From Bacteroidota bacterium (GTDB taxonomy: Bacteria > Bacteroidota > Bacteroidia > Chitinophagales > Chitinophagaceae): a stretch of 64,000 bases of DNA. Below the pieces are notes generated by a model that saw nothing but the letters and a program-made list of their open reading frames with translations, did not search any database and had not been told where the DNA came from. The first letter of the stretch is position 1; each line of letters opens with the position of its first letter. The position numbers and the translations under genes are program-made. The stretch is taken from positions 1-64,000 of the forward strand of contig JAKQEA010000157.1 of the NCBI GenBank assembly GCA_029558715.1. Direction: 5' to 3'. This document shows positions 1-64,000 of the stretch, piece by piece.

Positions 1-1
1 G

Positions 2-499
2 ATGAAAACATTTTTTAAAGCACTTGGCAATGTATTTAAGAAACCGGTGACAACCAGGTACCCGTTTGAAAAAACATTTATCCCGGATGATTACCGCGGC
101 CTGATCGGTTTCGATGAAAACCTTTGCATCTGGTGCCGCCGCTGCGAAATGGTATGCCCGCCGGGTGCTATTGTTTTCTCACAGGATATGGAAGGCAAAC
201 AAACCTATCATTTCAACCGGGCTGTTTGTATCTATTGCGGCGAATGTGTCCGTGCCTGCCCCAAGGAGGGAGCTATCTTCCAGACAGCTGAACCGGCACC
301 TTGTGCATTGAAAGCAGAAAATATCAACAATGGGTGGAACAAACTCTATGCTGAAGCACTGGAAAGCCGGGAAGCCTATGCGGTTGAAAAGAAAAGGAAA
401 GCTGCTGAAAAAGCGGCAGCAGACAAGTTGGCTGCAGCCGCTGCGAAAAAAGAAGAAGAGAATAAAACGACCGGCGAAAATCAATCGGGTGCAGTTTAA
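2..499 (+). CDS. 4Fe-4S ferredoxin-like hydrogenase/complex I subunit (NuoI/HyfH/EchF type)
   Basis: Seen: two cysteine clusters of the CxxCxxCxxxCP type (C42, C45, C48, C52 and C76, C79, C82, C86), which bind two [4Fe-4S] clusters and relay electrons. The tail (about residues 128-155) is Lys/Ala/Glu-rich and probably disordered. Known: small two-cluster subunits of this kind belong to complex I (NuoI) or to group 4 energy-converting hydrogenases (HyfH, EchF). The hydrogenase maturation gene hypA follows after 14 bases, so a membrane-bound [NiFe] hydrogenase operon probably lies just upstream of the window (inference). The ATG at base 2 gives a start typical of the family. Being at the window edge, its upstream partners cannot be checked. 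Confidence 0.8.
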   Translation: MKTFFKALGNVFKKPVTTRYPFEKTFIPDDYRGLIGFDENLCIWCRRCEMVCPPGAIVFSQDMEGKQTYHFNRAVCIYCGECVRACPKEGAIFQTAEPAPCALKAENINNGWNKLYAEALESREAYAVEKKRKAAEKAAADKLAAAAAKKEEENKTTGENQSGAV

Positions 500-513
500 T
501 TGTATCACTCAGT

Positions 514-858
514 ATGCATGAACTCTCCATAGCCCAGTCCATTTTATCCATTGCTGAAAAAGCATTTCCTACAGACAGTAAGGGAGTCATTACGGCTGTT
601 AATATACAGGTAGGCGAACTGAGCAGCATTGAAATTGAGTCATTAAAATTTGCCTTCTCTGCTATACAGGAAGACACCCTTTTGCATAAGGCAGAATTAA
701 ATATCGGGATTATCCCCGGGGAGGCGCAGTGCCAGGATTGCAATACTATTTTTCACCTGCCTGCTTTTGGCAATCCCTGTCCTCATTGTAACGGATTTTC
801 GCTGAAGATCCAGAAAGGCCGGGAAATGAAAGTACTGAGTATCATATTGGATGAATGA
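514..858 (+). CDS. hypA: Hydrogenase nickel incorporation protein HypA
   Basis: HypA delivers nickel, with HypB, to the large subunit of [NiFe] hydrogenases. The 114-residue length is normal. The protein begins with the conserved MHE, whose His2 is part of the nickel site, and has the zinc site made of two CxxC pairs (C73/C76 and C89/C92). It lies 14 bases behind a ferredoxin-like subunit gene on the same strand, which fits an operon end containing a maturation factor. No other hyp gene is seen in the window. Identification is secure; which hydrogenase it serves is inferred from context. Confidence 0.93.
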   Translation: MHELSIAQSILSIAEKAFPTDSKGVITAVNIQVGELSSIEIESLKFAFSAIQEDTLLHKAELNIGIIPGEAQCQDCNTIFHLPAFGNPCPHCNGFSLKIQKGREMKVLSIILDE

Positions 859-968
859 CCTCTCCTGCTGGCTGTTTAAACTGACAACAATCATATCCGG
901 CCATGACAGGATAACTATGAATCCGGGCTGCTTCTTTGGACATTTGTTATAGCTCTAAAACCCGGACA

Positions 969-1298
969 ATGGAAGAAAATACCAACAAAGCCACTGCGGC
1001 CAAGGAAAGAAAAGTCAAAGGAAGGGTTGAAATTGATATTCAGCGATGCAAAGGCTGCGAACTCTGCACTGCGGCCTGCAAGGAACATGCACTGGCTCTT
1101 TCCGATACGATCAACATCAAAGGGTATCGTTACATCATTGCCAATAATGACGTATGTACCGGTTGTGTGAACTGTGCATTGGTTTGTCCCGATGCAGTCA
1201 TCACAGTATACCGGACGCATCCGAAGAAAAAACCGGTTGACATTACACCGGAGAATATCAAAGAACAATTACAATCAATGATCAGTCCTTCAAAATAA
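969..1298 (+). CDS. 2-oxoacid:ferredoxin oxidoreductase, delta (ferredoxin) subunit
   Basis: A small ferredoxin-domain protein with two [4Fe-4S] motifs (CKGCELCTAAC and CTGCVNCALVC) and a Lys-rich N-terminus. It accepts electrons from the thiamine-diphosphate core in four-subunit 2-oxoacid oxidoreductases. The ATG at 969 is preferred over an upstream in-frame ATG at 936 because it leaves a normal delta-subunit N-terminus. The alpha subunit gene starts 7 bases after its stop, and beta and gamma follow, giving the order delta-alpha-beta-gamma seen in KorDABC/VorDABC operons. Whether the substrate is 2-oxoglutarate or branched-chain 2-oxoacids cannot be settled from this gene. Confidence 0.85.
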   Translation: MEENTNKATAAKERKVKGRVEIDIQRCKGCELCTAACKEHALALSDTINIKGYRYIIANNDVCTGCVNCALVCPDAVITVYRTHPKKKPVDITPENIKEQLQSMISPSK

Positions 1299-1305
1299 TT
1301 TCATT

Positions 1306-2373
1306 ATGACTGAAACTAAACTCATGAAGGGTAACGAAGCCATGGCAGAAGCCGCCATCCTTGCGGGCTGCGATGCGTACTTCGGGTATCCTATCACTCC
1401 GCAATCAGAAGTGCTGGAATATTTAGCAAGAGAAATGCCGAAGCATAACCGGATTGTAATGCAGGCCGAAAGTGAAGTGGCTTCTATTAATATGGTATAT
1501 GGCGCTGCGGGTGCAGGCTTTCGTACCATGACGAGTTCTTCTTCGCCAGGTATCAGTTTGATGCAGGAAGGTATTTCTTATATCGCCGGAGCAGAACTTC
1601 CCTGTTTGATCGTAAATGTAAACAGGGCCGGTCCCGGATTGGGAACTATTCAACCCGGACAAGGAGATTATTTTCAATCTGTAAAAGGCGGCGGCCATGG
1701 TGATTATAAAATGATCGTACTGGCACCTGCTTCCGTACAGGAGATGGCTGATTTTGTTTATCTCGGGTTTGACCTGGCAGATAAATATCGTAACCCGGTG
1801 CTGATGTTATCGGATGGGGCCATTGGCCAGATGATGGAGAAAGTGCAATTCAAACCATATACAAGGCCTGCGGTTGATAAATCATGGGCCACTACCGGTA
1901 AACCAGGGACCCGCAACAGGAATTATATCACTTCGCTTTTCATTCAACCTGAAAGAATGGAGCAACATAACCTGAAACTCGAAGAAAAATTCAAAAGGAT
2001 AAGGGAAAATGAAGTGCGGTTTGAAGAGATCAATACTGCTGATGCGGAATATCTTTTTGTTGCCTATGGATTGAGTGCAAGAATTTGTCAGAAAGCAATG
2101 GACATTGCAAGGGATAAAGGAATAAAGATCGGTTTGCTTCGTCCTATTACTTTATACCCTTATCCGTACAAGCAGCTGGAAGAACTGGCTGCACAGGTGA
2201 AAATGATGCTGAGTGTGGAACTCAACAGCGGGCAGATGGTGGAAGATGTAAGACTGGCTGTGAAAGGAAAAGTGCCGGTTGAGTTTTATGGAAGAATGGG
2301 AGGTATGATGCCTACCCCGGAAGAAATTGTTCATCATTTAGAAAACTTAATACAGTATCATCATGCCAACTGA
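1306..2373 (+). CDS. 2-oxoacid:ferredoxin oxidoreductase, alpha subunit (KorA/VorB type)
   Basis: The N-terminus (KLMKGNEAMAEAAILAGC, then FGYPITPQSEV) is the hallmark of the pyrimidine-binding alpha subunit of 2-oxoglutarate or 2-ketoisovalerate ferredoxin oxidoreductase. Length 355 residues is usual for the VorB/KorA group without a fused gamma domain. The complex decarboxylates a 2-oxoacid with CoA to an acyl-CoA and reduced ferredoxin. The beta gene start (2363) overlaps the end of this gene by 11 bases, so translation is probably coupled. Together with the hydrogenase genes just upstream, the reduced ferredoxin could feed hydrogen evolution or ion pumping (inference). Confidence 0.9.
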   Translation: MTETKLMKGNEAMAEAAILAGCDAYFGYPITPQSEVLEYLAREMPKHNRIVMQAESEVASINMVYGAAGAGFRTMTSSSSPGISLMQEGISYIAGAELPCLIVNVNRAGPGLGTIQPGQGDYFQSVKGGGHGDYKMIVLAPASVQEMADFVYLGFDLADKYRNPVLMLSDGAIGQMMEKVQFKPYTRPAVDKSWATTGKPGTRNRNYITSLFIQPERMEQHNLKLEEKFKRIRENEVRFEEINTADAEYLFVAYGLSARICQKAMDIARDKGIKIGLLRPITLYPYPYKQLEELAAQVKMMLSVELNSGQMVEDVRLAVKGKVPVEFYGRMGGMMPTPEEIVHHLENLIQYHHAN

Positions 2374-3195
2374 AGAACATGTATTACCCGACACAGCGCT
2401 GGATGTGATAGCACCAGCCTGCCATGATGAGGAAGAATATGAAATGGTGTATCACAAACCGCATACAATGGTAGATGTGAGTATGCACTATTGCCCGGGT
2501 TGTGCCCATAGCCTGGTGCATAACTGATTATGGAAGTGGTGGAGGAAATGGACATACAGGAACAAACTATTGGTATTGCACCGGTTGGTTGTTCTGTATT
2601 TGCCTATGACTATATGGATATTGATATGCAGGAGGCAGCACACGGCCGTGCATGTGCTGTGGCTACTGGTATTAAAAGACTGATGCCCGATAAATATGTA
2701 TTTACTTACCAGGGTGATGGCGACCTGGCAGCCATTGGTATTGCGGAAACATTACATGCTATTAACAGGGGAGAAAATATTCTCATTGTATTTATGAATA
2801 ATGCTGTGTATGGAATGACGAGCGGACAAATGGCGCCGACAACATTGGCAGGGATGCATACCACTACCAGTCCGGATGGAAGAGATGTGGGTTATTATGG
2901 CGCTCCTATCAAAGTTTCAGAACTGATGGCGCAACTACCCGGTGCATTTTATGTAACAAGGCAGGCAGTCAACAATGCCAATGCAGTTCGCAGAACAAAG
3001 AAAGCGTTGCAAAACGCATTCAAATACCAGCAGCTGCACAAAGGAACCTGTTTGGTAGAAATTATCGGTAACTGTCCTTCCAACTGGAAGATGACTCCCA
3101 TTGAAGCATCAAAATTCATTGATGAAGAAATGGTGAAAACATTTCCGCTGGGTGATATTAAAGTGCCGAAAACAGAGGAATTAAAAACAATCTAA
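2363..3195 (+). CDS. 2-oxoacid:ferredoxin oxidoreductase, beta subunit, interrupted by a one-base frameshift
   Basis: Reading from ATG 2363 gives the expected beta-subunit N-terminus, including the cysteine motif MHYCPGCAHSLVH, then hits TGA at 2525. The rest of the protein (LIMEVVEEMDIQEQTIG, the thiamine-binding GDGD segment, and the C-terminus) continues in another frame to 3195. The break is at about 2521-2524, where 'cataactg' would restore HKLIM if one A were present, so a single base is missing. Known: beta subunits bind thiamine diphosphate and a cluster through the CxxC region. All flanking subunits are intact, so a sequencing or assembly error is as likely as a true mutation. An internal start at 2530 would lack the cysteine motif. 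Confidence 0.85.
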
Positions 3196-3205
3196 ATGAC
3201 AGCTC

Positions 3206-3787
3206 ATGAATACAGGTAATGATTTCAACAAACTGGAAGAACTTGTAGTCGCCGGTTTTGGCGGACAGGGAGTACTGTCACTTGGTATGACACTGGCCTA
3301 TGCGGGCATGGTGGAGGGGAAAGAAATTTCCTGGATGCCTTCGTATGGCCCGGAAATGCGGGGCGGTACGGCTAATTGTATTACCATTCTTTCGGAAAAA
3401 AAGATCAGCTCACCCATCATCTCTTTATTTGATTCTGCCATTGTTCTGAACCAGCCTTCTATGGATAAATTTGCGCCAAGGGTAAAACCCGGCGGATTAT
3501 TATTGTATGAATCAGGTAATATTTTTAAACCAGGTATAAGAACTGATATAAATATCATTGGTATACCTGCCAGTACCGAAGCATTGCTGATGAAGAATGC
3601 AAAGATCATGAACATGATCATTCTTGGAGCTTACCTGCAACTAAAACCAGTTGTTAAGATTGAATCGATCCTGGAAGCATTGAAAAAAGTGTTGCCGGAA
3701 AAATATCATCACCTGCTTGATATCAACAAACAAGCACTTGAAAAAGGCAAAGCACTGGTGATGCAACAGAAAGAACCGGTAATGTAA
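3206..3787 (+). CDS. 2-oxoacid:ferredoxin oxidoreductase, gamma subunit
   Basis: Begins with the characteristic VVAGFGGQGVLSLGMTLAYA glycine motif and the SYGPEMRGG segment of the gamma domain of pyruvate/2-ketoisovalerate/2-oxoglutarate ferredoxin oxidoreductases, which contributes to CoA binding. Length 193 residues is typical. It follows the beta gene after 10 bases and ends the operon; the next gene has its own promoter-like element. Function depends on the beta subunit, which is frameshifted in this sequence. Confidence 0.9.
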   Translation: MNTGNDFNKLEELVVAGFGGQGVLSLGMTLAYAGMVEGKEISWMPSYGPEMRGGTANCITILSEKKISSPIISLFDSAIVLNQPSMDKFAPRVKPGGLLLYESGNIFKPGIRTDINIIGIPASTEALLMKNAKIMNMIILGAYLQLKPVVKIESILEALKKVLPEKYHHLLDINKQALEKGKALVMQQKEPVM

Positions 3788-3795
3788 TGTTGGAT

Positions 3796-3803
3796 TATCT
3801 TTG
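3796..3803 (+). promoter_or_regulatory. Bacteroidota-type -7 promoter element of pdxH
   Basis: TATCTTTG is an exact match to the TAnnTTTG -7 consensus used by the primary sigma factor of Bacteroidota. It lies 24 bases before the pdxH start and just after the gamma-subunit stop, so transcription starts afresh here. The -33 element is weak. Inference from sequence only. Confidence 0.5.
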
Positions 3804-3826
3804 ACCGGTCAAATACCTGCATATTC

Positions 3827-4474
3827 ATGAAACCAGAAGAAATAGCGCAGCTGCGCAAAGATTATACATTGCATTCACTGAATGAAGATGATGTGGCGGA
3901 TTCACCTATTGCCCAGTTTCAGCGCTGGTGGGAGGATGCAGAAAAATCAGAGATACTTGAAATGAATGCCATGACACTGGCCACAGTGGGTCATGATGGT
4001 ATGCCGGAGGCAAGAACAGTGTTGGTAAAAGCATTTGATGAAAATGGATTTGTCTTCTTCACTAATTATAACAGTGCCAAAAGCAAGCAGCTTGATTTTA
4101 ATTCTAATTGTTGTTTACTATTCTTCTGGAAAGAATTAGAAAGACAAGTCCGTATCAACGGCGTGGCAGAAAAAATAACCGCCAAAGAAAGTATTGAATA
4201 TTTCGACAGCCGCCCTGATGGCAGCAAGATCGGGGCATGGGCATCACCGCAGAGCCTGGTGGTAGCCGGAAAAGCATGGCTGAAAGAAACGTTTGAATAC
4301 TATGCAGAGCGGTTCAAACATGGACATATACCCAAACCCCCGCATTGGGGAGGCTATCGTGTAAAACCCATTCGGATGGAATTCTGGCAGGGCCGGCCCA
4401 GCCGCATGCACGACAGGATCTTATATACACAATCGGAAGCCGGTGGCTGGAAGACAGAAAGGCTGGCACCATAA
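3827..4474 (+). CDS. pdxH: Pyridoxamine 5'-phosphate oxidase
   Basis: FMN-dependent oxidase that makes pyridoxal 5'-phosphate from pyridoxine or pyridoxamine phosphate. Visible family features are the N-terminal RKDY segment, the EARTVLVKAF strand with the FMN-phosphate arginine, FFTNYNSAKSKQL, and the C-terminal signature GYRVKPIRMEFWQGRPSRMHDR (split across residues about 185-205). Length 215 residues is standard. Monocistronic, with a TAnnTTTG element upstream. Identification is firm. Confidence 0.95.
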   Translation: MKPEEIAQLRKDYTLHSLNEDDVADSPIAQFQRWWEDAEKSEILEMNAMTLATVGHDGMPEARTVLVKAFDENGFVFFTNYNSAKSKQLDFNSNCCLLFFWKELERQVRINGVAEKITAKESIEYFDSRPDGSKIGAWASPQSLVVAGKAWLKETFEYYAERFKHGHIPKPPHWGGYRVKPIRMEFWQGRPSRMHDRILYTQSEAGGWKTERLAP

Positions 4475-4572
4475 ACAGGTGAATGGCAAGCATTGTTTCA
4501 TGGTCCGGCATCATCCCGGTAATAATCCCTGTTATTTTATACTTTTATAAGCTAACCGTTTCAATCCCTGCT

Positions 4573-5484
4573 ATGAAGACGATCATTTATAATAGTATAC
4601 GTTTCATGCGGATAATTTTTTCATTTATCGCCACCTGTGTTGTTTTTATGCAATGCCAGAAGGAATTGAATTCTGCACAGGGAGATTTTTTGCCCTTTGA
4701 AACCCTTCCGGAAGCTGCACCGGTACTGCCGGGTACTATTGATGAAGCCTCCGGTATTGCTGATAGTAAGAATAACCCGGGTTTTATTTGGGTGCAGCAG
4801 GATGGAGGAAATCCTCCGGAACTTTTTTTGCTTTCCTATACCGGCACCATACAGAAAAAAATTCCAGTGACCGGGGTAACCAACCGGGACTGGGAAGATA
4901 TAGTAGTGGGCAATGGTCCTGTAGCCGGAACCCACTATATATACATAGCAGAAACAGGGGATAACAATGCTGCCTATACTGACTATGCTATTTATCGTTT
5001 TCCGGAACCTGCATTACTTACCGATACCGTTTTTACTACTGATAAGATCACTTTTCAGTATCCTGATGGGCCCCATGATGCAGAAGCCATCTTCGTGGAG
5101 AATAGTACAAAGGATATTTATATCATCAGCAAGCGGGACAGCACTTCCCGAATTTATAAATTACCGTATCCGCAAAGTACCACGACAACCACGATTGCCA
5201 CTGCGGTTGGTACTACTACTTTTTCTGGCATATCTGCTGCTGCCATCTCACCGGATGAAAAAGAACTGCTGGTAAAAACATATACCAATGTGTATTACTG
5301 GAAAAGGAATGCAGGAGAGACCATAGAAGCGGCCCTGCAAAGAAATCCGCTTACGCTGGGTTATGTACTGGAACCGCAGGGAGAAGCGATGTGTTTCAAA
5401 AATGATAACACGGCTTTTCTTACACTGAGTGAGAGACCTTTCTTTGCCACATCAGTGGCGCTCAATATGTACAGGAGAAAGTAG
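4573..5484 (+). CDS. Predicted surface lipoprotein with a beta-propeller-like domain, function unknown
   Basis: The likely start is ATG 4573, or ATG 4606, which would put a short hydrophobic signal directly before a lipobox-like VFMQC. The in-frame extension back to 4483 lacks a sensible N-terminus. After the Cys the protein carries segments such as IDEASGIADSKNNPG, WVQQDGGNP, DWEDIV and IYIAETGDNN, which recur in bacterial secreted propeller proteins (SdiA-regulated-like or esterase-like propellers). No catalytic residues can be named. It stands alone and converges with the metallo-beta-lactamase gene on the other strand, with a gap of 5 bases. Confidence 0.6.
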   Translation: MKTIIYNSIRFMRIIFSFIATCVVFMQCQKELNSAQGDFLPFETLPEAAPVLPGTIDEASGIADSKNNPGFIWVQQDGGNPPELFLLSYTGTIQKKIPVTGVTNRDWEDIVVGNGPVAGTHYIYIAETGDNNAAYTDYAIYRFPEPALLTDTVFTTDKITFQYPDGPHDAEAIFVENSTKDIYIISKRDSTSRIYKLPYPQSTTTTTIATAVGTTTFSGISAAAISPDEKELLVKTYTNVYYWKRNAGETIEAALQRNPLTLGYVLEPQGEAMCFKNDNTAFLTLSERPFFATSVALNMYRRK

Positions 5485-5489
5485 CGATA

Positions 5490-6329
5490 TTAAAAAAGAG
5501 AGAGCTGCCCTTCATTTTTAGTAGTCTTACGTTTTGTCTTTATTGTGCTGATCTCATGGCCTTTTCCTTCAATATAAAATACCGGGCTGGCTTCATACCG
5601 GCTGGCAATAACAATCTTTGTATTACCGGCATGCGGTCTGAACAGGGCTTCCACCAGCTCGGGTTTGTTATTGTTTTTGGAAAGGTGCGACAGGATGAGT
5701 AACTGCAGATTGTCAGAACGGTAACGCTGAAATAATTCCATTGCCTGTGCATTGGACAAATGGCCCTGATCACTGCTGATCCTTTTTTGCAAATGATAAG
5801 GATAATTACCGGTACGCAGCATCGTATCACAATAATTGGATTCGAGGAAAACAGCCTGGCATTGACTAAAACATTTTATCACCCGTTTACAGGCATAGCC
5901 AATATCCGTAATCACACCCACATTTACTCCATTCCCGGTTATCATGAAACTATGCGGGTCTGCCGCATCATGACTTTTTTTGAAAGGAGTAACTTTTAAA
6001 TCGCCAATAGAAATAATGCCGGACTGTTTGAATGAGCGGATGAGATGCTGCTCTATGGGCATATTACTGTTTTGCAATGTGCTGTCAGTAATATAAACAG
6101 GTAACTGGTATTTCTTTGAAAGGCCAGACATACCGGTGATATGATCGGTATGTTCATGCGAAATGAAAACAGCTTTTACTTTATCCATAGAAAGCTCCAG
6201 CTGCTTCATCCTTCTTTCTGTTTCCCGGCAACTGAGTCCTGCATCAACTAATACGGCTTCATTATTATTTCCCACATAATAACAGTTGGCATTGCTGCCC
6301 GAATTGAGAGAGGTAATATAAAGTGACAT
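5490..6329 (-). CDS. MBL-fold metallohydrolase, WalJ/YycJ type, with a C-terminal sliding-clamp motif
   Basis: The HEHTDH motif (residues about 58-63) and further His/Asp ligands (SHDAADPHSF, TDIG) mark a metallo-beta-lactamase fold. The start (LYITSLNSGSNANCYYV) is typical of the WalJ/YycJ family, reported to act as a 5'-3' DNA exonuclease or in cell-wall control in Firmicutes. The last residues, GQLSLF, match the QL[SD]LF consensus by which proteins bind the DnaN beta clamp. This supports a DNA repair or replication role for this version (inference). Length 279 residues. Transcribed away from htpG, with which it shares orientation. Confidence 0.85.
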   Translation of the reverse strand: MSLYITSLNSGSNANCYYVGNNNEAVLVDAGLSCRETERRMKQLELSMDKVKAVFISHEHTDHITGMSGLSKKYQLPVYITDSTLQNSNMPIEQHLIRSFKQSGIISIGDLKVTPFKKSHDAADPHSFMITGNGVNVGVITDIGYACKRVIKCFSQCQAVFLESNYCDTMLRTGNYPYHLQKRISSDQGHLSNAQAMELFQRYRSDNLQLLILSHLSKNNNKPELVEALFRPHAGNTKIVIASRYEASPVFYIEGKGHEISTIKTKRKTTKNEGQLSLF

Positions 6330-6346
6330 GGGCAGTAAAAATAAGC

Positions 6347-6371
6347 AAGCCTGCCGGATCCTGGCAGGCTT
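6347..6371 (-). terminator. Rho-independent terminator of htpG
   Basis: A perfect 9-bp stem (AAGCCTGCC / GGCAGGCTT) with a 7-base loop lies 24 bases after the htpG stop. On the minus strand a T-rich stretch follows. It separates htpG from the WalJ-like gene. Confidence 0.75.
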
Positions 6372-6394
6372 ATAAAGACGAATCGGAAAAAATA

Positions 6395-8278
6395 CTATAA
6401 CACTTCCACACTTCTTTCTACAAAAGCGGTGAGGTCAGCGCCTTTCAGCATACCCTGCGCCAGCAGTGCCAGGTCAAATGCCTGTTTGGCCAGCACGGTT
6501 TGCTGTGCTTCATCAGCAGATAAAATTTTATGGATGAGTTTGTGATTACCATTCACTGAAACCTTGTAGGTATCAGGCATTGCGCCATAAAAATTCATAC
6601 CACCACCAAGCCTGCTCATATCTTTCATCCGGCGCATCCATTCTTCCATGGTGATGGTCACCGGCATATGATCTGCCGGCTGGCTTTCCACTTCTACTTT
6701 CATATTGATATTACTGATCGCTTTGTCGAATATAGCTTTCAGTTTTTCAGTTTCTTCCCTGGTCAGGCTGTGTTTTTCGGCATCATCTTTTTCGATCAGT
6801 TTATCCAGTACATCTGCATCTACTCTTTTCAGCGATGTTTTTTCCAGCTTCATTTCCAGGTGATGGATAAAATGTGTATCGATCGGTGAATTCATCATCA
6901 GCACATCATAGTTCTTCTTTTGGGCTGACTGGATATAACTGTGCTGGTGCTCCGCATCAGCCGTGTAGAGATATACAAGCTGCCCGTTCTTATCCGTCTG
7001 GAAGTCTTTCACTTTGGCATTATATTCTTCCAGGGTGTAGTGTTCATTATTGGTATTGGTGAGTAATAAGAACTCTTTTGCTTTTTCATAAAACTTTTCA
7101 TCAGACAGGGCGCCGTATTTTACAAACAAACCAATATCACTCCACTTGGTTTCATAGGCCTTGCGGTCTTTCTTGAAAAGTTCGGCTAACTTCTCGGCCA
7201 CTTTACGGCTGATATAACTGTTGATCTTTTTTACATTACTGTCTGACTGTAAAAAAGAACGGCTTACGTTCAGGGGAATATCCGGTGAATCGATCACCCC
7301 GTGCAGCAGCAATAAAAATTCCGGCACAATATCTTTTACTTCATCAGTGATGAATACCTGGCGGCTGAAGAGTTTGATTTTATTCTTCTGCACTTCAAAA
7401 TCATTCTTCAGTTTGGGGAAATACAATACACCGGTCAGGTTGAACGGGTAGTCCACATTCAGGTGTATCCAGAACAGTGGTTCTTCCTGGAAAGGATAAA
7501 GCTCCCGGTAAAAATCAAGATAATCTTCCTCCTTCAGGTCAGCCGGCGCTTTGGTCCAGATAGGATTGGTGTTGTTGATGATATTATCCACTTCAATCCT
7601 TTTATATTTCGGTTTGCCTTCTTCATCTGTTCCGTCTTCCACTGATTCTGTTTTGGTACCAAACTGTACCGGCACCGGCAGGAACTTTGCATATTTATCC
7701 AGTATGGATTGAATACGGTTTTCTTCGAGGAACTCCAGCGAATCTTCGTTGATGTATAAAATAATATCGGTGCCTCTTTCGGTACGGGTTCCTTCGGTGA
7801 TCTCAAATTCGGTACTGCCGTCGCAGGTCCAGCGGGCGGGAGCAGCTCCTTCCTGGTAAGAGAGGGTTTGTATCTCCACTTTTTCTGCCACCATGAAGGA
7901 GGAATAAAAACCCAGTCCAAAGCGGCCGATGATTTCATTGGCATCATTGGCTTCTTTGAATTTTTCCATGAACTCGGTAGCGCCGGAAAAAGCCACCTGG
8001 TTGATGTACTTTTTTATTTCTTCCGCTGTCATGCCGATACCGCTGTCTGACACCGTGATGGTTTTGGCTTCCGCATTCACGGCCACTTTTATGTTCAGGC
8101 TGCCCAGTTCTTTATTATAATGACCCAGTGAGCTCAGCCTTTTTATCTTTTGGGTAGCGTCTACGGCATTGCTTACCAGTTCCCGCAGAAAGATCTCATG
8201 ATCGGAGTAGAGAAATTTTTTAATGATGGGAAAAATGTTTTCCGTGTTGATCGATATAGTTCCTTTTTCCTGTACCAT
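6395..8278 (-). CDS. htpG: Molecular chaperone HtpG (Hsp90)
   Basis: ATP-dependent chaperone. The GHKL nucleotide site is visible: ELVSNAVDAT (N box), DSGIGMT (G1) and GRFGLGFYS (G2). The middle domain contains the PLNVSRSFLQSD segment with the catalytic-loop arginine. Length 627 residues matches bacterial HtpG. Encoded alone, with a strong terminator downstream. No heat-shock operator is evident upstream. Confidence 0.97.
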   Translation of the reverse strand: MVQEKGTISINTENIFPIIKKFLYSDHEIFLRELVSNAVDATQKIKRLSSLGHYNKELGSLNIKVAVNAEAKTITVSDSGIGMTAEEIKKYINQVAFSGATEFMEKFKEANDANEIIGRFGLGFYSSFMVAEKVEIQTLSYQEGAAPARWTCDGSTEFEITEGTRTERGTDIILYINEDSLEFLEENRIQSILDKYAKFLPVPVQFGTKTESVEDGTDEEGKPKYKRIEVDNIINNTNPIWTKAPADLKEEDYLDFYRELYPFQEEPLFWIHLNVDYPFNLTGVLYFPKLKNDFEVQKNKIKLFSRQVFITDEVKDIVPEFLLLLHGVIDSPDIPLNVSRSFLQSDSNVKKINSYISRKVAEKLAELFKKDRKAYETKWSDIGLFVKYGALSDEKFYEKAKEFLLLTNTNNEHYTLEEYNAKVKDFQTDKNGQLVYLYTADAEHQHSYIQSAQKKNYDVLMMNSPIDTHFIHHLEMKLEKTSLKRVDADVLDKLIEKDDAEKHSLTREETEKLKAIFDKAISNINMKVEVESQPADHMPVTITMEEWMRRMKDMSRLGGGMNFYGAMPDTYKVSVNGNHKLIHKILSADEAQQTVLAKQAFDLALLAQGMLKGADLTAFVERSVEVL

Positions 8279-8522
8279 AACAGCGATTATTTTTTACGGT
8301 TAATACGATAATGGCGGCGAAAATACCAACATCGTTCCAAAGCAGCCCAACTTGCCAGATTGGCATTCAGGCCTACCCTTATCTGCAGCCAGGTGCGGAG
8401 CTGAAGAATAATAAACAGCAGCAAAACAATAGAGCAAGTTCGCTTCCCGGCTCATCCTAAAAAATTGACAGCTGTCATTGCGGTATATGAAGATGCTCAT
8501 TGTTTTGGGCAGGTTCAAAAAC

Positions 8523-8530
8523 TATATTTG
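8523..8530 (+). promoter_or_regulatory. Bacteroidota-type -7 element upstream of the YtxH operon
   Basis: TATATTTG matches TAnnTTTG exactly, 40 bases before the first start codon of the three-gene operon, with a TTG about 20 bases further upstream as a possible -33 element. Confidence 0.5.
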
Positions 8531-8570
8531 AAAGGACAGTATCTTATTATTCATCCGTAAAATAAAGAAC

Positions 8571-8795
8571 ATGAAAAACACATCTAAAGTGCTGATTGCG
8601 CTGGGAGCCGGTCTGGCTATCGGTGGAATACTGGGTGTGTTATTCGCTCCTGACAAAGGCGTTAACACCCGCCACAAAATTGCCGATAACGGCAAAAAAC
8701 TGAAAGATCAGTTTACACGCAAAGTAAAACTGGGCAAAGAAAAAATGGAAGAACAAATGGCCCGGGTAAATGGCGAACTCGAAGAAGTGATCTGA
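8571..8795 (+). CDS. YtxH domain-containing small membrane protein
   Basis: A 74-residue protein with one N-terminal hydrophobic glycine-rich segment (LIALGAGLAIGGILGVLFAPDKG split over residues 7-30), followed by a charged Lys-rich helix. This is the YtxH layout (also called general stress or gas-vesicle-related small protein); molecular role unknown. First gene of a tight operon with a holin-like membrane protein and a basic protein, a combination common in Bacteroidota and probably linked to envelope stress (inference). Confidence 0.8.
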   Translation: MKNTSKVLIALGAGLAIGGILGVLFAPDKGVNTRHKIADNGKKLKDQFTRKVKLGKEKMEEQMARVNGELEEVI

Positions 8796-8819
8796 CAACC
8801 AAAGTGTAACTTTAGTACC

Positions 8820-9185
8820 ATGTCAGAAGAATTTAAAAAAGTAGAGTCGCTGGTCGATCAGCTCAAAGCGTATGCAAACACCAGGCTGTCGCAGGTAAAG
8901 TTATCTATGGCCGAGAAGATCTCGAAACTGGCCGCAATGATGATAGCTATGCTGATGGCAGCGCTGGTGTTTTTTTTGTTCCTGGTGCTGCTCAGTATAG
9001 CGGCGGCTATTGCCATCGGGCAGTGGCTGGATAGTTATTGGCTTGGTTTTGTGATCGTGGCAGGTATTGTATTGCTCTTCGGCCTTATATTCTGGCTGGC
9101 CAAAGACCGGCTGCTGCGTATACCCATTATGAATACGATCATAGAAGCCCTGTTTGAACCGGAGGAAGACGATGAAAAAGATTAA
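8820..9185 (+). CDS. Phage holin family (holin superfamily III-like) membrane protein
   Basis: 121 residues with an amphipathic N-terminus, two strong transmembrane helices (about residues 41-70 and 75-100) and an acidic C-terminus. The pattern fits the 'phage holin family' annotated in many non-phage chromosomes downstream of YtxH proteins. There is no other phage gene nearby, so a holin role is doubtful; a structural or stress function is more likely. Its end overlaps the next gene by 14 bases. Confidence 0.7.
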   Translation: MSEEFKKVESLVDQLKAYANTRLSQVKLSMAEKISKLAAMMIAMLMAALVFFLFLVLLSIAAAIAIGQWLDSYWLGFVIVAGIVLLFGLIFWLAKDRLLRIPIMNTIIEALFEPEEDDEKD

Positions 9186-9510
9186 ACATATAAAAGACAT
9201 ACAGCAGGAAAAAATGCGGCTGCGCATACAGCAGCTGGAGCAGGAAAAAGCCCTGCAGCAAAACTGGAATGAGGCTAAAGAAGAGCTACGCCCCGGCACC
9301 CTGCTGCGCAACAAACTGGCAGAGGCCACTCATACAAAACCCGGAGAAAATACACTGTTTACCGGTTTGGTAAGCCTGGGTGCTGGTTATCTTAGCCGCC
9401 GTCTTAGCCAGGCCGCGGGGCAAAAGCTGGAAAGCACCGTGCAGCAGAGCATTGAAAAACTGGCGGCCCGAATGCAAGGGGCATTACGAAAAAAGAGAAA
9501 GAGGAAATAA
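9172..9510 (+). CDS. Small basic protein of unknown function, third gene of the YtxH operon
   Basis: The start is taken at ATG 9172, inside the end of the holin-like gene, because the longer reading from 9154 merely shadows that gene. The 112-residue product has an N-terminal charged helix (HIKDIQQEKMRLRIQQLEQE), a short glycine-containing hydrophobic stretch and a strongly basic tail ending KKRKRK. No family recognised. The last 117 bases (9394-9510) recur in diverged form at 10422-10535 beyond a hicBA pair. Confidence 0.65.
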   Translation: MKKIKHIKDIQQEKMRLRIQQLEQEKALQQNWNEAKEELRPGTLLRNKLAEATHTKPGENTLFTGLVSLGAGYLSRRLSQAAGQKLESTVQQSIEKLAARMQGALRKKRKRK

Positions 9511-9536
9511 AACATTTATAACCATTAAACCGGATT

Positions 9537-9572
9537 GCCCTGTTGTTGTAGTAACAACGACAGGGCTTTTTG
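9537..9572 (+). terminator. Terminator of the YtxH-holin operon
   Basis: GCCCTGTTGTTG and CAACGACAGGGC form a long imperfect stem around a short loop, followed by TTTTTG, 27 bases after the operon's last stop codon. Confidence 0.75.
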
Positions 9573-9687
9573 TTAATAGCCTGTAAGCCCGTAGAATAAG
9601 GGATTGAGCCTGAGTGTATAAATTGTTATCGTAAGCCATGCAGTTTTATGTTCATTAATAATCTGTATTTTGCATATTATTTTTTAT

Positions 9688-10074
9688 ATGAAATCACTTA
9701 ATGCAGAGAGCAGGTTTTCGAATGAGAAAGGGAATATTACAGTTAAAGTACCTGTCTTGTTGTTTAAAGAGGATAATGCCCATATTATTTTCTGCCCTGC
9801 ATTAGACCTTAGCGGGTCTGGCAATACGGAAACGCAGGCAAAAGAGAGTTTTGCCATCGCTGTGAGTGAGTATCTTAATTATACCACACATAAGGGAACT
9901 TTGTGGGTAGATTTAAAAAAGCTGGGCTGGAGCATTAAAAAAAATAAAAAGAAACCGGCTACTCCTCCCACCATGTCTGAACTGCTGGAAAGCAATGACG
10001 AGTTCAGCCGCATTTTTGATAATTATCCGTATAAAAAATTTGATACGGGTGTCAGCCTTCCTGCTTATGCATAA
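9688..10074 (+). CDS. HicB-family antitoxin
   Basis: The start is ATG 9688; an upstream in-frame TTG is less likely. The N-terminal half (about residues 10-70) has the HicB partial RNase H fold pattern: beta strands around VPVLLFKEDNAHIIFCPALD, then the SGSGNTETQAKESF helix. The C-terminal part is Lys-rich and contains no clear HTH, so DNA binding is unclear. The stop overlaps the hicA start (TAATG), giving coupled synthesis of antitoxin then toxin, the reverse of the classical hicA-hicB order. A type II toxin-antitoxin module is inferred from this pairing. Confidence 0.75.
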   Translation: MKSLNAESRFSNEKGNITVKVPVLLFKEDNAHIIFCPALDLSGSGNTETQAKESFAIAVSEYLNYTTHKGTLWVDLKKLGWSIKKNKKKPATPPTMSELLESNDEFSRIFDNYPYKKFDTGVSLPAYA

Positions 10075-10304
10075 TGGGTAAGCTTAAAAATATTTCACTT
10101 AAAATTTTCAGGCGATATCTGCAGCACTGCGGATTGAAACATATCCGCACCAAAGGGGGTCATGAAATATGGAGTGCTCAAAATCTGACCAGGCCGGTAG
10201 TGTTGCAAACCCATGTGGATCCTATACCTGAGTTTATCATCAAAAACAATCTACGTACGATAGGAAAAACAGAAGAACATTTGCTGAAGTTCCTGGGAGA
10301 ATGA
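10074..10304 (+). CDS. HicA-family mRNA interferase toxin
   Basis: 76 residues with the HicA double-stranded-RNA-binding-like fold: a helix (KIFRRYLQHCGLKHIR) followed by TKGGHEIWS, which holds the conserved active-site His. HicA toxins cleave mRNA and are neutralised by HicB. Overlaps the upstream antitoxin stop by one base. The module sits between two copies of the 3' end of another gene, a sign of insertion or recombination. Confidence 0.8.
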   Translation: MGKLKNISLKIFRRYLQHCGLKHIRTKGGHEIWSAQNLTRPVVLQTHVDPIPEFIIKNNLRTIGKTEEHLLKFLGE

Positions 10305-10421
10305 AAACCGAAAAATTGATACCTCTTTTTTTGGCACCATCAAACACAATAGCTTTTTATTATTTTCGGTTATTAACCACTAAGCTTGTATGCCACTCAG
10401 CCGGAACGAAATAAAAACAAA

Positions 10422-10535
10422 AGCCGCCGCCTTAGCATGACTGCCGGGCAAAAGCTGGAAAGCACCGTGCAACAGGGTATTGAAAAACTGGCGGCCCGTA
10501 TGCAAACGGCATTAAAAAAGAAAAGAAAGAAATAG
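10422..10535 (+). pseudogene. Truncated second copy of the 3' end of the 9172-9510 gene
   Basis: These 114 bases match 9394-9510 in the same frame. Both encode SRRLS..AGQKLESTVQQ, then IEKLAARMQ.AL and a Lys/Arg tail, and end with a stop. Many of the differences are at third codon positions or conservative. No start or 5' part is present, so it is a gene remnant. Its divergence suggests it came from a different allele and not from a recent local duplication. Confidence 0.8.
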
Positions 10536-10598
10536 ATTGTCCCGGTAAGAGCTTCCGGTACAGCATAACATAAGTCCTGTTCCTGCGCAGTAAACTAT

Positions 10599-12323
10599 CT
10601 ACTGCTTAAAATAGACCTTCGCAATCTTTCCCTTTTCAATAATATAAATGGCCACGGCATACACCGGTTTTGCCCCGCCGAACCATACTTCTTCATGATC
10701 GATCACCATATTGCCCTGTACTACCCGGTTTTGCAAACGGCAGTACAGTTTAGGTGTTTGGGTAATGAAGACATAATCCTTCCGCATCTGTTCTTTGCCT
10801 TTCGATAATAATTTGGCAGGAAACTCATACAACTCCACCTCATCCGCATAAGGTTCAAGGAAAGCATCGAGGTCATGGGCATTATAAGCATTCAGTTGCT
10901 GTTGCACTAATTGTACAGCCGTGTTGCTCACAACGGAAGAAGGGTTGATGGCGGTACCTTTATTAATCACCCACTCAATGCTTCTCCAGTTAGCAAGGCT
11001 GTCCAATGGGTTTTTATTCAGCAGCAGCATATTGGCTGTTTTACCAGTGGCAATGCTGCCCCATTCTTTTTCCTGTCCCATGGCTTTGGCCCCGTTGATA
11101 GTGGAGGCTTCTAATAACTGCCACATAGTAAGCCCTGCCTTTTGCATGGCCTGCAGTTCGGCGAAATAAGAAGAAGCATGTTGCGTACCCGTATTGCCTG
11201 CATCCGTGCCGGTGGCAATAGTAACGCCGCCATCAACCAGTTTTTTCAGGTTCACCGCCATGATGGAATCCATTGTCGCCTGGTTTTGCTGTTGCGCCGC
11301 CGATTGCAGCGCCCTGATAAAGACACCTGCCTGTGCCGTATCCGGCAGCGGGTAGTCAATGATGGTACCAACCAGTTCAGGGTGGGCCATGTTGAGTTCA
11401 TCCGTGGTAAAATGATAGGTATCGCCCAGCACTTTACCGTAATTGCCCACCACTACCAGGGTGGGGCAGAGCACTGTTTTCTTTTCTTTCAGCAGTTTTA
11501 CAAATGCATCGGGAATTATTTCATCATCCACACTGTGCACCAGGAAGTCAGCACCTGCTTCCACGGCCAGCTGTGCGGTGATGCGTTCGGTGGCATGCAC
11601 GGCCACCCGCAGGTTATTTTTATGCGCTTCATCAATAGCGGCCTGTACCAATGGCAGGTTTTTCCTGGCGCCTTTTTCAATGTCCTTATCTAAAACGATG
11701 TACCAGATTTTGATAAAATCTGTTTTTAATGCCAGTTGGTTTCTTACAGCCTGGCGGGTAACAGAATCATTCAGCATTTCCACAAAAGGAGCATCATTAC
11801 CCAGGTTTTTAAATACAGCAGGTACCCAGGTGGTGAGCAATGGCCCGGTCATCTTTACCAGGGGCGACCATGTTTTGGTGGCAAATGAATCCCGCTGTTG
11901 TAAAAAGCTGTTGCTGCTGCCCACATCAATTACGCTGGTGATGCCTGCGGAGAGATAGCGCCGCAGCAGGTCATCCATATTGTTATGTGTCCATTTTATT
12001 TCCTCACTGTAAGGCCTGATCTTGCGCAGGTCGATCGCATCGGGCCGGGCATAGATGCCGCCGCTCTGGAAAAAATGTACATGGGCATCCGTAAAACCGG
12101 GCACCAGGTACTTGCCTTCTCCTTCCAGTATGGTAGTGCCTTCGGGCAGTTTGTATTGTTTGTTTTTATCAACACTGCTGATTTTTCCATCTGTTACCAG
12201 CACAGTTTGCCCGGAAAGTATTTTCTTTTTCTCTACATCCACCAGGTTGGTGTTTTTGATGAGGAGCTGGGCATTGGTATTAATAATAATGAAAAAAAGC
12301 AGCAGGGATAAAGAAAGGCGCAT
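10599..12323 (-). CDS. Secreted amidohydrolase with a C-terminal SnoaL/NTF2-like domain
   Basis: An N-terminal signal peptide (LSLSLLLFFIIINTNAQ) sends it to the periplasm. The metal-dependent amidohydrolase fold follows: GFTDAHVHFF carries the first HxH metal ligands, HATERITAQ and HSVDDE supply further His residues, and GTDAGN the catalytic Asp (about residues 70-420). The last 110 residues (NAYNAHDLDAFLEPYADEV to the end) look like an NTF2/SnoaL fold. Total 574 residues. The substrate is unknown; relatives include imidazolonepropionase-like and prolidase-like enzymes. Stands alone. Confidence 0.85.
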   Translation of the reverse strand: MRLSLSLLLFFIIINTNAQLLIKNTNLVDVEKKKILSGQTVLVTDGKISSVDKNKQYKLPEGTTILEGEGKYLVPGFTDAHVHFFQSGGIYARPDAIDLRKIRPYSEEIKWTHNNMDDLLRRYLSAGITSVIDVGSSNSFLQQRDSFATKTWSPLVKMTGPLLTTWVPAVFKNLGNDAPFVEMLNDSVTRQAVRNQLALKTDFIKIWYIVLDKDIEKGARKNLPLVQAAIDEAHKNNLRVAVHATERITAQLAVEAGADFLVHSVDDEIIPDAFVKLLKEKKTVLCPTLVVVGNYGKVLGDTYHFTTDELNMAHPELVGTIIDYPLPDTAQAGVFIRALQSAAQQQNQATMDSIMAVNLKKLVDGGVTIATGTDAGNTGTQHASSYFAELQAMQKAGLTMWQLLEASTINGAKAMGQEKEWGSIATGKTANMLLLNKNPLDSLANWRSIEWVINKGTAINPSSVVSNTAVQLVQQQLNAYNAHDLDAFLEPYADEVELYEFPAKLLSKGKEQMRKDYVFITQTPKLYCRLQNRVVQGNMVIDHEEVWFGGAKPVYAVAIYIIEKGKIAKVYFKQ

Positions 12324-12488
12324 GGTGAATTGTTTTGGGGAAGGTACGGATAAGGTAATTAGCTACCTTCTCTGATCTGGCTTTGCTGAAATACACTGGC
12401 ACTAATTAACTAATTAACCAATCAACTATCTTTACCCTAAGGCTGGCTCTGGTGGGCTGGCTTTTTGTATTTTTATAAACAGTCTGTT

Positions 12489-15014
12489 ATGAGCAAAGAA
12501 GCCAAAGCCAGGATCAAAATCAACAAACTGCTTGAAGAAGCAGGGTGGCGATTCTTTGATGATGAAGAAGGCCCGGCTAATATCCTGCTCGAAAATTATG
12601 TGAAGATTACTCAAAATGAAATTGATGCGTGGGGTAATGACTATGAAAAAACGAAAAGCGGTTCTTTAGATTTCTTACTCGTTGACAGTAATAATAAACC
12701 GTTCTGTGTACTTGAAGCAAAGAAAGAGAATATCCACCCTCTTACAGCAAAAGAACAGGCAAGAAAATATGCAAACACTGTCGGTGCACAGTTCATTATT
12801 CTTTCAAATGGCATTGTTCATTATTTATGGGATTTAAAAAAAGGTAACCCCAAACCCATTTATGCTTTTCCTTCTCCAGATGAAATAGGCGCCATTAAAG
12901 AATGGAACCCGGACCGTAATGCATTAGCTACTGAAAAGGTTACCAGCGATTATATTGTTACTGTTCAGATGCCGGATTATGCAGAAAGACCCGGATGGAA
13001 TGGCAGCGTTGAAAACAGTAAAGATTTTATCTGGACAAACGGACTTCGTTTTTTAAGACAGTATCAGCTTAACGCCATTACTGCATTACAGAAAGCCGTT
13101 GCAAAAGGCAAAGACCGTTTTCTTTTCGAAATGGCGACTGGTACAGGCAAGACATTGACATCCGCTGCTATAATCCGCTTATTTCTTCGTACAGAAAATG
13201 CAAGGCGGGTTTTGTTTTTAGTTGACCGACTGGAGCTGGAAGACCAGGCATGGAAAGCATTTACCAATAACCTGAAGCCTGATTACTCAACATTCATATT
13301 TAAAGAACATAAAAGCGATTGGAGAAAGGCGGATGTAGTGGTTACAACTATTCAATCGCTGATGTTCAACAATAAGTATCGTTATGATTTTACACCAACA
13401 GATTTTGACCTGATTATTTCTGATGAGTCACATCGTTCTATTTCCGGCAATGCAAGAGCCGTGTTTGAATATTTTCATGGATATAAATTAGGATTGACGG
13501 CAACGCCTAAAGATTATCTGAAGAACGTGGACATCAATAATGTGAGAGAGAACGACCCGAGAGAAATTGAACGCCGGATGTTAAGGGATACTTATAACAC
13601 CTTTGGCTGCGAAGGCGGCGAACCAACATTCCGCTATTCATTATTAGATGGTGTAAAAGATGGTTTCCTGATTAATCCAAGAGTATTGGATGCAAGAACA
13701 GAAATAACCACACAGTTACTTTCGGATGAGGGCTATTCGGTAGCCATTCCAACCGAAGAAGGAGAAGAAACCGAAACATTTATCTCAAGAGATTTTGAAA
13801 AGAAATTTTTTTCAAACAAAACAAACCGTGTTTTTTGTCAGACATTTTTGGAGAATGCATTAAAAGACCCCATCACCAACGAAACCGGTAAGACAATTGT
13901 GTTTGCCGTAAGTCAGAACCATGCAAGAAAACTGACGGAGATATTAAATGAATTTGCCGACCAACTCTATCCGGGTAAATACAATTCTGATTTTGCTGTA
14001 CAGGTTACTTCACAGGTGGGTGATGCGCAGCAAATGACCATCAACTTTACCAATAACAACCTGAACGGAAAAACAACATGGCTGGAAGGTTATAAATCCA
14101 GCAAGACAAGGGTGTGTGTAACCGTTGGGATGATGACAACCGGTTATGATTGTCCCGACCTGCTCAATCTCTGTATGATGCGGCCCATCTTCAGCCCGGC
14201 AGATTTTGTGCAGATAAAAGGCAGGGGTACAAGAAAAAATACATTTGAATACAAACATAAAAATGAACTGGGCGAAGAAGAAACAATCCAGCATGAGAAG
14301 AATGTTTTCAAGCTGTTTGACTTTTTTGCCAACTGCGAATACTTCGAAGAAAAATTTGATTACGACGAAGTGTTGAAACTGCCGAAACCAAAAGAAGGAA
14401 CAGGCACTGGTGGAGGCGGCGTAAACATCGACAAATATGATAGTTCTTTTCATGACAGGCTTTCTGTTATGAACGAAGAACAAATCGGGTTAGAAGGAAT
14501 GAAGATTGACCGGATGCTGTTTTCAAAATTTGAAGACCGCATCAAGATGGATGATATTATTAAAAAACATGTGGAGCTGGGCAATTGGGAGCATGTGATA
14601 AGTCATATACAACACGAAATATTTGATAAGCCTGAAGAATATTTTAACCTGGAGAAATTGCGCAAAGCAGCGCAGATAGACCGCAAGGTTTCTATCCGTG
14701 AAGTAGTGGAAAAAATATTCGGCATCATTCCGAAGTTCAAATCAAAAGATGAAATGCTGGAAGAAGAGTTTGACAAATTCATTTCCATTTATCCGCCTGA
14801 AGAAGATGTAAACCTGCGGGCTTTAAAGTATTTCTTCAAAGCCTATATTGTTGACCAGGACATCCGCAAGATTATTGAAGCAAAAGATTTTCATGCCTTG
14901 CAGACAAATCCAACACTAACCATTGCACAGTTTAAAGAAGTAACACCCAAATACCGGGAGGTAATTCCGGGATACATTAAAGACTATATACGTTTAGATC
15001 AGTTTGCAGCATAA
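12489..15014 (+). CDS. hsdR: Type I restriction enzyme, restriction/translocation subunit HsdR
   Basis: The start is ATG 12489 (MSKEAKARIK). The N-terminal nuclease domain shows the PD-(D/E)xK pattern, D61 with E76-A-K78. A superfamily 2 helicase follows: Walker A ATGTGKT, the DEAH-like ISDESHRS, and later QIKGRGTR. 841 residues matches EcoEI-type HsdR. It cuts unmodified DNA after ATP-driven translocation, with HsdM and HsdS. Its TAA overlaps the next ATG (TAATG), coupling it to an inserted transposase-like gene. Confidence 0.93.
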   Translation: MSKEAKARIKINKLLEEAGWRFFDDEEGPANILLENYVKITQNEIDAWGNDYEKTKSGSLDFLLVDSNNKPFCVLEAKKENIHPLTAKEQARKYANTVGAQFIILSNGIVHYLWDLKKGNPKPIYAFPSPDEIGAIKEWNPDRNALATEKVTSDYIVTVQMPDYAERPGWNGSVENSKDFIWTNGLRFLRQYQLNAITALQKAVAKGKDRFLFEMATGTGKTLTSAAIIRLFLRTENARRVLFLVDRLELEDQAWKAFTNNLKPDYSTFIFKEHKSDWRKADVVVTTIQSLMFNNKYRYDFTPTDFDLIISDESHRSISGNARAVFEYFHGYKLGLTATPKDYLKNVDINNVRENDPREIERRMLRDTYNTFGCEGGEPTFRYSLLDGVKDGFLINPRVLDARTEITTQLLSDEGYSVAIPTEEGEETETFISRDFEKKFFSNKTNRVFCQTFLENALKDPITNETGKTIVFAVSQNHARKLTEILNEFADQLYPGKYNSDFAVQVTSQVGDAQQMTINFTNNNLNGKTTWLEGYKSSKTRVCVTVGMMTTGYDCPDLLNLCMMRPIFSPADFVQIKGRGTRKNTFEYKHKNELGEEETIQHEKNVFKLFDFFANCEYFEEKFDYDEVLKLPKPKEGTGTGGGGVNIDKYDSSFHDRLSVMNEEQIGLEGMKIDRMLFSKFEDRIKMDDIIKKHVELGNWEHVISHIQHEIFDKPEEYFNLEKLRKAAQIDRKVSIREVVEKIFGIIPKFKSKDEMLEEEFDKFISIYPPEEDVNLRALKYFFKAYIVDQDIRKIIEAKDFHALQTNPTLTIAQFKEVTPKYREVIPGYIKDYIRLDQFAA

Positions 15015-15577
15015 TGGCAGAAAAATATCAAAATAAATACCGCATACCATCTGCCCGGTTGCCCGGTTGGGATTACGGACAGAACGCCGCTTATTTTGTT
15101 ACCATTTGCACAAAAAACAGGGAATGTTTTTTTGGTGAAATCGTGGATACACAAATGCAATTATCCGCCATCGGCAAAATTGCTGAAACAGAATGGTTAA
15201 AAACGCCGGGAATACGGCCGGATATGAAATTGGAATTGGGTGAATTTGTTGTAATGCCGAATCATTTGCATGGAATTATTATAATTGGCGAAAACGAATT
15301 TAATACGCAACGTGATGACGATGAACGTAGAGACGCAATGCATTGCGTCTCTACAGAAACCACCAATACATTCGGCCCGCAACCAAAAAACCTGGCATCC
15401 ATTATACGGGGGTACAAATCCGCCGTAAAAAAATATGCCAGCATGAACAGCATTAATTTCGCCTGGCAACCCCGTTTTCATGACCATATTATCCGGGACA
15501 ACCAATCATATCAGAACATTTCAAATTATATCATCAACAATCCGGTAAATTGGAAAACCGACGAATGGAACAGGTAA
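15014..15577 (+). CDS. REP-associated tyrosine transposase (RAYT, Y1/IS200-like)
   Basis: The IS200/Y1 fold is marked by FVTICTKNRECFFG, the HUH motif in MPNHLHGI (H84, H86) and the C-terminal YIINNP with the probable nucleophile Tyr172. RAYT proteins mobilise or maintain REP palindromes. Two such palindromes are here: a 28-bp one inside the gene (15327-15354, coding residues 105-114 in frame) and a 20-bp one directly after its stop (15578-15597). The gene sits between hsdR and hsdM with TAATG coupling, so it has been captured in the RM operon. It appears intact. Confidence 0.88.
   Translation: MAEKYQNKYRIPSARLPGWDYGQNAAYFVTICTKNRECFFGEIVDTQMQLSAIGKIAETEWLKTPGIRPDMKLELGEFVVMPNHLHGIIIIGENEFNTQRDDDERRDAMHCVSTETTNTFGPQPKNLASIIRGYKSAVKKYASMNSINFAWQPRFHDHIIRDNQSYQNISNYIINNPVNWKTDEWNR
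15327..15354. repeat. 28-bp perfect REP-like palindrome inside the RAYT gene
   Basis: GTAGAGACGCAATG is followed immediately by its exact reverse complement. It shares the AGACGCAA core with the palindrome after the gene. The insertion keeps the reading frame, coding an Arg-Arg-Asp-Ala-Met-His-Cys stretch between the conserved regions of the transposase. Confidence 0.9.
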
Positions 15578-15597
15578 AGACGCAAAATTTTGCGTCT
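15578..15597. repeat. 20-bp REP-like palindrome between the RAYT gene and hsdM-hsdS
   Basis: AGACGCAAAATTTTGCGTCT begins one base after the RAYT stop codon. It has the same core as the palindrome inside the gene and is expected to be a substrate of the transposase. It may also weaken transcription into hsdM. Confidence 0.85.
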
Positions 15598-15617
15598 CTG
15601 CGTAAACGAAATAAATC

Positions 15618-18185
15618 ATGTTAGATACCGCTACAAAAAAACGTATTGATGATTGCCGGGACATTCTTGTTGGTAAACTGCCCGACCCTAAGGCACAGAT
15701 TGAGCAAATCACCATTGGCCTCATCTATAAATTCATGGATGACATGGACAAAGAGGCCATTGACCTGGGTGGTAAAGCTAAATTCTTTGCTGACTATTCT
15801 ATTCCTGACCCCGAGAACCCAAAGAAAAAAAAGATAATTCCCTTTTCACAATACAGCTGGGATAATTTATTTAATACCAAAGTAACGGCGGCAGAAATGC
15901 TGCGACTGTATTCGGAAGCCATTGCAGGCATGGATAAAAATCCCAACATACCACAACTGTTCCGTGATATTTTTAAAAATGCTTTTTTACCTTACCGTGA
16001 CCCGGAAACATTAAAACTGTTTTTAAAAACCGTTGGTGAGTTTGAATATACCCACAGCGAAAAACTCGGTGATGCTTTTGAATACCTGTTATCGGTAATG
16101 GGCAGCCAGGGAGATGCGGGGCAGTTCCGCACACCCCGGCATATCATTGATTTTTTAGTGGCGGTGGTAAACCCCGGTAAAAAAGATACCATACTGGACC
16201 CTGCCTGTGGCACGGCGGGATTTTTAATTTCTGCTTTTAAACATATTAAAGAACAAAACAAAAAAGGCCTTACACCCGATGAACGGAAAAAGCTGATACA
16301 AAACTTTACCGGCTATGATATTTCTCCCGATATGGTGCGGCTGAGCCTGGTGAACCTGTACCTGCACGGATTTAATGACCCGCATATATGGGAGTATGAT
16401 ACGCTGAGCAGTGAAGAACGCTGGGATGAAACTGCCGATGTGATACTGGCCAACCCGCCATTTATGAGCCCGAAGGGTGGTATACGGCCGCATAAAAAAT
16501 TTTCCATCAGCAGCAACCGCAGCGAAGTATTGTTTGTGGATTATATAGCCGAACACCTGAACCCTAAAGGAAGGGCAGGTATTATTGTACCCGAAGGCGT
16601 GATATTCCAGAGCGGCACGGCGTATAAGGAATTAAGAAAAATGCTGGTGGAAAATTATTTGTATGCTGTAGTGAGCCTGCCTGCCGGTGTGTTTAACCCT
16701 TACAGTGGGGTAAAGACTTCCATTTTATTAATGGATGCGGCATTTGCTAAAACAAGCAATGAAATATTATTTGTAAAAATTGAAAATGATGGTTATGGTT
16801 TAGGTGCCCAGCGTACACCTGTAAAAGGAAGCCAGTTGGAAGAAGCGATTGAACTGTTGCGGCAATTTAAAGAAGGCAGTTTTACAGAAAGTGCATTAGC
16901 ACATGCTATTGCTAAAAATGAAATTGCAAAGAATGGGGATTATAATTTGAGTGGGGAGCGGTATAAAACAACCCTTTTAGGACAAACTGAGTTTGACTTA
17001 TTTGAATTAGACGAGCTGTTTGAAATTAAAAGAGGCGGCTCTCCGAGGCCTATAGAAGATTATATTACAGAAGATGAAAACGGAATTAATTGGATAAAGA
17101 TTGGTGATGTAGCTGAAGGGGCTAAATACATTACTTCTACAAAAGAGAAAATAAAACCTGAAGGATTAAAAAAATCGAGGTTGGTTGAACCTGGCGATTT
17201 TATACTTTCAAACTCAATGAGCTTCGGTAGACCATATATTGTAAATATAACCGGAGCAATTCATGACGGCTGGCTTGTATTTAAGCAACTTAAGAACAAC
17301 CTTAATAAAGATTATATCTTCCGAATACTTTCTTCCGATTATGTTAAGAATCAATTTTTAAAATCAGCTACCGGTGGAGTTGTAAAAAACTTAAATATTG
17401 ATTTAGTAAAGAAAGTCCAAATCCCCCTTCCTCCCTTATCCATACAAGAAGAAATAGTAGCCGAAATAGAAGGCTGGCAAAAAATAATAGATGGTGCCAA
17501 AGCAGTAACAGAAAACTACAAGCCCAAAATTGATATTAACCCGGAATGGGAAATGGTGGAGTTGGGGGAGTTAGTTATTATTCAAACAGGCGGAACGCCA
17601 TCCAAATCGAACAATAAATTTTGGGAAGGTGATATTCCTTGGGTTTCACCAAAAGATATGAAGCAAGATTTTATCGACGACTCTGAAGACCATATCTCAC
17701 AAAAAGCAGTTGAGGATAGTTCAACGAAAATTGTTCCTGAAAAGACAATACTTATTGTTGTCCGGTCGGGCATTTTAAAGCACACCATCCCAATTGCCCT
17801 TACAACGAAGCCTGTTAGTTTCAATCAGGATATTATAGCAATACAAACTTCAAATAAAAGATTGTCACCTGAATATCTATTTTATTATCTGAAAAGCACT
17901 TCTGACATTCATTTAAGTGAAGGAATAAAACCTGGCGTTACAGTTCAAAGTTTTCACAATGGCTATTTTAAGAAAATAAAGATTCCGTTAGTTTCACTCG
18001 AAACCCAGCGTCAAATCGTTTCTCAAATAGAAAAAGAGCAGGCCCTGGTAAATACCAATAAACAACTGATAGAAATTTTTGAACAAAAAATAAAAGACAG
18101 GATAGCTAAAGTGTGGGGTGCGGATAAGGCTGCACCGGTGCTGTATTTGGAAAATGATGAGCTGACGATGGCTGCGGAGGAGTAA
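15618..18185 (+). CDS. Type I RM fused methyltransferase-specificity protein (HsdM-HsdS)
   Basis: Residues 1 to about 465 are HsdM: the helical N-terminal domain, the AdoMet motif DPACGTAGF (194-202) and the N6-adenine catalytic motif NPPF (279-282). The remainder is HsdS with two target-recognition domains. The first begins near FELDELFEIKRGGSPRP and ends with KVQIPLPPLSIQEEI; the second begins near WEMVELGELVIIQTGGTPS and ends with KIKIPLVSLETQRQI, each followed by a coiled-coil spacer. 855 residues in one chain replaces the usual two genes. It protects host DNA and gives HsdR its specificity. No separate hsdS is seen. Confidence 0.92.
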   Translation: MLDTATKKRIDDCRDILVGKLPDPKAQIEQITIGLIYKFMDDMDKEAIDLGGKAKFFADYSIPDPENPKKKKIIPFSQYSWDNLFNTKVTAAEMLRLYSEAIAGMDKNPNIPQLFRDIFKNAFLPYRDPETLKLFLKTVGEFEYTHSEKLGDAFEYLLSVMGSQGDAGQFRTPRHIIDFLVAVVNPGKKDTILDPACGTAGFLISAFKHIKEQNKKGLTPDERKKLIQNFTGYDISPDMVRLSLVNLYLHGFNDPHIWEYDTLSSEERWDETADVILANPPFMSPKGGIRPHKKFSISSNRSEVLFVDYIAEHLNPKGRAGIIVPEGVIFQSGTAYKELRKMLVENYLYAVVSLPAGVFNPYSGVKTSILLMDAAFAKTSNEILFVKIENDGYGLGAQRTPVKGSQLEEAIELLRQFKEGSFTESALAHAIAKNEIAKNGDYNLSGERYKTTLLGQTEFDLFELDELFEIKRGGSPRPIEDYITEDENGINWIKIGDVAEGAKYITSTKEKIKPEGLKKSRLVEPGDFILSNSMSFGRPYIVNITGAIHDGWLVFKQLKNNLNKDYIFRILSSDYVKNQFLKSATGGVVKNLNIDLVKKVQIPLPPLSIQEEIVAEIEGWQKIIDGAKAVTENYKPKIDINPEWEMVELGELVIIQTGGTPSKSNNKFWEGDIPWVSPKDMKQDFIDDSEDHISQKAVEDSSTKIVPEKTILIVVRSGILKHTIPIALTTKPVSFNQDIIAIQTSNKRLSPEYLFYYLKSTSDIHLSEGIKPGVTVQSFHNGYFKKIKIPLVSLETQRQIVSQIEKEQALVNTNKQLIEIFEQKIKDRIAKVWGADKAAPVLYLENDELTMAAEE

Positions 18186-18235
18186 AGATATAAACGAATC
18201 AATTTTTATTAAATAACTATTAAACCAAAACTAAG

Positions 18236-18871
18236 ATGAGCACAACAACCACAACCGGAGCCACTGCACCTCCAATAAAATCAGGAATGGGTCTTTCATT
18301 TATTCTTAAGGATAAAGATGCAACCATTCGCATTTATCTTGATTATGAATATTTGCCCCTCAAACAAATAACAGCATTAATAAAAAATGTAAATGATCTT
18401 TATGAGTTGGTGTATGTAATAATACACGATGAAAAAGTGCCAAAGAATGATATTCTTGCACTTGCAAAAGCGGAAACAACTAATTCTTTGGAGTGGGTTG
18501 CACAACTGGTTAAAGAACTAAAGCCATCGAAAAAGGCTATCAGGGCATTAATCATTACAGGTTTGTTGATACAGTCACCGGTAATGATTGAAGATTATAA
18601 ACAAACAAGAGCAGACAGAATACATACGGAGTACCTGATTGAAAAAGTCAAAGCTGAGACCCGCAAAATAAATGCTGATGCAGAAAAGACTGAATTGGAA
18701 AATAAGATAACTAAGATGAAATTGGACGAAGCAGAAAAAAGGAAACTTCGGCAGGCTACTAATAAGAAAAAGGTGGAAACAAAAGTTATTCAGATAAAAA
18801 AGACTATAATTAACAACACAGTAAACATCTGTTCCGTAAATGGTGATGTGATATATAAAAAAGAGGATTGA
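18236..18871 (+). CDS. Protein of unknown function following the type I RM genes
   Basis: No family recognised. The 211-residue product has a Thr-rich N-terminus, a mixed alpha/beta middle (IRIYLDYEYLPLKQITALIKNV) and a long charged coiled coil (about residues 125-185, rich in Lys/Glu). The C-terminal VNICSVNGDVIYKKED may form a short beta hairpin. It starts 50 bases after hsdMS on the same strand and is followed by a terminator hairpin, so it may belong to the RM operon. An accessory defence role is possible but not shown. Confidence 0.6.
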   Translation: MSTTTTTGATAPPIKSGMGLSFILKDKDATIRIYLDYEYLPLKQITALIKNVNDLYELVYVIIHDEKVPKNDILALAKAETTNSLEWVAQLVKELKPSKKAIRALIITGLLIQSPVMIEDYKQTRADRIHTEYLIEKVKAETRKINADAEKTELENKITKMKLDEAEKRKLRQATNKKKVETKVIQIKKTIINNTVNICSVNGDVIYKKED

Positions 18872-18896
18872 AGATATAAAGAGAGATCTCTTCCCA

Positions 18897-18922
18897 GCCG
18901 AGTCTCCTGCAAGGGACTCGGC
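18897..18922 (+). terminator. Terminator-like hairpin after the RM region
   Basis: GCCGAGTC and GACTCGGC form an 8-bp stem around TCCTGCAAGG, 25 bases after the unknown gene's stop. No T-run follows. A closely similar AGT-TCCTGCA-GGGACT sequence occurs at 32224-32242, so this may be a dispersed repeat. Confidence 0.5.
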
Positions 18923-18972
18923 GTAAAAGCAAACACCCATCAACACTAATAAGTAAATCCTGTATAATCATT

Positions 18973-19123
18973 TCATCCCGCCATAACTTTTTCCTGCAGC
19001 TTTGCCAAAATCATCTCCGCAGCTGGTTCCGAAGAAGCAGGATTTTGCCCGGTAATCATCAACCCATCTTCAACAGCATAAGGCGTAAATGCAGACATTT
19101 TCTGCTTCAGTTCCATACTCACT
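18973..19123 (-). pseudogene. C-terminal remnant of a DJ-1/PfpI (class I amidotransferase-like) gene
   Basis: Read on the minus strand this codes for MELKQKMSAFTPYAVEDGL, then MITGQNPASSEPAAEMIL, and ends KVMAG-stop. It is the typical end of DJ-1/Hsp31-type proteins (EDGL..TGQNPASS). A stop codon lies in frame just before this stretch and nothing upstream resembles the nucleophile-elbow region, so only the tail survives. Confidence 0.75.
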
Positions 19124-19376
19124 TACTGTTTCAAAAGAACAACAGGGTTCACCCGGGTAGTATATCTTATTAATAAAAAACAGGAGAATCCGTGCAGTAA
19201 AAATTATGAATAAAGTAATGTGCAACAGTGATACAAGTCATTGGCTTCAACCGGAGGCTTCAATAACTTTAATAAAAATCGAAAGACAAAAAACGTTTGC
19301 CCGTATCATCTGTGGAGTAGTGGGAATTCCGGGGAAAGGCAATTGTGGCATAGTGAATCTGCAAAAAAATAAAACA

Positions 19377-20510
19377 ATGAAAACCCTATTACAAACTATA
19401 CTGATGTTGGTTTTGACTTTTGCTTTCCAGTTTGCTCAATCTCAAAAAGGTACTTCCATCGTTATCCATGATAATACCAGCAAAGCCAATGGCGGAGAAA
19501 ATGCTACATCGAATCTCAGATCTGAGATAGAATCCGCATTAAACCGGGAAAAACCTTGTGTTGACATAATGGACGACCAGGATATTCGCAATGTCATTGA
19601 GAGTGAACGGGAAAAGAATTTACTCGAAGGTGGTGATCCGGAGCAAGTTTTAAAAGACATCGGAAATTTGATGAGTGCCAGCTATGTAATGAGTGTTGCG
19701 GCAACACCCGGAGCCGGTGGCTCCACCTCTTACTCCGTTTTTGTAATGAACCCGCAAACGGGAACAACGGTTGCCCGTCAGACCGGAACAGATGCGAAAG
19801 AAATTGCCAAAAGTATCGTCGGGCAGCTTGGCTCCAGCCTCGCAGATAACTGCAAGCCGCATTGGGTTGGAGAGGTCAAATATGAATACACCTGGAATGA
19901 AACAAAAGTAACAAACGATGCTGGTGCGGCCCATGCCAGTACGAGGAATACCAAACGAACCAAAACCGATACTTACTCGGCAAAAAACACAATTGTTGCT
20001 ACACTTTTACCGCCAAAGCCCGGTAGTGATGTTTCCGCAAATAAAACGATGGCAAGAGTCTGGATGAGATCGAGCATCGTATCTGAAAAGAAACAGGTAA
20101 CAAATGGCGAAGTATATTGCCGCCCGAAAGGCGGAAACTCTCACTGGACAGGTTACAACTTAAATTATTCGGAAACCGTAACTCAATCAGGCGGCGGATC
20201 AGACAATCTTCCCGTCTCTGTTTCGCTTGATAATGATGGTAATTACAAAATCGTTGTACTAACGCCCAGCGGAACACTGTTGACCAAAATTGAAACAAAC
20301 AGATCGGAATCAGGCTGCAACAAGGAAAATCCCCCAACAAAAGATGCGCAAAGTATGCCCGAACAAAAAATGAATGCATCAAGTTTTGATGTTTCAGGAA
20401 AAACGGATGCAAAAAACCGGGATTCTTTATCAGGTTCAAAAACGTTGCCTGATGGAAAGACAACAATTACCTGGAGTCTGCGGCTGGTAAAACCAAAAGA
20501 GAAAAAATAA
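19377..20510 (+). CDS. Secreted protein with a CsgG-like domain, function unknown
   Basis: The start is placed at ATG 19377, which opens a clear signal peptide (LLQTILMLVLTFAFQFAQSQ). Residues about 25-160 follow the CsgG/LpoB-like pattern: VIHDNTSK, a helix, VDIMDDQDIRNVIESERE, then DIGNLMSASYVMSVAATPG. The second half is rich in Thr, Ser and Lys with short beta segments and no recognised domain. The protein is probably periplasmic. It follows an old gene remnant and precedes another secreted protein 100 bases downstream. The in-frame extension to 19206 is not needed. Confidence 0.6.
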   Translation: MKTLLQTILMLVLTFAFQFAQSQKGTSIVIHDNTSKANGGENATSNLRSEIESALNREKPCVDIMDDQDIRNVIESEREKNLLEGGDPEQVLKDIGNLMSASYVMSVAATPGAGGSTSYSVFVMNPQTGTTVARQTGTDAKEIAKSIVGQLGSSLADNCKPHWVGEVKYEYTWNETKVTNDAGAAHASTRNTKRTKTDTYSAKNTIVATLLPPKPGSDVSANKTMARVWMRSSIVSEKKQVTNGEVYCRPKGGNSHWTGYNLNYSETVTQSGGGSDNLPVSVSLDNDGNYKIVVLTPSGTLLTKIETNRSESGCNKENPPTKDAQSMPEQKMNASSFDVSGKTDAKNRDSLSGSKTLPDGKTTITWSLRLVKPKEKK

Positions 20511-20610
20511 GCCGGTATAAAATTGATTTATATTTTCAATTCAGCTCAGTACAAACACTAACCACAGCGTAAAAAATTCATTCCTACCTTTAAGAAACAA
20601 AACCATCCGC

Positions 20611-21159
20611 ATGAAATGCATACTATTATTTTTACTGCTGTTGCAAACAACCGCCTTTGCCCAGCGGAAATTAAAGTATGATATTAGTAAAGAAAGCGGC
20701 GACACGGTGTTTTATACCAGCGAAGAACGGCTCTATATTTCCGCTGGTGATACGTATGGAACAGGGCGGGATAAAAGAAGCACCGTAGGTGATTACTTAA
20801 AAAGCACTGTATTAAAATATCCCACTGGTTTTGCACTGGAGTTTTCTATACAAACGGGCCGCACCAATAGTTTTTCAATCTATAGCGGCCAATCGGCCAA
20901 ATTAATGATGAGTGACGGATCAGTAATCAGTTTGCCCAGCCGTGCTGATTATAATTCTAAAAAATCTTCGCTGGGTTTTGGTTGCTGGCTCTTTGCATTT
21001 TATACCTTGTCACCTGCTGCTATCGAAAAAATAAAGAACGGAACCATTGCCTCCATCCGCATTGAAACTTCTATGGGTTCATTTGATTATCCACTGAAGG
21101 AAAAAGCAGGGACGATTATTGTTGAGCAGCTAAAAAAGTTTGAGCTTATCTCCAATTGA
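20611..21159 (+). CDS. Secreted protein of unknown function
   Basis: 182 residues with a signal peptide (CILLFLLLLQTTAFAQ). The mature part is mostly beta, with FALEFSIQTGRTNSFSIYSG and SIRIETSMGSFDY, and a single Cys within GFGCWLF. No family recognised. It has a TACCTTTA promoter-like element about 25 bases upstream and seems to be a single gene. Confidence 0.6.
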   Translation: MKCILLFLLLLQTTAFAQRKLKYDISKESGDTVFYTSEERLYISAGDTYGTGRDKRSTVGDYLKSTVLKYPTGFALEFSIQTGRTNSFSIYSGQSAKLMMSDGSVISLPSRADYNSKKSSLGFGCWLFAFYTLSPAAIEKIKNGTIASIRIETSMGSFDYPLKEKAGTIIVEQLKKFELISN

Positions 21160-21250
21160 TAGCCTTTGTCTTGCCGCAGGCGGGATTTCTTCCCGGCACA
21201 GTCTCATTTTGCCCTGCTTTGTGCCTGTAAAATGCGTAGGTTGGCAACCC

Positions 21251-21736
21251 TTATTTAAAATTCATTGCCTTTTTTATAAGAAAGAAAAGAATATATCCTG
21301 CCACTACACCAGCGGTATTCAGCAACAGATCATCCACATCCCAAATACCCAGGCCGGTAAGCAGTTGCACTGTTTCAAGACCAAGGGAAAGTATAAAACC
21401 TGCCAGCAGCATCTTAATACCATGCCTGAACCAGGGCCAAAACAACGGCAATAAAATACCAAAGGGTATAAAGCCAATAAAGTTGCCCAGCAAATTATAT
21501 TCTGCCTGGCTGTTATTCCGGTCCAGTCCCCTTTTATACATATTAATAGTACGGAAGGGAACCGTGTTGGCTTTTTTCCATCCGGTACTGACAGAATAGT
21601 TTTTATACTCCCGTGCAAAATAATGTTTGTAATACCGGGGCCCGCCTTGCTTAAACACCACTTTTTTAGTGAGCAGCAGCAGGTAAACAATCAGTACTAT
21701 AGCAGAAATGATTTTGATGGAGAGTCGGGTTGGCAT
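21251..21736 (-). CDS. VanZ family membrane protein
   Basis: The start is MPTRLSIK at 21736; a longer in-frame start at 21766 looks less natural. There are four predicted transmembrane helices and the VanZ signature NLLGNFIGFIPFG and LGLETVQLLTG followed by DVDDLLLNTAG. VanZ-type proteins are linked to low-level glycopeptide resistance and envelope functions, but the mechanism is not known. Same strand as the next upstream gene at 21863. Confidence 0.85.
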   Translation of the reverse strand: MPTRLSIKIISAIVLIVYLLLLTKKVVFKQGGPRYYKHYFAREYKNYSVSTGWKKANTVPFRTINMYKRGLDRNNSQAEYNLLGNFIGFIPFGILLPLFWPWFRHGIKMLLAGFILSLGLETVQLLTGLGIWDVDDLLLNTAGVVAGYILFFLIKKAMNFK

Positions 21737-21862
21737 ACTGTCATAACGAATAAAGAAAACCCGCATTGTACCGGGTTATATTTCTTTCTGCTTCCCGGAA
21801 AACTGTTCTCATCCTTCGCAGGCAATATCTCTGCGCAGCAGTATATACAAAGTGCGGGGTAG

Positions 21863-22588
21863 TTACTTTTTTTTCTTAAATAAAAAAGGCAACAAGTAAG
21901 CTGCCACTGTTTTTTTGGCTTCGCCGGCTGCTTCGCCTTTGGCTTCTTCATACAATAGTTTGGTAAAGCCGCCGGTGGCATGAATACCGGATACAATAAA
22001 GACAATACCGGCGCGGATAGCAAGAAATAATTTGATGACGGCAAACAGCAGCAGGCAGATAAGGCTTACACTTAACAGGAAAATAAAAAACTTCAGCAGC
22101 ATATTGAAGGGGAATATGAGCCAGGCGGTAGATCTGTCATTTGCCTTATCATAATCTTCTTTTGCCAGCATGATCCCCGCCACTATTGCCAGTATAAGAA
22201 GGATGCGCCCTACCCAGAAGGCCCTGCCTGATCCGGTGTACCAGTAAAGGCCCAGCCAGTTTGTTATCTTATCCTTTAAAGTGAGTTTACCTGTTTGCCT
22301 GCGGACAGAGAAATAATTGCCCCGTTCAGTATCGTAGGTATATTCTTCGGTGGTAATACTGTTCCATAATGCCATCGGGCTCATCCTGGCTGCGCCGGCC
22401 ATAATGCTTTCGGCAAAACCGTCCGCCTGATTAGAAAATTTTTCCCAGCTATCCCACCCGGTCAGTTTCAAAAAAAAGTTGACACAAAGCATAATGACAG
22501 CGCCGATGAGGATCTTGCGTCCCATACGGAGCCATTTGCCGGCTGGCTTTGGTTCGGGAACTGCTGATGGAGGGGCAGCGTTTTCCAT
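21863..22588 (-). CDS. Membrane protein of unknown function
   Basis: 241 residues with a Pro-rich cytoplasmic N-terminus and hydrophobic segments near residues 28-45, 125-145, 158-185 and 185-205. A soluble stretch follows the first helix (WDSWEKFSNQADGFAESI to RQTGKLTLKD). The C-terminus is basic (FLFKKKK). No family recognised. It precedes the VanZ gene on the same strand by about 125 bases. Confidence 0.55.
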   Translation of the reverse strand: MENAAPPSAVPEPKPAGKWLRMGRKILIGAVIMLCVNFFLKLTGWDSWEKFSNQADGFAESIMAGAARMSPMALWNSITTEEYTYDTERGNYFSVRRQTGKLTLKDKITNWLGLYWYTGSGRAFWVGRILLILAIVAGIMLAKEDYDKANDRSTAWLIFPFNMLLKFFIFLLSVSLICLLLFAVIKLFLAIRAGIVFIVSGIHATGGFTKLLYEEAKGEAAGEAKKTVAAYLLPFLFKKKK

Positions 22589-22793
22589 ACCGGTGATTTG
22601 TATTGAAAGACTGATTTAAATATACGGTATTTTAGGAAACCCCGGAGTTCCCAGCTTTTCTTCGCAGATGATTTTCCTGCCTGGGGCAGGCAAGCTTAGG
22701 AGACTTGTCGTAATATTCATACTGGTGCTTTCAGGGAACAATTTTTTCCACCTTGACAGTTGTTTAGGAATTCGATAGTGGTTATAAGATTGA

Positions 22794-22818
22794 GCCTGGC
22801 GTTTGGATTTGGCCAGGC
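22794..22818 (-). terminator. Hairpin downstream of rtcB
   Basis: GCCTGGC and GCCAGGC form a 7-bp stem about 30 bases after the rtcB stop on the minus strand. It lacks a T-run, so termination strength is uncertain. It could protect the 3' end of the transcript. Confidence 0.4.
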
Positions 22819-22846
22819 CCGTTCTTTCAGCGTTTTATGAGGTTAC

Positions 22847-24298
22847 TTATTCGCCGGAAATTTCTGCTGTGTTCTTCTTTGTCCAGTTCTTATGTTTTGC
22901 CCCGTCCATTTTTACAATCTTCGGTGTAAACTTACCCACTACATTCACCAGGGCTTTTTGTGATTGCATCACCATGTTGATGTCTTTGTATGCAAAGGGA
23001 GATTCATCTAATCCGCCGCCTAGCAACTTTACACCAAACTTTTTCAATTCATCTTTGAATTGTTTGTCAGTGACTGATGCGATAGCTCTGGAACGGCTCA
23101 TCTTTCTTCCGGCGCCATGCGAAGCAGAATTGACAGATGCCGCTTCACCTTTTCCTTTCACAATAAATCCATCGGCTGTCATTGAACCGGGAATAATTCC
23201 CAGCACATCTTTGCCTGCAGGTGTTGCACCTTTCCGGTGAACGATCACTTCTTTTCCTTCCCACATTTCTTTCCATGCAAAATTGTGATGGTTCTCTACC
23301 ATCTTGATTGGTTTCCTTCCCAGTTGCTTTGCAATCTTCTGGTGAATGATATGATGACAGGCAGAAGCATAATCACCCGCAAGGTTCATTGCTATCCAGT
23401 ATTCTATCCCTTCTTCTTCATCCAATGTTAACCAGGCCAGGTTTTTTGCATCCTGCGGTAAACGCCTTTTGCTGATAGCGATTTTGGTATAGTGATTCGC
23501 AATGTTAGCTCCCAATGCACGGGAACCGGAGTGAGACAATAATCCCACATAGCTACCTGCTTCAATACCCAGTAATTCATCTTTCTCTGCAATCTCCACT
23601 ACACCAAACTCCACAAAGTGATTTCCCGAACCGGAAGAACCCAGTTGTTTCCATGCCCTTCCATGCAAACCTTTCAATAAAGGCAATTGACCGAATGCTT
23701 CATTCTCCATCACTTCATGATCAGTGGCCTGCTGAAATTGCGCACCGCTTCCGAACAATGTAGCTTCATTGATCTCTCTTGTGAAGTAAGCTTCTTTTTG
23801 CAAAAGCTCTTTGGGGTCAATATCAAAAACTGACAAGCACATCCGGCACCCAATATCAACACCCACACCATAAGGAATAACAGCATTCTCTGTTGCCAGC
23901 ACTCCACCGATCGGTAAACCATACCCGCTATGTGCATCGGGCATTAACGCCCCGGCAACTGCTATTGGTAATTTGGCTGCCTGGTACATTTGATGCATAG
24001 CGCCTTCTTCAATATGCTCCTGCCCGAAGACATTGAATTGGATGCCTGAAACATTCAAGGATATATTCATTCCTTCGGCTTCCGGCTCAGGCATCAGCTT
24101 TTCGGCGATGGGTTTTAATACCTCATCATCCAAATAATTTTCAGGTGCATTCAGGATTTGTTTCAATACTTCCAATGCTTCTGCTTCTGTATGATGTTTG
24201 AATTTGGTGCACATGGTATGCATGGCCACACTCACTACCGGTCCCTCCGGGTAGCCGATTGCACGGATTTGTTTTCCTGTTAATTTTAATTTTGACAT
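22847..24298 (-). CDS. rtcB: RtcB family RNA ligase
   Basis: GTP- and Mn-dependent ligase that joins a 2',3'-cyclic phosphate or 3'-phosphate end to a 5'-OH end, the ends left by tRNA anticodon nucleases. Family motifs present: DAHSGYGLPIGGVLAT, GVGVDIGCRM with the metal-binding Cys, GSGNHFVEFG, HSGSRALG, ENHHNF, and the guanylylation segment SASHGAGRKMSRS with the catalytic His. Length 483 residues is complete. It is the last gene of a minus-strand locus containing a slipin, an AAA ATPase, a DUF458 protein and many degenerate tRNA-like units. No archease gene is seen. Confidence 0.95.
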   Translation of the reverse strand: MSKLKLTGKQIRAIGYPEGPVVSVAMHTMCTKFKHHTEAEALEVLKQILNAPENYLDDEVLKPIAEKLMPEPEAEGMNISLNVSGIQFNVFGQEHIEEGAMHQMYQAAKLPIAVAGALMPDAHSGYGLPIGGVLATENAVIPYGVGVDIGCRMCLSVFDIDPKELLQKEAYFTREINEATLFGSGAQFQQATDHEVMENEAFGQLPLLKGLHGRAWKQLGSSGSGNHFVEFGVVEIAEKDELLGIEAGSYVGLLSHSGSRALGANIANHYTKIAISKRRLPQDAKNLAWLTLDEEEGIEYWIAMNLAGDYASACHHIIHQKIAKQLGRKPIKMVENHHNFAWKEMWEGKEVIVHRKGATPAGKDVLGIIPGSMTADGFIVKGKGEAASVNSASHGAGRKMSRSRAIASVTDKQFKDELKKFGVKLLGGGLDESPFAYKDINMVMQSQKALVNVVGKFTPKIVKMDGAKHKNWTKKNTAEISGE

Positions 24299-24313
24299 AA
24301 CTAATTAGTTTAA

Positions 24314-24346
24314 AAGTCAGGTCACTTTTTTACTGCGACCTGACTT
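24314..24346 (-). promoter_or_regulatory. Long hairpin between the slipin gene and rtcB
   Basis: AAGTCAGGTC and GACCTGACTT form a perfect 10-bp stem with a 13-base A/T-rich loop in the 51-base gap. On the minus strand it could act as a partial terminator, a processing site or an mRNA stabiliser setting the slipin to RtcB ratio. Confidence 0.5.
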
Positions 24347-24349
24347 ACT

Positions 24350-25450
24350 TTATTTCTGCGGTACAAAGATCTGTTTCAACTGCCCGATCAGGTCACTATT
24401 GCTACTGACACTGATGTTACTGATTTTTTCGGCGATCTTCTCCACATATTCCATTTCTTTCAATTTCCACAGCATCGCATTTTCTTCCATCAGTTTGGCA
24501 GTGTTCAGCAGGCTGCGGGTGCTGGCAGTTTCTTCCCGGCGCATAATGGTGTTGGCCTGCGCTTTTTTCTCGGCCACCAGTACCTGGTTCATAATCTCCT
24601 TTACATCACCCGGCAGGATGATATCACGGATACCGAAACCATTTACTTCCACACCCAGCGCTTCGGCCTTTTCTTTTACACTCTGCAGGATGAAAGGAGC
24701 AATGCTCTCTTTCTTTTCCAGCAGTTCATCAAAGCTGTAACCGGCAATGTACTCCCGCAGCGCCAGCTGCATGGCCACATAGAGCTGCTTGTCGTAGTCC
24801 TTGTTCTGCACCAGCGCCTTTTCAATATCCACCAGTTTGTATTGTGCCCATGCGTTGATACGCAAAGCCGCTTTGTCCCTGGTAAGGATCTCCTGGCCGT
24901 TTACTTCCAGCTGCTGCTGACGCATATCTGCTTTACCAACATAAATAGAAATACTGTTTTTCCACCAGTAGTACATACCCGGCTCCAGCACTTTCACAAA
25001 CTTACCGTCAATGAACAGCACGGCCTTTTCAAAGCTCTGCACTTCAGCGTTACGTACATATGCACTCACCGGCGCTTTGGCCAGCACGGAACGGTCAATG
25101 TTATCAGCAATCTCCACCTGGCTGATATCAGCACGGATGAAATCATACTTAACCACCGATTTCCAGAATGCATAGCGGCCGGCGGTCAGTACCTGCTTCA
25201 TCAAACCGTTTTCATACTGCAGCACTATTTCATTGTCTTTTACTTCCACCACCTGCAGAATATCTGCCAGGCGTTCATCCTGCAGCAGGATGTTCAGCTC
25301 CACCGGTGGCATAAACTGTTTGGTAATATCATAGATATATACCTGTTCATTTTTCCAGAACCAGTAAGTACCGGTGAGCAGCATTTTCTGGTGCTCTCCA
25401 TTTTTAAATACCAAACCTGCCTGGTAGGAGTTCAGTTTTACTTTTTTCAT
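24350..25450 (-). CDS. Slipin family (SPFH/band 7) protein
   Basis: 366 residues. The SPFH domain covers about 165-310 (LTRDKAALRINAWAQYKLVD, ALREYIAGYSFDELL, LGVEVNGFGIRDIILP), followed by a coiled coil. Before it come three repeats with the pattern G-x5-L-x2-G-x-Y-x-[FW]-W-K, at about residues 17-33, 81-97 and 149-164. There is no N-terminal transmembrane helix, unlike classical stomatins. SPFH proteins form oligomeric scaffolds. Encoded between tRNA-like units and rtcB on the same strand, it is probably part of an RNA-repair complex (inference). Confidence 0.85.
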   Translation of the reverse strand: MKKVKLNSYQAGLVFKNGEHQKMLLTGTYWFWKNEQVYIYDITKQFMPPVELNILLQDERLADILQVVEVKDNEIVLQYENGLMKQVLTAGRYAFWKSVVKYDFIRADISQVEIADNIDRSVLAKAPVSAYVRNAEVQSFEKAVLFIDGKFVKVLEPGMYYWWKNSISIYVGKADMRQQQLEVNGQEILTRDKAALRINAWAQYKLVDIEKALVQNKDYDKQLYVAMQLALREYIAGYSFDELLEKKESIAPFILQSVKEKAEALGVEVNGFGIRDIILPGDVKEIMNQVLVAEKKAQANTIMRREETASTRSLLNTAKLMEENAMLWKLKEMEYVEKIAEKISNISVSSNSDLIGQLKQIFVPQK

Positions 25451-25799
25451 TTCTTCTATTTTTAAAAAATTTTAATTGTTTCAATAAAGCCAGTTTTATT
25501 TGCCACCAACTAACTACGGAAGTTGAGTTGAATAATAGTTGATAAGCCAGTTCATCAGTCGCTCCTTTATTGCATGACAATAAATTATTACTGCTGAAGT
25601 GAAATACGACGTATTACTTTTATCAGCTTGCAGGTAATTATCTGGTTGCAATGCTTCAGGATCCCGCAAATGCGGGAACCTAAAGTATCGCCAGCAAATA
25701 AGCCTGGCTTTAATTTCTGTCACCATTTTTTGAGAAGTGGTGTACTTCTTTGTCAAGGAACCCTAATCCTTTGCTTTACCATTTTGCTACCCGATTTTC
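25451..25799. other. Gap between tRNA-like units and the slipin gene, with a REP-like palindrome
   Basis: No convincing gene. TCCCGCAAATGCGGGA at 25662-25677 is a palindrome of the same style as those inside nearby tRNA-like units. It is flanked by AGG and CCT and could be the interrupted T-loop of one more decayed unit, but no acceptor stem can be paired. The stretch also serves as the leader of the slipin gene. Confidence 0.4.
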
Positions 25800-25863
25800 A
25801 GTCGGAGTGGGATTCGAACCCACATACAAGGGCTGTGCTCTATCCAGCTGAGCTATACCGATT
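25800..25863 (-). tRNA. Degenerate tRNA-like unit lacking a normal anticodon arm
   Basis: On the minus strand, a perfect T arm (GTGGG-TTCGAAT-CCCAC) and a perfect D stem (GCTC/GAGC) are present. Only about 13 bases separate them where 22 are usual, so a 5-bp, 7-base-loop anticodon arm cannot form. The acceptor pairs at about 5 of 7 positions. No CCA is encoded. It cannot work in decoding. Confidence 0.75.
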
Positions 25864-25866
25864 ATG

Positions 25867-25962
25867 AGTCGGAGAAGGAATCGAACCTTCGACACCAGCG
25901 TTTGGTGATATATGTGCCATTGCAACAGCAGCATACAGATAGTTACTACGTCTGCACTGTTA
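25867..25962 (-). tRNA. Degenerate tRNA-like unit with a long variable region
   Basis: The T arm is perfect (GAAGG-TTCGATT-CCTTC). A possible variable-arm hairpin (CACCA/TGGTG) and a D-stem-like CAGA/TCTG pair can be drawn, but the 3' acceptor strand TCCGACT finds no partner. Anticodon unclear. The 3' acceptor strand is identical to that of the neighbouring unit. Confidence 0.55.
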
Positions 25963-26068
25963 TGCTTCTTTGAAACATGAACCTGGTTTGTTATCAACAG
26001 GCATATATCATCTTGCCGTTAAGCAAGTCGTTGCGTTGATGCTTTCATCAACAATTATTTAAAAGAAC

Positions 26069-27145
26069 TTAATTAATCACTACTTCCTGCCTCCTGAAAC
26101 CAATTACTTGCGTCGAAACAGGTTGCTGTTCCTTTTCATGTGGGTTGGGAATCTCTGCAATGGTCATCGGCTTGTCAATCAATGTATCAAACCCGAAATG
26201 GGCTGATAACCGCTTTGCTTTCTCCATTCCCAGTTTGCCAAACTCATACTTCGCAATCAATCTTCCTTTTCGCATCAAGGCACTGTCCACCATTGTCAGC
26301 GAACTGTTGAACGTACATATCAATTGTACATTCAGAAAGTCGGCCAGTAACCCATCTGAAATATTCAGCAGGTTAGAAACAGCGGAACTGCTATTGTGTT
26401 TTCTGTCCATGATGATGTTCTCTGCATCTTCAATTACCAGGACAGTATTTGGGTTGTCAATCAACAGTTCGATAAAATCAGGATTCATCAGGTTTCCGGC
26501 CACCGAAGGCGATAAGAACAGTACCCGTTTCTTGATCTTACCAACCAGGTAACGCAGGTAGGTTGTTTTACCAGTACCCGGTAAACCATGCAGCAGCACA
26601 ATCCCCTTATCATTTTTCTGACCCAGCCGTTTTCTTATCAATTCATCTACTTCTTTAAAATCGTCTTCATAAAAAAGATCCAGGTCCAATTTTGTCCGTT
26701 TTATCTCCATTGCTTTCAGGTCAAGAGAGCTCCTATTTTGAACAATCAGGTTTATTTCCAATGGCTGGCGTCTTTGTCTTTCCTTAAACTGGTTGACCAG
26801 TACTGTAACATCATTTACAAAGGCCTCATCCTTTCCGTCATGGAAAAATTCGCAATAGTTATCATCAAACTCCACAATACAGTTGTTCTTCAGGATAAGT
26901 ACTGTCCGGTCAAACTGGTATTTTTTTGCTTTTCGTTTATACCATTTGTACTGATGTGTATGATCAATTTTGCCGGCAAATTTTTCCATGAATGCTGCAA
27001 AAGCTTTCTCTCCATCTACCTGGTTAATGAAATTCATACAAGGCAGATGATTAAAACAATACAGGTACAGCATCTTTGCGTCAAGAAAAGTATCATCAAA
27101 CACATTGTTTGCATTGATCACTTTCTGGTTGTATAAATTTTCCAT
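26069..27145 (-). CDS. AAA ATPase of the tRNA-like array locus
   Basis: The start is chosen at ATG 27145 (MENLYNQKV), 10 bases after the stop of the DUF458 gene; a longer reading to 27220 would overlap that gene. Residues 1-180 are a domain I do not recognise, containing the basic stretch YKWYKRKAKKYQFDR. The AAA module has Walker A GLPGTGKT (187-194), Walker B VLVIED (235-240), sensor-1 ICTFN (277-280) and Arg residues in MRKGR (291-295). The arrangement resembles BCS1-like or metazoan-type single AAA proteins. Its location suggests it remodels or loads tRNA-like RNAs (inference). Confidence 0.85.
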   Translation of the reverse strand: MENLYNQKVINANNVFDDTFLDAKMLYLYCFNHLPCMNFINQVDGEKAFAAFMEKFAGKIDHTHQYKWYKRKAKKYQFDRTVLILKNNCIVEFDDNYCEFFHDGKDEAFVNDVTVLVNQFKERQRRQPLEINLIVQNRSSLDLKAMEIKRTKLDLDLFYEDDFKEVDELIRKRLGQKNDKGIVLLHGLPGTGKTTYLRYLVGKIKKRVLFLSPSVAGNLMNPDFIELLIDNPNTVLVIEDAENIIMDRKHNSSSAVSNLLNISDGLLADFLNVQLICTFNSSLTMVDSALMRKGRLIAKYEFGKLGMEKAKRLSAHFGFDTLIDKPMTIAEIPNPHEKEQQPVSTQVIGFRRQEVVIN

Positions 27146-27155
27146 TTCCCTTTTT

Positions 27156-27641
27156 TTATTGAACAATTTTATTCGCACAACTGGAACTGGCAAATGCTTC
27201 CGGTTTGGCTTTGAAAGCAAACCCCATCCCCACGATATAACCCATTGCCTCCTTCAAGGCGTCATTGCTTTTGAAGTTTGGGTTGGTGTTGATGTCGGCA
27301 TGTACTTCCATATCCACACTGTAACGACTGAAGATGTTACATAATTCATACGCCACTTCAATACTATTATGCACTTCCATCAGCATCCGTTGCTTAACAC
27401 TCATCTTTAGCCGGGTTGTTTCATTATGTATATACATGAAACCACCTTTCCCTTTTCGTATGAATACAATTACTGTAGCGAATTCCGTTTGCTTTCCTTT
27501 CACCTGGCTGTCAGTACCGATGCATACTTTCATTTCATGTCCCATTTCCTTTTCACGCATCAATACATTGCTCACTTCCTCAGCGATAGGAATTTTAATC
27601 CGTTCTCCGGACAGTTTTCTCCATTGTTGTTCCTGTTCCAT
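27156..27641 (-). CDS. DUF458/YkuK family RNase H-like protein
   Basis: 161 residues with the family's IGTDSQ motif (residues 41-46, Asp44 a likely metal ligand), EVHADINTNP (about 112-121) and the C-terminal FKAKPEAFASSSCANK. The YkuK family adopts an RNase H-like fold and is presumed to be a nuclease, but its substrate is unknown. It lies directly between the main tRNA-like array and the AAA ATPase gene on the same strand, so an RNA-processing role on the array is plausible (inference). Confidence 0.82.
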   Translation of the reverse strand: MEQEQQWRKLSGERIKIPIAEEVSNVLMREKEMGHEMKVCIGTDSQVKGKQTEFATVIVFIRKGKGGFMYIHNETTRLKMSVKQRMLMEVHNSIEVAYELCNIFSRYSVDMEVHADINTNPNFKSNDALKEAMGYIVGMGFAFKAKPEAFASSSCANKIVQ

Positions 27642-27686
27642 TGTTTAACATTTAGCATTCAAAATTTTTCATTCAACATTTCCGGT

Positions 27687-27758
27687 GGTGCCCCGTGGAA
27701 TTGAACCACGATCTCCGGGATTTCACTCCGGTGCATATATCCATTCTGCCAAAGCACC
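27687..27758 (-). tRNA. tRNA-like unit, anticodon GAA (Phe-like)
   Basis: Acceptor GGTGCTT/GGGCACC pairs fully with wobbles. The anticodon loop GTGAAAT keeps U33. The stem CCGGA/CCCGG has an A-C mismatch next to the loop. The T loop is TTCAATT. The D stem is weak. Last unit before the DUF458 gene; no CCA encoded. Confidence 0.75.
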
Positions 27759-27829
27759 AGTTGTTTGCGACAAATACTGGCTGATCTCACATTCCTCACT
27801 ACCGAATTGTACTTGTCATCAAACACGGC

Positions 27830-27913
27830 GGAGAGTGCAGGAATCGAACCTGCCTGGGTGTTACCCCAACCTTGACTTAGCAAGCCAGTACAATACCGCT
27901 CTGTCAACTCTCC
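27830..27913 (-). tRNA. tRNA-like unit, anticodon GCT (Ser-like, long variable arm)
   Basis: A perfect acceptor (GGAGAGT/ACTCTCC), a good T arm, loop TTGCTAA and a variable arm of class II type. The anticodon stem CTGGC/GTCAA has one mismatch and one wobble. 71 bases separate it from the GAA unit, the widest gap in the main array. Confidence 0.8.
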
Positions 27914-27917
27914 ATTT

Positions 27918-28000
27918 GCGAGTGGTAAGTTTCGAACTTACCCGGCTATAAAACAACGGTGTTACCGACCGTCACGACTCTCCAACTTCGCCGCACTCAC
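27918..28000 (-). tRNA. tRNA-like unit, anticodon GTA (Tyr-like) with G33
   Basis: Acceptor GTGAGTG/CACTCGC pairs fully with one wobble. The anticodon stem ACGGT/ACCGT is perfect, but the loop CGGTAAC has G in place of the universal U33. The variable region is of class II length. It begins only 5 bases from the Ser-like unit. Confidence 0.75.
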
Positions 28001-28011
28001 ATTACATAAGC

Positions 28012-28081
28012 GGAAACAGAACGATTCGAACATTCATCTGATGGTTAACAACCAGCTGTTCTGCCATTGAACTATGTTTCC
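28012..28081 (-). tRNA. tRNA-like unit, anticodon GTT (Asn-like)
   Basis: Acceptor GGAAACA/TGTTTCC and D stem GTTC/GAAC are perfect. Loop TTGTTAA. The anticodon stem GCTGG/CCATC has a C-T mismatch. It differs strongly from the housekeeping tRNA-Asn fragment at 54413, so it is not the same lineage of gene. Confidence 0.8.
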
Positions 28082-28086
28082 TTTGT

Positions 28087-28160
28087 TGGCCCGGTGAGAT
28101 TCGAACTCACAACCTCCTGATTAAAAGTCAGGAACATCTATCCAGTTGAGCTACGAGCCA
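28087..28160 (-). tRNA. tRNA-like unit, anticodon TTT (Lys-like)
   Basis: Acceptor TGGCTCG/CGGGCCA, anticodon stem CCTGA/TCAGG and T arm GTGAG/CTCAC all pair. The D stem is broken (GCTC against GATG). Loop CTTTTAA. Confidence 0.8.
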
Positions 28161-28167
28161 ATTTGTT

Positions 28168-28251
28168 GCGACTGGCAGATTCGAACTGCCAACTACTACC
28201 ATGTAACGATAGTATTCTCCCTCCCGATAGCTATCGGGAGAATTAAGTCGC
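28168..28251 (-). tRNA. tRNA-like unit, anticodon TAC (Val-like), with a palindrome in the D loop
   Basis: Acceptor GCGACT/AGTCGC, D stem ATTC/GAAT, anticodon arm CTATC-GTTACAT-GGTAG and T arm GGCAG/CTGCC are recognisable. A 20-bp perfect palindrome (28221-28240) enlarges the D loop into an extra hairpin, which should destroy D-loop/T-loop docking. Confidence 0.8.
28221..28240. repeat. 20-bp REP-like palindrome in the D loop of the Val-like unit
   Basis: CTCCCGATAGCTATCGGGAG is a perfect palindrome. Its TCCCGA-AGCT-TCGGGA framework recurs at 28860-28877 inside another unit. I recall such CCCGATAGCTATCGGG elements as dispersed repeats in Bacteroidota, not verified here. Confidence 0.9.
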
Positions 28252-28272
28252 TCCGTTTCATAGAGCTTTGGT

Positions 28273-28345
28273 GATGACTGAAAGATTCGAACTTTCAACC
28301 TGTACCGTATCAGAGTACTGCTCTTAGCCATTGAGCTAAGTCATC
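28273..28345 (-). tRNA. tRNA-like unit, anticodon GAT (Ile-like)
   Basis: Acceptor GATGACT/AGTCATC, D stem GCTC/GAGC, anticodon arm GTACT-CTGATAC-GGTAC and T arm GAAAG/CTTTC all pair. One of only two units followed by A-CCA. It is the most tRNA-like member of the array. Confidence 0.85.
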
Positions 28346-28351
28346 ATTAGT

Positions 28352-28422
28352 TGCGGCTGTGAGATTCGAACTCACATCTAAGGCTTATGAGACCTTCGAG
28401 TTAACCGTTACTCTAAACCACA
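28352..28422 (-). tRNA. tRNA-like unit, anticodon CAT (Met/Ile2-like)
   Basis: Acceptor TGTGGTT/AGCCGCA pairs with two wobbles, D stem GAGT/ACTC and T stem GTGAG/CTCAC are perfect, anticodon arm AAGGT-CTCATAA-GCCTT. Not an initiator type: no run of three G-C pairs below the anticodon loop. Confidence 0.8.
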
Positions 28423-28430
28423 ATTATTGT

Positions 28431-28503
28431 AAGCCTGGTGAGATTTGAACTCACACATAATAGTGTCTGAGACTATTGCCTCTTCCATTTGGGCTACAGG
28501 CCT
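28431..28503 (-). tRNA. tRNA-like unit, anticodon CAG on a short-variable-loop body
   Basis: Acceptor AGGCCTG/CAGGCTT and anticodon arm ATAGT-CTCAGAC-ACTAT pair well; T loop TTCAAAT. CAG is a leucine anticodon, but the variable loop has about 5 bases where bacterial tRNA-Leu needs a long arm. The D stem has one mismatch. Confidence 0.8.
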
Positions 28504-28509
28504 GTTAGT

Positions 28510-28582
28510 TGACTTAGAAGGATTCGAACCCTCATCTCTTCATCCGTAGTGAAGTATTCTTGTTCCATTGAACTATAAGTCA
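28510..28582 (-). tRNA. tRNA-like unit, anticodon ACG (Arg-like)
   Basis: Acceptor TGACTTA/TAAGTCA and anticodon stem CTTCA/TGAAG are perfect; loop CTACGGA keeps U33. ACG is the usual bacterial arginine anticodon that is edited to ICG. D stem GTTC/GAAT has a wobble pair. Confidence 0.8.
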
Positions 28583-28593
28583 TCTTCTGTTAG

Positions 28594-28686
28594 TACAGCT
28601 TCCGGAGTTGAACCGGATACAATCATCTGCTACTTACCTTTCGGAATGAAAGGGAGATGAGTATGTTTCCACAACACTCAGCTGTA
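28594..28686 (-). tRNA. tRNA-like unit with an enlarged, double-hairpin anticodon region
   Basis: Acceptor TACAGCT/AGCTGTA and T arm TCCGG/CCGGA are perfect. The anticodon region is about twice normal size: outer stem TCATCT/AGATGA (28623-28628 with 28655-28660) and inner stem CCTTTC/GAAAGG (28637-28653) joined asymmetrically. No reliable anticodon; TTC lies in the tip. Confidence 0.75.
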
Positions 28687-28690
28687 TTGG

Positions 28691-28760
28691 TTGACTCCGG
28701 GACTCGAACCCTGTTCTTCCGTTGCACAGACGGATGCTTTACCGAATAAGCTAAAGCCAA
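28691..28760 (-). tRNA. tRNA-like unit, anticodon GTG (His-like)
   Basis: D stem GCTT/AAGC and anticodon arm TCCGT-CTGTGCA-ACGGA are perfect. Acceptor TTGGCTT/GAGTCAA uses two wobbles. One T-stem mismatch; T loop TTCGAGT. 5 bases from the neighbouring unit. Confidence 0.8.
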
Positions 28761-28770
28761 CATGTTTTGT

Positions 28771-28841
28771 CACCAGACTCAGGCTCGAACTGAGAATATC
28801 AGAATCAAAATCTGATGTGTTAACCATTACACTATCTGGCA
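28771..28841 (-). tRNA. tRNA-like unit, anticodon TTG (Gln-like)
   Basis: Acceptor TGCCAGA/TCTGGTG (two wobbles at the end), D stem GTGT/ACAC, anticodon arm TCAGA-TTTTGAT-TCTGA and T arm CTCAG/CTGAG pair throughout. No CCA encoded. Confidence 0.82.
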
Positions 28842-28848
28842 ATACTGC

Positions 28849-28932
28849 GGTTCGTATGATCCCGAAAGCTTTCGGGAGAACTCATAGCATCTGATAGACA
28901 ATCAGAAATGGTAGCCGTTACACCAACGAACC
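28849..28932 (-). tRNA. tRNA-like unit, anticodon GTC (Asp-like), with a palindrome in the T loop
   Basis: Acceptor GGTTCGT/ACGAACC and anticodon arm TCTGA-TTGTCTA-TCAGA are perfect. The T stem is reduced to ATGA/TCAT and the T loop is interrupted by an 18-bp palindrome (28860-28877), so no normal T loop can fold. Confidence 0.8.
28860..28877. repeat. 18-bp REP-like palindrome in the T loop of the Asp-like unit
   Basis: TCCCGAAAGCTTTCGGGA is perfectly palindromic and shares the TCCCGA..AGCT..TCGGGA framework with the element at 28221-28240. Confidence 0.9.
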
Positions 28933-28940
28933 TTTTATGT

Positions 28941-29012
28941 GGACCGTAAGGGAATCGAACCCTTCCAGCAACATTGCAAATGTTTCTCGCCAGCCCTGGA
29001 ACATGACAGCCC
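28941..29012 (-). tRNA. tRNA-like unit, anticodon TGC (Ala-like)
   Basis: Acceptor GGGCTGT/ACGGTCC pairs with two wobbles, T stem AAGGG/CCCTT is perfect. Anticodon loop TTTGCAA on a 4-bp stem. The D arm is poorly formed. The G3-U70 pair that marks tRNA-Ala is matched by a G-T at the third acceptor position. Confidence 0.72.
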
Positions 29013-29019
29013 ATCTGGT

Positions 29020-29091
29020 ATAGGAGACAGGGTTCGAACCTGCAGCCTCTTCATTCCAGGTGAAGTATCCGGCCAATCGGAATGCTCCTAT
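29020..29091 (-). tRNA. tRNA-like unit, anticodon TGG (Pro-like) with C33; first unit of the array
   Basis: Acceptor ATAGGAG/CTCCTAT and anticodon stem CTTCA/TGAAG are perfect. The loop CCTGGAA has C in place of U33. Followed by A-CCA. It is the promoter-proximal unit, just behind a hairpin and a small ORF. Confidence 0.78.
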
Positions 29092-29116
29092 ATCTTTCAT
29101 CAAAGAACTTTTGAAA

Positions 29117-29149
29117 AAGTGTCCCCGCTGCATCTCACGGGGAGCACTT
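29117..29149 (-). promoter_or_regulatory. Hairpin in front of the first tRNA-like unit
   Basis: CCCCG/CGGGG extended by AAGTGT/AGCACTT with one bulge forms a stable stem in the minus-strand leader, 26 bases before the first unit. There is no T-run. It may be a processing signal or pause site. Confidence 0.45.
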
Positions 29150-29166
29150 ACTTCCTCCTTCTGCAA

Positions 29167-29301
29167 CTAATCCCATCTCAGATTAAATTCAGCAGGGTGA
29201 CGAACTTTTTCATTCATCACATCTGCTCCCTTATTTTCTTTTCTTTTGCTGAATATTTCAGCTACGAAACGAACAGCCAGTACAATCAGTAAAAATTTCA
29301 T
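29167..29301 (-). CDS. Small ORF (44 residues) at the head of the tRNA-like array
   Basis: Codes for MKFLLIVLAVRFVAEIF followed by a charged tail ending EFNLRWD. It has an unusually good Shine-Dalgarno (AAAGGAAGG) 6 bases upstream. The N-terminus is a single hydrophobic helix, so a small membrane peptide is possible. It lies after the attenuator-like terminator and before the array. No family recognised; whether it is translated is unknown. Confidence 0.45.
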   Translation of the reverse strand: MKFLLIVLAVRFVAEIFSKRKENKGADVMNEKVRHPAEFNLRWD

Positions 29302-29341
29302 CACATACCTTCCTTTCTTTTAGGTAATTGGTTTTGGGCAT

Positions 29342-29371
29342 AAAAAAACCCGATCGTTTGCAGCGACCGGG
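29342..29371 (-). terminator. Intrinsic terminator in the array leader, with a competing antiterminator
   Basis: On the minus strand CCCGGTCG-CTGCAAA-CGATCGGG followed by seven T is a textbook terminator. An upstream CAGCGACC (minus strand, 29418-29425) is exactly complementary to GGTCGCTG (29361-29368), which includes one arm of the stem, so the two pairings exclude each other. This is the layout of a transcription attenuator controlling the array and the genes behind it. Confidence 0.65.
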
Positions 29372-29398
29372 CTTCCTATCAACAGATGCATAGTACAT

Positions 29399-29518
29399 CT
29401 ATGTATGGACAAAATCTGGTCGCTGTTGTTTACTATCATTCTCATAGCCTATGGGCACAAAAATCCCTGCTATTTGCGCATACCAATGGCAACTGAGTGA
29501 TAATGTTTTATCATTCAT
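29399..29518 (-). CDS. Possible 39-residue leader peptide overlapping the antiterminator strand
   Basis: Open from ATG 29518 to TAG 29399. Codons 32-34 (Gln-Arg-Pro) cover the CAGCGACC antiterminator strand, and the stop lies just before the terminator, as in translation-controlled attenuators. It has no clear Shine-Dalgarno and no known homologue that I recognise. Confidence 0.3.
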   Translation of the reverse strand: MNDKTLSLSCHWYAQIAGIFVPIGYENDSKQQRPDFVHT

Positions 29519-29668
29519 TAGTCTAAATCGTTTATGTAGTTCCTGTGTCAACACTTTTTTTGTTTTGCTAAAAATTCAGTTCATTATTTTTTACATAATG
29601 ATCAATAAAATTTTTTTATCACCCTCTTTATCGTCCCTCAGGAGTAGGGATTCGAAAAGACCGGTAAT

Positions 29669-29694
29669 AAAAAACCCCGCAATCTCTTGCGGGG
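29669..29694 (-). terminator. Terminator of the small peptide gene
   Basis: Stem CCCCGCAA/TTGCGGGG with a 4-base loop, followed on the minus strand by six T. It lies 30 bases after the stop of the 30-residue ORF. Confidence 0.8.
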
Positions 29695-29724
29695 CCTGTA
29701 TTCTATCGAATTCGTTTTTGTAAC

Positions 29725-29817
29725 TTATCCTTGCAGCATACATGCCCCACAAACAGTATAGTCTCCAGAGGGACTAAACTTATTTGCCATTTCAATATGT
29801 GATAGTATGCGTTGCAT
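29725..29817 (-). CDS. Small peptide gene (30 residues), Cys-containing C-terminus
   Basis: Codes for a 30-residue peptide beginning MQRILSHIEMANKF and ending YTVCGACMLQG. It has its own promoter-like elements upstream and a strong terminator downstream, so a short transcript is very likely. The CGAC motif could bind metal or be modified, but no modifying enzyme lies nearby. It could equally be a small RNA with a chance ORF. Confidence 0.45.
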   Translation of the reverse strand: MQRILSHIEMANKFSPSGDYTVCGACMLQG

Positions 29818-29834
29818 GTTTTTGTTTTGCAGTG

Positions 29835-29867
29835 CAAAGATGAATTTATTTTTTTGATAGTGCCAAA
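29835..29867 (-). promoter_or_regulatory. Promoter of the small peptide transcript
   Basis: Minus strand: TTTG, 21 bases, then CATCTTTG (7 of 8 match to TAnnTTTG), 17 bases before the start codon. Fits the -33/-7 promoter type of Bacteroidota. Confidence 0.5.
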
Positions 29868-30000
29868 TTTTATGTAACTATTTTAAAATTTTTTTTCAAC
29901 CCGTTATTATCCTGGTCAGTTCCTGTGTTTGCAGGCCAATGCAAAAGCCGGTTGAATAATGAGAGATTTCTTCTTTGGACCTACTGTAAGAATCTCGGCG

Positions 30001-30217
30001 ATGCTCATGCTGGCGCTATGAGTATACAATTTCGATTCTGCAGCAGGTGTAGTTATTTCAACAACTTAAACGCAATTACATTTAAATACAAAGGAATCCT
30101 CTCACGAAGATCCCTTTGTACGATGTGTTATAAAGTGTGCAGGCTATTCTTTTCGTTAATACCTGTGTGCAATAGTAAACAGGAAACGTTTGGGTTCACT
30201 GGTAAGGCCGCCGGCTT
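30001..30217. repeat. 217-bp direct repeat, left copy
   Basis: Aligns without gaps to 32249-32465 with 7 differences (about 97 percent identity). It contains the 3' end and terminator hairpin (ACAAAGG..CCTTTGT) of the lipoprotein gene that is intact at the right copy. Beyond 30217 a rearranged, frameshifted piece of the same gene follows (about 30217-30240). Confidence 0.9.
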
Positions 30218-30249
30218 TTTCAGCGCATCTTTCAGGGCGGGCCAGGCTT

Positions 30250-30393
30250 ATGAATAATTTAGTATATTTAAATATTCTTTCAGTTTTTCTTTTCCAAAGC
30301 CTGGTTTCAACGGTTCAGATCATCAGGTATGATTATTCGTCTCCCTGCAAAGCTTACTGCCCTCCCTGTACATTGTGCAACAACCAAAACTGA
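30250..30393 (+). CDS. Small secreted Cys-rich peptide (47 residues)
   Basis: The start is placed at ATG 30250. A hydrophobic N-terminus (LNILSVFLFQSLVSTVQ) looks like a signal peptide and the tail SSPCKAYCPPCTLCNNQN has four Cys in 13 residues. It ends 6 bases before the start of the TonB-plug gene, so the two are probably co-transcribed. No family recognised. It could bind a metal or be disulfide-rich. Confidence 0.5.
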   Translation: MNNLVYLNILSVFLFQSLVSTVQIIRYDYSSPCKAYCPPCTLCNNQN

Positions 30394-30399
30394 AATAGT

Positions 30400-31980
30400 A
30401 TGAAAAAGAACTTATCATTTATCGTTTTTTTCCTGCTTACCTGCCTGGTCAGCCATCCCGGACTTTTTGGCCAGAAAGGACCCAACCCCGGAGAAGAACC
30501 TTCCCCGGCCAAAAAGAAATTATTTAAAGACCGCCTGGTGGATATACGCAGTGCCAGCCCGGTTACAACATTGGGAAAGGATGAGCTGGAACAATCGTAC
30601 AGGTTACCTTCCCGCAGTCTAGAACATATCGTCAGGCTGACACCGCAGCAGCAGGTGCTGAAAAGCACGGAGACCCATATCAGCATTCGCGGCCTGGGCA
30701 GCAGCCCGCAGACCTATAACAACAGTACCTTATATGGCCATAACCCCAACCCCTTTGCCGCCCATTCGCAAACTGTGATCACGGATATGAACCAGGTCCC
30801 CCTGTCTGCCATTGAGCAGGTGGAAGTGTTGAAAGGACCCACCGGTACCTTATATGGCCCGAACACCGTTTCCGGAGTGATGAATTTCATCACCCGTACT
30901 GACCTGAATGCCCGCTGGGAGGGCAACCGGTATAATCCTTATTACACGGGTATCAGCCAGGACCTGTCCGGTATTACGAATCCGTACCTGTCTGACTGGA
31001 AGAATACGGTCAATGGTTACCTGAATAGGGGGTCGTATACTGACACCAAACCTGACCTGACCTATGGAGTGAACGGCGAACTTCGGATCCAGCTGAACCC
31101 GGTCAATGATTACTGGGTGGAGACAAAGGAATTCTATGACTGTAATAAAATCCTGCGCCAGAAAACCAATTTTGAAGTGTACCCGGAGTATTACGGGGCG
31201 GAAGAAACGCAGTATTTTGACCTGCAGGGGCAGCTGGATTTTTCCAAGCTCAAACTGATTGACCAGGGCGGGTATTCTTTTGACCTGATGCAAAACGATT
31301 ATAACAAGGGTGTGCCAAACTTCGGGTACTTTATACCGGCCCCGAACCTTTCCTCGGAATTCCGGCAATATTATGATCCAGCGCAAAACCAGTTCCTGCC
31401 CAATGCCAGTCTTGGCGGCCCGCTGGTCAAAGACAAAATTTTCTGGAATTATAATTTCCAGCTTTCAAAAAGCTCCTGTCTTCCAGCCCCGAAAACACAA
31501 ACGAAAGATGATTACCCCCACCATGTGCTGACGGGGAGCATTTCTATCCGGCTCGAGGATTTCGGGAATGACAAGGAAACCTTTATCGGGGGTTCCGCTT
31601 CCTATACCTATTTCTTCCAGAACTGGATCGGCGCCACTGTGGACCTGTCGACTCATTGCAAAAAGATCAATGATGTGAAATACTCGGTGCTGAATGCCTA
31701 CGTAGGGCCCACGTTTGTGCCCTTTACCAACAGCCACGGGCTGGCGGATCCCTTTACGATTTCTGCGCATACACTTATCGGTTATAACCATGTGAAGCAG
31801 AAATACCAGGGCAACAGTTTCACTGACGGTAACCTCAGCCTGAAGCTGGGCCTGGCGCTGGACTGGAATTTCAAGGAGAAAATCGGGATCCGGTTCGGCG
31901 CGGATGATTATATGGTGCTTGGCGACGGGAATACCACGAATAACCTGGGATTTTCACTGGGAGCAAGGTTTTCGTTTTAG
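30400..31980 (+). CDS. Short TonB-plug outer-membrane protein
   Basis: Signal peptide (SFIVFFLLTCLVSHPGLFGQ), then a TonB-dependent receptor plug (about residues 50-170: SLEHIVRLTPQ, THISIRGLG, VPLSAIEQVEVLKGPTGTLYG, SGVMNFITR). The remainder has only about 350 residues, with SLGGPLVKDKIFWNYNF as in Oar-like receptors and a C-terminal strand ending ARFSF. Typical receptors are 700-1000 residues, and no carboxypeptidase-like N-domain is present. It may be a mosaic or reduced receptor. It sits with a Cys-rich peptide gene between 217-bp direct repeats. Confidence 0.75.
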   Translation: MKKNLSFIVFFLLTCLVSHPGLFGQKGPNPGEEPSPAKKKLFKDRLVDIRSASPVTTLGKDELEQSYRLPSRSLEHIVRLTPQQQVLKSTETHISIRGLGSSPQTYNNSTLYGHNPNPFAAHSQTVITDMNQVPLSAIEQVEVLKGPTGTLYGPNTVSGVMNFITRTDLNARWEGNRYNPYYTGISQDLSGITNPYLSDWKNTVNGYLNRGSYTDTKPDLTYGVNGELRIQLNPVNDYWVETKEFYDCNKILRQKTNFEVYPEYYGAEETQYFDLQGQLDFSKLKLIDQGGYSFDLMQNDYNKGVPNFGYFIPAPNLSSEFRQYYDPAQNQFLPNASLGGPLVKDKIFWNYNFQLSKSSCLPAPKTQTKDDYPHHVLTGSISIRLEDFGNDKETFIGGSASYTYFFQNWIGATVDLSTHCKKINDVKYSVLNAYVGPTFVPFTNSHGLADPFTISAHTLIGYNHVKQKYQGNSFTDGNLSLKLGLALDWNFKEKIGIRFGADDYMVLGDGNTTNNLGFSLGARFSF

Positions 31981-32248
31981 GAGGGGTTCGGTGTCGGTAG
32001 GCTGTTCATTGTGCCTTTCCTGGTGCAGGCAGGCTTGTTCCTTGCATCCTACTTGCTTGTCATTAGCTTTAGGGGAAGGCTGGCTCAGTGAGAAGATGGC
32101 CTTTTTCGCCCTTGTTGGTCTTCCAAAATCATTGAGCGGCATTCGTTATGTCTTATGTGCTGAGCCTGTGTCCGGCAGAAAGACCAACAAATGAATGAAG
32201 GGTTACACTCTCCTTCCTTACCAAGTTTCCTGCAGGGGACTTATCCTA

Positions 32249-32465
32249 ATGCTCATACTGGTGTTATGAGTTTACAATTTCGATCCTGCAGCAGGTGTAG
32301 TTATTTCAACAACTTAAACGCAATTACATTTAAATACAAAGGAATCCTCTCACGAAGATCCCTTTGTTCGATGTGTTATAAAGTGTGCAGGCTATTCTTT
32401 TCGTTAATACCTGTGTGCAATTGTAAACAGGAAACGTTTGGGTTCACTGGTAAGGCCGCCGGCTT
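32249..32465. repeat. 217-bp direct repeat, right copy
   Basis: Partner of 30001-30217. This copy is in its original context: it covers the last 62 bases of the lipoprotein gene ending at 32404 and its downstream terminator hairpin. Confidence 0.9.
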
Positions 32466-33135
32466 CTCTTCTTTTTTTCAGTGCATCCGATTTGTAGTAA
32501 GCAAATGCTTTGGCAGTGTCTGTAAGCGCTGTTACCAGGGCCACTTTTTTATTATCATCAGCATCATGACCTACATTTCTTACTGCAAGGCCATTATCTA
32601 TCCGCTCCTGTTTGCCGTCATCAAAATTTTTGATCCAGGCATCCCAGTCTTTTACTGTAAAAGTGTTTAGTGAACGGGGAGCTGCACCTATATTGGCAGT
32701 ATCCTGCCAGGTGGTGTTGATAAAGTGAATGGTGGGCGGCCCTGTTACGCCTGCTTTTTTCATTGCATCCTTCAGGGCGGGGCTTTGTGCAAAAGCTTTG
32801 GCCTTTGCCAGGTCTTCTGCTTTCATGGCTACCAGTACCATATTGGTATCTGTTACCCCGCGGCCGATAACATAGCTGTGCAGGCCGTTGGCAGTACGGA
32901 CGGAGTCATGTGCATCATAAGAAGGTTTCCATTTGGCAAAATCGGCCACTTTGTGTGTTACTACCACCATAAGCTGTGGGGTGGTAACAATAGTATTCAT
33001 CGGTACAGTGGCGGTTGTTACCGTGCCGGTGCTGTCATCGCCGGTTTTCTTTTCATCGCTGCCACCACCACAGGAACTTAAAAAAAATACCGTTGCGGCA
33101 GAAAGCAACATGCTGCTGAATCTGATCTGCTTCAT
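32404..33135 (-). CDS. Lipoprotein with two dimeric alpha/beta-barrel-like repeats
   Basis: Lipoprotein signal ending in the lipobox LSSC at the Cys before GGGSDEKK, then a Thr-rich linker. Two similar domains follow: MVVVTHKVADFAKWKPSYDAH (about 55-135) and NTFTVKDWDAWIKNFDDGKQ (about 150-235), each followed by a VIG..D..V/NVG.D..K segment and a helix with SPALKDAMKKAG or SDALKKRREAGG. The pattern resembles antibiotic-monooxygenase or EthD-type ferredoxin-like folds. Function unknown. Its 3' end is duplicated at 30001-30217. Confidence 0.7.
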   Translation of the reverse strand: MKQIRFSSMLLSAATVFFLSSCGGGSDEKKTGDDSTGTVTTATVPMNTIVTTPQLMVVVTHKVADFAKWKPSYDAHDSVRTANGLHSYVIGRGVTDTNMVLVAMKAEDLAKAKAFAQSPALKDAMKKAGVTGPPTIHFINTTWQDTANIGAAPRSLNTFTVKDWDAWIKNFDDGKQERIDNGLAVRNVGHDADDNKKVALVTALTDTAKAFAYYKSDALKKRREAGGLTSEPKRFLFTIAHRY

Positions 33136-33412
33136 TTTTTTTGATTTTTAAGAATGAATAATAAAGTTGAAGGGCAGGAGCTGCCTTGCACGGGGTAAGA
33201 GGACAATAAATGTAAACAGATAATTTTTGCTGCTGCAAATTTTTTTTGCAGGTTTGGCCTGTTCGCAACATAGCACTACCGTGAAATGGATGTCCGGAGA
33301 AAAAAATGAATGGCAATGAATCAGGGCATATAGGCTTCCTTTTACTGAATGCATGGTGGTTTAAACTAACTTTAGAAGTAATAATTATTGTAGTTATCCA
33401 AAGTCACCAGTT

Positions 33413-34297
33413 ATGAAACGATTCCTGCTGCTGCTCAATTGCCTGTTTACAATGCTTGTTAGCACTGCCCAGCAAAACAATGAACAACAAAAAATTCCCC
33501 TGCTCTTCCGCCTCGATGATATCGGCATGTGCCACTCGGTAAATATGGCGGCAGAAGAAGTATTGAAAACAAGTATGCCGGTGTCTATGTCCGTGATGGT
33601 GCCCTGCCCCTGGTTTACCGAGGCGGTGCAGGTATTGAAAAAATACCCGCATGTATCGGTGGGTATACATCTTACATTGAATGCAGAATGGAAGAACTAT
33701 CGCTGGGGTCCTGTAGCGGGAGTAAGTGCCGTGCCTTCACTGGTGGATTCATTGGGTCATTTCTTTCCTTCCCGCAGTTTGCTCTTTGGCAATAATCCAA
33801 AGCTCAGTGAAATAGAAACCGAACTAAGGGCACAGATCGATAAAGCATTAAAAGCCGGACTGAAGCTTGATTATCTCGATTACCATATGGGTGCAGCCAT
33901 GCAGACATTGGAGACAAGGGCGATTGTAGAAAAACTGGCGGCGGAATATAAACTCTCCATCTCCCGCTACTATGATGAAGTGGATGTAGAAGGAGGCTAT
34001 GCTGCGCCGGTAGCAAACAAGCTTGATACCTTAACCGCTAAAGTAAAAGCCCTGCAGCCGGGCGGCACCAAACTATTTGTGGTGCATATCGGGCTTGACA
34101 CCCCTGAGATGAGTGCTATGGAAGACCTGAATCCCTTTGGTCCGAAAGACATGAGCAAACACCGGCAGTCTGAACTGCGGGCTTTATTATCTCCTTCTTT
34201 TCAGCAACTGATCCATGATCCGAAGTTCAGGATCGTTACATACGGTCTGCTCAATAAAGAAAAAGGATTGCAAAGCATGAAGAGACCGGGGAGATAG
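33413..34297 (+). CDS. ChbG/HpnK (YdjC-like) carbohydrate deacetylase, exported
   Basis: Signal peptide (FLLLLNCLFTMLVSTAQQ) followed by the YdjC fold: FRLDDIGMCHSVN holds the paired metal-binding Asp residues, VGIHLTLNAEW the metal-binding His, and LDYHMGAAM a further catalytic His. Such enzymes remove acetyl groups from N-acetylated oligosaccharides. 294 residues. The substrate here is unknown. Single gene, with a TAACTTTA promoter-like element about 45 bases upstream. Confidence 0.85.
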   Translation: MKRFLLLLNCLFTMLVSTAQQNNEQQKIPLLFRLDDIGMCHSVNMAAEEVLKTSMPVSMSVMVPCPWFTEAVQVLKKYPHVSVGIHLTLNAEWKNYRWGPVAGVSAVPSLVDSLGHFFPSRSLLFGNNPKLSEIETELRAQIDKALKAGLKLDYLDYHMGAAMQTLETRAIVEKLAAEYKLSISRYYDEVDVEGGYAAPVANKLDTLTAKVKALQPGGTKLFVVHIGLDTPEMSAMEDLNPFGPKDMSKHRQSELRALLSPSFQQLIHDPKFRIVTYGLLNKEKGLQSMKRPGR

Positions 34298-34360
34298 AAT
34301 AATACAACCTGTATGATTGATACTATTACTGCATAAGCAATCTTTATTGACTTTCACATT

Positions 34361-34741
34361 ATGTGGCACCAGTTCCTCAATATCTTCTTCTTTGTTTTTC
34401 ATACGGCATTTACACTGTTCAATATAGTGGGCTGGGCTTTTCCCAAAACAAGAAAGCTGCACCTGGCAACTATATTGCTTACTGCTTTTTCCTGGTTTGT
34501 ACTGGGTATCTGGTATGGCTGGGGCTATTGTGCCTGCACCGACTGGCACTGGGAAGCGAGGGAAGCATTGGGTTATCATGACCGGTCCAATTCTTATATT
34601 CATTTTCTCCTGCTAAAACTTACAGGTAAAGATTTTAATAAACAACTGGTTGATACAGTCACTCTCAGTATCTTCCTGCTTACAGCTGTACTGAGTGTGT
34701 GGCTGAATATCAGTGACTGGAAGAAAAAGAACAAAGATTGA
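34361..34741 (+). CDS. DUF2784 family membrane protein
   Basis: 126 residues with four hydrophobic segments and the family features FHTAFTLFNIVGWAFPKTRKLH, split here, and WYGWGYCACTDWHWEAREALG. Known only as a conserved integral membrane protein with conserved Trp, His and Cys residues in the loops. Function unknown. It follows the deacetylase gene by 63 bases. Confidence 0.8.
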   Translation: MWHQFLNIFFFVFHTAFTLFNIVGWAFPKTRKLHLATILLTAFSWFVLGIWYGWGYCACTDWHWEAREALGYHDRSNSYIHFLLLKLTGKDFNKQLVDTVTLSIFLLTAVLSVWLNISDWKKKNKD

Positions 34742-34925
34742 AGACCCGCTGCATAAGTATTGATGGCCACCCGGCGGAAAAAAATCTTTTTCCTTTCTGA
34801 TAATAAATGTAACTTTCTCACACTAACAAAGGCTTTACCCCAGAAAGGCATCCCGGCTGATTGCTTCCACTTCCCTTGTAAACACTGACAGTCATTATTT
34901 TCTTTTCACCATAACAAATTTGTAC

Positions 34926-35390
34926 ATGGTAAGAAAGATGCTTTTGTTGTTTTGTCTCATCACGGTGATATCGTTATCAGCCCTGTCACAAACGGTGGTC
35001 TTTATCAATGCGGGTTCCCGTGCTGCCTGGGGTAATCAGCAACAACTGCTTATTGATGCAGGTGGCAATGCCCGTTATTATCTCCGGGAAGTAAACGGAC
35101 CGGTGAAGGATTCAATAATTTTTATATTGTCTGCCACGCAATTACAGTCCTTTTTTGAAAAGGCAGAAACTTCAGGCTTCTTTACCCTGAATACTTCTTA
35201 CGATGGCGGAGCTGTTGATGGGGCAGGTATTTATATTTCGCTGAACAATTCGGGTCGTAAGCATAGTGTAAGCCTCGTTAATACAGATGTGCCGGCCATT
35301 AATGAACTGATCAGGTGGCTGAATAGTTTATTGGAGCCGCAGAAGATAGTGATCAACTATGGCCAGTTTGTACAAAGCAAGCGCCGATGA
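34926..35390 (+). CDS. Secreted protein of unknown function
   Basis: The start is taken as ATG 34926. Signal peptide (LLLFCLITVISLSALSQ), then about 135 residues with alternating strands (VVFINAGSRAAWG, QLLIDAGGNARYYLREV) and a helix near the end (NELIRWLNSLLEPQ). No family recognised. The stop overlaps the next start (ATGA), so the pair is translationally coupled with a metalloprotease-barrel protein. Confidence 0.6.
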   Translation: MVRKMLLLFCLITVISLSALSQTVVFINAGSRAAWGNQQQLLIDAGGNARYYLREVNGPVKDSIIFILSATQLQSFFEKAETSGFFTLNTSYDGGAVDGAGIYISLNNSGRKHSVSLVNTDVPAINELIRWLNSLLEPQKIVINYGQFVQSKRR

Positions 35391-36607
35391 AGAGTGCCAG
35401 TCTTATATTATTTATTCTTTTTGTCAACTGGCTGCAAAGTTGTGGTCCTTCCCGTCGTTTTGGTACTACCATTGAAAGGGATGAAAATAATCCCTGCCAG
35501 ATCAATATCATTATCCAGGTAGCCCTGGAAGGAACAGATGCGGATGTGCAGGCGGTGAAAAATGACCTGGAAGCATGTTACAGTAAGCAATGCTTTATTC
35601 CCTGCGATAAAGACAGTACTAAAGGATGTATGACTAAAACCACTATCGTGGTAAAAAAATATGGTGAATTAAAAGAAGAAGAAAGAGATGCATATCACTA
35701 TGTATATATGGTAGATAATGACGGCCTGCCTTCCAATGCCTATATCGGAACACCCAATGCAGGAGCTTCCAGCGGAACCTGGCGGCGCAATGCTGCTCCC
35801 CGTGTCTATTGTCACGAAGTGCTGCATTTCTGCGGACTGGAAGACAAGTATTGTTCACGCATCTATGATCCGGTAAAAGATTCAGTGATCATTGAGTTAA
35901 CATGTAACCCGCCACCGGAACCCAATGGAGGAAATTGCTGTACCCCATCTGCAACCGACACCCGTTGTTCCACTCCCTGCGATGGTCATGATCATAACCT
36001 GATGGCCACTGTTGGTGCGGATCTTTCCTGCCAGAACATTTTAGATATTGTGAGGAAGGCCGGACTGGATAATTGTCCGTTGGAATGCTGCGCATCGGGA
36101 AAAACATTTACCAAACCACCACCTGAGATTCATGTTACTCCCGGTTATTTGCATTTTGGTGACAAGAACACTTCTTTCGGGGCTTATGGGGGTAGTACAG
36201 GGATATCCATAAAAATCAAATCCTCCTGGGGAGTTGGTATTGACGCCGGGTATTATATGCATACGGAAAAGGATAATACATACAAAGAAACATCCGGTAT
36301 ACTGACCATAACAGGTGGAGTAAAGTATACAGGAAATAGCCCTGCACCTTCTAAGTTGATCATTTCGGGACATGCCATGGCGGGGATAGCCAGCTATTCA
36401 CAAAAAGTAACGGTTGGCAATAACAGTAATAAGAACACGGTAACATCGGCACATCTTAATATCGGTGCTGCACTTGATTTGAAGCTGAACCGTTTCTGGA
36501 ATATCCGTCTGCTGCAATTGAGCTATGCTCCCACATTTTTTTATGAAAGCACTCAGCATAACTTCAAAGCAAATGCAGGCATAGTCTATAAACTGCAGAA
36601 AAGATAA
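35387..36607 (+). CDS. Predicted lipoprotein: zinc metalloprotease-like domain fused to an outer-membrane barrel
   Basis: A lipobox-like WLQSC ends a signal peptide. Residues about 25-240 contain VYCHEVLHFCGLEDKY, an HExxH zinc-binding helix followed by G-L-E-D as in metzincin-like proteases, plus many Cys (CNPPPEPNGGNCC, CSTPCDGHDHN) that probably form disulfides. From about 245 on, alternating strands (ISIKIKSSWGVGIDAGYYMH, LNIGAALDLKLNRFWNIRLL, KANAGIVYKL) end in an aromatic-poor barrel terminus. This is an unusual fusion. Catalysis is inferred from the motif only. Confidence 0.65.
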   Translation: MKSASLILFILFVNWLQSCGPSRRFGTTIERDENNPCQINIIIQVALEGTDADVQAVKNDLEACYSKQCFIPCDKDSTKGCMTKTTIVVKKYGELKEEERDAYHYVYMVDNDGLPSNAYIGTPNAGASSGTWRRNAAPRVYCHEVLHFCGLEDKYCSRIYDPVKDSVIIELTCNPPPEPNGGNCCTPSATDTRCSTPCDGHDHNLMATVGADLSCQNILDIVRKAGLDNCPLECCASGKTFTKPPPEIHVTPGYLHFGDKNTSFGAYGGSTGISIKIKSSWGVGIDAGYYMHTEKDNTYKETSGILTITGGVKYTGNSPAPSKLIISGHAMAGIASYSQKVTVGNNSNKNTVTSAHLNIGAALDLKLNRFWNIRLLQLSYAPTFFYESTQHNFKANAGIVYKLQKR

Positions 36608-36616
36608 TAACAGAAT

Positions 36617-37360
36617 TTAATCACCTCCTCCACCGCAGCCACCACTGCAGCCGCCACCATCACCGCCCGCATCAGATCCTCCATCGCTGCTGTCGCCCCA
36701 GCTGCTGCTGCTTCCGCCGCCGCCAAAATCACCCTCACCAAATCCGCTAAACTCAGGATAGGCTGCTGCCGGCTCTGATTCAAAATGGGAATGCAATGGT
36801 GTAGTATCAATAAGCGTACTGCTGCCACCATCACTGCCATTGTCATTCCGTTTTTTCCTGGCTGACTGGCACCCGTTGCGTCTTACCTGTTCTTTGTCAA
36901 ATTTTGTATCACCCCAGATATCAACCGGTGGTTCAAGACCGAACTCGGCCTGGTACAGTTCAATAGTGTCTAAATATTGTGCGCTGAAGCGTCCGGTCTG
37001 CTCTTCTGCCGGCACCAGTTCGGGATAATGATCAAAAGGCTGTTCAATAACTTCGTTACAAAAATCACGGTACGCTTTGCTGAAAAGTAAATGTTCATGC
37101 CATACCACATCGATTATTTTAGAAGGTGTTACAAGGAAATCACTTACCAGCCCGAGATAAATGAATTTTTTATACTCATTCAATGCTCTCAATGCAAAAT
37201 GTGTTTTCCATCCATGCTTGCGGGCAATCTTCCCGGCAAAAGCCCTCAAAGAAGGATCAGCTTTGCCAAACCGGGATGTTATATGATCCCACAGGCCGGG
37301 ACTAACGATATGATCAAAATGGTAGTTTTTTAATTTTAACCACAGCTCTTTTTTATCCAT
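36617..37360 (-). CDS. Glycine-rich-domain (DUF1399/GRDP-like) protein with a Gly/Cys tail
   Basis: The first 150 residues carry LALRALNEYKKFIYLG, IIDVVWHEHLLFSKAYRDFC and FDHYPELVPAEE, typical of the GRDP/DUF1399 helical domain. The last 60 residues are low complexity: Gly, Ser and Asp, ending CSGGCGGGGD. Similar Gly/Cys tails occur in bacterial secreted or membrane-anchored proteins, but no signal is visible here. It converges with the metalloprotease gene (9-base gap). Function unknown. Confidence 0.6.
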   Translation of the reverse strand: MDKKELWLKLKNYHFDHIVSPGLWDHITSRFGKADPSLRAFAGKIARKHGWKTHFALRALNEYKKFIYLGLVSDFLVTPSKIIDVVWHEHLLFSKAYRDFCNEVIEQPFDHYPELVPAEEQTGRFSAQYLDTIELYQAEFGLEPPVDIWGDTKFDKEQVRRNGCQSARKKRNDNGSDGGSSTLIDTTPLHSHFESEPAAAYPEFSGFGEGDFGGGGSSSSWGDSSDGGSDAGGDGGGCSGGCGGGGD

Positions 37361-37623
37361 AATTTGTATTTGTCTTTAAAATTAACAAGGGGCTGCCAGA
37401 TTCATTTTGTTTCCGCCATTAAATAAATTTAAATTAAGCAGTTATTTACCGGTGGTTTTGTTTAATTGTATTCCGGCTGAGTATAGCAGATTAAGTAAGC
37501 ACAATACAGTGGCATACCTGTTCCTGGTTCAGTAATTTCCAGTACCAAATAAATGGTATTGCATCCGCCGCGCCAATAAGCTATTTTTAATTGATTATTT
37601 ATTGTCCTGTAAAATTCACGGCT

Positions 37624-38292
37624 ATGCATCCTGAACAAAGTCCTGCGGATAAAAAAAAGAGTGAAAATTCCAATGACCAGATCATTTCATACTATACCCT
37701 GCGTATACTGATCGGTGCTACCGGTGTATTGCTCCCCATCCTGGTTTTCTTTGGGAAATACATTTCACAGGGTTCAGGAGTGCTGGAATTTTCTATCAGC
37801 GACTATTATGATAATGGTACTGCCGGTGATATACTGGTGGGAGTGCTGTTTGTCCTTGGCTTTTTTCTTTTGTCGTATAAAGGTCCGGAGCCTATTGATA
37901 ACCGGGCGGCTGATGTGGGCTGCGTGGCGGCATTGGGAGTGGCCCTGTTCCCTACTACTTATTGCCCTTCCTGCTGGGTGCATTACCTGCATTTTGTTTT
38001 TGCCCTGTTACTTTTTTCTGTCTTTATCTTCTTCTCTATTTATTTATTCAGAAAAACAAACCCGGCCAAAGCAATGACACCGGAAAAAAAGGATCGTAAT
38101 AAAGTTTATCTTATCTGTGGCATCATCATGATCCTCTGTATTGGGGCGATTGCTTTCAGCCTGCTGGTGCTGGAACCATACGTCAGCTCAAAATATAAAC
38201 TGGTATTCTGGTTTGAGTCGCTGGCCCTGGTTTCTTTTGGCGTTTCGTGGATCACCAAATCAGAATCTTTTTACCTGAAAGACAAAGAATAA
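37624..38292 (+). CDS. Integral membrane protein (DUF998-like)
   Basis: The start is chosen at ATG 37624 (MHPEQSPADKKK). Six to seven hydrophobic segments follow a polar N-terminus; FSISDYYDNGTAGDILVG between the first two helices resembles the extracellular loop of DUF998-like proteins. The sequence LFPTTYCPSCWVHYLHF contains a CPSC motif. No enzymatic role can be assigned. It may be monocistronic. Confidence 0.6.
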   Translation: MHPEQSPADKKKSENSNDQIISYYTLRILIGATGVLLPILVFFGKYISQGSGVLEFSISDYYDNGTAGDILVGVLFVLGFFLLSYKGPEPIDNRAADVGCVAALGVALFPTTYCPSCWVHYLHFVFALLLFSVFIFFSIYLFRKTNPAKAMTPEKKDRNKVYLICGIIMILCIGAIAFSLLVLEPYVSSKYKLVFWFESLALVSFGVSWITKSESFYLKDKE

Positions 38293-38408
38293 CTGGTAGA
38301 AAATGGTCATGGCTAACCGGCTACCCTAATCAGGGGAAGCGGTGAGTAAGCTCATAAAAAACGGCAGTGCCGGATAGTATCTTAGCTGTTGAAAGGAGGA
38401 AGTGTGTG

Positions 38409-38969
38409 ATGCTGAAGCTGATGGAACAAATTCCCGCTAAAGGGAAAAAGGAAAAAGTGCGGATCAGGACGGATGCGCTGTTGCGGGAAACATCTACCAA
38501 TTATATACGGCTGATCGGCGATGCCGACCGCAAGGCAAGGATCATGCTGATCGTGAACTCTATCTTTCTTACGATAGGCGTCACCCTGCTGACAACATCA
38601 ATCCACGAAATACACTATGTATGGATCAGTGCTGTATTACTGATGTTGTCAAATGTGTTGTCTTTATTCTTTTCTATTCAATCTGTAAAACCGGAATTCA
38701 GAAAATATACCAATAAGGATTGCGAGAATAATATCATACACTATAAAAAATGCAACCAGCTTTCACTGGAAGAATATACTGCACAGCTTCGTGATAGCAT
38801 GCTGGATAATGATAAGAAAATGGATGCTGTGATAAAAGATATGTATCACTATGGCAACCTGCTTACAACCAAATACAGGATGCTGAGTATTGCTTACCGG
38901 TTCTTTTCATGGGGTATATCACTGGCGGTCATATCTTACCTGTTCATCCTGCTGATCATTAACCGGTAG
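38409..38969 (+). CDS. Pycsar effector-like two-helix membrane protein (PycTM/DUF5706 type)
   Basis: Start MLKLMEQIP at 38409; an in-frame codon at 38367 is upstream of it. The RLIGDADRKARIMLIVNSIF segment followed by two closely spaced membrane helices (about 55-75 and 80-100), a cytoplasmic helical region and a last membrane helix is the layout of PycTM effectors, which in Pycsar anti-phage systems respond to cCMP or cUMP. No pyrimidine cyclase gene lies nearby, so this looks like an orphan effector or a relative with another role. Confidence 0.65.
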   Translation: MLKLMEQIPAKGKKEKVRIRTDALLRETSTNYIRLIGDADRKARIMLIVNSIFLTIGVTLLTTSIHEIHYVWISAVLLMLSNVLSLFFSIQSVKPEFRKYTNKDCENNIIHYKKCNQLSLEEYTAQLRDSMLDNDKKMDAVIKDMYHYGNLLTTKYRMLSIAYRFFSWGISLAVISYLFILLIINR

Positions 38970-38971
38970 CC

Positions 38972-39400
38972 CTATGTAATTCCTTCTTTTTTCAGGAAGC
39001 CATAGAGGAAAAAACCTATAACAATATACCCGATCGCTATGATAATAGTGAAGATGAGAAACACATTATTAAATGGTACATCTTTTGGAATAAATTTCTC
39101 TGGTTTGTTTTTGTCATAGTAAATATCTGTCCGCTGCCCCCGGGTGAATAATTTATTAGTGCGGTTAGAAGAATAAGTATAGATCCCTCTCAGCTGACCT
39201 CTTCCAAAAACAGGATACTGAATTACTGCCTGGTAATACTTATTTCCTTTTAATCCTCTTCGCTCATATACTTCTTCCACTACACCGGTTACCAGGTCGC
39301 CGGTCTTTTTTAATTTTTTAACACGGTGCTTCTTCCATAAAACAATAAGCAGGGGAAGAAACCCGAGTGCAACAATGATGATAGTAATGGTGCCGGCCAT
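38972..39400 (-). CDS. DUF3592 family membrane protein
   Basis: 142 residues with hydrophobic helices at both ends and a central soluble part (GDLVTGVVEEVYERRGLKGN, QAVIQYPVFGRGQLRGIY, RGQRTDIYYDKNKPEKF) typical of DUF3592. Function unknown. Converges with the PycTM-like gene with a 2-base gap. Confidence 0.75.
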   Translation of the reverse strand: MAGTITIIIVALGFLPLLIVLWKKHRVKKLKKTGDLVTGVVEEVYERRGLKGNKYYQAVIQYPVFGRGQLRGIYTYSSNRTNKLFTRGQRTDIYYDKNKPEKFIPKDVPFNNVFLIFTIIIAIGYIVIGFFLYGFLKKEGIT

Positions 39401-39707
39401 GTGGTGGTTGTTTGCAGGTGATCAGACCCTGCTAAAACCTTTATATGGACAGGCAAGTTGCGGGGCCGCTGACAGGAAATTACGAAAATATGATGGCAAA
39501 CCGTTCCTCTCTTCCATACACACTATGCATGAATTTTCCGGGACAAGATTGTCTTTTTTAGTATGCTCATACTCATGAGAAATCGGCTTAATTACTGACT
39601 TTGATCATTTTAACCGGGGTAGTGCCCGTTCTACATTTGGAGGATGAAGTGATAGCAGGTATGTGGCGGAATTTGTAATGATTGCTTAACACTTTAAAAT
39701 TTGTTGT
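39401..39707. other. Intergenic region upstream of gdhA
   Basis: About 300 bases between divergent genes. No credible ORF or RNA gene seen. It must hold promoters for both gdhA and the DUF3592 gene, but no exact TAnnTTTG element stands out. Confidence 0.4.
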
Positions 39708-41059
39708 ATGATAACTACAAAAAAAACCAGTGCTGAAAAATTTATGCAACTGGTAGAAAAAAGAAATCCTGCTCAGGCAGAGTTTTACCAGGCTGTTGAG
39801 GAGGTTATGAAAAGCGTTATTCCTTTTGTGGAAGAGCATCCCGAATACCAGAAAGCAAACATACTGGAACGTATGATAGAGGCAGAACGTATTCTCATTT
39901 TCAGGGTACCCTGGGTAGATGATAAAGGGAATTACAGGGTAAACAGGGGATACAGGGTTCAGATGAACAATGCGATCGGTCCTTACAAAGGAGGGCTGCG
40001 CTTTCATCCCGGTGTTACATTGAGTGTGCTGAAGTTTTTGGCCTTTGAACAGGTATTTAAAAACTCACTGACTACTTTACCAATGGGCGGTGGTAAGGGC
40101 GGCTCTGACTTTGATCAAAAGGAAAATCGGATAATGAGGTAATGCGCTTCTGCCAGAGCTTTATGACTGAATTATTCCGTCATATTGGTAAGGATACCGA
40201 TGTACCTGCTGGTGATATTGGAGTAGGGGCAAGAGAGATCGGTTATCTCTTTGGCCAGTTCAAAAGACTGACTAATGAATTTACTGGTGTACTCACTGGT
40301 AAAGGCTATACTTACGGAGGCAGCCTTATTCGTCCGGAAGCTACCGGTTATGGGTTACTGTTCTTTGTAGATGAAATGCTGAAGACAAAAGGAGAAATAA
40401 TGAAGAACAAAAAAGTGGTGATCTCCGGCAGCGGCAATGTGGCACAGTATGCTATTGAAAAAACAATTGCGATGGGCGGCATTCCATTAACCGCTTCTGA
40501 TAGCAGTGGATTTATTTATGATCCGGATGGAATCACTAAAGAAAAACTTGAGTTTATACTCGAACTAAAAAATGTACGCCGCGGAAGAATTGCAGAGTAC
40601 GCTGCGAAATATGGCGTTCCATATTATGAAGGAGAAAAGCCATGGAAGATACCTTGTGATATTGCCTTGCCTTGTGCGGTACAGAATGAGCTGGATGAAA
40701 AAGATGCCCTCTTGCTTGTCAGTAATGGTTGTATGCTGGTAGCTGAAGGAGCGAATATGCCAACTACTCCTAAGGCAATTGAAGTATTGCAGGAAAATGA
40801 TATACTCTATGCACCCGGTAAAGCTGCCAATGCAGGTGGTGTGGCTACGTCTGGCCTTGAAATGTCTCAAAACTCAATCCGGCTTTCCTGGACAAGAGAA
40901 GAAGTGGAAAGTAAACTGAAAGGAATAATGAAGAATATACATGAACAGTGTATGCAATACGGTAAGAAAGAAGACGGGACAATTGATTATGTAAAAGGAG
41001 CAAATATTGCGGGCTTTGTTCGTGTTGCTGATGCAATGCTGGCAGAAGGTCATGTATAG
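39708..41059 (+). CDS. gdhA: Glutamate dehydrogenase, interrupted by a one-base frameshift
   Basis: The first part (39708-40142) carries the hexameric GDH N-terminus including MNNAIGPYKGGLRFHPGV and the catalytic TLPMGGGKGGSDFD. The frame then ends, and the rest (CQSFMTELFRHIG, DVPAGDIGVG, ISGSGNVAQYAIEK, GKAANAGGVATSGLEMSQN) continues in the next frame to 41059. Restoring one C in 'gatcaaaagg' (near 40116) gives GSDFDPKGKSDNEVMRF, as in intact relatives. The enzyme interconverts glutamate and 2-oxoglutarate plus ammonia. The single missing base suggests a sequencing or assembly error, as in the 2-oxoacid oxidoreductase beta gene. Confidence 0.92.
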
Positions 41060-41096
41060 AATACCAGGTATTCGTAAAAAGTGATAATTAAAATAT

Positions 41097-41127
41097 AAAA
41101 GCTGCTGATTTTACTACAGCAGCTTTT
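41097..41127. terminator. Bidirectional terminator between gdhA and the AI-2E family gene
   Basis: AAAAGCTGCTG and CAGCAGCTTTT form a perfect 11-bp stem with a 9-base loop. A-run and T-run on the two sides make it usable from both convergent genes. Confidence 0.8.
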
Positions 41128-41150
41128 ATATTAAACGTAATAGTAACAGA

Positions 41151-42185
41151 TTATGTATCAGGTTCTTTTTTTTCGGTAATAAACTCGTTGATATAAATCC
41201 GGAAAAGGAGTATAATATAATTCACCAGTAATGGCCCGAAAATAAGGCCAATGAAGCCAAAGAGCCCCAACCCCACTATAACACCGAGTACTGTTATCAT
41301 CGGGTGAACATGCCCCAGTCTTTTTAATATAGTGATGCGTGACAGGTAATCAATATTTCCGGTGATTATAAAACTATACAACAATAACCCCGTCGCATTC
41401 CAGGTATCACCACTGGCATACATAAAGATGACAAGAGGTACCCAAATGATCATGGTGCCCACCACCGGGAAGAAAGCAAAGACACCGGTCAGAAATCCCC
41501 ATAGCACATACTCATTTACATCAAAAATGATATAGCCGATAGTGGCTGTCACACCCTGTATGATAGAGATAAGAGGTATACCGAGAGCACTGGCTTTTAC
41601 CAGTCGTTTGGTCTCCGCTGCCAGCAGTTCGATATTTGTTTTTTTTAAAGGCAGTATATGGCTGAGGAATGTTTCCATTTCTTTGCCATGTACCAGCATA
41701 TAGTACAATACAAAAAGCAGCAATGCCAGGTTGAGGACCAGGTTGACAGTATCATTTACTAGCCGGGGAAGAAAATCAGATAGTCTTCTTTGCAGGTCGG
41801 ACATGGTGTCTTCTGAAATGAATGTGATGCCTGCCTGCTGCTGTACATCATATATGGCCTTCTTTGCTTTAGCCAGCATGAATGCCGGGTCATTCAAGAA
41901 AGGGTGTACTTGTTTTTCTAATAGTATAAAAGTTATGTAAACAAGCAATGCCAGCAGCAGGAAATACACAAACAGGTATAATCCTGCTGTCCATCCCTTT
42001 TTCCATTTACGGTGATAGATCAGTTGAAAATAGCTGTTGCGGCTGAGTATATATAAGGTAAGTGCTCCCAGCAAACCAGGGAAAAAAACATACAACTCCT
42101 TTATACTCAGGTATACCATCAGCAATAAGAGGAACAGGATCATTACCTGCTTGAGCTGACTATTAAAACCGGTTGTTGCTGACAT
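41151..42185 (-). CDS. AI-2E family transporter (PerM/YdiK-like permease)
   Basis: 344 residues with seven or eight transmembrane helices and the family end pattern GVFAFFPVVGTMIIWVP and LGLFGFIGLIFGPLL. The family includes proteins exporting autoinducer-2 and Na+/H+ antiporters, so the substrate cannot be assigned. Not in an operon: gdhA converges and the SWIB gene upstream has its own terminator. Confidence 0.88.
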   Translation of the reverse strand: MSATTGFNSQLKQVMILFLLLLMVYLSIKELYVFFPGLLGALTLYILSRNSYFQLIYHRKWKKGWTAGLYLFVYFLLLALLVYITFILLEKQVHPFLNDPAFMLAKAKKAIYDVQQQAGITFISEDTMSDLQRRLSDFLPRLVNDTVNLVLNLALLLFVLYYMLVHGKEMETFLSHILPLKKTNIELLAAETKRLVKASALGIPLISIIQGVTATIGYIIFDVNEYVLWGFLTGVFAFFPVVGTMIIWVPLVIFMYASGDTWNATGLLLYSFIITGNIDYLSRITILKRLGHVHPMITVLGVIVGLGLFGFIGLIFGPLLVNYIILLFRIYINEFITEKKEPDT

Positions 42186-42324
42186 AAATTACCAGTGAAA
42201 AATAAACCCTTATAATTCTCAGTAAGGTAGAACTTTTTTCGATGGCCGGTTATGACAGAGATTAGCTGTAAGCAAAACGAAAATCATATTGCTATACGAA
42301 TTCTTGTATTGTTTAAATCAAAAA

Positions 42325-42345
42325 GGCTGTCCTGAAGAGACAGCC
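42325..42345 (-). terminator. Terminator of the SWIB gene
   Basis: GGCTGTC/GACAGCC, a 7-bp stem with a 7-base loop, followed on the minus strand by a T-run, 25 bases after the SWIB stop codon. Confidence 0.8.
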
Positions 42346-42369
42346 CTTTATTATTTTTTACCTGCGATA

Positions 42370-42738
42370 TTAACTCAGGTGTTTGCTCAGGTATTTTGCA
42401 ATTTCAAACATAGACACCTGGCCTTTGTTGCCAAACACTGCTTTCAGTTTTGCATCTGTGTTCACATTACGCTTGTTTTTGCTGTCCTGCAGTTTGTTCG
42501 CCTTAATGTAAGTCCATATTTTTTTCACTGCCTCAGTACGGGGCAATGCTTTTGTTCCTACTACAGCGCCTAATGCAGCACTTGGAGTTAACGCTTTCAT
42601 AAAGGCAGCGTTAGGTTTACGGGCAGATTTCTTTTTAGCTACTTTTTTCTTAGCTGCTTTTTTCACAGCCTTTTTAGCGGCTGGTTTTTTTGCTACTTTT
42701 TTTGCAGCCTTTTTTGCTGCTTTTTTCTTTGTTGCCAT
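42370..42738 (-). CDS. SWIB/MDM2-domain protein with a histone H1-like Lys/Ala tail
   Basis: Residues 1-42 are almost pure Lys/Ala/Val repeats (KKAAKKVAKKPAAKKAVKK and similar), as in bacterial histone H1-like proteins. Residues about 45-122 form a SWIB domain (TPSAALGAVVG, LPRTEAVKKIWTYIKANKL, MFEIAKYLSKHL). Such proteins probably bind DNA and affect nucleoid structure. The tail may vary in length through repeat slippage. Complete at 122 residues. Confidence 0.88.
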   Translation of the reverse strand: MATKKKAAKKAAKKVAKKPAAKKAVKKAAKKKVAKKKSARKPNAAFMKALTPSAALGAVVGTKALPRTEAVKKIWTYIKANKLQDSKNKRNVNTDAKLKAVFGNKGQVSMFEIAKYLSKHLS

Positions 42739-42951
42739 GTTTTTTAGATTTAGAATGTTAATGGGTATCTCTTGTATACCGGTATCAAATATAGATTATT
42801 TCTCCTCTCATTGTAACAATGGAAAAAAAATCCGGCTTTTATTTTATGACTGTTTTTCCACAGGGAAAAACCGGTTTTTCCCAATGAAGAACGAAATGAC
42901 CGCCGGTTTTTTTACAGTACAGTTGCTAAATTGTGTTGTCAATAACAGCTT

Positions 42952-43608
42952 TTGTTTATCAATATTCATAGCCATTATCCTCCGGTAACCGGTGAATGGA
43001 CCATCCAAAGTCTATGGACAGACTTTGGGAAAACAGCTATACCTGGCCAGTATTCCATAGGCATTCACCCCTGGCATATCACTACTTCTCATTGGGAAAA
43101 TCAACTGGAACTCCTGCGGGAAGCCAGCCAAAACCCATATGTGCTGGCTATTGGAGAATGCGGGTTGGACAAAGCCTGTGATACTTCTTTCTCCTTGCAG
43201 GCAAAGGTATTTGCTGCCCAGGTTGACTGGGCGAATGAGATTGGTAAGCCATTGATTATTCACTGTGTACGGGCATGGGAAGAAGTACTGCAGGTGTTGC
43301 TTGAGCAGGGAAATAAAGTACCTGTTGTTTTTCATGGGTTCAATAAAAGTCTGCCGCTGGCCCAAAAAATCATTGGACAGGGATATTATTTATCTTTTGG
43401 TAAATCATTGGAACAGCCTGGAAAAAAGAAAATACTCTCCGGGTTGCCGGTTGATAAGATCTTCCTGGAAACGGATGATTCCGCTATCAGCATCCGGCTG
43501 GTGTATGAATGGGCTGCCGATGCTTTATCAATTGATCACAATTCCCTTGTTTTGCAAATGCAAAAAAATGCAGCAGCTATTTTTGGTGCTGCAGCAACTC
43601 AACTATGA
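42952..43608 (+). CDS. TatD family metal-dependent hydrolase
   Basis: Metal-binding residues of the TatD fold are in place: HSH near the start (INIHSHYP), GECGLDK, LIIHCVRAW, VFHGF and LETDD. The family includes 3'-5' exonucleases and D-aminoacyl-tRNA deacylases. 218 residues is shorter than E. coli TatD (about 260) but usual for this branch. The start is a TTG at 42952; no ATG in frame precedes the metal site. Its last bases overlap the tcdA start (ATGA), so the two are coupled. Confidence 0.85.
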   Translation: MFINIHSHYPPVTGEWTIQSLWTDFGKTAIPGQYSIGIHPWHITTSHWENQLELLREASQNPYVLAIGECGLDKACDTSFSLQAKVFAAQVDWANEIGKPLIIHCVRAWEEVLQVLLEQGNKVPVVFHGFNKSLPLAQKIIGQGYYLSFGKSLEQPGKKKILSGLPVDKIFLETDDSAISIRLVYEWAADALSIDHNSLVLQMQKNAAAIFGAAATQL

Positions 43609-44330
43609 CTAAAGATATTTCCTGGCTTTCCCGCACCAGTTTATTGATAGGAGAAAAGGCTTTGCATACTCTTACGCTGTCACATGTAATGGTAGTAGGC
43701 CTTGGCGGTGTTGGTTCATATGCCGCGGAATTCGTTGCCCGTAGCGGTGTGGGACGAATGACAATCATTGATGGTGATGTGGTGGATCCTACCAATCGCA
43801 ACCGGCAATTACCGGCTCTTGCTACCAATCATGGTGAATCAAAGGCACTGATCATGGCAGAACGGTTAAAAGCAATTAATCCTGAACTGGAGTTGACCGT
43901 TATTAAAGAATTCATCAATCCCGGCATGGTGATGACGCAACTGGACAGCAGGCCCTGCTATATCATTGATGCAATAGACAGCATTACTCCTAAGATCACT
44001 TTTATTAAAATGGCCTGGGAAAATCAGTTGCCGCTTGTAAGCAGTATGGGTGCGGGAGCCAAGGTTGATCCAACCAGGTTGCAGGTTGTGGATATTTCAA
44101 AAACCTATAATTGCCCTTTTGCCCAGCAGGTAAGAAAGCAATTAAAAAAACATAATATACGCCGTGGTATAAAAGTGGTTTTTTCCCCGGAGGAACCTGT
44201 TAAAGAAAGCCTGATGCTGACGGATGGTAAGAATTTCAAGAAATCGGCTTATGGCACCATATCTTATTTACCAGCTGTATTCGGAGCGGTGGCTGCTTCT
44301 GTGGCGATAAGAGATTTGATACAAAAATGA
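43605..44330 (+). CDS. tcdA: tRNA threonylcarbamoyladenosine dehydratase (TcdA/CsdL)
   Basis: E1-like ATP-dependent enzyme that cyclises t6A37 of ANN-decoding tRNAs to ct6A. Visible: the Rossmann glycine motif VVGLGGVGSYAAE, the IDGDVVDPTNRNRQ segment that contacts ATP, DAIDSITPK, and the adenylation region KISK.Y/VFSPEEP. 241 residues, typical. Start overlaps the TatD stop. Confidence 0.93.
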   Translation: MTKDISWLSRTSLLIGEKALHTLTLSHVMVVGLGGVGSYAAEFVARSGVGRMTIIDGDVVDPTNRNRQLPALATNHGESKALIMAERLKAINPELELTVIKEFINPGMVMTQLDSRPCYIIDAIDSITPKITFIKMAWENQLPLVSSMGAGAKVDPTRLQVVDISKTYNCPFAQQVRKQLKKHNIRRGIKVVFSPEEPVKESLMLTDGKNFKKSAYGTISYLPAVFGAVAASVAIRDLIQK

Positions 44331-44341
44331 GTACAATCAGT

Positions 44342-44431
44342 TCAGCGATCTTTCTTTTTGGAAAATAAGAAAATGACCAGGGCAATGATCACCAGGCTGA
44401 TTGAACCATATACTGCATAGCTGAAAGGCAT
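44342..44431 (-). CDS. Possible small single-pass membrane protein (29 residues)
   Basis: MPFSYAVYGSISLVIIALV continues with hydrophobic residues and ends SKKKDR: one transmembrane helix with positive residues on the cytoplasmic side. An upstream in-frame stop sets the start. It may be a small stress protein or chance; no homologue recognised. Confidence 0.35.
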   Translation of the reverse strand: MPFSYAVYGSISLVIIALVIFLFSKKKDR

Positions 44432-44537
44432 TAGAAAGATTGTCAGGGAAAGTTAATTTATTCCATGATAAATAAATGGATAAAGTATCTGAAGCAAGTA
44501 CTGCTGATATCATTCATTCCTGTATCCCATGCATCTG

Positions 44538-45884
44538 TCACATACCAAACGGGTAAGTTTCCGGCATCTGGTGTCCGCCGGGTTCAATGTGTAAGGGATG
44601 TAAGGCCCTTGTTTCATCAAAGAAAATAAATGCATCATACCGCATGGGCATTATGCTTGGCACATAATTACCAAATTCCCGTTGAGGATTATAGACAACT
44701 CCAATGGCACGATGACCGAATTCTTTTTTACCTAACACTTCTTTTACATATTGATTCATCAGCATCAGGCGGTCTGTAGCACCGGCATTATGCATAATAT
44801 ATTCCCAACTGTTAGCAACTGCCGGAGGGACGGCCATCTTCCGCATCACATCATTCCACTGGCGACCGGCAATTACCGATCCCCGGTAAGAACCAAATCC
44901 CACAGCAAATACTCCATCATAGTAATGCATCTCATTCACCAGTTGTCCCACATTGACCATGCCATCAAGGCGCATATCAGTTGCCCTCGCATCGCCAATA
45001 TGCGTATTATGTTCCCATACTATGGCTTTGGCATGCAGACCGTGAAAATCCATCAGTTTATTTAGCGTATCAACCATATGATGATCCCGGATATTCCAGC
45101 TAAATGGCCCACCTTTTATCATGGCCCGGTAGTATTTTTCTGCATTGACAGCAATCATGGCATTGCGTTCCACATTCAGTACTGCTTCAGGATCTGTATT
45201 ATATTGCTGCATTTTATTCCTTATCTCCAGCAGCAAGTCCACCACTTCTGCTTCGCAGGATGCAGGTACCCACGAATGTGCTGTTGCCCGGGCATAGGAT
45301 TGCCCTTCTTCTTCACTATATGGCTCAAAACAATGCCAGGCCTGCATGGCTACTTCTTTTGCTTTTTTATCTGTTTTGTCCAGGTAGTTGATAATAGCTT
45401 CCAGGCTTTCCCATAAACTGTAAACATCCAAACCATAGAAACCTACCCGCTTATTTGCCGGCTGTGTGGCGTTATGCTTTCGCATCCATTCTGTCAGTGC
45501 CACAATTTCCCAATTGGCCCACATCCAGGTAGGCCAGCGGTTGAATGCAGACAGAACGTCTTTGGCGCTGCTGCCAGCATCAGTATAACCTTTTACATAC
45601 CGGTTTACCCGGTAACAATCCGGCCAGTCCCCTTCTACTGCAATAAAAGAAAATCCTTTCTCCAGGATCAACCGCCTGCTGATCACTGACCGCCAGGTAT
45701 AATACTCATGCGTACCATGGGAAGCTTCTCCCAGTAATACATATTTTGCATCTCCGATCGCATCCATCAAAACATCAAGGTCCCTTGTATTATTCAGGTC
45801 GACGGAATTATCCCGGATGAATGTTGTAAGATCTATACTTTCACCTTTATCTTCCTTCAAATAAGTGATGCGCATATGATTCAA
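44538..45884 (-). CDS. Erythromycin esterase family protein (EreA/Succinoglycan-type)
   Basis: 448 residues. The family signature VLLGEASHGTHEYYTWR with active-site Glu and His is near residue 50, followed by VEGDWPDCYRVNRYV, GFYGLDVYS and VWEHNTHIGDARATDM. Members open macrolide lactones or act on unknown esters; in stress clusters like this one the role is probably not antibiotic resistance. Start ATG 45884 or the ATG three codons later. Confidence 0.88.
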   Translation of the reverse strand: MNHMRITYLKEDKGESIDLTTFIRDNSVDLNNTRDLDVLMDAIGDAKYVLLGEASHGTHEYYTWRSVISRRLILEKGFSFIAVEGDWPDCYRVNRYVKGYTDAGSSAKDVLSAFNRWPTWMWANWEIVALTEWMRKHNATQPANKRVGFYGLDVYSLWESLEAIINYLDKTDKKAKEVAMQAWHCFEPYSEEEGQSYARATAHSWVPASCEAEVVDLLLEIRNKMQQYNTDPEAVLNVERNAMIAVNAEKYYRAMIKGGPFSWNIRDHHMVDTLNKLMDFHGLHAKAIVWEHNTHIGDARATDMRLDGMVNVGQLVNEMHYYDGVFAVGFGSYRGSVIAGRQWNDVMRKMAVPPAVANSWEYIMHNAGATDRLMLMNQYVKEVLGKKEFGHRAIGVVYNPQREFGNYVPSIMPMRYDAFIFFDETRALHPLHIEPGGHQMPETYPFGM

Positions 45885-46088
45885 TTTTATGATTCAAGTA
45901 ACTATATTTCTCCCCCGGAATCTATGATCAGGTTCATTCATTTATATGAGTGAACTCACCAAAAAAAGCTCTATTGCCAATGTAAATTCACAATATGAAA
46001 TAAAGTGCAGGTATATGCTTATAGCCTGCTTTTTGTTAGTGTTAATGAATGATGGATATTTTTTACCAGGCAGCAGAAGTATATAAAG

Positions 46089-46775
46089 ATGAAACAAGAG
46101 ATTCAGGAAGAGGTGTTTATTCCGGTTGGCTCTGTCACGGTCAAAGGTCATTTGGGATTACCTGAAAAAGCAGATAGTATTGTCATCTTCTCTCATGGTA
46201 GCGGGAGCAGTCGTTTTAGCCCCCGTAATAAATATGTGGCTGAAGTATTAAATGATCAGCATATTGCAACACTTCTTGTAGACCTGCTTACACCGGAGGA
46301 AGATTTGCATTATGCTGCACGGTTCAATATTAACTTACTTACCCAGCGGTTGGTGGGTGTTTCCAAATGGATAGCTGAGCAACCGGTTTTCAAAAATTTT
46401 CAAATAGGTTATTTCGGGGCCAGTACCGGCGCCGCTTCTGCATTAAGGGCAGCAGCTATTCTGGAAAAAAAAGTGAAAGCAGTAGTTTCAAGAGGTGGCC
46501 GGCCTGACCTTGCCATGCAGGTGTTACCCTTTATAAAGGCCCCTACCTTGTTACTCATTGGTTCATTGGATGACCTGGTGATTGAATTGAACCAGCAGGC
46601 ATATGACCAGTTACAATGTAAAAAAGAAATGATGATTGTAGAAGGTGCTTCTCATTTGTTTGAGGAACCGGGCAAGCTGCAAGAGGTAGCTGTATTAGCT
46701 GCGGACTGGTTTAAAAAATACCTGGTAAATACTGACCCTTTTATTGACAGCGCTACTATTGTGCTAAAAAAATAA
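46089..46775 (+). CDS. Dienelactone hydrolase-like alpha/beta hydrolase
   Basis: 228 residues with IVIFSHGSGSSRFSPRN (oxyanion region), GYFGASTGAASALRA with the nucleophile in GASTGA, LLIGSLDDLVIELN with the acid Asp and GASHLFEEPG with the catalytic His. The nucleophile motif G-A-S-T-G-A is that of the 'phosphoribosyltransferase-associated' hydrolases. It is followed after 4 bases by a phosphoribosyltransferase, a pairing often seen as a fusion. Confidence 0.85.
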   Translation: MKQEIQEEVFIPVGSVTVKGHLGLPEKADSIVIFSHGSGSSRFSPRNKYVAEVLNDQHIATLLVDLLTPEEDLHYAARFNINLLTQRLVGVSKWIAEQPVFKNFQIGYFGASTGAASALRAAAILEKKVKAVVSRGGRPDLAMQVLPFIKAPTLLLIGSLDDLVIELNQQAYDQLQCKKEMMIVEGASHLFEEPGKLQEVAVLAADWFKKYLVNTDPFIDSATIVLKK

Positions 46776-46779
46776 TTAT

Positions 46780-47415
46780 ATGTATTTCATCGACCGATAT
46801 GATGCAGCCATGCAACTGGCCCCCCTTCTTGAAAAATATAGAAATGAAAAAGGTGTGATACTGGCGGTACCGAGGGGCGGCGTTCCTATTGGTTATTACC
46901 TTGCCAAACACTTTGACTTTCCATTGGATTTACTGATGACCAAAAAATTGGGGCATCCTGCCAACGGAGAATTTGCGATAGGCGCCGTTAGCCTCGAAGG
47001 AAGTATTATTGAGGAAACGAAGGGAGTGCCTGAGCAATATATCAGGGAAGAGACACAACGCATCAGGGTGCAACTGGAAGAACGGTATAAAAAATTCATG
47101 GGGAATAAAAAGCCTGTTGATATAAAAGGCAAAATTGTCATTGTTGTTGATGATGGTGTGGCAACAGGTCGTACTATTTTATCTGCCATTAAGATTTTAC
47201 GGAGCAAAGAGCCGGAAAAAATTGTAGTAGCTGTTCCTGTAGCACCTGAGGAGTCATCGAAACGAATAAAGCTACTGGTGGATGATTTTATTTGCCTGCA
47301 TACACCTTACCCGTTTTATGGGGTAGGAAATTTTTATGATGATTTTACCCAGGTAGAAGATGAAGAGGTGTTACAATTGCTGAATGAATTAAATGACAGG
47401 AAAAAAGTAGTTTAG
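46780..47415 (+). CDS. Phosphoribosyltransferase family protein
   Basis: The PRPP-binding loop VIVVDDGVATGRTILSAIK is clear, with AVPRGGVPIGYYLAKHF and KKLGHPANGEFAIGAV upstream. The substrate base is unknown; such stand-alone enzymes, with the linked hydrolase and erythromycin esterase, form a common stress-associated set. 211 residues. Tight operon with the hydrolase and probably the following CDP-alcohol transferase. Confidence 0.85.
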   Translation: MYFIDRYDAAMQLAPLLEKYRNEKGVILAVPRGGVPIGYYLAKHFDFPLDLLMTKKLGHPANGEFAIGAVSLEGSIIEETKGVPEQYIREETQRIRVQLEERYKKFMGNKKPVDIKGKIVIVVDDGVATGRTILSAIKILRSKEPEKIVVAVPVAPEESSKRIKLLVDDFICLHTPYPFYGVGNFYDDFTQVEDEEVLQLLNELNDRKKVV

Positions 47416-47442
47416 CCTGCTGCAATTCAATAGTGTAAATAA

Positions 47443-48033
47443 GTGAACAATAATAAACAACACCTGAGCTATTATGTCATTAATGGAATTACCCTTTACA
47501 GAATTGTAACTGCGCCTTTATTACTTGTGTTACTTTTTCTAAAGCAGTATGATCTGTTTAAATGGTTGCTGGCTGTTAGTTTTTTTACTGACCTCATCGA
47601 TGGCTTCCTGGCAAGAAAGTATAAAGTAACCAGTATACTGGGCACAAAGCTTGATTCTATCGGGGACGATTTGACTGTTGCTGTTGCAGTGACCGGCTTA
47701 TTTGTCATATTTCCTGAGTTTATCAGGCAGCAAAAATGGGTATTCATTATTTTGCTGGCTTTATTTTTAATACAAATGGCATATGCCTTTACCCGCTATG
47801 GAAAAATGACCAACTTTCATACCTGGCTGGCAAAGACAGCAGCCCTCTTGCAGGGAATATTTTTATTGCTGACTTTTTTTACCGGCCAACCGTATCTGTT
47901 ATTATTTTATACAGCGGCTATTGTTACTATGCTGGAGCTGATCGAAGAAATTATTCTTGTATACCTGCTGCCGGAATGGAAAATGAATGTGAGGGGATTG
48001 TATTGGGTACTTACAAGAAAGAAAGCAGTATAA
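47443..48033 (+). CDS. CDP-alcohol phosphatidyltransferase family membrane protein
   Basis: The signature DG-x2-AR-x8-G-x3-D-x3-D is exact: D-G-F-L-A-R, then G-T-K-L-D and S-I-G-D. Five or six membrane helices follow. It makes a phospholipid from CDP-diacylglycerol and an alcohol; the alcohol is not known. The start is GTG 47443. 196 residues. Confidence 0.85.
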   Translation: MNNNKQHLSYYVINGITLYRIVTAPLLLVLLFLKQYDLFKWLLAVSFFTDLIDGFLARKYKVTSILGTKLDSIGDDLTVAVAVTGLFVIFPEFIRQQKWVFIILLALFLIQMAYAFTRYGKMTNFHTWLAKTAALLQGIFLLLTFFTGQPYLLLFYTAAIVTMLELIEEIILVYLLPEWKMNVRGLYWVLTRKKAV

Positions 48034-48044
48034 ATAGTAAATAC

Positions 48045-48069
48045 AAACGGGCATATAAGATGCCCGTTT
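48045..48069. terminator. Terminator between the CDP-alcohol transferase and hsp20 genes
   Basis: AAACGGGCAT/ATGCCCGTTT, a perfect 10-bp stem with a 5-base loop, between two convergent genes. Confidence 0.8.
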
Positions 48070-48085
48070 GAGAAAAAGGCAATGT

Positions 48086-48478
48086 TTAACTAATCACTAT
48101 TTCTTTCTTTACATTTTCTTTACCGGCAATGACAGGCAGGCTTACCTGCAGCACACCATCTGCATATTTAGCAGTGATATTTTTGGTGTCAATGCTTTCG
48201 TTCAATGTAAAGCTTCTTTTAAACCCGCCACGACTGTATTCCCGCAAAACCCATTCAGGCCGGGGAAAGCCTTCCGGGGGGGTGTAAGAAACAGTTAGCT
48301 CATTTCCATTTACATCTAAATGAAAATGTTCTTTGATGCGGCCGGGAGCAAACACCAGCATCTCATAGCTATTGTCTGTCTTGTAGATGTTGACGGCTGC
48401 CCGTTGCATGGAGCGGATAAACAGGGGTCTGTTTCCGTAAGCGTTGCCTTTTGCGGCACATGACTGATTGTAGTTCAT
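48086..48478 (-). CDS. Hsp20/alpha-crystallin small heat-shock protein
   Basis: ATP-independent holdase. The alpha-crystallin domain runs from about residue 28 (AVNIYKTDNSYEMLVFAPG) to DGVLQVSLPVI, ending in the IVIS tail that corresponds to the I-x-I/V oligomerisation motif. Includes EYSRGGFKRSFTL. 130 residues. The gene is alone and divergent from the carboxylase operon. Confidence 0.9.
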   Translation of the reverse strand: MNYNQSCAAKGNAYGNRPLFIRSMQRAAVNIYKTDNSYEMLVFAPGRIKEHFHLDVNGNELTVSYTPPEGFPRPEWVLREYSRGGFKRSFTLNESIDTKNITAKYADGVLQVSLPVIAGKENVKKEIVIS

Positions 48479-48818
48479 GTTTTCATTTTTAGGTTATAAA
48501 ATAAAATAACAGTGTAAAAGACATAAAAATGATGCCGGGATAATTTTGCTGCTATTCTGACATAAGCAACGACAAAGATGTATATGGCAAGGGTTAATTT
48601 ATCAGTTGCCCGCGGCTGATATTAATTCTGTGACAGAATGAGTATAATCATCAATTATGCATGAATAAACCATAACCTTGCAGATTGAATTAATAAGGTG
48701 CTTGCCAGTATCTTAGAGGTTCAGGTACCTGCAAAAAACCCGGAACCTGGTTCAGCTATCATGAAACGGCTTTTAATATTTCCCGAATCAGTTAACTTAC
48801 AAGAAAATCCCTTGCTAT
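48479..48818. other. Regulatory region between hsp20 and the carboxylase operon
   Basis: 340 bases between divergent genes without a credible ORF. It contains A/T-rich stretches and a short CAGGTACCTG palindrome near 48722. No terminator. Promoters for both sides are expected here. Confidence 0.4.
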
Positions 48819-49310
48819 ATGGCAGAAAATAAAAAAACCTATATGGTTAAAGCAAATGAGTTTGTTTTCACATTTAACCAGGAAGAGATTGACAAAGCAG
48901 ACTTTATAAAAAAAAATCCAACAGAATTTAATCTCATCAGGAACAATCGTTCTGTAAATGCCAAATTACTGGAATCAGATATCACTGGCAAAGAGGTAAA
49001 GATTGAAGTGGATGGAGAAACCTTTGAATTGTTGATAAAAGATGAACTGGATCAGATGCTGGACAGAATGGGATTCAGTACTGTTTCTTCCAAGCACATA
49101 AAAGAGATTAAAGCCCCTATGCCCGGCTTGGTACTTGAAGTAGCAGTTAAAGAAGGCCAGGAAGTAGAAGAAGGAGATAAGATACTCATCCTTGAGGCGA
49201 TGAAGATGGAGAACAGTATAATGATACATACCAATGCCAGGATTAAAAGGATAGCAGTATCTGCCGGACAAGCTGTGGATAAGGGTCAGGTGCTGGTGGA
49301 ATTAGAATAA
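48819..49310 (+). CDS. Biotin carboxyl carrier protein of an acyl-CoA carboxylase
   Basis: The C-terminal 75 residues form a biotinyl domain with the biotinylation motif EAMKMEN; the lysine carries biotin. The N-terminal part ([15 protein letters not shown]) is like the BT domain of propionyl-CoA carboxylase alpha subunits. 163 residues. First gene of a three-gene carboxylase operon. Confidence 0.92.
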
Positions 49311-49332
49311 TTCAACAATCAAAAACATTGCA

Positions 49333-50808
49333 ATGAAAAAAATATTAGTTGCCAACCGCGGCGAAATTGCATTACGTATCATGCGGACGATTCGAAAAAT
49401 GGGTATAAAATCAGTGGCGGTATATTCAGAGGCTGACCGTCATTCGCCCCATGTATTATTTGCCGATGAAGCAGTTTATTTGGGAGCTGCCCCATCCAGC
49501 CAATCCTACCTGAATGGAGACAAGATCATTGCTTTTTGTAAAGAACTGGGTGTGGATGGAATCCACCCCGGCTATGGTTTCCTGAGCGAGAATGCAGAGT
49601 TTGCGCAGAAAGTAACAGATGCCGGCATAGAATTTATTGGGCCAACACCGGAAGCGATGCGGATCATGGGATCAAAGCTGGCGGCGAAGGAAAGTGTAAA
49701 AAAATATAATATCCCGATGGTACCCGGCATTGACCGGGCTATTGAAGATGTGAACCTGGCAATAGAAGTGGCTGATAAAATTGGTTACCCCGTATTGATC
49801 AAAGCATCAGCAGGTGGTGGCGGTAAAGGTATGCGGATCGTGGAAAAAGCTGATGATATGCAGGAGCAAATGGAAAGGGCTATCAGTGAAGCAAAATCTT
49901 CATTTGGGGATGGTTCAGTGTTTCTTGAAAAATATGTGACTTCACCCCGGCATATAGAAGTACAGGTGGTGGCAGATAAGTATGGCAATGTAATACATGG
50001 CCTGGAAAGAGAATGCAGTATTCAACGCCGTCACCAGAAAGTAGTGGAGGAAACTCCTTCAGCCATTGTTACCCCTGCAATGCGGGAAAAAATTGGTGAA
50101 GCAGCCGTTATGGTGGCCAAGTCTTGCAACTACGTTAGTACTGGTACTGTAGAGTTCCTGGTGGATGATAAACTGAATTTTTATTTTCTGGAAATGAATA
50201 CCCGTCTGCAGGTGGAACACCCGGTTTCTGAAATGATAATCGGGCTTGACCTGGTAGAGCAACAGATCCGGATAGCAAGAGATGAAAAATTAGGGATCAC
50301 CCAGGATGACATCAAACCCAACGGGCATGCCATTGAATTAAGGGTCTATGCTGAGGACCCGCTGAATAACTTCTTACCTTCCATTGGTACATTAACTAAA
50401 TATGAAAAACCAACCGGGGAAGGAATACGGGTAGATGATGGCTATGAAGAAGGAATGACGATCCCGATTTATTACGATCCGATGATCGCTAAACTGGCTG
50501 TTCATGGTAAAACAAGAACTGAAGCGATCCAGAAAATGTTACAGGCTATCAAAGAATATAAGATTGAAGGAGTAGCCACCACATTGCCCTTCGGGACTTT
50601 TGTATTTGAACATGAAGCATTCTTTTCCGGAAAGTTTGACACCCATTTTGTAAAAAACTATTATACTCCGGAGAAGATAAAGGAAAAGCAAAAAGCCAAT
50701 GCAGAGATAGCTGCTATGGTGGCGGTAAAATATTGGCAGGAAAGAAAGAAAATGTTAAGCCCTGTTGAACATAAATCAACCAGTTGGAAACGCCGGCTGG
50801 CACATTAG
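49333..50808 (+). CDS. Acyl-CoA carboxylase, biotin carboxylase subunit
   Basis: ATP-grasp enzyme that carboxylates biotin. It starts ILVANRGEIALRIMRT, has GGGGKGMRIV (ATP lid), ERECSIQRRHQKVVEE, FLEMNTRLQVEHPV with the catalytic residues and ELRVYAEDP. 491 residues. Same operon as the biotin carrier (22-base gap) and the carboxyltransferase, which points to propionyl-CoA or another short acyl-CoA rather than fatty acid synthesis alone. Confidence 0.93.
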   Translation: MKKILVANRGEIALRIMRTIRKMGIKSVAVYSEADRHSPHVLFADEAVYLGAAPSSQSYLNGDKIIAFCKELGVDGIHPGYGFLSENAEFAQKVTDAGIEFIGPTPEAMRIMGSKLAAKESVKKYNIPMVPGIDRAIEDVNLAIEVADKIGYPVLIKASAGGGGKGMRIVEKADDMQEQMERAISEAKSSFGDGSVFLEKYVTSPRHIEVQVVADKYGNVIHGLERECSIQRRHQKVVEETPSAIVTPAMREKIGEAAVMVAKSCNYVSTGTVEFLVDDKLNFYFLEMNTRLQVEHPVSEMIIGLDLVEQQIRIARDEKLGITQDDIKPNGHAIELRVYAEDPLNNFLPSIGTLTKYEKPTGEGIRVDDGYEEGMTIPIYYDPMIAKLAVHGKTRTEAIQKMLQAIKEYKIEGVATTLPFGTFVFEHEAFFSGKFDTHFVKNYYTPEKIKEKQKANAEIAAMVAVKYWQERKKMLSPVEHKSTSWKRRLAH

Positions 50809-50851
50809 CCAGCTAAGGCTACAAACCTTATTTCATTCAAAAAACTAATAC

Positions 50852-52393
50852 ATGAAACCGAAAGTTGAAATATTACGAGAGAAATTGGAAGAGGGAAAAT
50901 TAGGGGGAGGGATAAAAAGAATAGAAGCGCAGCATAAAAAAGGAAAACTTACTGCACGGGAAAGGGTGGAACTGCTGATGGACCCCGGTTCTTTTGAAGA
51001 AATCGGGGCATTGGTTACTCATCGTACAAAAGATTTTGGTATGGGTGACCAGCAATTTTATGGTGATGGTGTGATAACCGGGTATGGTACGGTGCACGGA
51101 AGATTAGTATATGTATTCGCACAGGACTTTACCGTTTTTGGAGGCTCTTTATCTGAAACACATGCCGAAAAAATTTGCCGTATCATGGATATGGCGATGA
51201 AAGCGGGTGCACCTATGATTGGATTGAATGATTCAGGTGGTGCCAGGATACAGGAGGGTGTAAGATCGCTGGGTGGTTATGCAGATATTTTTTATCGGAA
51301 TGTACAGGCATCAGGGGTTGTACCTCAGATTTCTGCTATTATGGGGCCCTGCGCAGGGGGTGCTGTTTATTCACCTGCAATGACTGATTTTACTATCATG
51401 GTAGAAAATACCAGTTATATGTTTGTTACCGGTCCCAATGTAGTAAAGACAGTGACCAATGAAGAAGTAAGTTCAGAAGAACTGGGAGGAGCATCTACTC
51501 ACTCTACCAAATCTGGTGTTACACATCTTACGGCAGTAAATGATATGGATTGTATCAATCAGGTAAAAAAACTGTTGAGCTATATGCCACAAAACTGCGA
51601 AGATGTCGTTGTTAAGCAACCTTATACATTGGGCGACGAGACAAGGGAAATACTGGAGACGATTGTGCCAGCCAGTGCCAATCAGCCATATGATATCCGT
51701 ACGGTCATAGAAGGTATTTGTGATACAGATTCTTTCTTTGAAGTGCATAAGTACTATGCTGATAATATTGTTGTTGGTTTTGCCAATATTGCAGGAAGGA
51801 GTATTGGTATTGTAGCAAATCAGCCAATGAGCCTGGCCGGGGTGCTGGATATTGACAGCTCTAAGAAAGGGGCAAGATTCACCCGTTTTTGTGATTGTTT
51901 TAATATTCCCTTATTAGTGCTGGTAGATGTACCTGGCTTTTTACCTGGTACCGACCAGGAATGGAATGGAATCATCACAAACGGAGCTAAGTTATTATAT
52001 GCACTGAGTGAAGCAACAGTACCCCGTGTTACAGTGATTACAAGAAAAGCATATGGTGGCGCATATGATGTAATGAACTCTAAACATATCGGTGCGGATA
52101 TGAATTATGCATGGCCCAGTGCAGAGATTGCAGTAATGGGTGCAAAAGGTGCCAGTGAGATCATTTTCAAAAGTGAAATTGCGGCCGCGGAAGATCCTGC
52201 AAAAAAATTGCTGGAGAAAGAAGCTGAATATGCGGAGCTATTTGCCAATCCATATACTGCAGCTGAAAGAGGATTTATTGATGAAGTGATTGAGCCAAGG
52301 GAGACAAGAAAAAAACTCATCAAAGCATTTGCGATGCTGGAGAATAAAGTAGCTAAAAGGCCGAGAAAAAAGCATGGAAATATTCCGTTATAA
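50852..52393 (+). CDS. Acyl-CoA carboxylase, carboxyltransferase (beta) subunit, propionyl-CoA type
   Basis: 513 residues with both carboxyltransferase halves: [14 protein letters not shown] and [13 protein letters not shown] in the N-half (oxyanion holes), and [18 protein letters not shown] and [18 protein letters not shown] in the C-half. This is the PccB/MmdA group that makes methylmalonyl-CoA from propionyl-CoA. Third gene of the operon. Confidence 0.93.
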
Positions 52394-52399
52394 AAACCT

Positions 52400-53179
52400 T
52401 TATGCAGGTTGCTGCCTGAATATAGTACTGAGCAAGTTGTATAATTCAGGATTTTTTGTTTGCAATAAATCCGGTCTTTCAAAGAAATATTCTGCTACCA
52501 CTGCAAAGAATTCAGCTTCATTTGTGGCGCCATAGGGATTGATATCAGAGCGATCAGCCAGCATTTTCTTCATCTCCCGCTGCATCAGTTGCAACCAGGG
52601 AAGAACATACTGCTGCTGCAATATTAGTTCGGGAATACCATCAACAGCCCCGTCTGTTTTATCTACCAGGTGAACAAATTCATGAATGGCTGTATTTGAT
52701 TTACCGGACTTATTAATGAATGCCTGTCGCAGTTCATGTTGTGATAGTATCATAACACCATTCAAAGCACCATCACCCACCATTCCCAGTACAGAGCGAT
52801 CTCCTCCCTGTTGCTCAAAATCATGATTAAATGAATCAGGATACAATAATACTTCCCTCAGGTTTACATATTCCCATTCCGGGAAGCCAAAGATGGGAAT
52901 AACAGCACTGGCTGCAATCAGCACTTTATCTATGTCCTCAACAGGTGTATTAACACCGGTGATTTTAACTTGTGCTAAGAACAATTGCAGCTTTTTTTCA
53001 AATGCTGATTGCCTTGCTGCATCTAACTGATTGTAAAATGCTGATTGTTCTTTCAGGATGATACGATAATTGCCCGGCAACGGAGGTACAAAAAGAGATT
53101 TCTTCTTTGACCGTATCAGCACAGCTATTAATAATACCAGCAGGGCAAGGGCAAAAAGGGTGAACAAGATGATATCCAT
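52400..53179 (-). CDS. MtfA-like zinc peptidase (M90)
   Basis: One N-terminal transmembrane helix, then an M90 fold: TAIHEFVHLVDKTDGAVDGIP holds the HExxH zinc site, and YGATNEAEFFAVVAEYFFERP supplies the third ligand Glu. MtfA affects glucose uptake through Mlc in E. coli; no Mlc is seen here and the role in Bacteroidota is unknown. 259 residues. Confidence 0.88.
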   Translation of the reverse strand: MDIILFTLFALALLVLLIAVLIRSKKKSLFVPPLPGNYRIILKEQSAFYNQLDAARQSAFEKKLQLFLAQVKITGVNTPVEDIDKVLIAASAVIPIFGFPEWEYVNLREVLLYPDSFNHDFEQQGGDRSVLGMVGDGALNGVMILSQHELRQAFINKSGKSNTAIHEFVHLVDKTDGAVDGIPELILQQQYVLPWLQLMQREMKKMLADRSDINPYGATNEAEFFAVVAEYFFERPDLLQTKNPELYNLLSTIFRQQPA

Positions 53180-53236
53180 AACGGGTATGAAAATACAAAG
53201 CCCTCATCTATATAAATATGATATTTACATTGCAGG

Positions 53237-53578
53237 TTAGATCAGTTCTTTATTGGCAGCCGCTAAAAAGCAAAGACCAATAAGTAAGGAAGGTACTACA
53301 TACACCAAGCCAACAGAAGTATCTTTGATACTTAAAAAATATACCCCCATTACTAGTGCGCCGGCCAGTAATAACCGGCCACCCCAGAGCGGACGAAACC
53401 ATGCTATTACAAAACCAACAATAGTAAGCAGGGTAAATGGAAGGAATCGTAATAAATCCTTACCCATCCCACTCATAATATCAGGAAGACCTTCGCCAAT
53501 AAAAAAGGCAAGAAAAAAGGCCGTAACAAGCAAACCGCTGATACGGCCTGTCCACAATAGAATCTTATGCTGTTGCAT
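53237..53578 (-). CDS. Small membrane protein of unknown function
   Basis: 113 residues with four predicted transmembrane helices (GLLVTAFFLAFFIGEG, FTLLTIVGFVIAWF, LLLAGALVMGVYFL, VVPSLLIGLCFLAA). Resembles four-helix DUF7670-like proteins; no function assigned. It lies between two other minus-strand genes. Confidence 0.65.
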   Translation of the reverse strand: MQQHKILLWTGRISGLLVTAFFLAFFIGEGLPDIMSGMGKDLLRFLPFTLLTIVGFVIAWFRPLWGGRLLLAGALVMGVYFLSIKDTSVGLVYVVPSLLIGLCFLAAANKELI

Positions 53579-53614
53579 AGAATTACTTTAAACAGGTTTA
53601 TTAATTACACTGTC

Positions 53615-54277
53615 TCACATCGCTTTCATTACCGGTTGTTCTTTCAGGTTCACCAGTATGTTTTGTTTCACCATATCTTTTGCGATCATCTGTCCATACT
53701 CATGTCCAAGGGTTTCAGATGATGCAGGATCAAATGATTCACTCTGGGCTGAATATACCAGTTCATTACTGGTCAGGTCATACAGGTTGGTTTCCCAGAA
53801 ATACTTGGTGTCTTCAGTATAGTATCCGTCTGTATAGATTCTCCCGTAAATAGTTCTTGAATAACCCCAGAACCGGTTATAATAAACAGTGTAGGGAGTG
53901 TATTGCACTCGTCCGGGAACATAATACCTTTCCTTCGTTTTATCCAGCAGAACTACGGTCAGCACAGCGTCAATGCCTGAATTGCGCAGCTTGCTGATGG
54001 CCTGTTCTTCATTCATGTTCTCAAAGGTTTTGGGATTGTATTCATCGCAGGAACATATAGCATCATAACCCAGGTCTTTTAAATCACCTACCAGGTGTTG
54101 CTCCATTTTTTCACGAAGGGTTCTGTCTTTTTCCCGGATAAGACCTAATACAATTATCTTTTTGAATTTTTTTGGCTGTACATTTTCTGCTTTCCATGAA
54201 CTGGTAATATGGGAAGAGGGACCACAACCAGACAACAGGAATAAAAACACTACAGCCATTGATAATAGCTGTTTCAT
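53615..54277 (-). CDS. Lipoprotein of unknown function (DUF4136-like)
   Basis: Lipobox LLSGC after a signal peptide, then ITSSWKAENVQPKKFKKIIVLGL, which resembles DUF4136-type outer-membrane lipoproteins. The middle contains a Tyr-rich stretch (YYVPGRVQYTPYTVYYNRFWG), and the end SETLGHEYGQMIAKDMVKQNIL is like NTF/DUF4136 C-termini. 220 residues. Last chromosomal gene before the integrated element. Confidence 0.65.
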   Translation of the reverse strand: MKQLLSMAVVFLFLLSGCGPSSHITSSWKAENVQPKKFKKIIVLGLIREKDRTLREKMEQHLVGDLKDLGYDAICSCDEYNPKTFENMNEEQAISKLRNSGIDAVLTVVLLDKTKERYYVPGRVQYTPYTVYYNRFWGYSRTIYGRIYTDGYYTEDTKYFWETNLYDLTSNELVYSAQSESFDPASSETLGHEYGQMIAKDMVKQNILVNLKEQPVMKAM

Positions 54278-54390
54278 AATATTTTGTTTTACTTCTTGTA
54301 AGTTACCTCCTGCTCAAGCCTGTATATTATGATAGCTGTCATTTCCCCGATTGATTGTCGATAGCTATTACTTTCAATGATATAAAAAAA

Positions 54391-54410
54391 ACCCGGCAGT
54401 TATGCCGGGT
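54391..54410 (-). terminator. Terminator of the former tRNA-Asn gene
   Basis: ACCCGGCA-GTTA-TGCCGGGT is a perfect 8-bp hairpin followed by eight T on the minus strand. It lies directly after the tRNA-Asn 3' end. Confidence 0.85.
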
Positions 54411-54412
54411 TT

Positions 54413-54463
54413 GCTCCCCCTGTTGGACTTGAACCAACGACCCTCTGATTAACAGTCAGAACA
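54413..54463 (-). other. 3' part of tRNA-Asn(GTT): left attachment site of an integrated element
   Basis: On the minus strand: anticodon arm CTGA-CTGTTAA-TCAG, T arm around GTTCAAG, acceptor end CAGGGGGAGC. The sequence then departs from a tRNA: no D arm or 5' acceptor strand follows to the right. A tyrosine integrase gene starts 160 bases away. This is the usual footprint of integration into a tRNA 3' end; the restored full tRNA should be at the element's other end, outside the window. Confidence 0.8.
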
Positions 54464-54574
54464 ACCGCCCTTTCTTGTTTTCCTTTGATTTCTCTTGATT
54501 TCATAAACTATTGAATATCAGTAAATAATTTTCTTTTATTTTCTCTTATTACTACAATATTTAGCAATTATTAG

Positions 54575-54602
54575 TATCTTTGAGGTCACATTTGAGGTCA
54601 CA
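54575..54602 (+). promoter_or_regulatory. Integrase promoter with a tandem 12-bp repeat
   Basis: TATCTTTG (exact TAnnTTTG) at 54575-54582 is overlapped by two perfect copies of TTTGAGGTCACA (54579-54590 and 54591-54602), ending 20 bases before the integrase start. The repeats could bind a repressor or the integrase itself. Confidence 0.55.
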
Positions 54603-54622
54603 TTCCACTCAAAGGTATAAAT

Positions 54623-55846
54623 ATGGAACAGGAAAAAGTAACCGTCAGCTTCTTTCTCGATGCATCCCGCCCTAATGCTGAAGGCAGGTGTTTAATCAAA
54701 CTCAACATTTATCAGCGACCATTAAAAAAGCGGTACAGAACAAAGTATCATGCTACTGAAAGAGAGTGGGAAAAGATCAACAGTTCTAATCTCAGGGATG
54801 ACGAACTCAAGAAAATCAAGAAGGGTTTGAATAAGATCACTGATAAAGCTGAGGATATTATCAAGAAGCTGGCACCTTTTTCCTTTGTTGCTTTTGAAGA
54901 AGCCTATTTTGACAAAGAAGCGGCAAAGCATAGTAATATACTCAAATACTGGTTTGATAAATACATTCAGCACCTGAAACATTCCGGGCAAATCGGTACG
55001 GCCATTTCTTATAATACCACGCTTAATTCAATCAATGGTTTCCGCAAAAACCTAAGCCTGCATGATATTACTCCAGCGCTGTTGCAGGATTACGAAACCC
55101 ATTTATTAAAAGATGGTAAGTCTGTCAGTACAGTTGGTATTTACATGCGACAGCTCCGGGCCATCATTAACCAGGCAATTGATGCCAATGTAATTTCATC
55201 TGATAAATATCCATTCAAAAAATACCAGATCCCGGCAGGACGTAATATCAAAAAAGCATTGAGCGAAGCTGACCTGAACAAGCTGCTTTCTTACAAACCT
55301 GATACAGCAGACAAACAAAAAGCCATTGATTTCTGGCTATTCTCTTACCTCTGTAATGGGATGAACTTTGCAGATATTATAGAATTGAAACCCGAAAATA
55401 TTAGCGGCAACTATCTGCATTTCATCCGGGCAAAAACCAAACGCACCAAAAAGAAAGACCTTCGCCCCATCCGGGTTGGCCTTAATGCCAGGGCATTGGA
55501 AATTATCAAGCGTCAAAAAAATACTGACAAGGCTAATCCTTTTTTGTTCCCCATATTGGAAGATGGATTAACACCACTTACCACAAAACACCGCTGCCAG
55601 CGATTTATTAAGTGGGTGAATAACAAAATGGAAGTTATTAGAAAGGAACTTAAAATAGAGCAGAAGATCGGCACCTACACAGCCCGGCATTCATTCTCAA
55701 CCGTACTTAAACGTAAAGGTATTCCCACGGAGTTTATCAAAGAATCGCTGGGGCATAGCTCATTGGTTACAACTGAGAATTATTTAGATAGCTTTACAGA
55801 TGATGTAAAGCTGCAATATGCAAACCTGTTAACAGACCTTAAATAA
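54623..55846 (+). CDS. Tyrosine-type site-specific integrase
   Basis: 407 residues: an Arm-binding N-domain (VTVSFFLDASRPN), a SAM-like core-binding domain (about 105-205) and the catalytic domain with Arg in FADIIELKPENI region, TARHSFSTVLKRKG (H-x-x-R box), LGHSSLVTTENYL with the His and the nucleophile Tyr. Drives integration into the adjacent tRNA-Asn. Typical of Bacteroidota conjugative or mobilisable elements. Confidence 0.92.
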   Translation: MEQEKVTVSFFLDASRPNAEGRCLIKLNIYQRPLKKRYRTKYHATEREWEKINSSNLRDDELKKIKKGLNKITDKAEDIIKKLAPFSFVAFEEAYFDKEAAKHSNILKYWFDKYIQHLKHSGQIGTAISYNTTLNSINGFRKNLSLHDITPALLQDYETHLLKDGKSVSTVGIYMRQLRAIINQAIDANVISSDKYPFKKYQIPAGRNIKKALSEADLNKLLSYKPDTADKQKAIDFWLFSYLCNGMNFADIIELKPENISGNYLHFIRAKTKRTKKKDLRPIRVGLNARALEIIKRQKNTDKANPFLFPILEDGLTPLTTKHRCQRFIKWVNNKMEVIRKELKIEQKIGTYTARHSFSTVLKRKGIPTEFIKESLGHSSLVTTENYLDSFTDDVKLQYANLLTDLK

Positions 55847-55853
55847 CTGCTCT

Positions 55854-56903
55854 ATGGAGATGAAGATTTTCAATCATGTGCTGTTCGACAGCCTGATGCC
55901 CTGGTTGATCAAAACGGCTGATATACGGCCAATGAACGAATGCCTGAAAGCGGCAGCAAAAATATTACCGGAAACACAACAGGACCTTACAGAACAAGAA
56001 AGCAAACTGCTTACAAATAGAACTACACTGCTTGAATGGCTAAAAAAACAAAAATCAACAACCGCAAAACTCAATCCCCTTAACTACTCAACTGCTTTAC
56101 CCGATTATACCGATACTGCTACTAAATTTTATTCAACGCTGATTGATGCTGAATGTCTGCGTATCTATAATGCCATGCTTTCGGTTTCTGAAAAGTATAA
56201 GTCCGATAATGACCTCTTGAGCTATCATGCCACTAATGCACTTCGCAACCTCAAACACTATGTGTTAACGGCCAGCAAAGAAATTAAAGCCCGAAAGCTT
56301 TCCTACAATGATGGCAAAATAGATGATCTGTCAACCTTTGTTTTGTTCTATTTGAAATACAAATTGATAGCCCTGTACTTCAGCATTCAATTGGTAAATG
56401 AAAAGTCCATTGATTCAATTGTTGAATTGGAGGACTTCTACCTGATGGAGCTGAATGAAACTAAAGCTGATGTTCACCCTATTTACCGGGAAGTACATGA
56501 AACTATAAATCTGAAAGAGGAGAAGCATAAGCGGCTAAACTTCGGTTTCACTGGCAAGCCCGATAAATTAAAATCTGTCATAAATGCCCTGTGTGCAAGA
56601 GTGGAATTATTGAAGGAAGAATTGTCACCGGCAGACATGCTTATTCAATTGTTACAATCAAAGGATATTAAACCGGGTAAAGTGAAAATATACCTGGACT
56701 GTGATAACAAGAATTTCAGGTACATTATTGAAAAGCTGGGGCATTACTTTTTTGATGACCTCTCCTTTATTAAGATTGAGCATACCCGGGCATTTTATTC
56801 AAAGAAAGGGAACCTGTTAACGGCCAATAGTCTCTCCAAAGCAGCCTCATCCAACCCCAAAGCAAAAGCAGATATTGATAAAATCTTCCAACAACTGCAA
56901 TAA
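55854..56903 (+). CDS. Element-encoded protein of unknown function
   Basis: 349 residues, mostly helical, starting 7 bases after the integrase stop. The last 110 residues (LKSVINALCARVELLKEEL, MLIQLLQSKDIKPGKVKIYLDCDNKNF in part, YIIEKLGHYFFDD, then GNLLTANSLSKA) recall the C-terminal region of RteC or DUF6617-like regulators of Bacteroides transposons, but the match is too loose to name. Probably a mobility or control protein. Confidence 0.55.
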   Translation: MEMKIFNHVLFDSLMPWLIKTADIRPMNECLKAAAKILPETQQDLTEQESKLLTNRTTLLEWLKKQKSTTAKLNPLNYSTALPDYTDTATKFYSTLIDAECLRIYNAMLSVSEKYKSDNDLLSYHATNALRNLKHYVLTASKEIKARKLSYNDGKIDDLSTFVLFYLKYKLIALYFSIQLVNEKSIDSIVELEDFYLMELNETKADVHPIYREVHETINLKEEKHKRLNFGFTGKPDKLKSVINALCARVELLKEELSPADMLIQLLQSKDIKPGKVKIYLDCDNKNFRYIIEKLGHYFFDDLSFIKIEHTRAFYSKKGNLLTANSLSKAASSNPKAKADIDKIFQQLQ

Positions 56904-57004
56904 AAAACATTCACTTTATTCAGGCTGAACCTTCAGGTATGAATACCTGAACCTTTTCCGCTCCCCGGTTTGCCAACTTGCTTTCAAATTAAAATTTTAA
57001 GCAA

Positions 57005-57304
57005 ATGGCAAACGAAAATTTAATCCTCGACAAGCTCACCGAAATAGCAAACAAGCTGGATGAGCAAAACCTTTTACAAAAAACAACCCTCAACTTCAAC
57101 GAGGCTTGTAAGTACCTTGATGTAAGCCCTTCTCACCTGTACAAGCTTACCAGTACAAAACAGGTTCCCCATTTCTGCCCACAGGGCAAAAAACTCTACT
57201 TCCGCCGGGACGAACTCGATACCTGGCTGCAGCGAAACCGGCAATCTGCGGATGATACCCCCACAGATGCTGCTGACCTCGTTATCCGCAGCCGCAGAAG
57301 TTAA
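57005..57304 (+). CDS. Excisionase-like helix-turn-helix protein
   Basis: 99 residues. The middle (FNEACKYLDVSPSHLYKLTS..VPHFCPQGKKLYFRRDELDTWL) is the winged-helix excisionase/AlpA domain found downstream of integrases in Bacteroidota elements. It probably assists excision or regulates the element's genes. Confidence 0.85.
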   Translation: MANENLILDKLTEIANKLDEQNLLQKTTLNFNEACKYLDVSPSHLYKLTSTKQVPHFCPQGKKLYFRRDELDTWLQRNRQSADDTPTDAADLVIRSRRS

Positions 57305-57334
57305 TCCTATTACAAACTATTAAAGAATTGAAGA

Positions 57335-59614
57335 ATGGCAGTCGTAACACTATTTAAGAATTTCAGCACCCCGGTGGAAGATATTTCCCTGATCATCCTG
57401 TCAAACAGGCTGGCATCAGACCAATACAAAACTCAGGTGGAAGAAATCCGGGATCTGATTTCACAAGGCAAATCAGAAGAAGCTCAGGCAAGGAAACAGC
57501 AGCTTCCGGCATTTACACCGTCAGCAACCTTTAAAGAAAAGAGAGTGCTGGCCAATATGGAGCAATACAGTGGTTTTGTTCACTTAGACTTTGATAAACT
57601 AACTCAACAGCAACTTGCCGAAGCCGCACAGGTTATTGCACAAATCCCTTACACATTTCTATGCTTCACCAGCCCAAGCGGTAACGGATTGAAAGTGTTT
57701 ATTGAAGTAAACACTGGACCCGAACACCATGAAACAGCCTACCGGCAGATAAAAGAGTATTACGAAGAGGCAACAGGCTTAAAAGCTGATGAAAAATGTA
57801 AAGACATCACACGGCTTTGCTTTCTCAGCTATGATCCGCAGTTGTATAAAAATATTGGCAACAAAAAATTCCAGGTAGCTGGGGTTGATATGCCAATTAC
57901 AAAAACAACTCAATTGCTTGCACAATCGCAGCCGGTTGAACCTTTCGCCGATGATAACTACCTCTTTTCTTTTCAACAACAAATCACTTTCACCAATCAA
58001 AAAGCCGAATACACAAATGGAAACCGTAATAATTATATCTATTTGCTTGCATCAAATTGCAACCGTGCCGGCATTCCCGAGCTGGATACACTGGTATTAT
58101 GCCAGCAGCATTTCGATCTTCCGGAAAAAGAAATAAGAGCAGCCATCCATAGCGCCTATACCCACCATGCAGCCGAGTTTGCACAAAAACCCATAACGGC
58201 AAAACAAAAAGAAGCGACTATGAACAGTGAGGAAGCTATTCAGGAAATGCCTACCCTGCCGGATGAAATCTTTCCTTTACTTCCTGATTTCCTGCAACGG
58301 ATAGTAAAAGTATCTGCTTCAAAAGAAGAGAGAGATATTTTGTTGCTGGGCTCCATTGTTGTTTTAAGCTCATGCTTACCGAAGCTTATTGGATATTACG
58401 ACGACAAGAAAGTAAATGCCAACCTCTTTCTCTTTATCACCGCACAGGCATCCGCCGGTAAAGGCAGACTGATACATTGCCGCCAGTTGGTTGCACCTGT
58501 ACACAAGGCCATGAGGGAGCAGGCAGCACTTTTAAAAAGGGAGTACGATGCTCAAATGGCTGATTACAATGCCAGCAAGGGTAAGGATGCCAATATGGAA
58601 AAGCCTGTAAAACCGCCGGAGAAAATGCTTTTCATTCCGGCCAATAACAGCAGCACCGGATTCTTTCAGCTACTGAACGATAGCGGCGGCAGGGGATTGA
58701 TTTTTGAAACAGAGGGTGACACGATGGCCCAGTCCTTCAAAAGTGATTATGGCAATTACAGTCATGGCTTCCGCAACGCCTTTCAGCATGAGCCTATCAG
58801 TTACTACCGCAGAACCGACCGGGAATTGGTAGAAATTGAACGGCCTTGTTTGTCTGCCTTGCTTTCAGGTACACCCAAGCAAATTGGCACCTTAATTCCC
58901 AATGCAGAAAATGGCTTGTTCAGCCGCTTCATGTTTTATGTAATGAACATTCAGCCGGTTTGGAAAGATGTTTTTGCCAGCAATACCGACCAGGGGCTTG
59001 ATAAATACTTTGCTGACCTGGCTTCTGAGTTTTACACCTTATACGAGGCACTCAACAACAATGGCGAAATCATTTTTACGCTTACTGGCTCACAGAAACA
59101 GGAGTTCAATAAGTTCTTTGCCGAAATGCAGACACTGTATATCGGTCTCAAAGGGCTGGATTATATCGGAACCGTTCGCCGCTCCGGGCTCATAGCTTTT
59201 CGGATGATGATGGTTTGCTCAGTGCTGCGAATACTGGAAACGGGTGATGTTTCTGGCCAGATCATTTGTGAGGATGCGGATTTCAATAATACCATCCAGA
59301 TTATTAAGCTGCTGGTAAAACATGCAGCCAAAGTTTATTCCGATCTCCCGGAGGAGCCAGTAAAACCCAAACCCAAAAACCGGAAAGAACGATTCCTTGA
59401 AGCTTTGCCACACCGTTTCAACCGTCAGGGCTATTTATCAGTAGCAGTACAATTGAACATACCCGATAAAACCGCCCAGGGCTATATTACCGACTTTGTA
59501 AAAGCAGGCATATTAGATAAGGAGGGTCAGGACCTCTACATAAACCCAAATGCCAAGCCCTCCAATCCTCAAAACACTAATTCTCAGGATGCTCAGGAAG
59601 TTCAGGAAAGCTAA
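57335..59614 (+). CDS. VirE N-terminal / DUF3987 mobile-element protein
   Basis: The first 200 residues match the BT4734-like VirE N-terminal domain (TFKEKRVLANMEQYSGFVHLDFD in part, FTSPSGNGLKVFIEV), related to primase-polymerase folds. A linker is followed by DUF3987 (about 320-650), a helicase-like ATPase with ITAQASAGKGRLI as a Walker-A-like loop and IFETEGDTMAQ. 759 residues. In Bacteroidota elements such proteins are thought to help replication of the excised element. Confidence 0.85.
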   Translation: MAVVTLFKNFSTPVEDISLIILSNRLASDQYKTQVEEIRDLISQGKSEEAQARKQQLPAFTPSATFKEKRVLANMEQYSGFVHLDFDKLTQQQLAEAAQVIAQIPYTFLCFTSPSGNGLKVFIEVNTGPEHHETAYRQIKEYYEEATGLKADEKCKDITRLCFLSYDPQLYKNIGNKKFQVAGVDMPITKTTQLLAQSQPVEPFADDNYLFSFQQQITFTNQKAEYTNGNRNNYIYLLASNCNRAGIPELDTLVLCQQHFDLPEKEIRAAIHSAYTHHAAEFAQKPITAKQKEATMNSEEAIQEMPTLPDEIFPLLPDFLQRIVKVSASKEERDILLLGSIVVLSSCLPKLIGYYDDKKVNANLFLFITAQASAGKGRLIHCRQLVAPVHKAMREQAALLKREYDAQMADYNASKGKDANMEKPVKPPEKMLFIPANNSSTGFFQLLNDSGGRGLIFETEGDTMAQSFKSDYGNYSHGFRNAFQHEPISYYRRTDRELVEIERPCLSALLSGTPKQIGTLIPNAENGLFSRFMFYVMNIQPVWKDVFASNTDQGLDKYFADLASEFYTLYEALNNNGEIIFTLTGSQKQEFNKFFAEMQTLYIGLKGLDYIGTVRRSGLIAFRMMMVCSVLRILETGDVSGQIICEDADFNNTIQIIKLLVKHAAKVYSDLPEEPVKPKPKNRKERFLEALPHRFNRQGYLSVAVQLNIPDKTAQGYITDFVKAGILDKEGQDLYINPNAKPSNPQNTNSQDAQEVQES

Positions 59615-59713
59615 AAAGACACACTTTTTATGGCTGGATAACTTCCTGATTTCCTTAGTTTCCTGAAATACCGCAATTCCCGGTTTAGGGTATATATTCT
59701 TCTTTTTTATAGT

Positions 59714-59735
59714 CTATATTTGTCAATAGTTGACA
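59714..59735 (+). promoter_or_regulatory. Promoter and probable operator of the XRE regulator
   Basis: TATATTTG (59714-59721) is an exact -7 element. The perfect inverted repeat TTGTCAA-TAG-TTGACAA (59719-59735) overlaps it, a position suited to autorepression by the XRE protein encoded 125 bases downstream. Confidence 0.6.
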
Positions 59736-59859
59736 ACTGGGCAAGGTATTGTAATTTCAGTACCCTGCTTTTCAATTAGTAGCAATTTATTTTCAGGCGA
59801 ACGTAGGAGGCAAGTGCATCAGCAGCGGAATAGGTAATTCCCAAAAAAATAAAAACAAC

Positions 59860-60165
59860 ATGGCAAATCAGTTTGGTGTGCGAATCAGGCAACTGAGGGA
59901 GCAGCAAAATTTATTGTTAAGGCAGGTAGCGCCTTTATTGAAAATGGATACACCGATGCTAAGTAAGATTGAACGGGGAGAACGTCCGGTGAAGAGAGAA
60001 CAGATAACGGTATTGTCAGAAGTACTGAAAGCAGACAAAAACGAATTGCTGACACTTTGGTTGGCAGATCAGATTTATGATGTGGTGAAGGATGAGAAAC
60101 TGGCAAATGAAGCCATGCAGGTAGCGGAGAAAACAATTAACCTAAAAAAACGAAATAAAAAATAA
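59860..60165 (+). CDS. XRE-family HTH regulator of the type I RM operon
   Basis: 101 residues. The HTH (IRQLREQQNLLLRQVAPLLKMDTPMLSKIERGERPVKREQI in part) is of the Cro/CI type seen in RM controller proteins. It starts the operon; hsdM begins 9 bases after its stop. It probably delays or limits RM expression, through the inverted repeat upstream. Confidence 0.82.
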   Translation: MANQFGVRIRQLREQQNLLLRQVAPLLKMDTPMLSKIERGERPVKREQITVLSEVLKADKNELLTLWLADQIYDVVKDEKLANEAMQVAEKTINLKKRNKK

Positions 60166-60173
60166 CCAGCAGG

Positions 60174-62240
60174 ATGATAACTAAACAAGCTTTAGGCAGC
60201 ACTCTTTTCGGAATGGCCGATATATTGAGAGATAAAGTGGAGGATTATAAAGCCTACATTCTTTCTCTCTTATTCTTCAAACGTCTTTCTGATAATTACG
60301 AGTGGGAAAACAAAAATGCCATTGCAGAATTTGAAAAGGAACATGACCGGCTCCCAACCGTAAAGGAAGAAGCTGTCATCTATAAAAAGAAACATGACTT
60401 TAAAATTCCTGAAGGCTGTTTCTGGAAAGATGTAAGGGAAGCTACCATTGACAAAAAGAATGAAGCCCTGCACAAAGCTGTTAACGGTATTGCGGATGCC
60501 AACATAGATAAGGACGGCAAGTTTTTCCTGAAAGGTGTTATCAATACCGTTCGCTGGAATGAACCTGCACCGGATGGTTCAGGTGGAAAGAAGCTAAGTC
60601 CCGATGTACTTTCTTTATTGGTAAGTTATCTCGATGCAGTAGACCTCAGTAATAAAAACGCCAGTGTGGATGTGTTAGGCGATGCTTACGAATATTTGAT
60701 TAAGCGTTTTGCTGATGAAAACAAAGGCGGCACTACTGCAGGCCAGTTTTATACTCCAACCGAAGTAAGGGATATTATTGTCCGATACCTCAAACCGCAG
60801 ACAGGAAACATGGTATATGACCCTACTTGCGGTTCCGGTGGTTTTCTCATAGATGCTGCCAAGTACTGTAAACTCAATTACGGTAATCAAAAAGCTATCC
60901 GCTTATTCGGGCAGGAAGATGTCTGGAATACCTGGGCGATTGCCAACATCAACATGATCCTGCATGGCATGGATGCAAAGATTGAAAAAGGTGATACTAT
61001 CCTCGACCCGAAATTCAAAGAAGAGGATAATGAACTGGAGATAAAAAAGTTTGACCTGGTGATGGCCAATTTCCCGTTCTCACAGGAAAACTGGTGGAAG
61101 AATGGTGAACCAAAGAAAGATGCAAAAGGAAAAACAGTAAATAAAAAAGATGGCTCACCACAATTGGAATATCCTGGCAAAGAAGATTTCAGTGATCCTT
61201 ATGAACGATTTGTATATGGCAATCCGCCTTTCTCCAATGGCGACTTTGCTTTTCTCCAGCACATCGTGGCTTCGTTAAAAGATGATGGCAAAGCAGGTGT
61301 GGTTTGTCCGCAGGGGATTTTGTTCAGAGGCCAACCTGAAAAAACCGAAGAAGAAGATGGACAGAACCGCAAAGCTGATGATGAGTATTTAATACGCCGG
61401 GGCTTTTTGCAAGGGCCTATTGACAGTAACGGAGAGTTCACCGCCATGCACAATATTATTGATGCAGTAGTGGTATTGCCCGGCAACCTGTTTTATGGTA
61501 CTACCATTCCCGGCTCCATTCTCTTTATCAATAAAAACAAACCGGAACACCGTAAGGATAAGGTTCTGATGGTGTACGCTGCCAAAGAAGGCTGGTACAG
61601 GGAAGAACCCAACATGAATGTGCTGATGCCCCATGATATGCTTCGCATTTCTACCATACTCGAAAGTTGGGGTGACCTGGATATTGCCAAAGAACATATC
61701 GCAACACAAAAAACAAGGCTATGGGCTTTGATACAGGAAGACCTGGGCTATAAACTTTCTGAAATTGAAGAATACTACCAGCAGGATGTGGAAACACTTA
61801 CTGCAAGAGTGGAAAAGCTGAAAAAATCAATTACAGAAAAAGAAGCCGAAGGAAAGAAGCCATCAAAATCTGAAACAAAAAGCCTTGATACGGCCAGCGC
61901 TGCATTGGAAAAACTATTAAGCCAGAAAGCCGATAAAATACTGGCAGCACATGAGCAGGCTGCCAAAGAACGCAAAGCCATTGATGAAGTGGAACAGGAA
62001 CTGCTCAACATGCTGCAAGACCCTGAACTACGCAAAAAATATTTTTCAGTAGTGGATATGGAAGAACTGGAAGAAAACGAGTTCAACCTGAACATTCCCC
62101 GCTATGTGGACACATTTGAGCCGGAGGAAGAAATTGATTTGAATGAAGCATTAAAAGAGTTTGCAGCATTCGTAGAAGCCGAAAACAATTCAGACAATTC
62201 AATCATTAACCTAACTAATCTGTTTGCAGGTGCTAACTAA
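60174..62240 (+). CDS. hsdM: Type I restriction-modification N6-adenine methyltransferase HsdM
   Basis: 688 residues with the HsdM N-terminal helical domain (ILRDKVEDYKAYILSLLFFKRLSD), FYTPTEVRDIIV, the AdoMet motif YDPTCGSGGFLIDA and the catalytic motif N-F-P-F (in LVMANFPFSQ). The long C-terminal part is a coiled coil (ITEKEAEGKKPSKSETK region). N-F-P-F in place of NPPF is a known variant. Its stop overlaps hsdS. Confidence 0.93.
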   Translation: MITKQALGSTLFGMADILRDKVEDYKAYILSLLFFKRLSDNYEWENKNAIAEFEKEHDRLPTVKEEAVIYKKKHDFKIPEGCFWKDVREATIDKKNEALHKAVNGIADANIDKDGKFFLKGVINTVRWNEPAPDGSGGKKLSPDVLSLLVSYLDAVDLSNKNASVDVLGDAYEYLIKRFADENKGGTTAGQFYTPTEVRDIIVRYLKPQTGNMVYDPTCGSGGFLIDAAKYCKLNYGNQKAIRLFGQEDVWNTWAIANINMILHGMDAKIEKGDTILDPKFKEEDNELEIKKFDLVMANFPFSQENWWKNGEPKKDAKGKTVNKKDGSPQLEYPGKEDFSDPYERFVYGNPPFSNGDFAFLQHIVASLKDDGKAGVVCPQGILFRGQPEKTEEEDGQNRKADDEYLIRRGFLQGPIDSNGEFTAMHNIIDAVVVLPGNLFYGTTIPGSILFINKNKPEHRKDKVLMVYAAKEGWYREEPNMNVLMPHDMLRISTILESWGDLDIAKEHIATQKTRLWALIQEDLGYKLSEIEEYYQQDVETLTARVEKLKKSITEKEAEGKKPSKSETKSLDTASAALEKLLSQKADKILAAHEQAAKERKAIDEVEQELLNMLQDPELRKKYFSVVDMEELEENEFNLNIPRYVDTFEPEEEIDLNEALKEFAAFVEAENNSDNSIINLTNLFAGAN

Positions 62241-63606
62241 AGAAATCATACATAAAGGATTTTATAAACACGAAAAGTTTGGCATTGTTCCAACAGGTTG
62301 GGATGTGGTAAGGCTTGGTGATTATTTTGACTTTTTCCCAACAGCTTCGTATTCCCGTTCACTGTTAACAGAAACCGGAGAGTGTTTATATATCCATTAC
62401 GGGGATTTACATACAAAATTTGAACGCTTCATTGATGCAGTCAAAGATGAATTGCCTTTCATCACTAAAGAAATGGCAAAGAAATATACGTCGGTGGCAG
62501 AAGGTGATCTGATCATTTCAGATGCATCAGAAGATTATGAAGGTGTGGGTAAAGCTGTAGAAGTAATTAATGTCGGAGAGAAAACCATCATATCAGGCTT
62601 GCACACCTTGCACTTACGGGCTAAGAACAATGAGTTTCTAAATGGCTTTAAAGGATACATATTGAATGAATCGAGGGTAAGAAATGGAATCCTGCGTATC
62701 GCAACAGGTATAAAAGTGTACAGTATTTCTAAAACCGAATTAAGGAAAATTTATTTGCCAAAACCACCGGTTGAAGAACAGCAAGCTATCGCCACCATAC
62801 TTTCCAAGGTTGATGAAGCCATAAAAACAACTGAAAACAGCATTAAGGCTGCCGAAAAACTCAAAAGAAGCCTGATGCAAAACCTACTTACGGGCAAGCT
62901 AAAACCAGATGGAACCTGGCGAAAAGAAGATGAGTTTTATAAGGATGAAAAGTTTGGTAATGTTCCTATTGGTTGGGAATACTTAAAGCTTAGAGATGTC
63001 TGCAATGGCCCTGGTGAGTATGGTGCAAACGCTTCTGCAATCGATTATCAAACCGATAATCCAAGATATATACGGATTACAGATATTGATGACTTAGGTA
63101 ATTTAATTGAAGATGGAAAGGCGGGTATAGACTCTGAAAAGGCAAAGAATTACATTTTAAAAGATAACGATTTTCTATTTGCACGAACTGGTGATACCGT
63201 TGGTAAATCATTACTATATAAAGAAAGCATGGGTTTAGCTGCATATGCAGGTTACTTAATTAAGTTTTCTTTCAATACTGATTTGATTTATCCCGAGTAC
63301 TTTAATCTTTTAGCTAAATCTGATTTTTTTGAAGCCTTTAAAACTGCAATGAAACGTGTAGGGGCAAAGCCTAATATTAATTCAAGAGAATACGGCACAT
63401 TCAAATTTATACTTCCTGTGTCTTTGGATGAGCAAATTGCCATTTATGATAAGGTCAAGCCGATTGATTTATTAGCAATTGATAAAACAACAAAAATAAA
63501 AAAGCTGCAAAGGCTTAAAAAATCACTCATGCAAAACCTGCTCACCGGCAAGGTAAGAGTGGATATCAACAAAATCGAAAACATATTAGCAGATGCAACC
63601 GTCTGA
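62224..63606 (+). CDS. hsdS: Type I restriction-modification specificity subunit HsdS
   Basis: Two target-recognition domains, each preceded by KFG.VP.GWE/D and each followed by a conserved helix with LKRSLMQNLLTGK or LKKSLMQNLLTGK, the pseudo-twofold layout of HsdS. 460 residues. The start is TTG 62224 (or GTG 62230), overlapping the hsdM stop, so coupled to it. It fixes the DNA sequence recognised by the complex. Confidence 0.92.
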   Translation: MQVLTKEIIHKGFYKHEKFGIVPTGWDVVRLGDYFDFFPTASYSRSLLTETGECLYIHYGDLHTKFERFIDAVKDELPFITKEMAKKYTSVAEGDLIISDASEDYEGVGKAVEVINVGEKTIISGLHTLHLRAKNNEFLNGFKGYILNESRVRNGILRIATGIKVYSISKTELRKIYLPKPPVEEQQAIATILSKVDEAIKTTENSIKAAEKLKRSLMQNLLTGKLKPDGTWRKEDEFYKDEKFGNVPIGWEYLKLRDVCNGPGEYGANASAIDYQTDNPRYIRITDIDDLGNLIEDGKAGIDSEKAKNYILKDNDFLFARTGDTVGKSLLYKESMGLAAYAGYLIKFSFNTDLIYPEYFNLLAKSDFFEAFKTAMKRVGAKPNINSREYGTFKFILPVSLDEQIAIYDKVKPIDLLAIDKTTKIKKLQRLKKSLMQNLLTGKVRVDINKIENILADATV

Positions 63607-64000
63607 TTTTTTAACCATATTAGGTTTGGGCCTGGCTATCTGGTCGTTTATTCCTCAAAAGGAAAGGAACTTTATCATGCTGTTCTTTTCAAAGACCGAG
63701 ATCATCATTTTTTTTGCCAGCCTTTTATACATTCTTTTCCTGATGTCGTTCGACTGGCTGAAAGAAAACTGGTTTGGATGGCTATCAGTTTTCACTGTCA
63801 ACAACGGGATACCGGCGGCAATATGGGCCTTCATTATTGCACTTATTATTATTACACTGCCCATTCTAAAAGTTTCTTTCGGTTATTTTTCAAAGAGCAG
63901 GCTCGATGAGTTGCTGAAACTATATAAGGTGCTGATAAATGCAAACGATATTGACTTGTTAGCAGGTTATATAGAAAAATACCACATCAATGATATTTAT
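63593..64000 (+). CDS. Membrane protein inside the type I RM operon (incomplete)
   Basis: ATG 63593 overlaps the hsdS stop by 14 bases and the frame stays open to the window end (136 codons). It begins MQPSDFLTILGLGLAIWSF and has hydrophobic segments at about residues 7-20, 35-60 and 75-105, then a charged helical region (KSRLDELLKLYKVLINAND). Not HsdR. Such membrane genes between hsdS and hsdR are seen in some Bacteroidota RM operons; the role is unknown. Confidence 0.65.
   Translation, partial: MQPSDFLTILGLGLAIWSFIPQKERNFIMLFFSKTEIIIFFASLLYILFLMSFDWLKENWFGWLSVFTVNNGIPAAIWAFIIALIIITLPILKVSFGYFSKSRLDELLKLYKVLINANDIDLLAGYIEKYHINDIY

Follow-up and report, generated by a model that had tools for sequence, protein, structure and literature searches.

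The window, that is, the whole 64,000-nt stretch of DNA analysed here, is the first 64 kb of a 70-kb contig in a 4.02-Mb assembly. It carries a type I restriction–modification (RM) operon in which hsdR and a fused hsdMS gene enclose a gene for a REP-associated transposase (RAYT, or tnpA-REP), and the following features are distinguished.

12465..15014, plus strand: hsdR, type I restriction subunit R (ResIII and HSDR_N matches; EcoAI-type HsdR match below its cut-off)
15012..15016, plus strand: TAATG, in which the hsdR stop overlaps the RAYT start (from the sequence)
15014..15577, plus strand: RAYT/tnpA-REP gene, HUH Y1 nuclease of 187 aa, subclass 2.4 type (NHLH, WQ and YIINNP; HUH 84-86, Y172)
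15327..15354, plus strand: in-gene double-foot REP, a perfect 28-bp palindrome coding for residues 105-114
15574..15601, plus strand: REP on the 3' flank, its feet degenerate (GTAA...CTGC) and the RAYT stop codon within it (from the sequence)
15618..18185, plus strand: hsdMS, fused methyltransferase and specificity subunit of 855 aa (N6_Mtase and two Methylase_S stretches)

All three genes run in one direction (+), and hsdR, hsdM and hsdS occur together, the latter two fused, as expected of a type I RM operon. The placement of the RAYT gene between hsdR and hsdMS with TAATG coupling, described earlier by a sequence-only reading of this DNA, is borne out by ORF coordinates and domain matches. 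The listed start of hsdR is TTG, and the true start may lie slightly further in; at its other end, the last A of the stop codon TAA (15012-15014) is the first base of the RAYT ATG. Three homologues that also sit in hsd operons show this −2 overlap with a long ORF upstream, and it is reported for none of the other 77 of 80. From this overlap, coupling of RAYT expression to RM expression is plausible. A 211-aa ORF (18236-18871) follows hsdMS and has no Pfam match at E 0.001.

By sequence, the RAYT matches PDB entry 4er8 (TnpA-REP; E 5e-6), which is also its best PDB fold (E 3e-7, TM 0.53-0.60). It scores 61.2 bits (E 9e-17) against NCBIfam NF047646 (REP_Tyr_transpos), for which the cut-off is 80, and matches no Pfam family at E 0.001, and thus not Y1_Tnp; these missed cut-offs are annotation thresholds, not biological features. 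Residues H84, H86, W151, Q152 and Y172 are invariant in 45 alignment rows. Judged by its motifs, the protein belongs to subclass 2.4 of Quentin 2018: it has W151Q152, YIINNP at 172-177 (YIxNNP), and a variable loop (92-126) after the HUH strand. In place of NH[IFV]H it reads NHLH, a conservative variant. The AF2 model (pLDDT 82.8) places the HUH strand at 84-91, the loop at 92-126, a helix at 127-144 and Y172 within the helix 163-174. Judging from the span of the 4er8 alignment (residue 139 aligned to chain position 82), helix 127-144 corresponds to alpha3 of Escherichia coli TnpA-REP. The pLDDT falls below 50 at 104-116, and the REP-coded residues 105-114 are thus predicted to form a floppy loop shortly before the equivalent of the DNA-binding helix. 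The window assembly has one RAYT gene match, and no GTAG-type palindrome was found between 14700 and the RAYT start codon, so that an IS200/IS605 insertion sequence is not supported. Among 72,556 plasmid records, two have a match, both at less than 60% identity.

The in-gene palindrome, GTAGAGACGCAATGCATTGCGTCTCTAC, is of the GTAG...CTAC type and reads in frame as RRDAMHCVST (residues 105-114). The palindrome 3' of the RAYT stop, AGACGCAAAATTTTGCGTCT (15578-15597), becomes a REP with damaged feet when extended outwards, and its first foot contains the RAYT stop codon; likewise, the 3' REP of L014 and L049, or what is left of it, has the stop codon at its start. A REP flanks this RAYT gene on the 3' side only, with degenerate feet, and hsdR abuts the 5' end. 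The perfect 28-bp in-frame palindrome, its ten residues and the related palindrome after the stop, all noted before, are thus confirmed in the sequence. AGACGCA..TGCGTCT is common to both palindromes, and the inner core bases differ (GCAATG in the gene, GCAAAA in the 3' REP). With a gap of up to 25 nt, AGACGCA..TGCGTCT occurs in the assembly at these two palindromes and nowhere else, and the strict palindrome GTAG[AG]G[AG]C has one copy in the 4.02 Mb, the in-gene REP. The sequence-only reading had named a lack of further genomic copies as evidence against itself. The 28-mer indeed has none, and taken literally this tells against the reading, but weakly, because in 12 of 50 genomes surveyed nothing but the in-gene REP or REPs matches strictly. 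Because 28 is not divisible by 3, the frame is kept solely with flanking bases gained or lost.

The in-gene REP is a family-wide feature. From 564 relatives, ordered by similarity to the window, the best 80 formed the homologue set; with the window this makes 81 genes, of which 73 were readable and 8 were dropped for stops or because the motif could not be located. A loop palindrome (arm of at least 10, at most one mismatch) is present in 58 of the 73, compared with a mean of 1.45 and a maximum of 4 in 20 codon shuffles of the loops, so that a chance palindrome is rejected; perfect arms of at least 13 occur in 38 of the 73. The other 15 genes, mostly with short loops, lack a loop palindrome, which is therefore dispensable. 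A further set from a class search (29 loci attempted, of which 8 repeated the first set or were otherwise not separately readable) added 15 new readable genes, 14 with a palindrome where 0.32 was expected, or 13 of 14 when the near-copies L093 and L094 are counted once. The GTAG foot lies in codon phase 0 in 33 cases, in phase 1 in 30 and in phase 2, which would read TAG, in none (63 palindromes, 56 genes; the foot of L025 was taken from the wrong motif, its GTAG having phase 0; L044, L059 and L069 are uncertain). On a rough, quick tree, the phase changed at least eight times. Since two of the three frames are used, it is the DNA that recurs, not the peptide. REPs also occur elsewhere in RAYT genes, at about residues 44-70 in L016, L021 and L047 and C-terminally in L026 and L058. 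In 50 genomes of the 81 loci, chosen for having such a RAYT, there are 323 strict REPs, of which 34 (33 genomes) lie in the RAYT reading frame, with 0.05 expected in the gene, and 12 lie within 400 nt of the RAYT gene.

These counts bear on the earlier suggestion that the enzyme had inserted its substrate into its own gene once and survived. A single recent self-insertion in the window genome is rejected, the feature being family-wide and published for the subclass, while the companion proposal of a loop tolerant of the insert finds support. The residues are not constant over unrelated DNA either, a pattern that would have spoken against the sequence-only reading; the homologues have palindromes with differing cores in two reading frames. 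Two side observations concern the form of these palindromes. In L025, L031, L049, L073, L075 and L035, perfect palindromy continues beyond the GTAG...CTAC feet into the coding flanks, with arms of up to 24 nt, and template switching at the hairpin might produce such arms. In L145/L154, an hsdR-RAYT-hsdM operon, the RAYT is 368 aa long and its loop consists of 12 detected palindromes in one open frame, with two cores alternating.

The REP core is related to the flanking REPs and to particular parts of the protein, two of which stand out:

15353..15445, plus strand: proposed REP-recognition module, linker 114-126 and helix 127-144 (core covariation, model, 4er8 alignment)
15188..15232, plus strand: residues 59-73, a second stretch tracking the REP core (core covariation)

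In 27 genes, the likeness of the in-gene core to the gene's own flank cores is 0.765, compared with 0.577 to the flanks of other genes (0 of 5000 shuffles), kinship still being included in the statistic; in 8 of the 27, the in-gene and own flank REP are identical over the central 20 nt. The near-isogenic loci L066 and L089, whose N-terminal parts are 95% identical and whose compared flanks are nearly identical, differ jointly in the cores of the in-gene and 3' REPs and in some 80 nt that follow the in-gene REP, and this joint change prompted a test of the core against segments of the protein. Across 67 genes, excess mutual information with the core class, in bits per residue, is 0.04 for residues 1-30, 0.13 for 31-60, 0.30 for 61-91 and 0.46 for 92-103, and, downstream of the palindrome, 0.78 for 114-126, 0.40 for 127-144, 0.12 for 145-162 and 0.04 for 163-187; residue 114 shares two bases with the palindrome foot. 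The low values at both ends are partly due to conservation, and a pairwise comparison was therefore added. Here, core similarity correlates with identity at r 0.65 for 114-144, 0.50 for helix 127-144 alone and 0.47 for 59-73, in contrast to 0.27 for 74-92, 0.11 for 1-58 and 0.12 for 145-187. Given 1-58, 74-92 and 145-187, segment 114-144 has a partial r of 0.62 and the helix by itself one of 0.45 (85 genes; 0 of 499 permutations each, which do not fully remove kinship). Among pairs with an N-terminal identity of at least 0.70, core similarity is 0.27 if the modules differ (43 pairs) and 0.90 if they are alike (28 pairs). The core can thus be predicted from the neighbouring linker and DNA-binding helix (114-144) together with 59-73, whereas the N- and C-terminal parts have little predictive value.

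The flanking palindromes share the same module–core pattern. Flank cores, available for 49 of 109 genes, some of them in palindromes that may be no REPs, correlate with 114-144 at r 0.48 (partial 0.46, 0 of 999 permutations), but with the intervening C-terminus at 0.09. Since flank REPs track the module and not the C-terminus between, recognition explains the match better than mere neighbourhood, although adjacency accounts for part of the in-gene association. In class counts over 83 genes, GCxATG or GCAARA-like cores accompany FGPQSKN-type modules in 40 of 43, GTTG cores accompany ISP modules in 10 of 13, ARGRCA cores accompany R[FY]xN modules in 12 of 13, and GC[AG]ATT cores accompany NPML modules in 5 of 5; the remaining 9 have both module and core unclassed, and the core is unlike the class prediction in 7 of the 74 genes with a classed module. 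The class patterns M3, M4, A, B and F were widened or added once the second set of genes was known (70 loci tried, 26 unreadable, 8 duplicates, 36 kept); the pairwise and flank tests are free of classes. On a tree built without module and loop, quick and imperfect as such trees are, the core class changes at least 30 times. On supported branches, 11 pairs in four overlapping tests (2-4 independent per class) include about 10 concordant ones, none of the four tests being significant.

The order hsdR-RAYT-hsdM recurs in L014, L049, L062 and L145, and hsdR is 84-95% identical among the slot loci. HsdR is 92.6% identical between the window and L049 and 95.2% between L014 and L062 (HsdM 87.8% and 91.6%), whereas the RAYTs of the same pairs share 55.7% and 52.2%. 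The RAYTs pair the opposite way, the window with L014 (65.2%) and L049 with L062 (62.2%). At the DNA level, L014 and L062 are 58-69% identical across the whole RAYT gene and 87-89% in the flanks; the window and L049 are 74% identical in the first 174 nt of the gene and 62-67% in the rest, with flanks at 85% and 79%. A single clade of the RAYTs of the window, L014, L049 and L062 is rejected (p-AU 4e-6). The pairs window and L014 (p 0.75), L049 and L062 (p 0.40) and window and L049 (p 0.10) are each unrejected, so the result amounts to at least two lineages in the slot, not four; the tree constrained to window plus L014 was better than the free one, so that the quick tree and its change counts are rough. 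The RAYT lineages in the slot thus diverge from the kinship of the surrounding hsdR and hsdM.

The junction between hsdR and hsdM is a recurrent slot. In a survey of 36 loci (6 incomplete, 2 duplicates), 27 complete junctions reached by HsdR searches comprised 14 empty ones (up to 28 nt), 4 with a RAYT including the window, 3 with an IS200-like Y1 transposase, 2 with a Fic protein and 4 with something else; L049, reached through its RAYT, brings the RAYT junctions to 5 of 28. The IS200-like transposase (PF01797; L123, L127 and L152) is a second HUH family in this slot, and in L123 and L127 it is followed by short repeats; L147 and L148 have the Fic/DOC protein. Same-strand type I neighbours accompany at least 8 of the 80 homologues: hsdR upstream and hsdM downstream in L014, L049 and L062; hsdM upstream and hsdS downstream in L035 and L058; hsdM upstream in L020, with an hsdS match 0.7 kb downstream, and in L026; and hsdR downstream in L080. 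The top neighbour families are those of type I systems (N6_Mtase in 4 of 76 upstream, Methylase_S in 5 of 77 downstream), and type I families are absent among the 25 listed of 133 families for 129 ORFs at least 3 kb away, a listing that may conceal families matched only once. At about 4873-5001 of L067, a remnant of the hsdR C-terminus (61% over 41 residues) ends in TGATG at the RAYT start; here the RM operon seems to have been lost and the RAYT kept.

Taken together, we consider it rather probable that the window gene is a subclass 2.4 RAYT that has joined a type I RM operon as an additional gene, that it holds a REP of its own kind in a permissive loop, and that REP and module are swapped together. 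RAYT-mediated single-strand insertion in cis may first have brought REPs into the loop, and the linker–helix segment would read the REP stem, as homology with E. coli TnpA-REP suggests. Recombination would then swap the in-gene REP and the recognition segment jointly, like a cassette, whereby a gene changing its target specificity would receive the matching substrate. RAYTs in the slot between hsdR and hsdM may likewise be exchanged, and the RM operon could carry the RAYT horizontally, as a passenger in a vehicle. Against this reading stand the differing in-gene and 3' cores of the window and the 15 of 73 genes without a palindrome. A bolder version, in which subclass 2.4 RAYTs have at their centre a mobile specificity cassette moved at palindromes, and slot RAYTs are exchanged whole or as mosaics while the RM genes stay, is advanced tentatively, at somewhat less than even odds. 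If true, one step would bring both a target change and the new substrate, which would explain REP 'orthoswitches', and the exchange of slot RAYTs would resemble that of specificity genes.

The main rival is neutral tolerance with hitch-hiking: REPs land near their donors, the loop accepts them, they play no role, and the core–module match reflects shared recombination tracts. Such an account is consistent with the low-confidence loop of the model, as expected of a disordered loop, with REPs at other RAYT sites, with two frames in use and genes that lack a palindrome, and with excess information that declines on both sides of the palindrome; Quentin 2018 (PMC6006769) judged it possible that the REPs affect activity but little. 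It fits poorly with flank REPs that track the module and not the C-terminal segment in between, and with residues 59-73, whose agreement with the core exceeds that of the more conserved stretch 74-92 in between, and we regard it as unlikely, though still a serious contender. The perfect arms could alternatively be kept by template switching at hairpins.

Autoregulation, in which the enzyme binds a hairpin in its mRNA or single-stranded DNA and limits its own production, the module match being selected for this, is distinctly improbable. The predicted RNA hairpin is strong (−22.2 kcal/mol for 88 nt, z −3.6) and the core matches the presumed recognition helix, but no terminator-like site was found on the coding strand, no Rfam family reaches its gathering score, and genes without the palindrome persist. 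We know of no RNA binding by RAYTs. A role of the ten residues as a peptide, e.g. in dimer or REP contacts, agrees with a frame kept in the readable genes and the same loop in most, but the two frames yield unrelated peptides (RDAMHCVST and VETQNFASL) in a low-confidence region of the model, and it is hardly credible.

The correlation between core and segment amounts to a readable code, by which the hairpin used by an enzyme and the residues that decide it may be predicted from the gene. Sets of enzyme and substrate pairs are available, including the near-isogenic pair L066/L089. The RM slot hints at a way in which a transposase-like gene with no evident mobility of its own could travel.

The in-gene REP as such has been published before. 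In the portion of Quentin 2018 (PMC6006769) used here, REPs placed in frame between the HUH motif and the catalytic tyrosine are given as a unique feature of tnpA-REP subclass 2.4, which equals RAYT group 4 of Bertels. This account gives the motif as NH[IFV]H, compared with NHLH in the window, and, as far as it was covered, mentions no match between in-gene core and recognition segment, unlike the pattern found here; the word 'restriction' occurs 0 times in it and RM operons go unmentioned, whereas the window RAYT sits in one. The literature cited here, in the parts covered, contains no demonstration of activity for any subclass 2.4 RAYT. Among the literature matches listed, with few subscription journals covered, neither RAYTs in type I operons (titles and abstract starts) nor a core–module match in RAYTs is described, and the specificity pattern linking core and recognition segment looks new. 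Di Nocera 2013 (PMC3733652) resembles the present case in the GTAG tag, in in-frame REPs within coding sequences, and in REPs on the flanks of RAYT genes, whose ends they may overlap; the sections considered describe no REP in the middle of a RAYT gene, as the window has. E. coli TnpA-REP (4er8; PMC8266576) shares the HUH Y1 fold, and its DNA-binding helix, equivalent to window residues 127-144, contacts the REP; it differs in belonging to group 2 and in its bulged REPs, and an in-gene REP is unmentioned in what was covered of that paper. The closest precedent for a change of REP type is the 'orthoswitch' of Nunvar 2013 (PMC3686654), in which syntenic RAYTs are flanked by different REPs, and for which the authors, in the text considered, call the mechanism speculation alone. 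It concerns pseudomonads and stenotrophomonads, placed in subclass 2.5 by Quentin 2018, whereas the window RAYT is of subclass 2.4. In contrast to that case, the in-gene REP and the protein segment here change along with the flank REP (L066/L089), and a specificity cassette would supply a mechanism for the switches of REP type that Nunvar 2013 left open.
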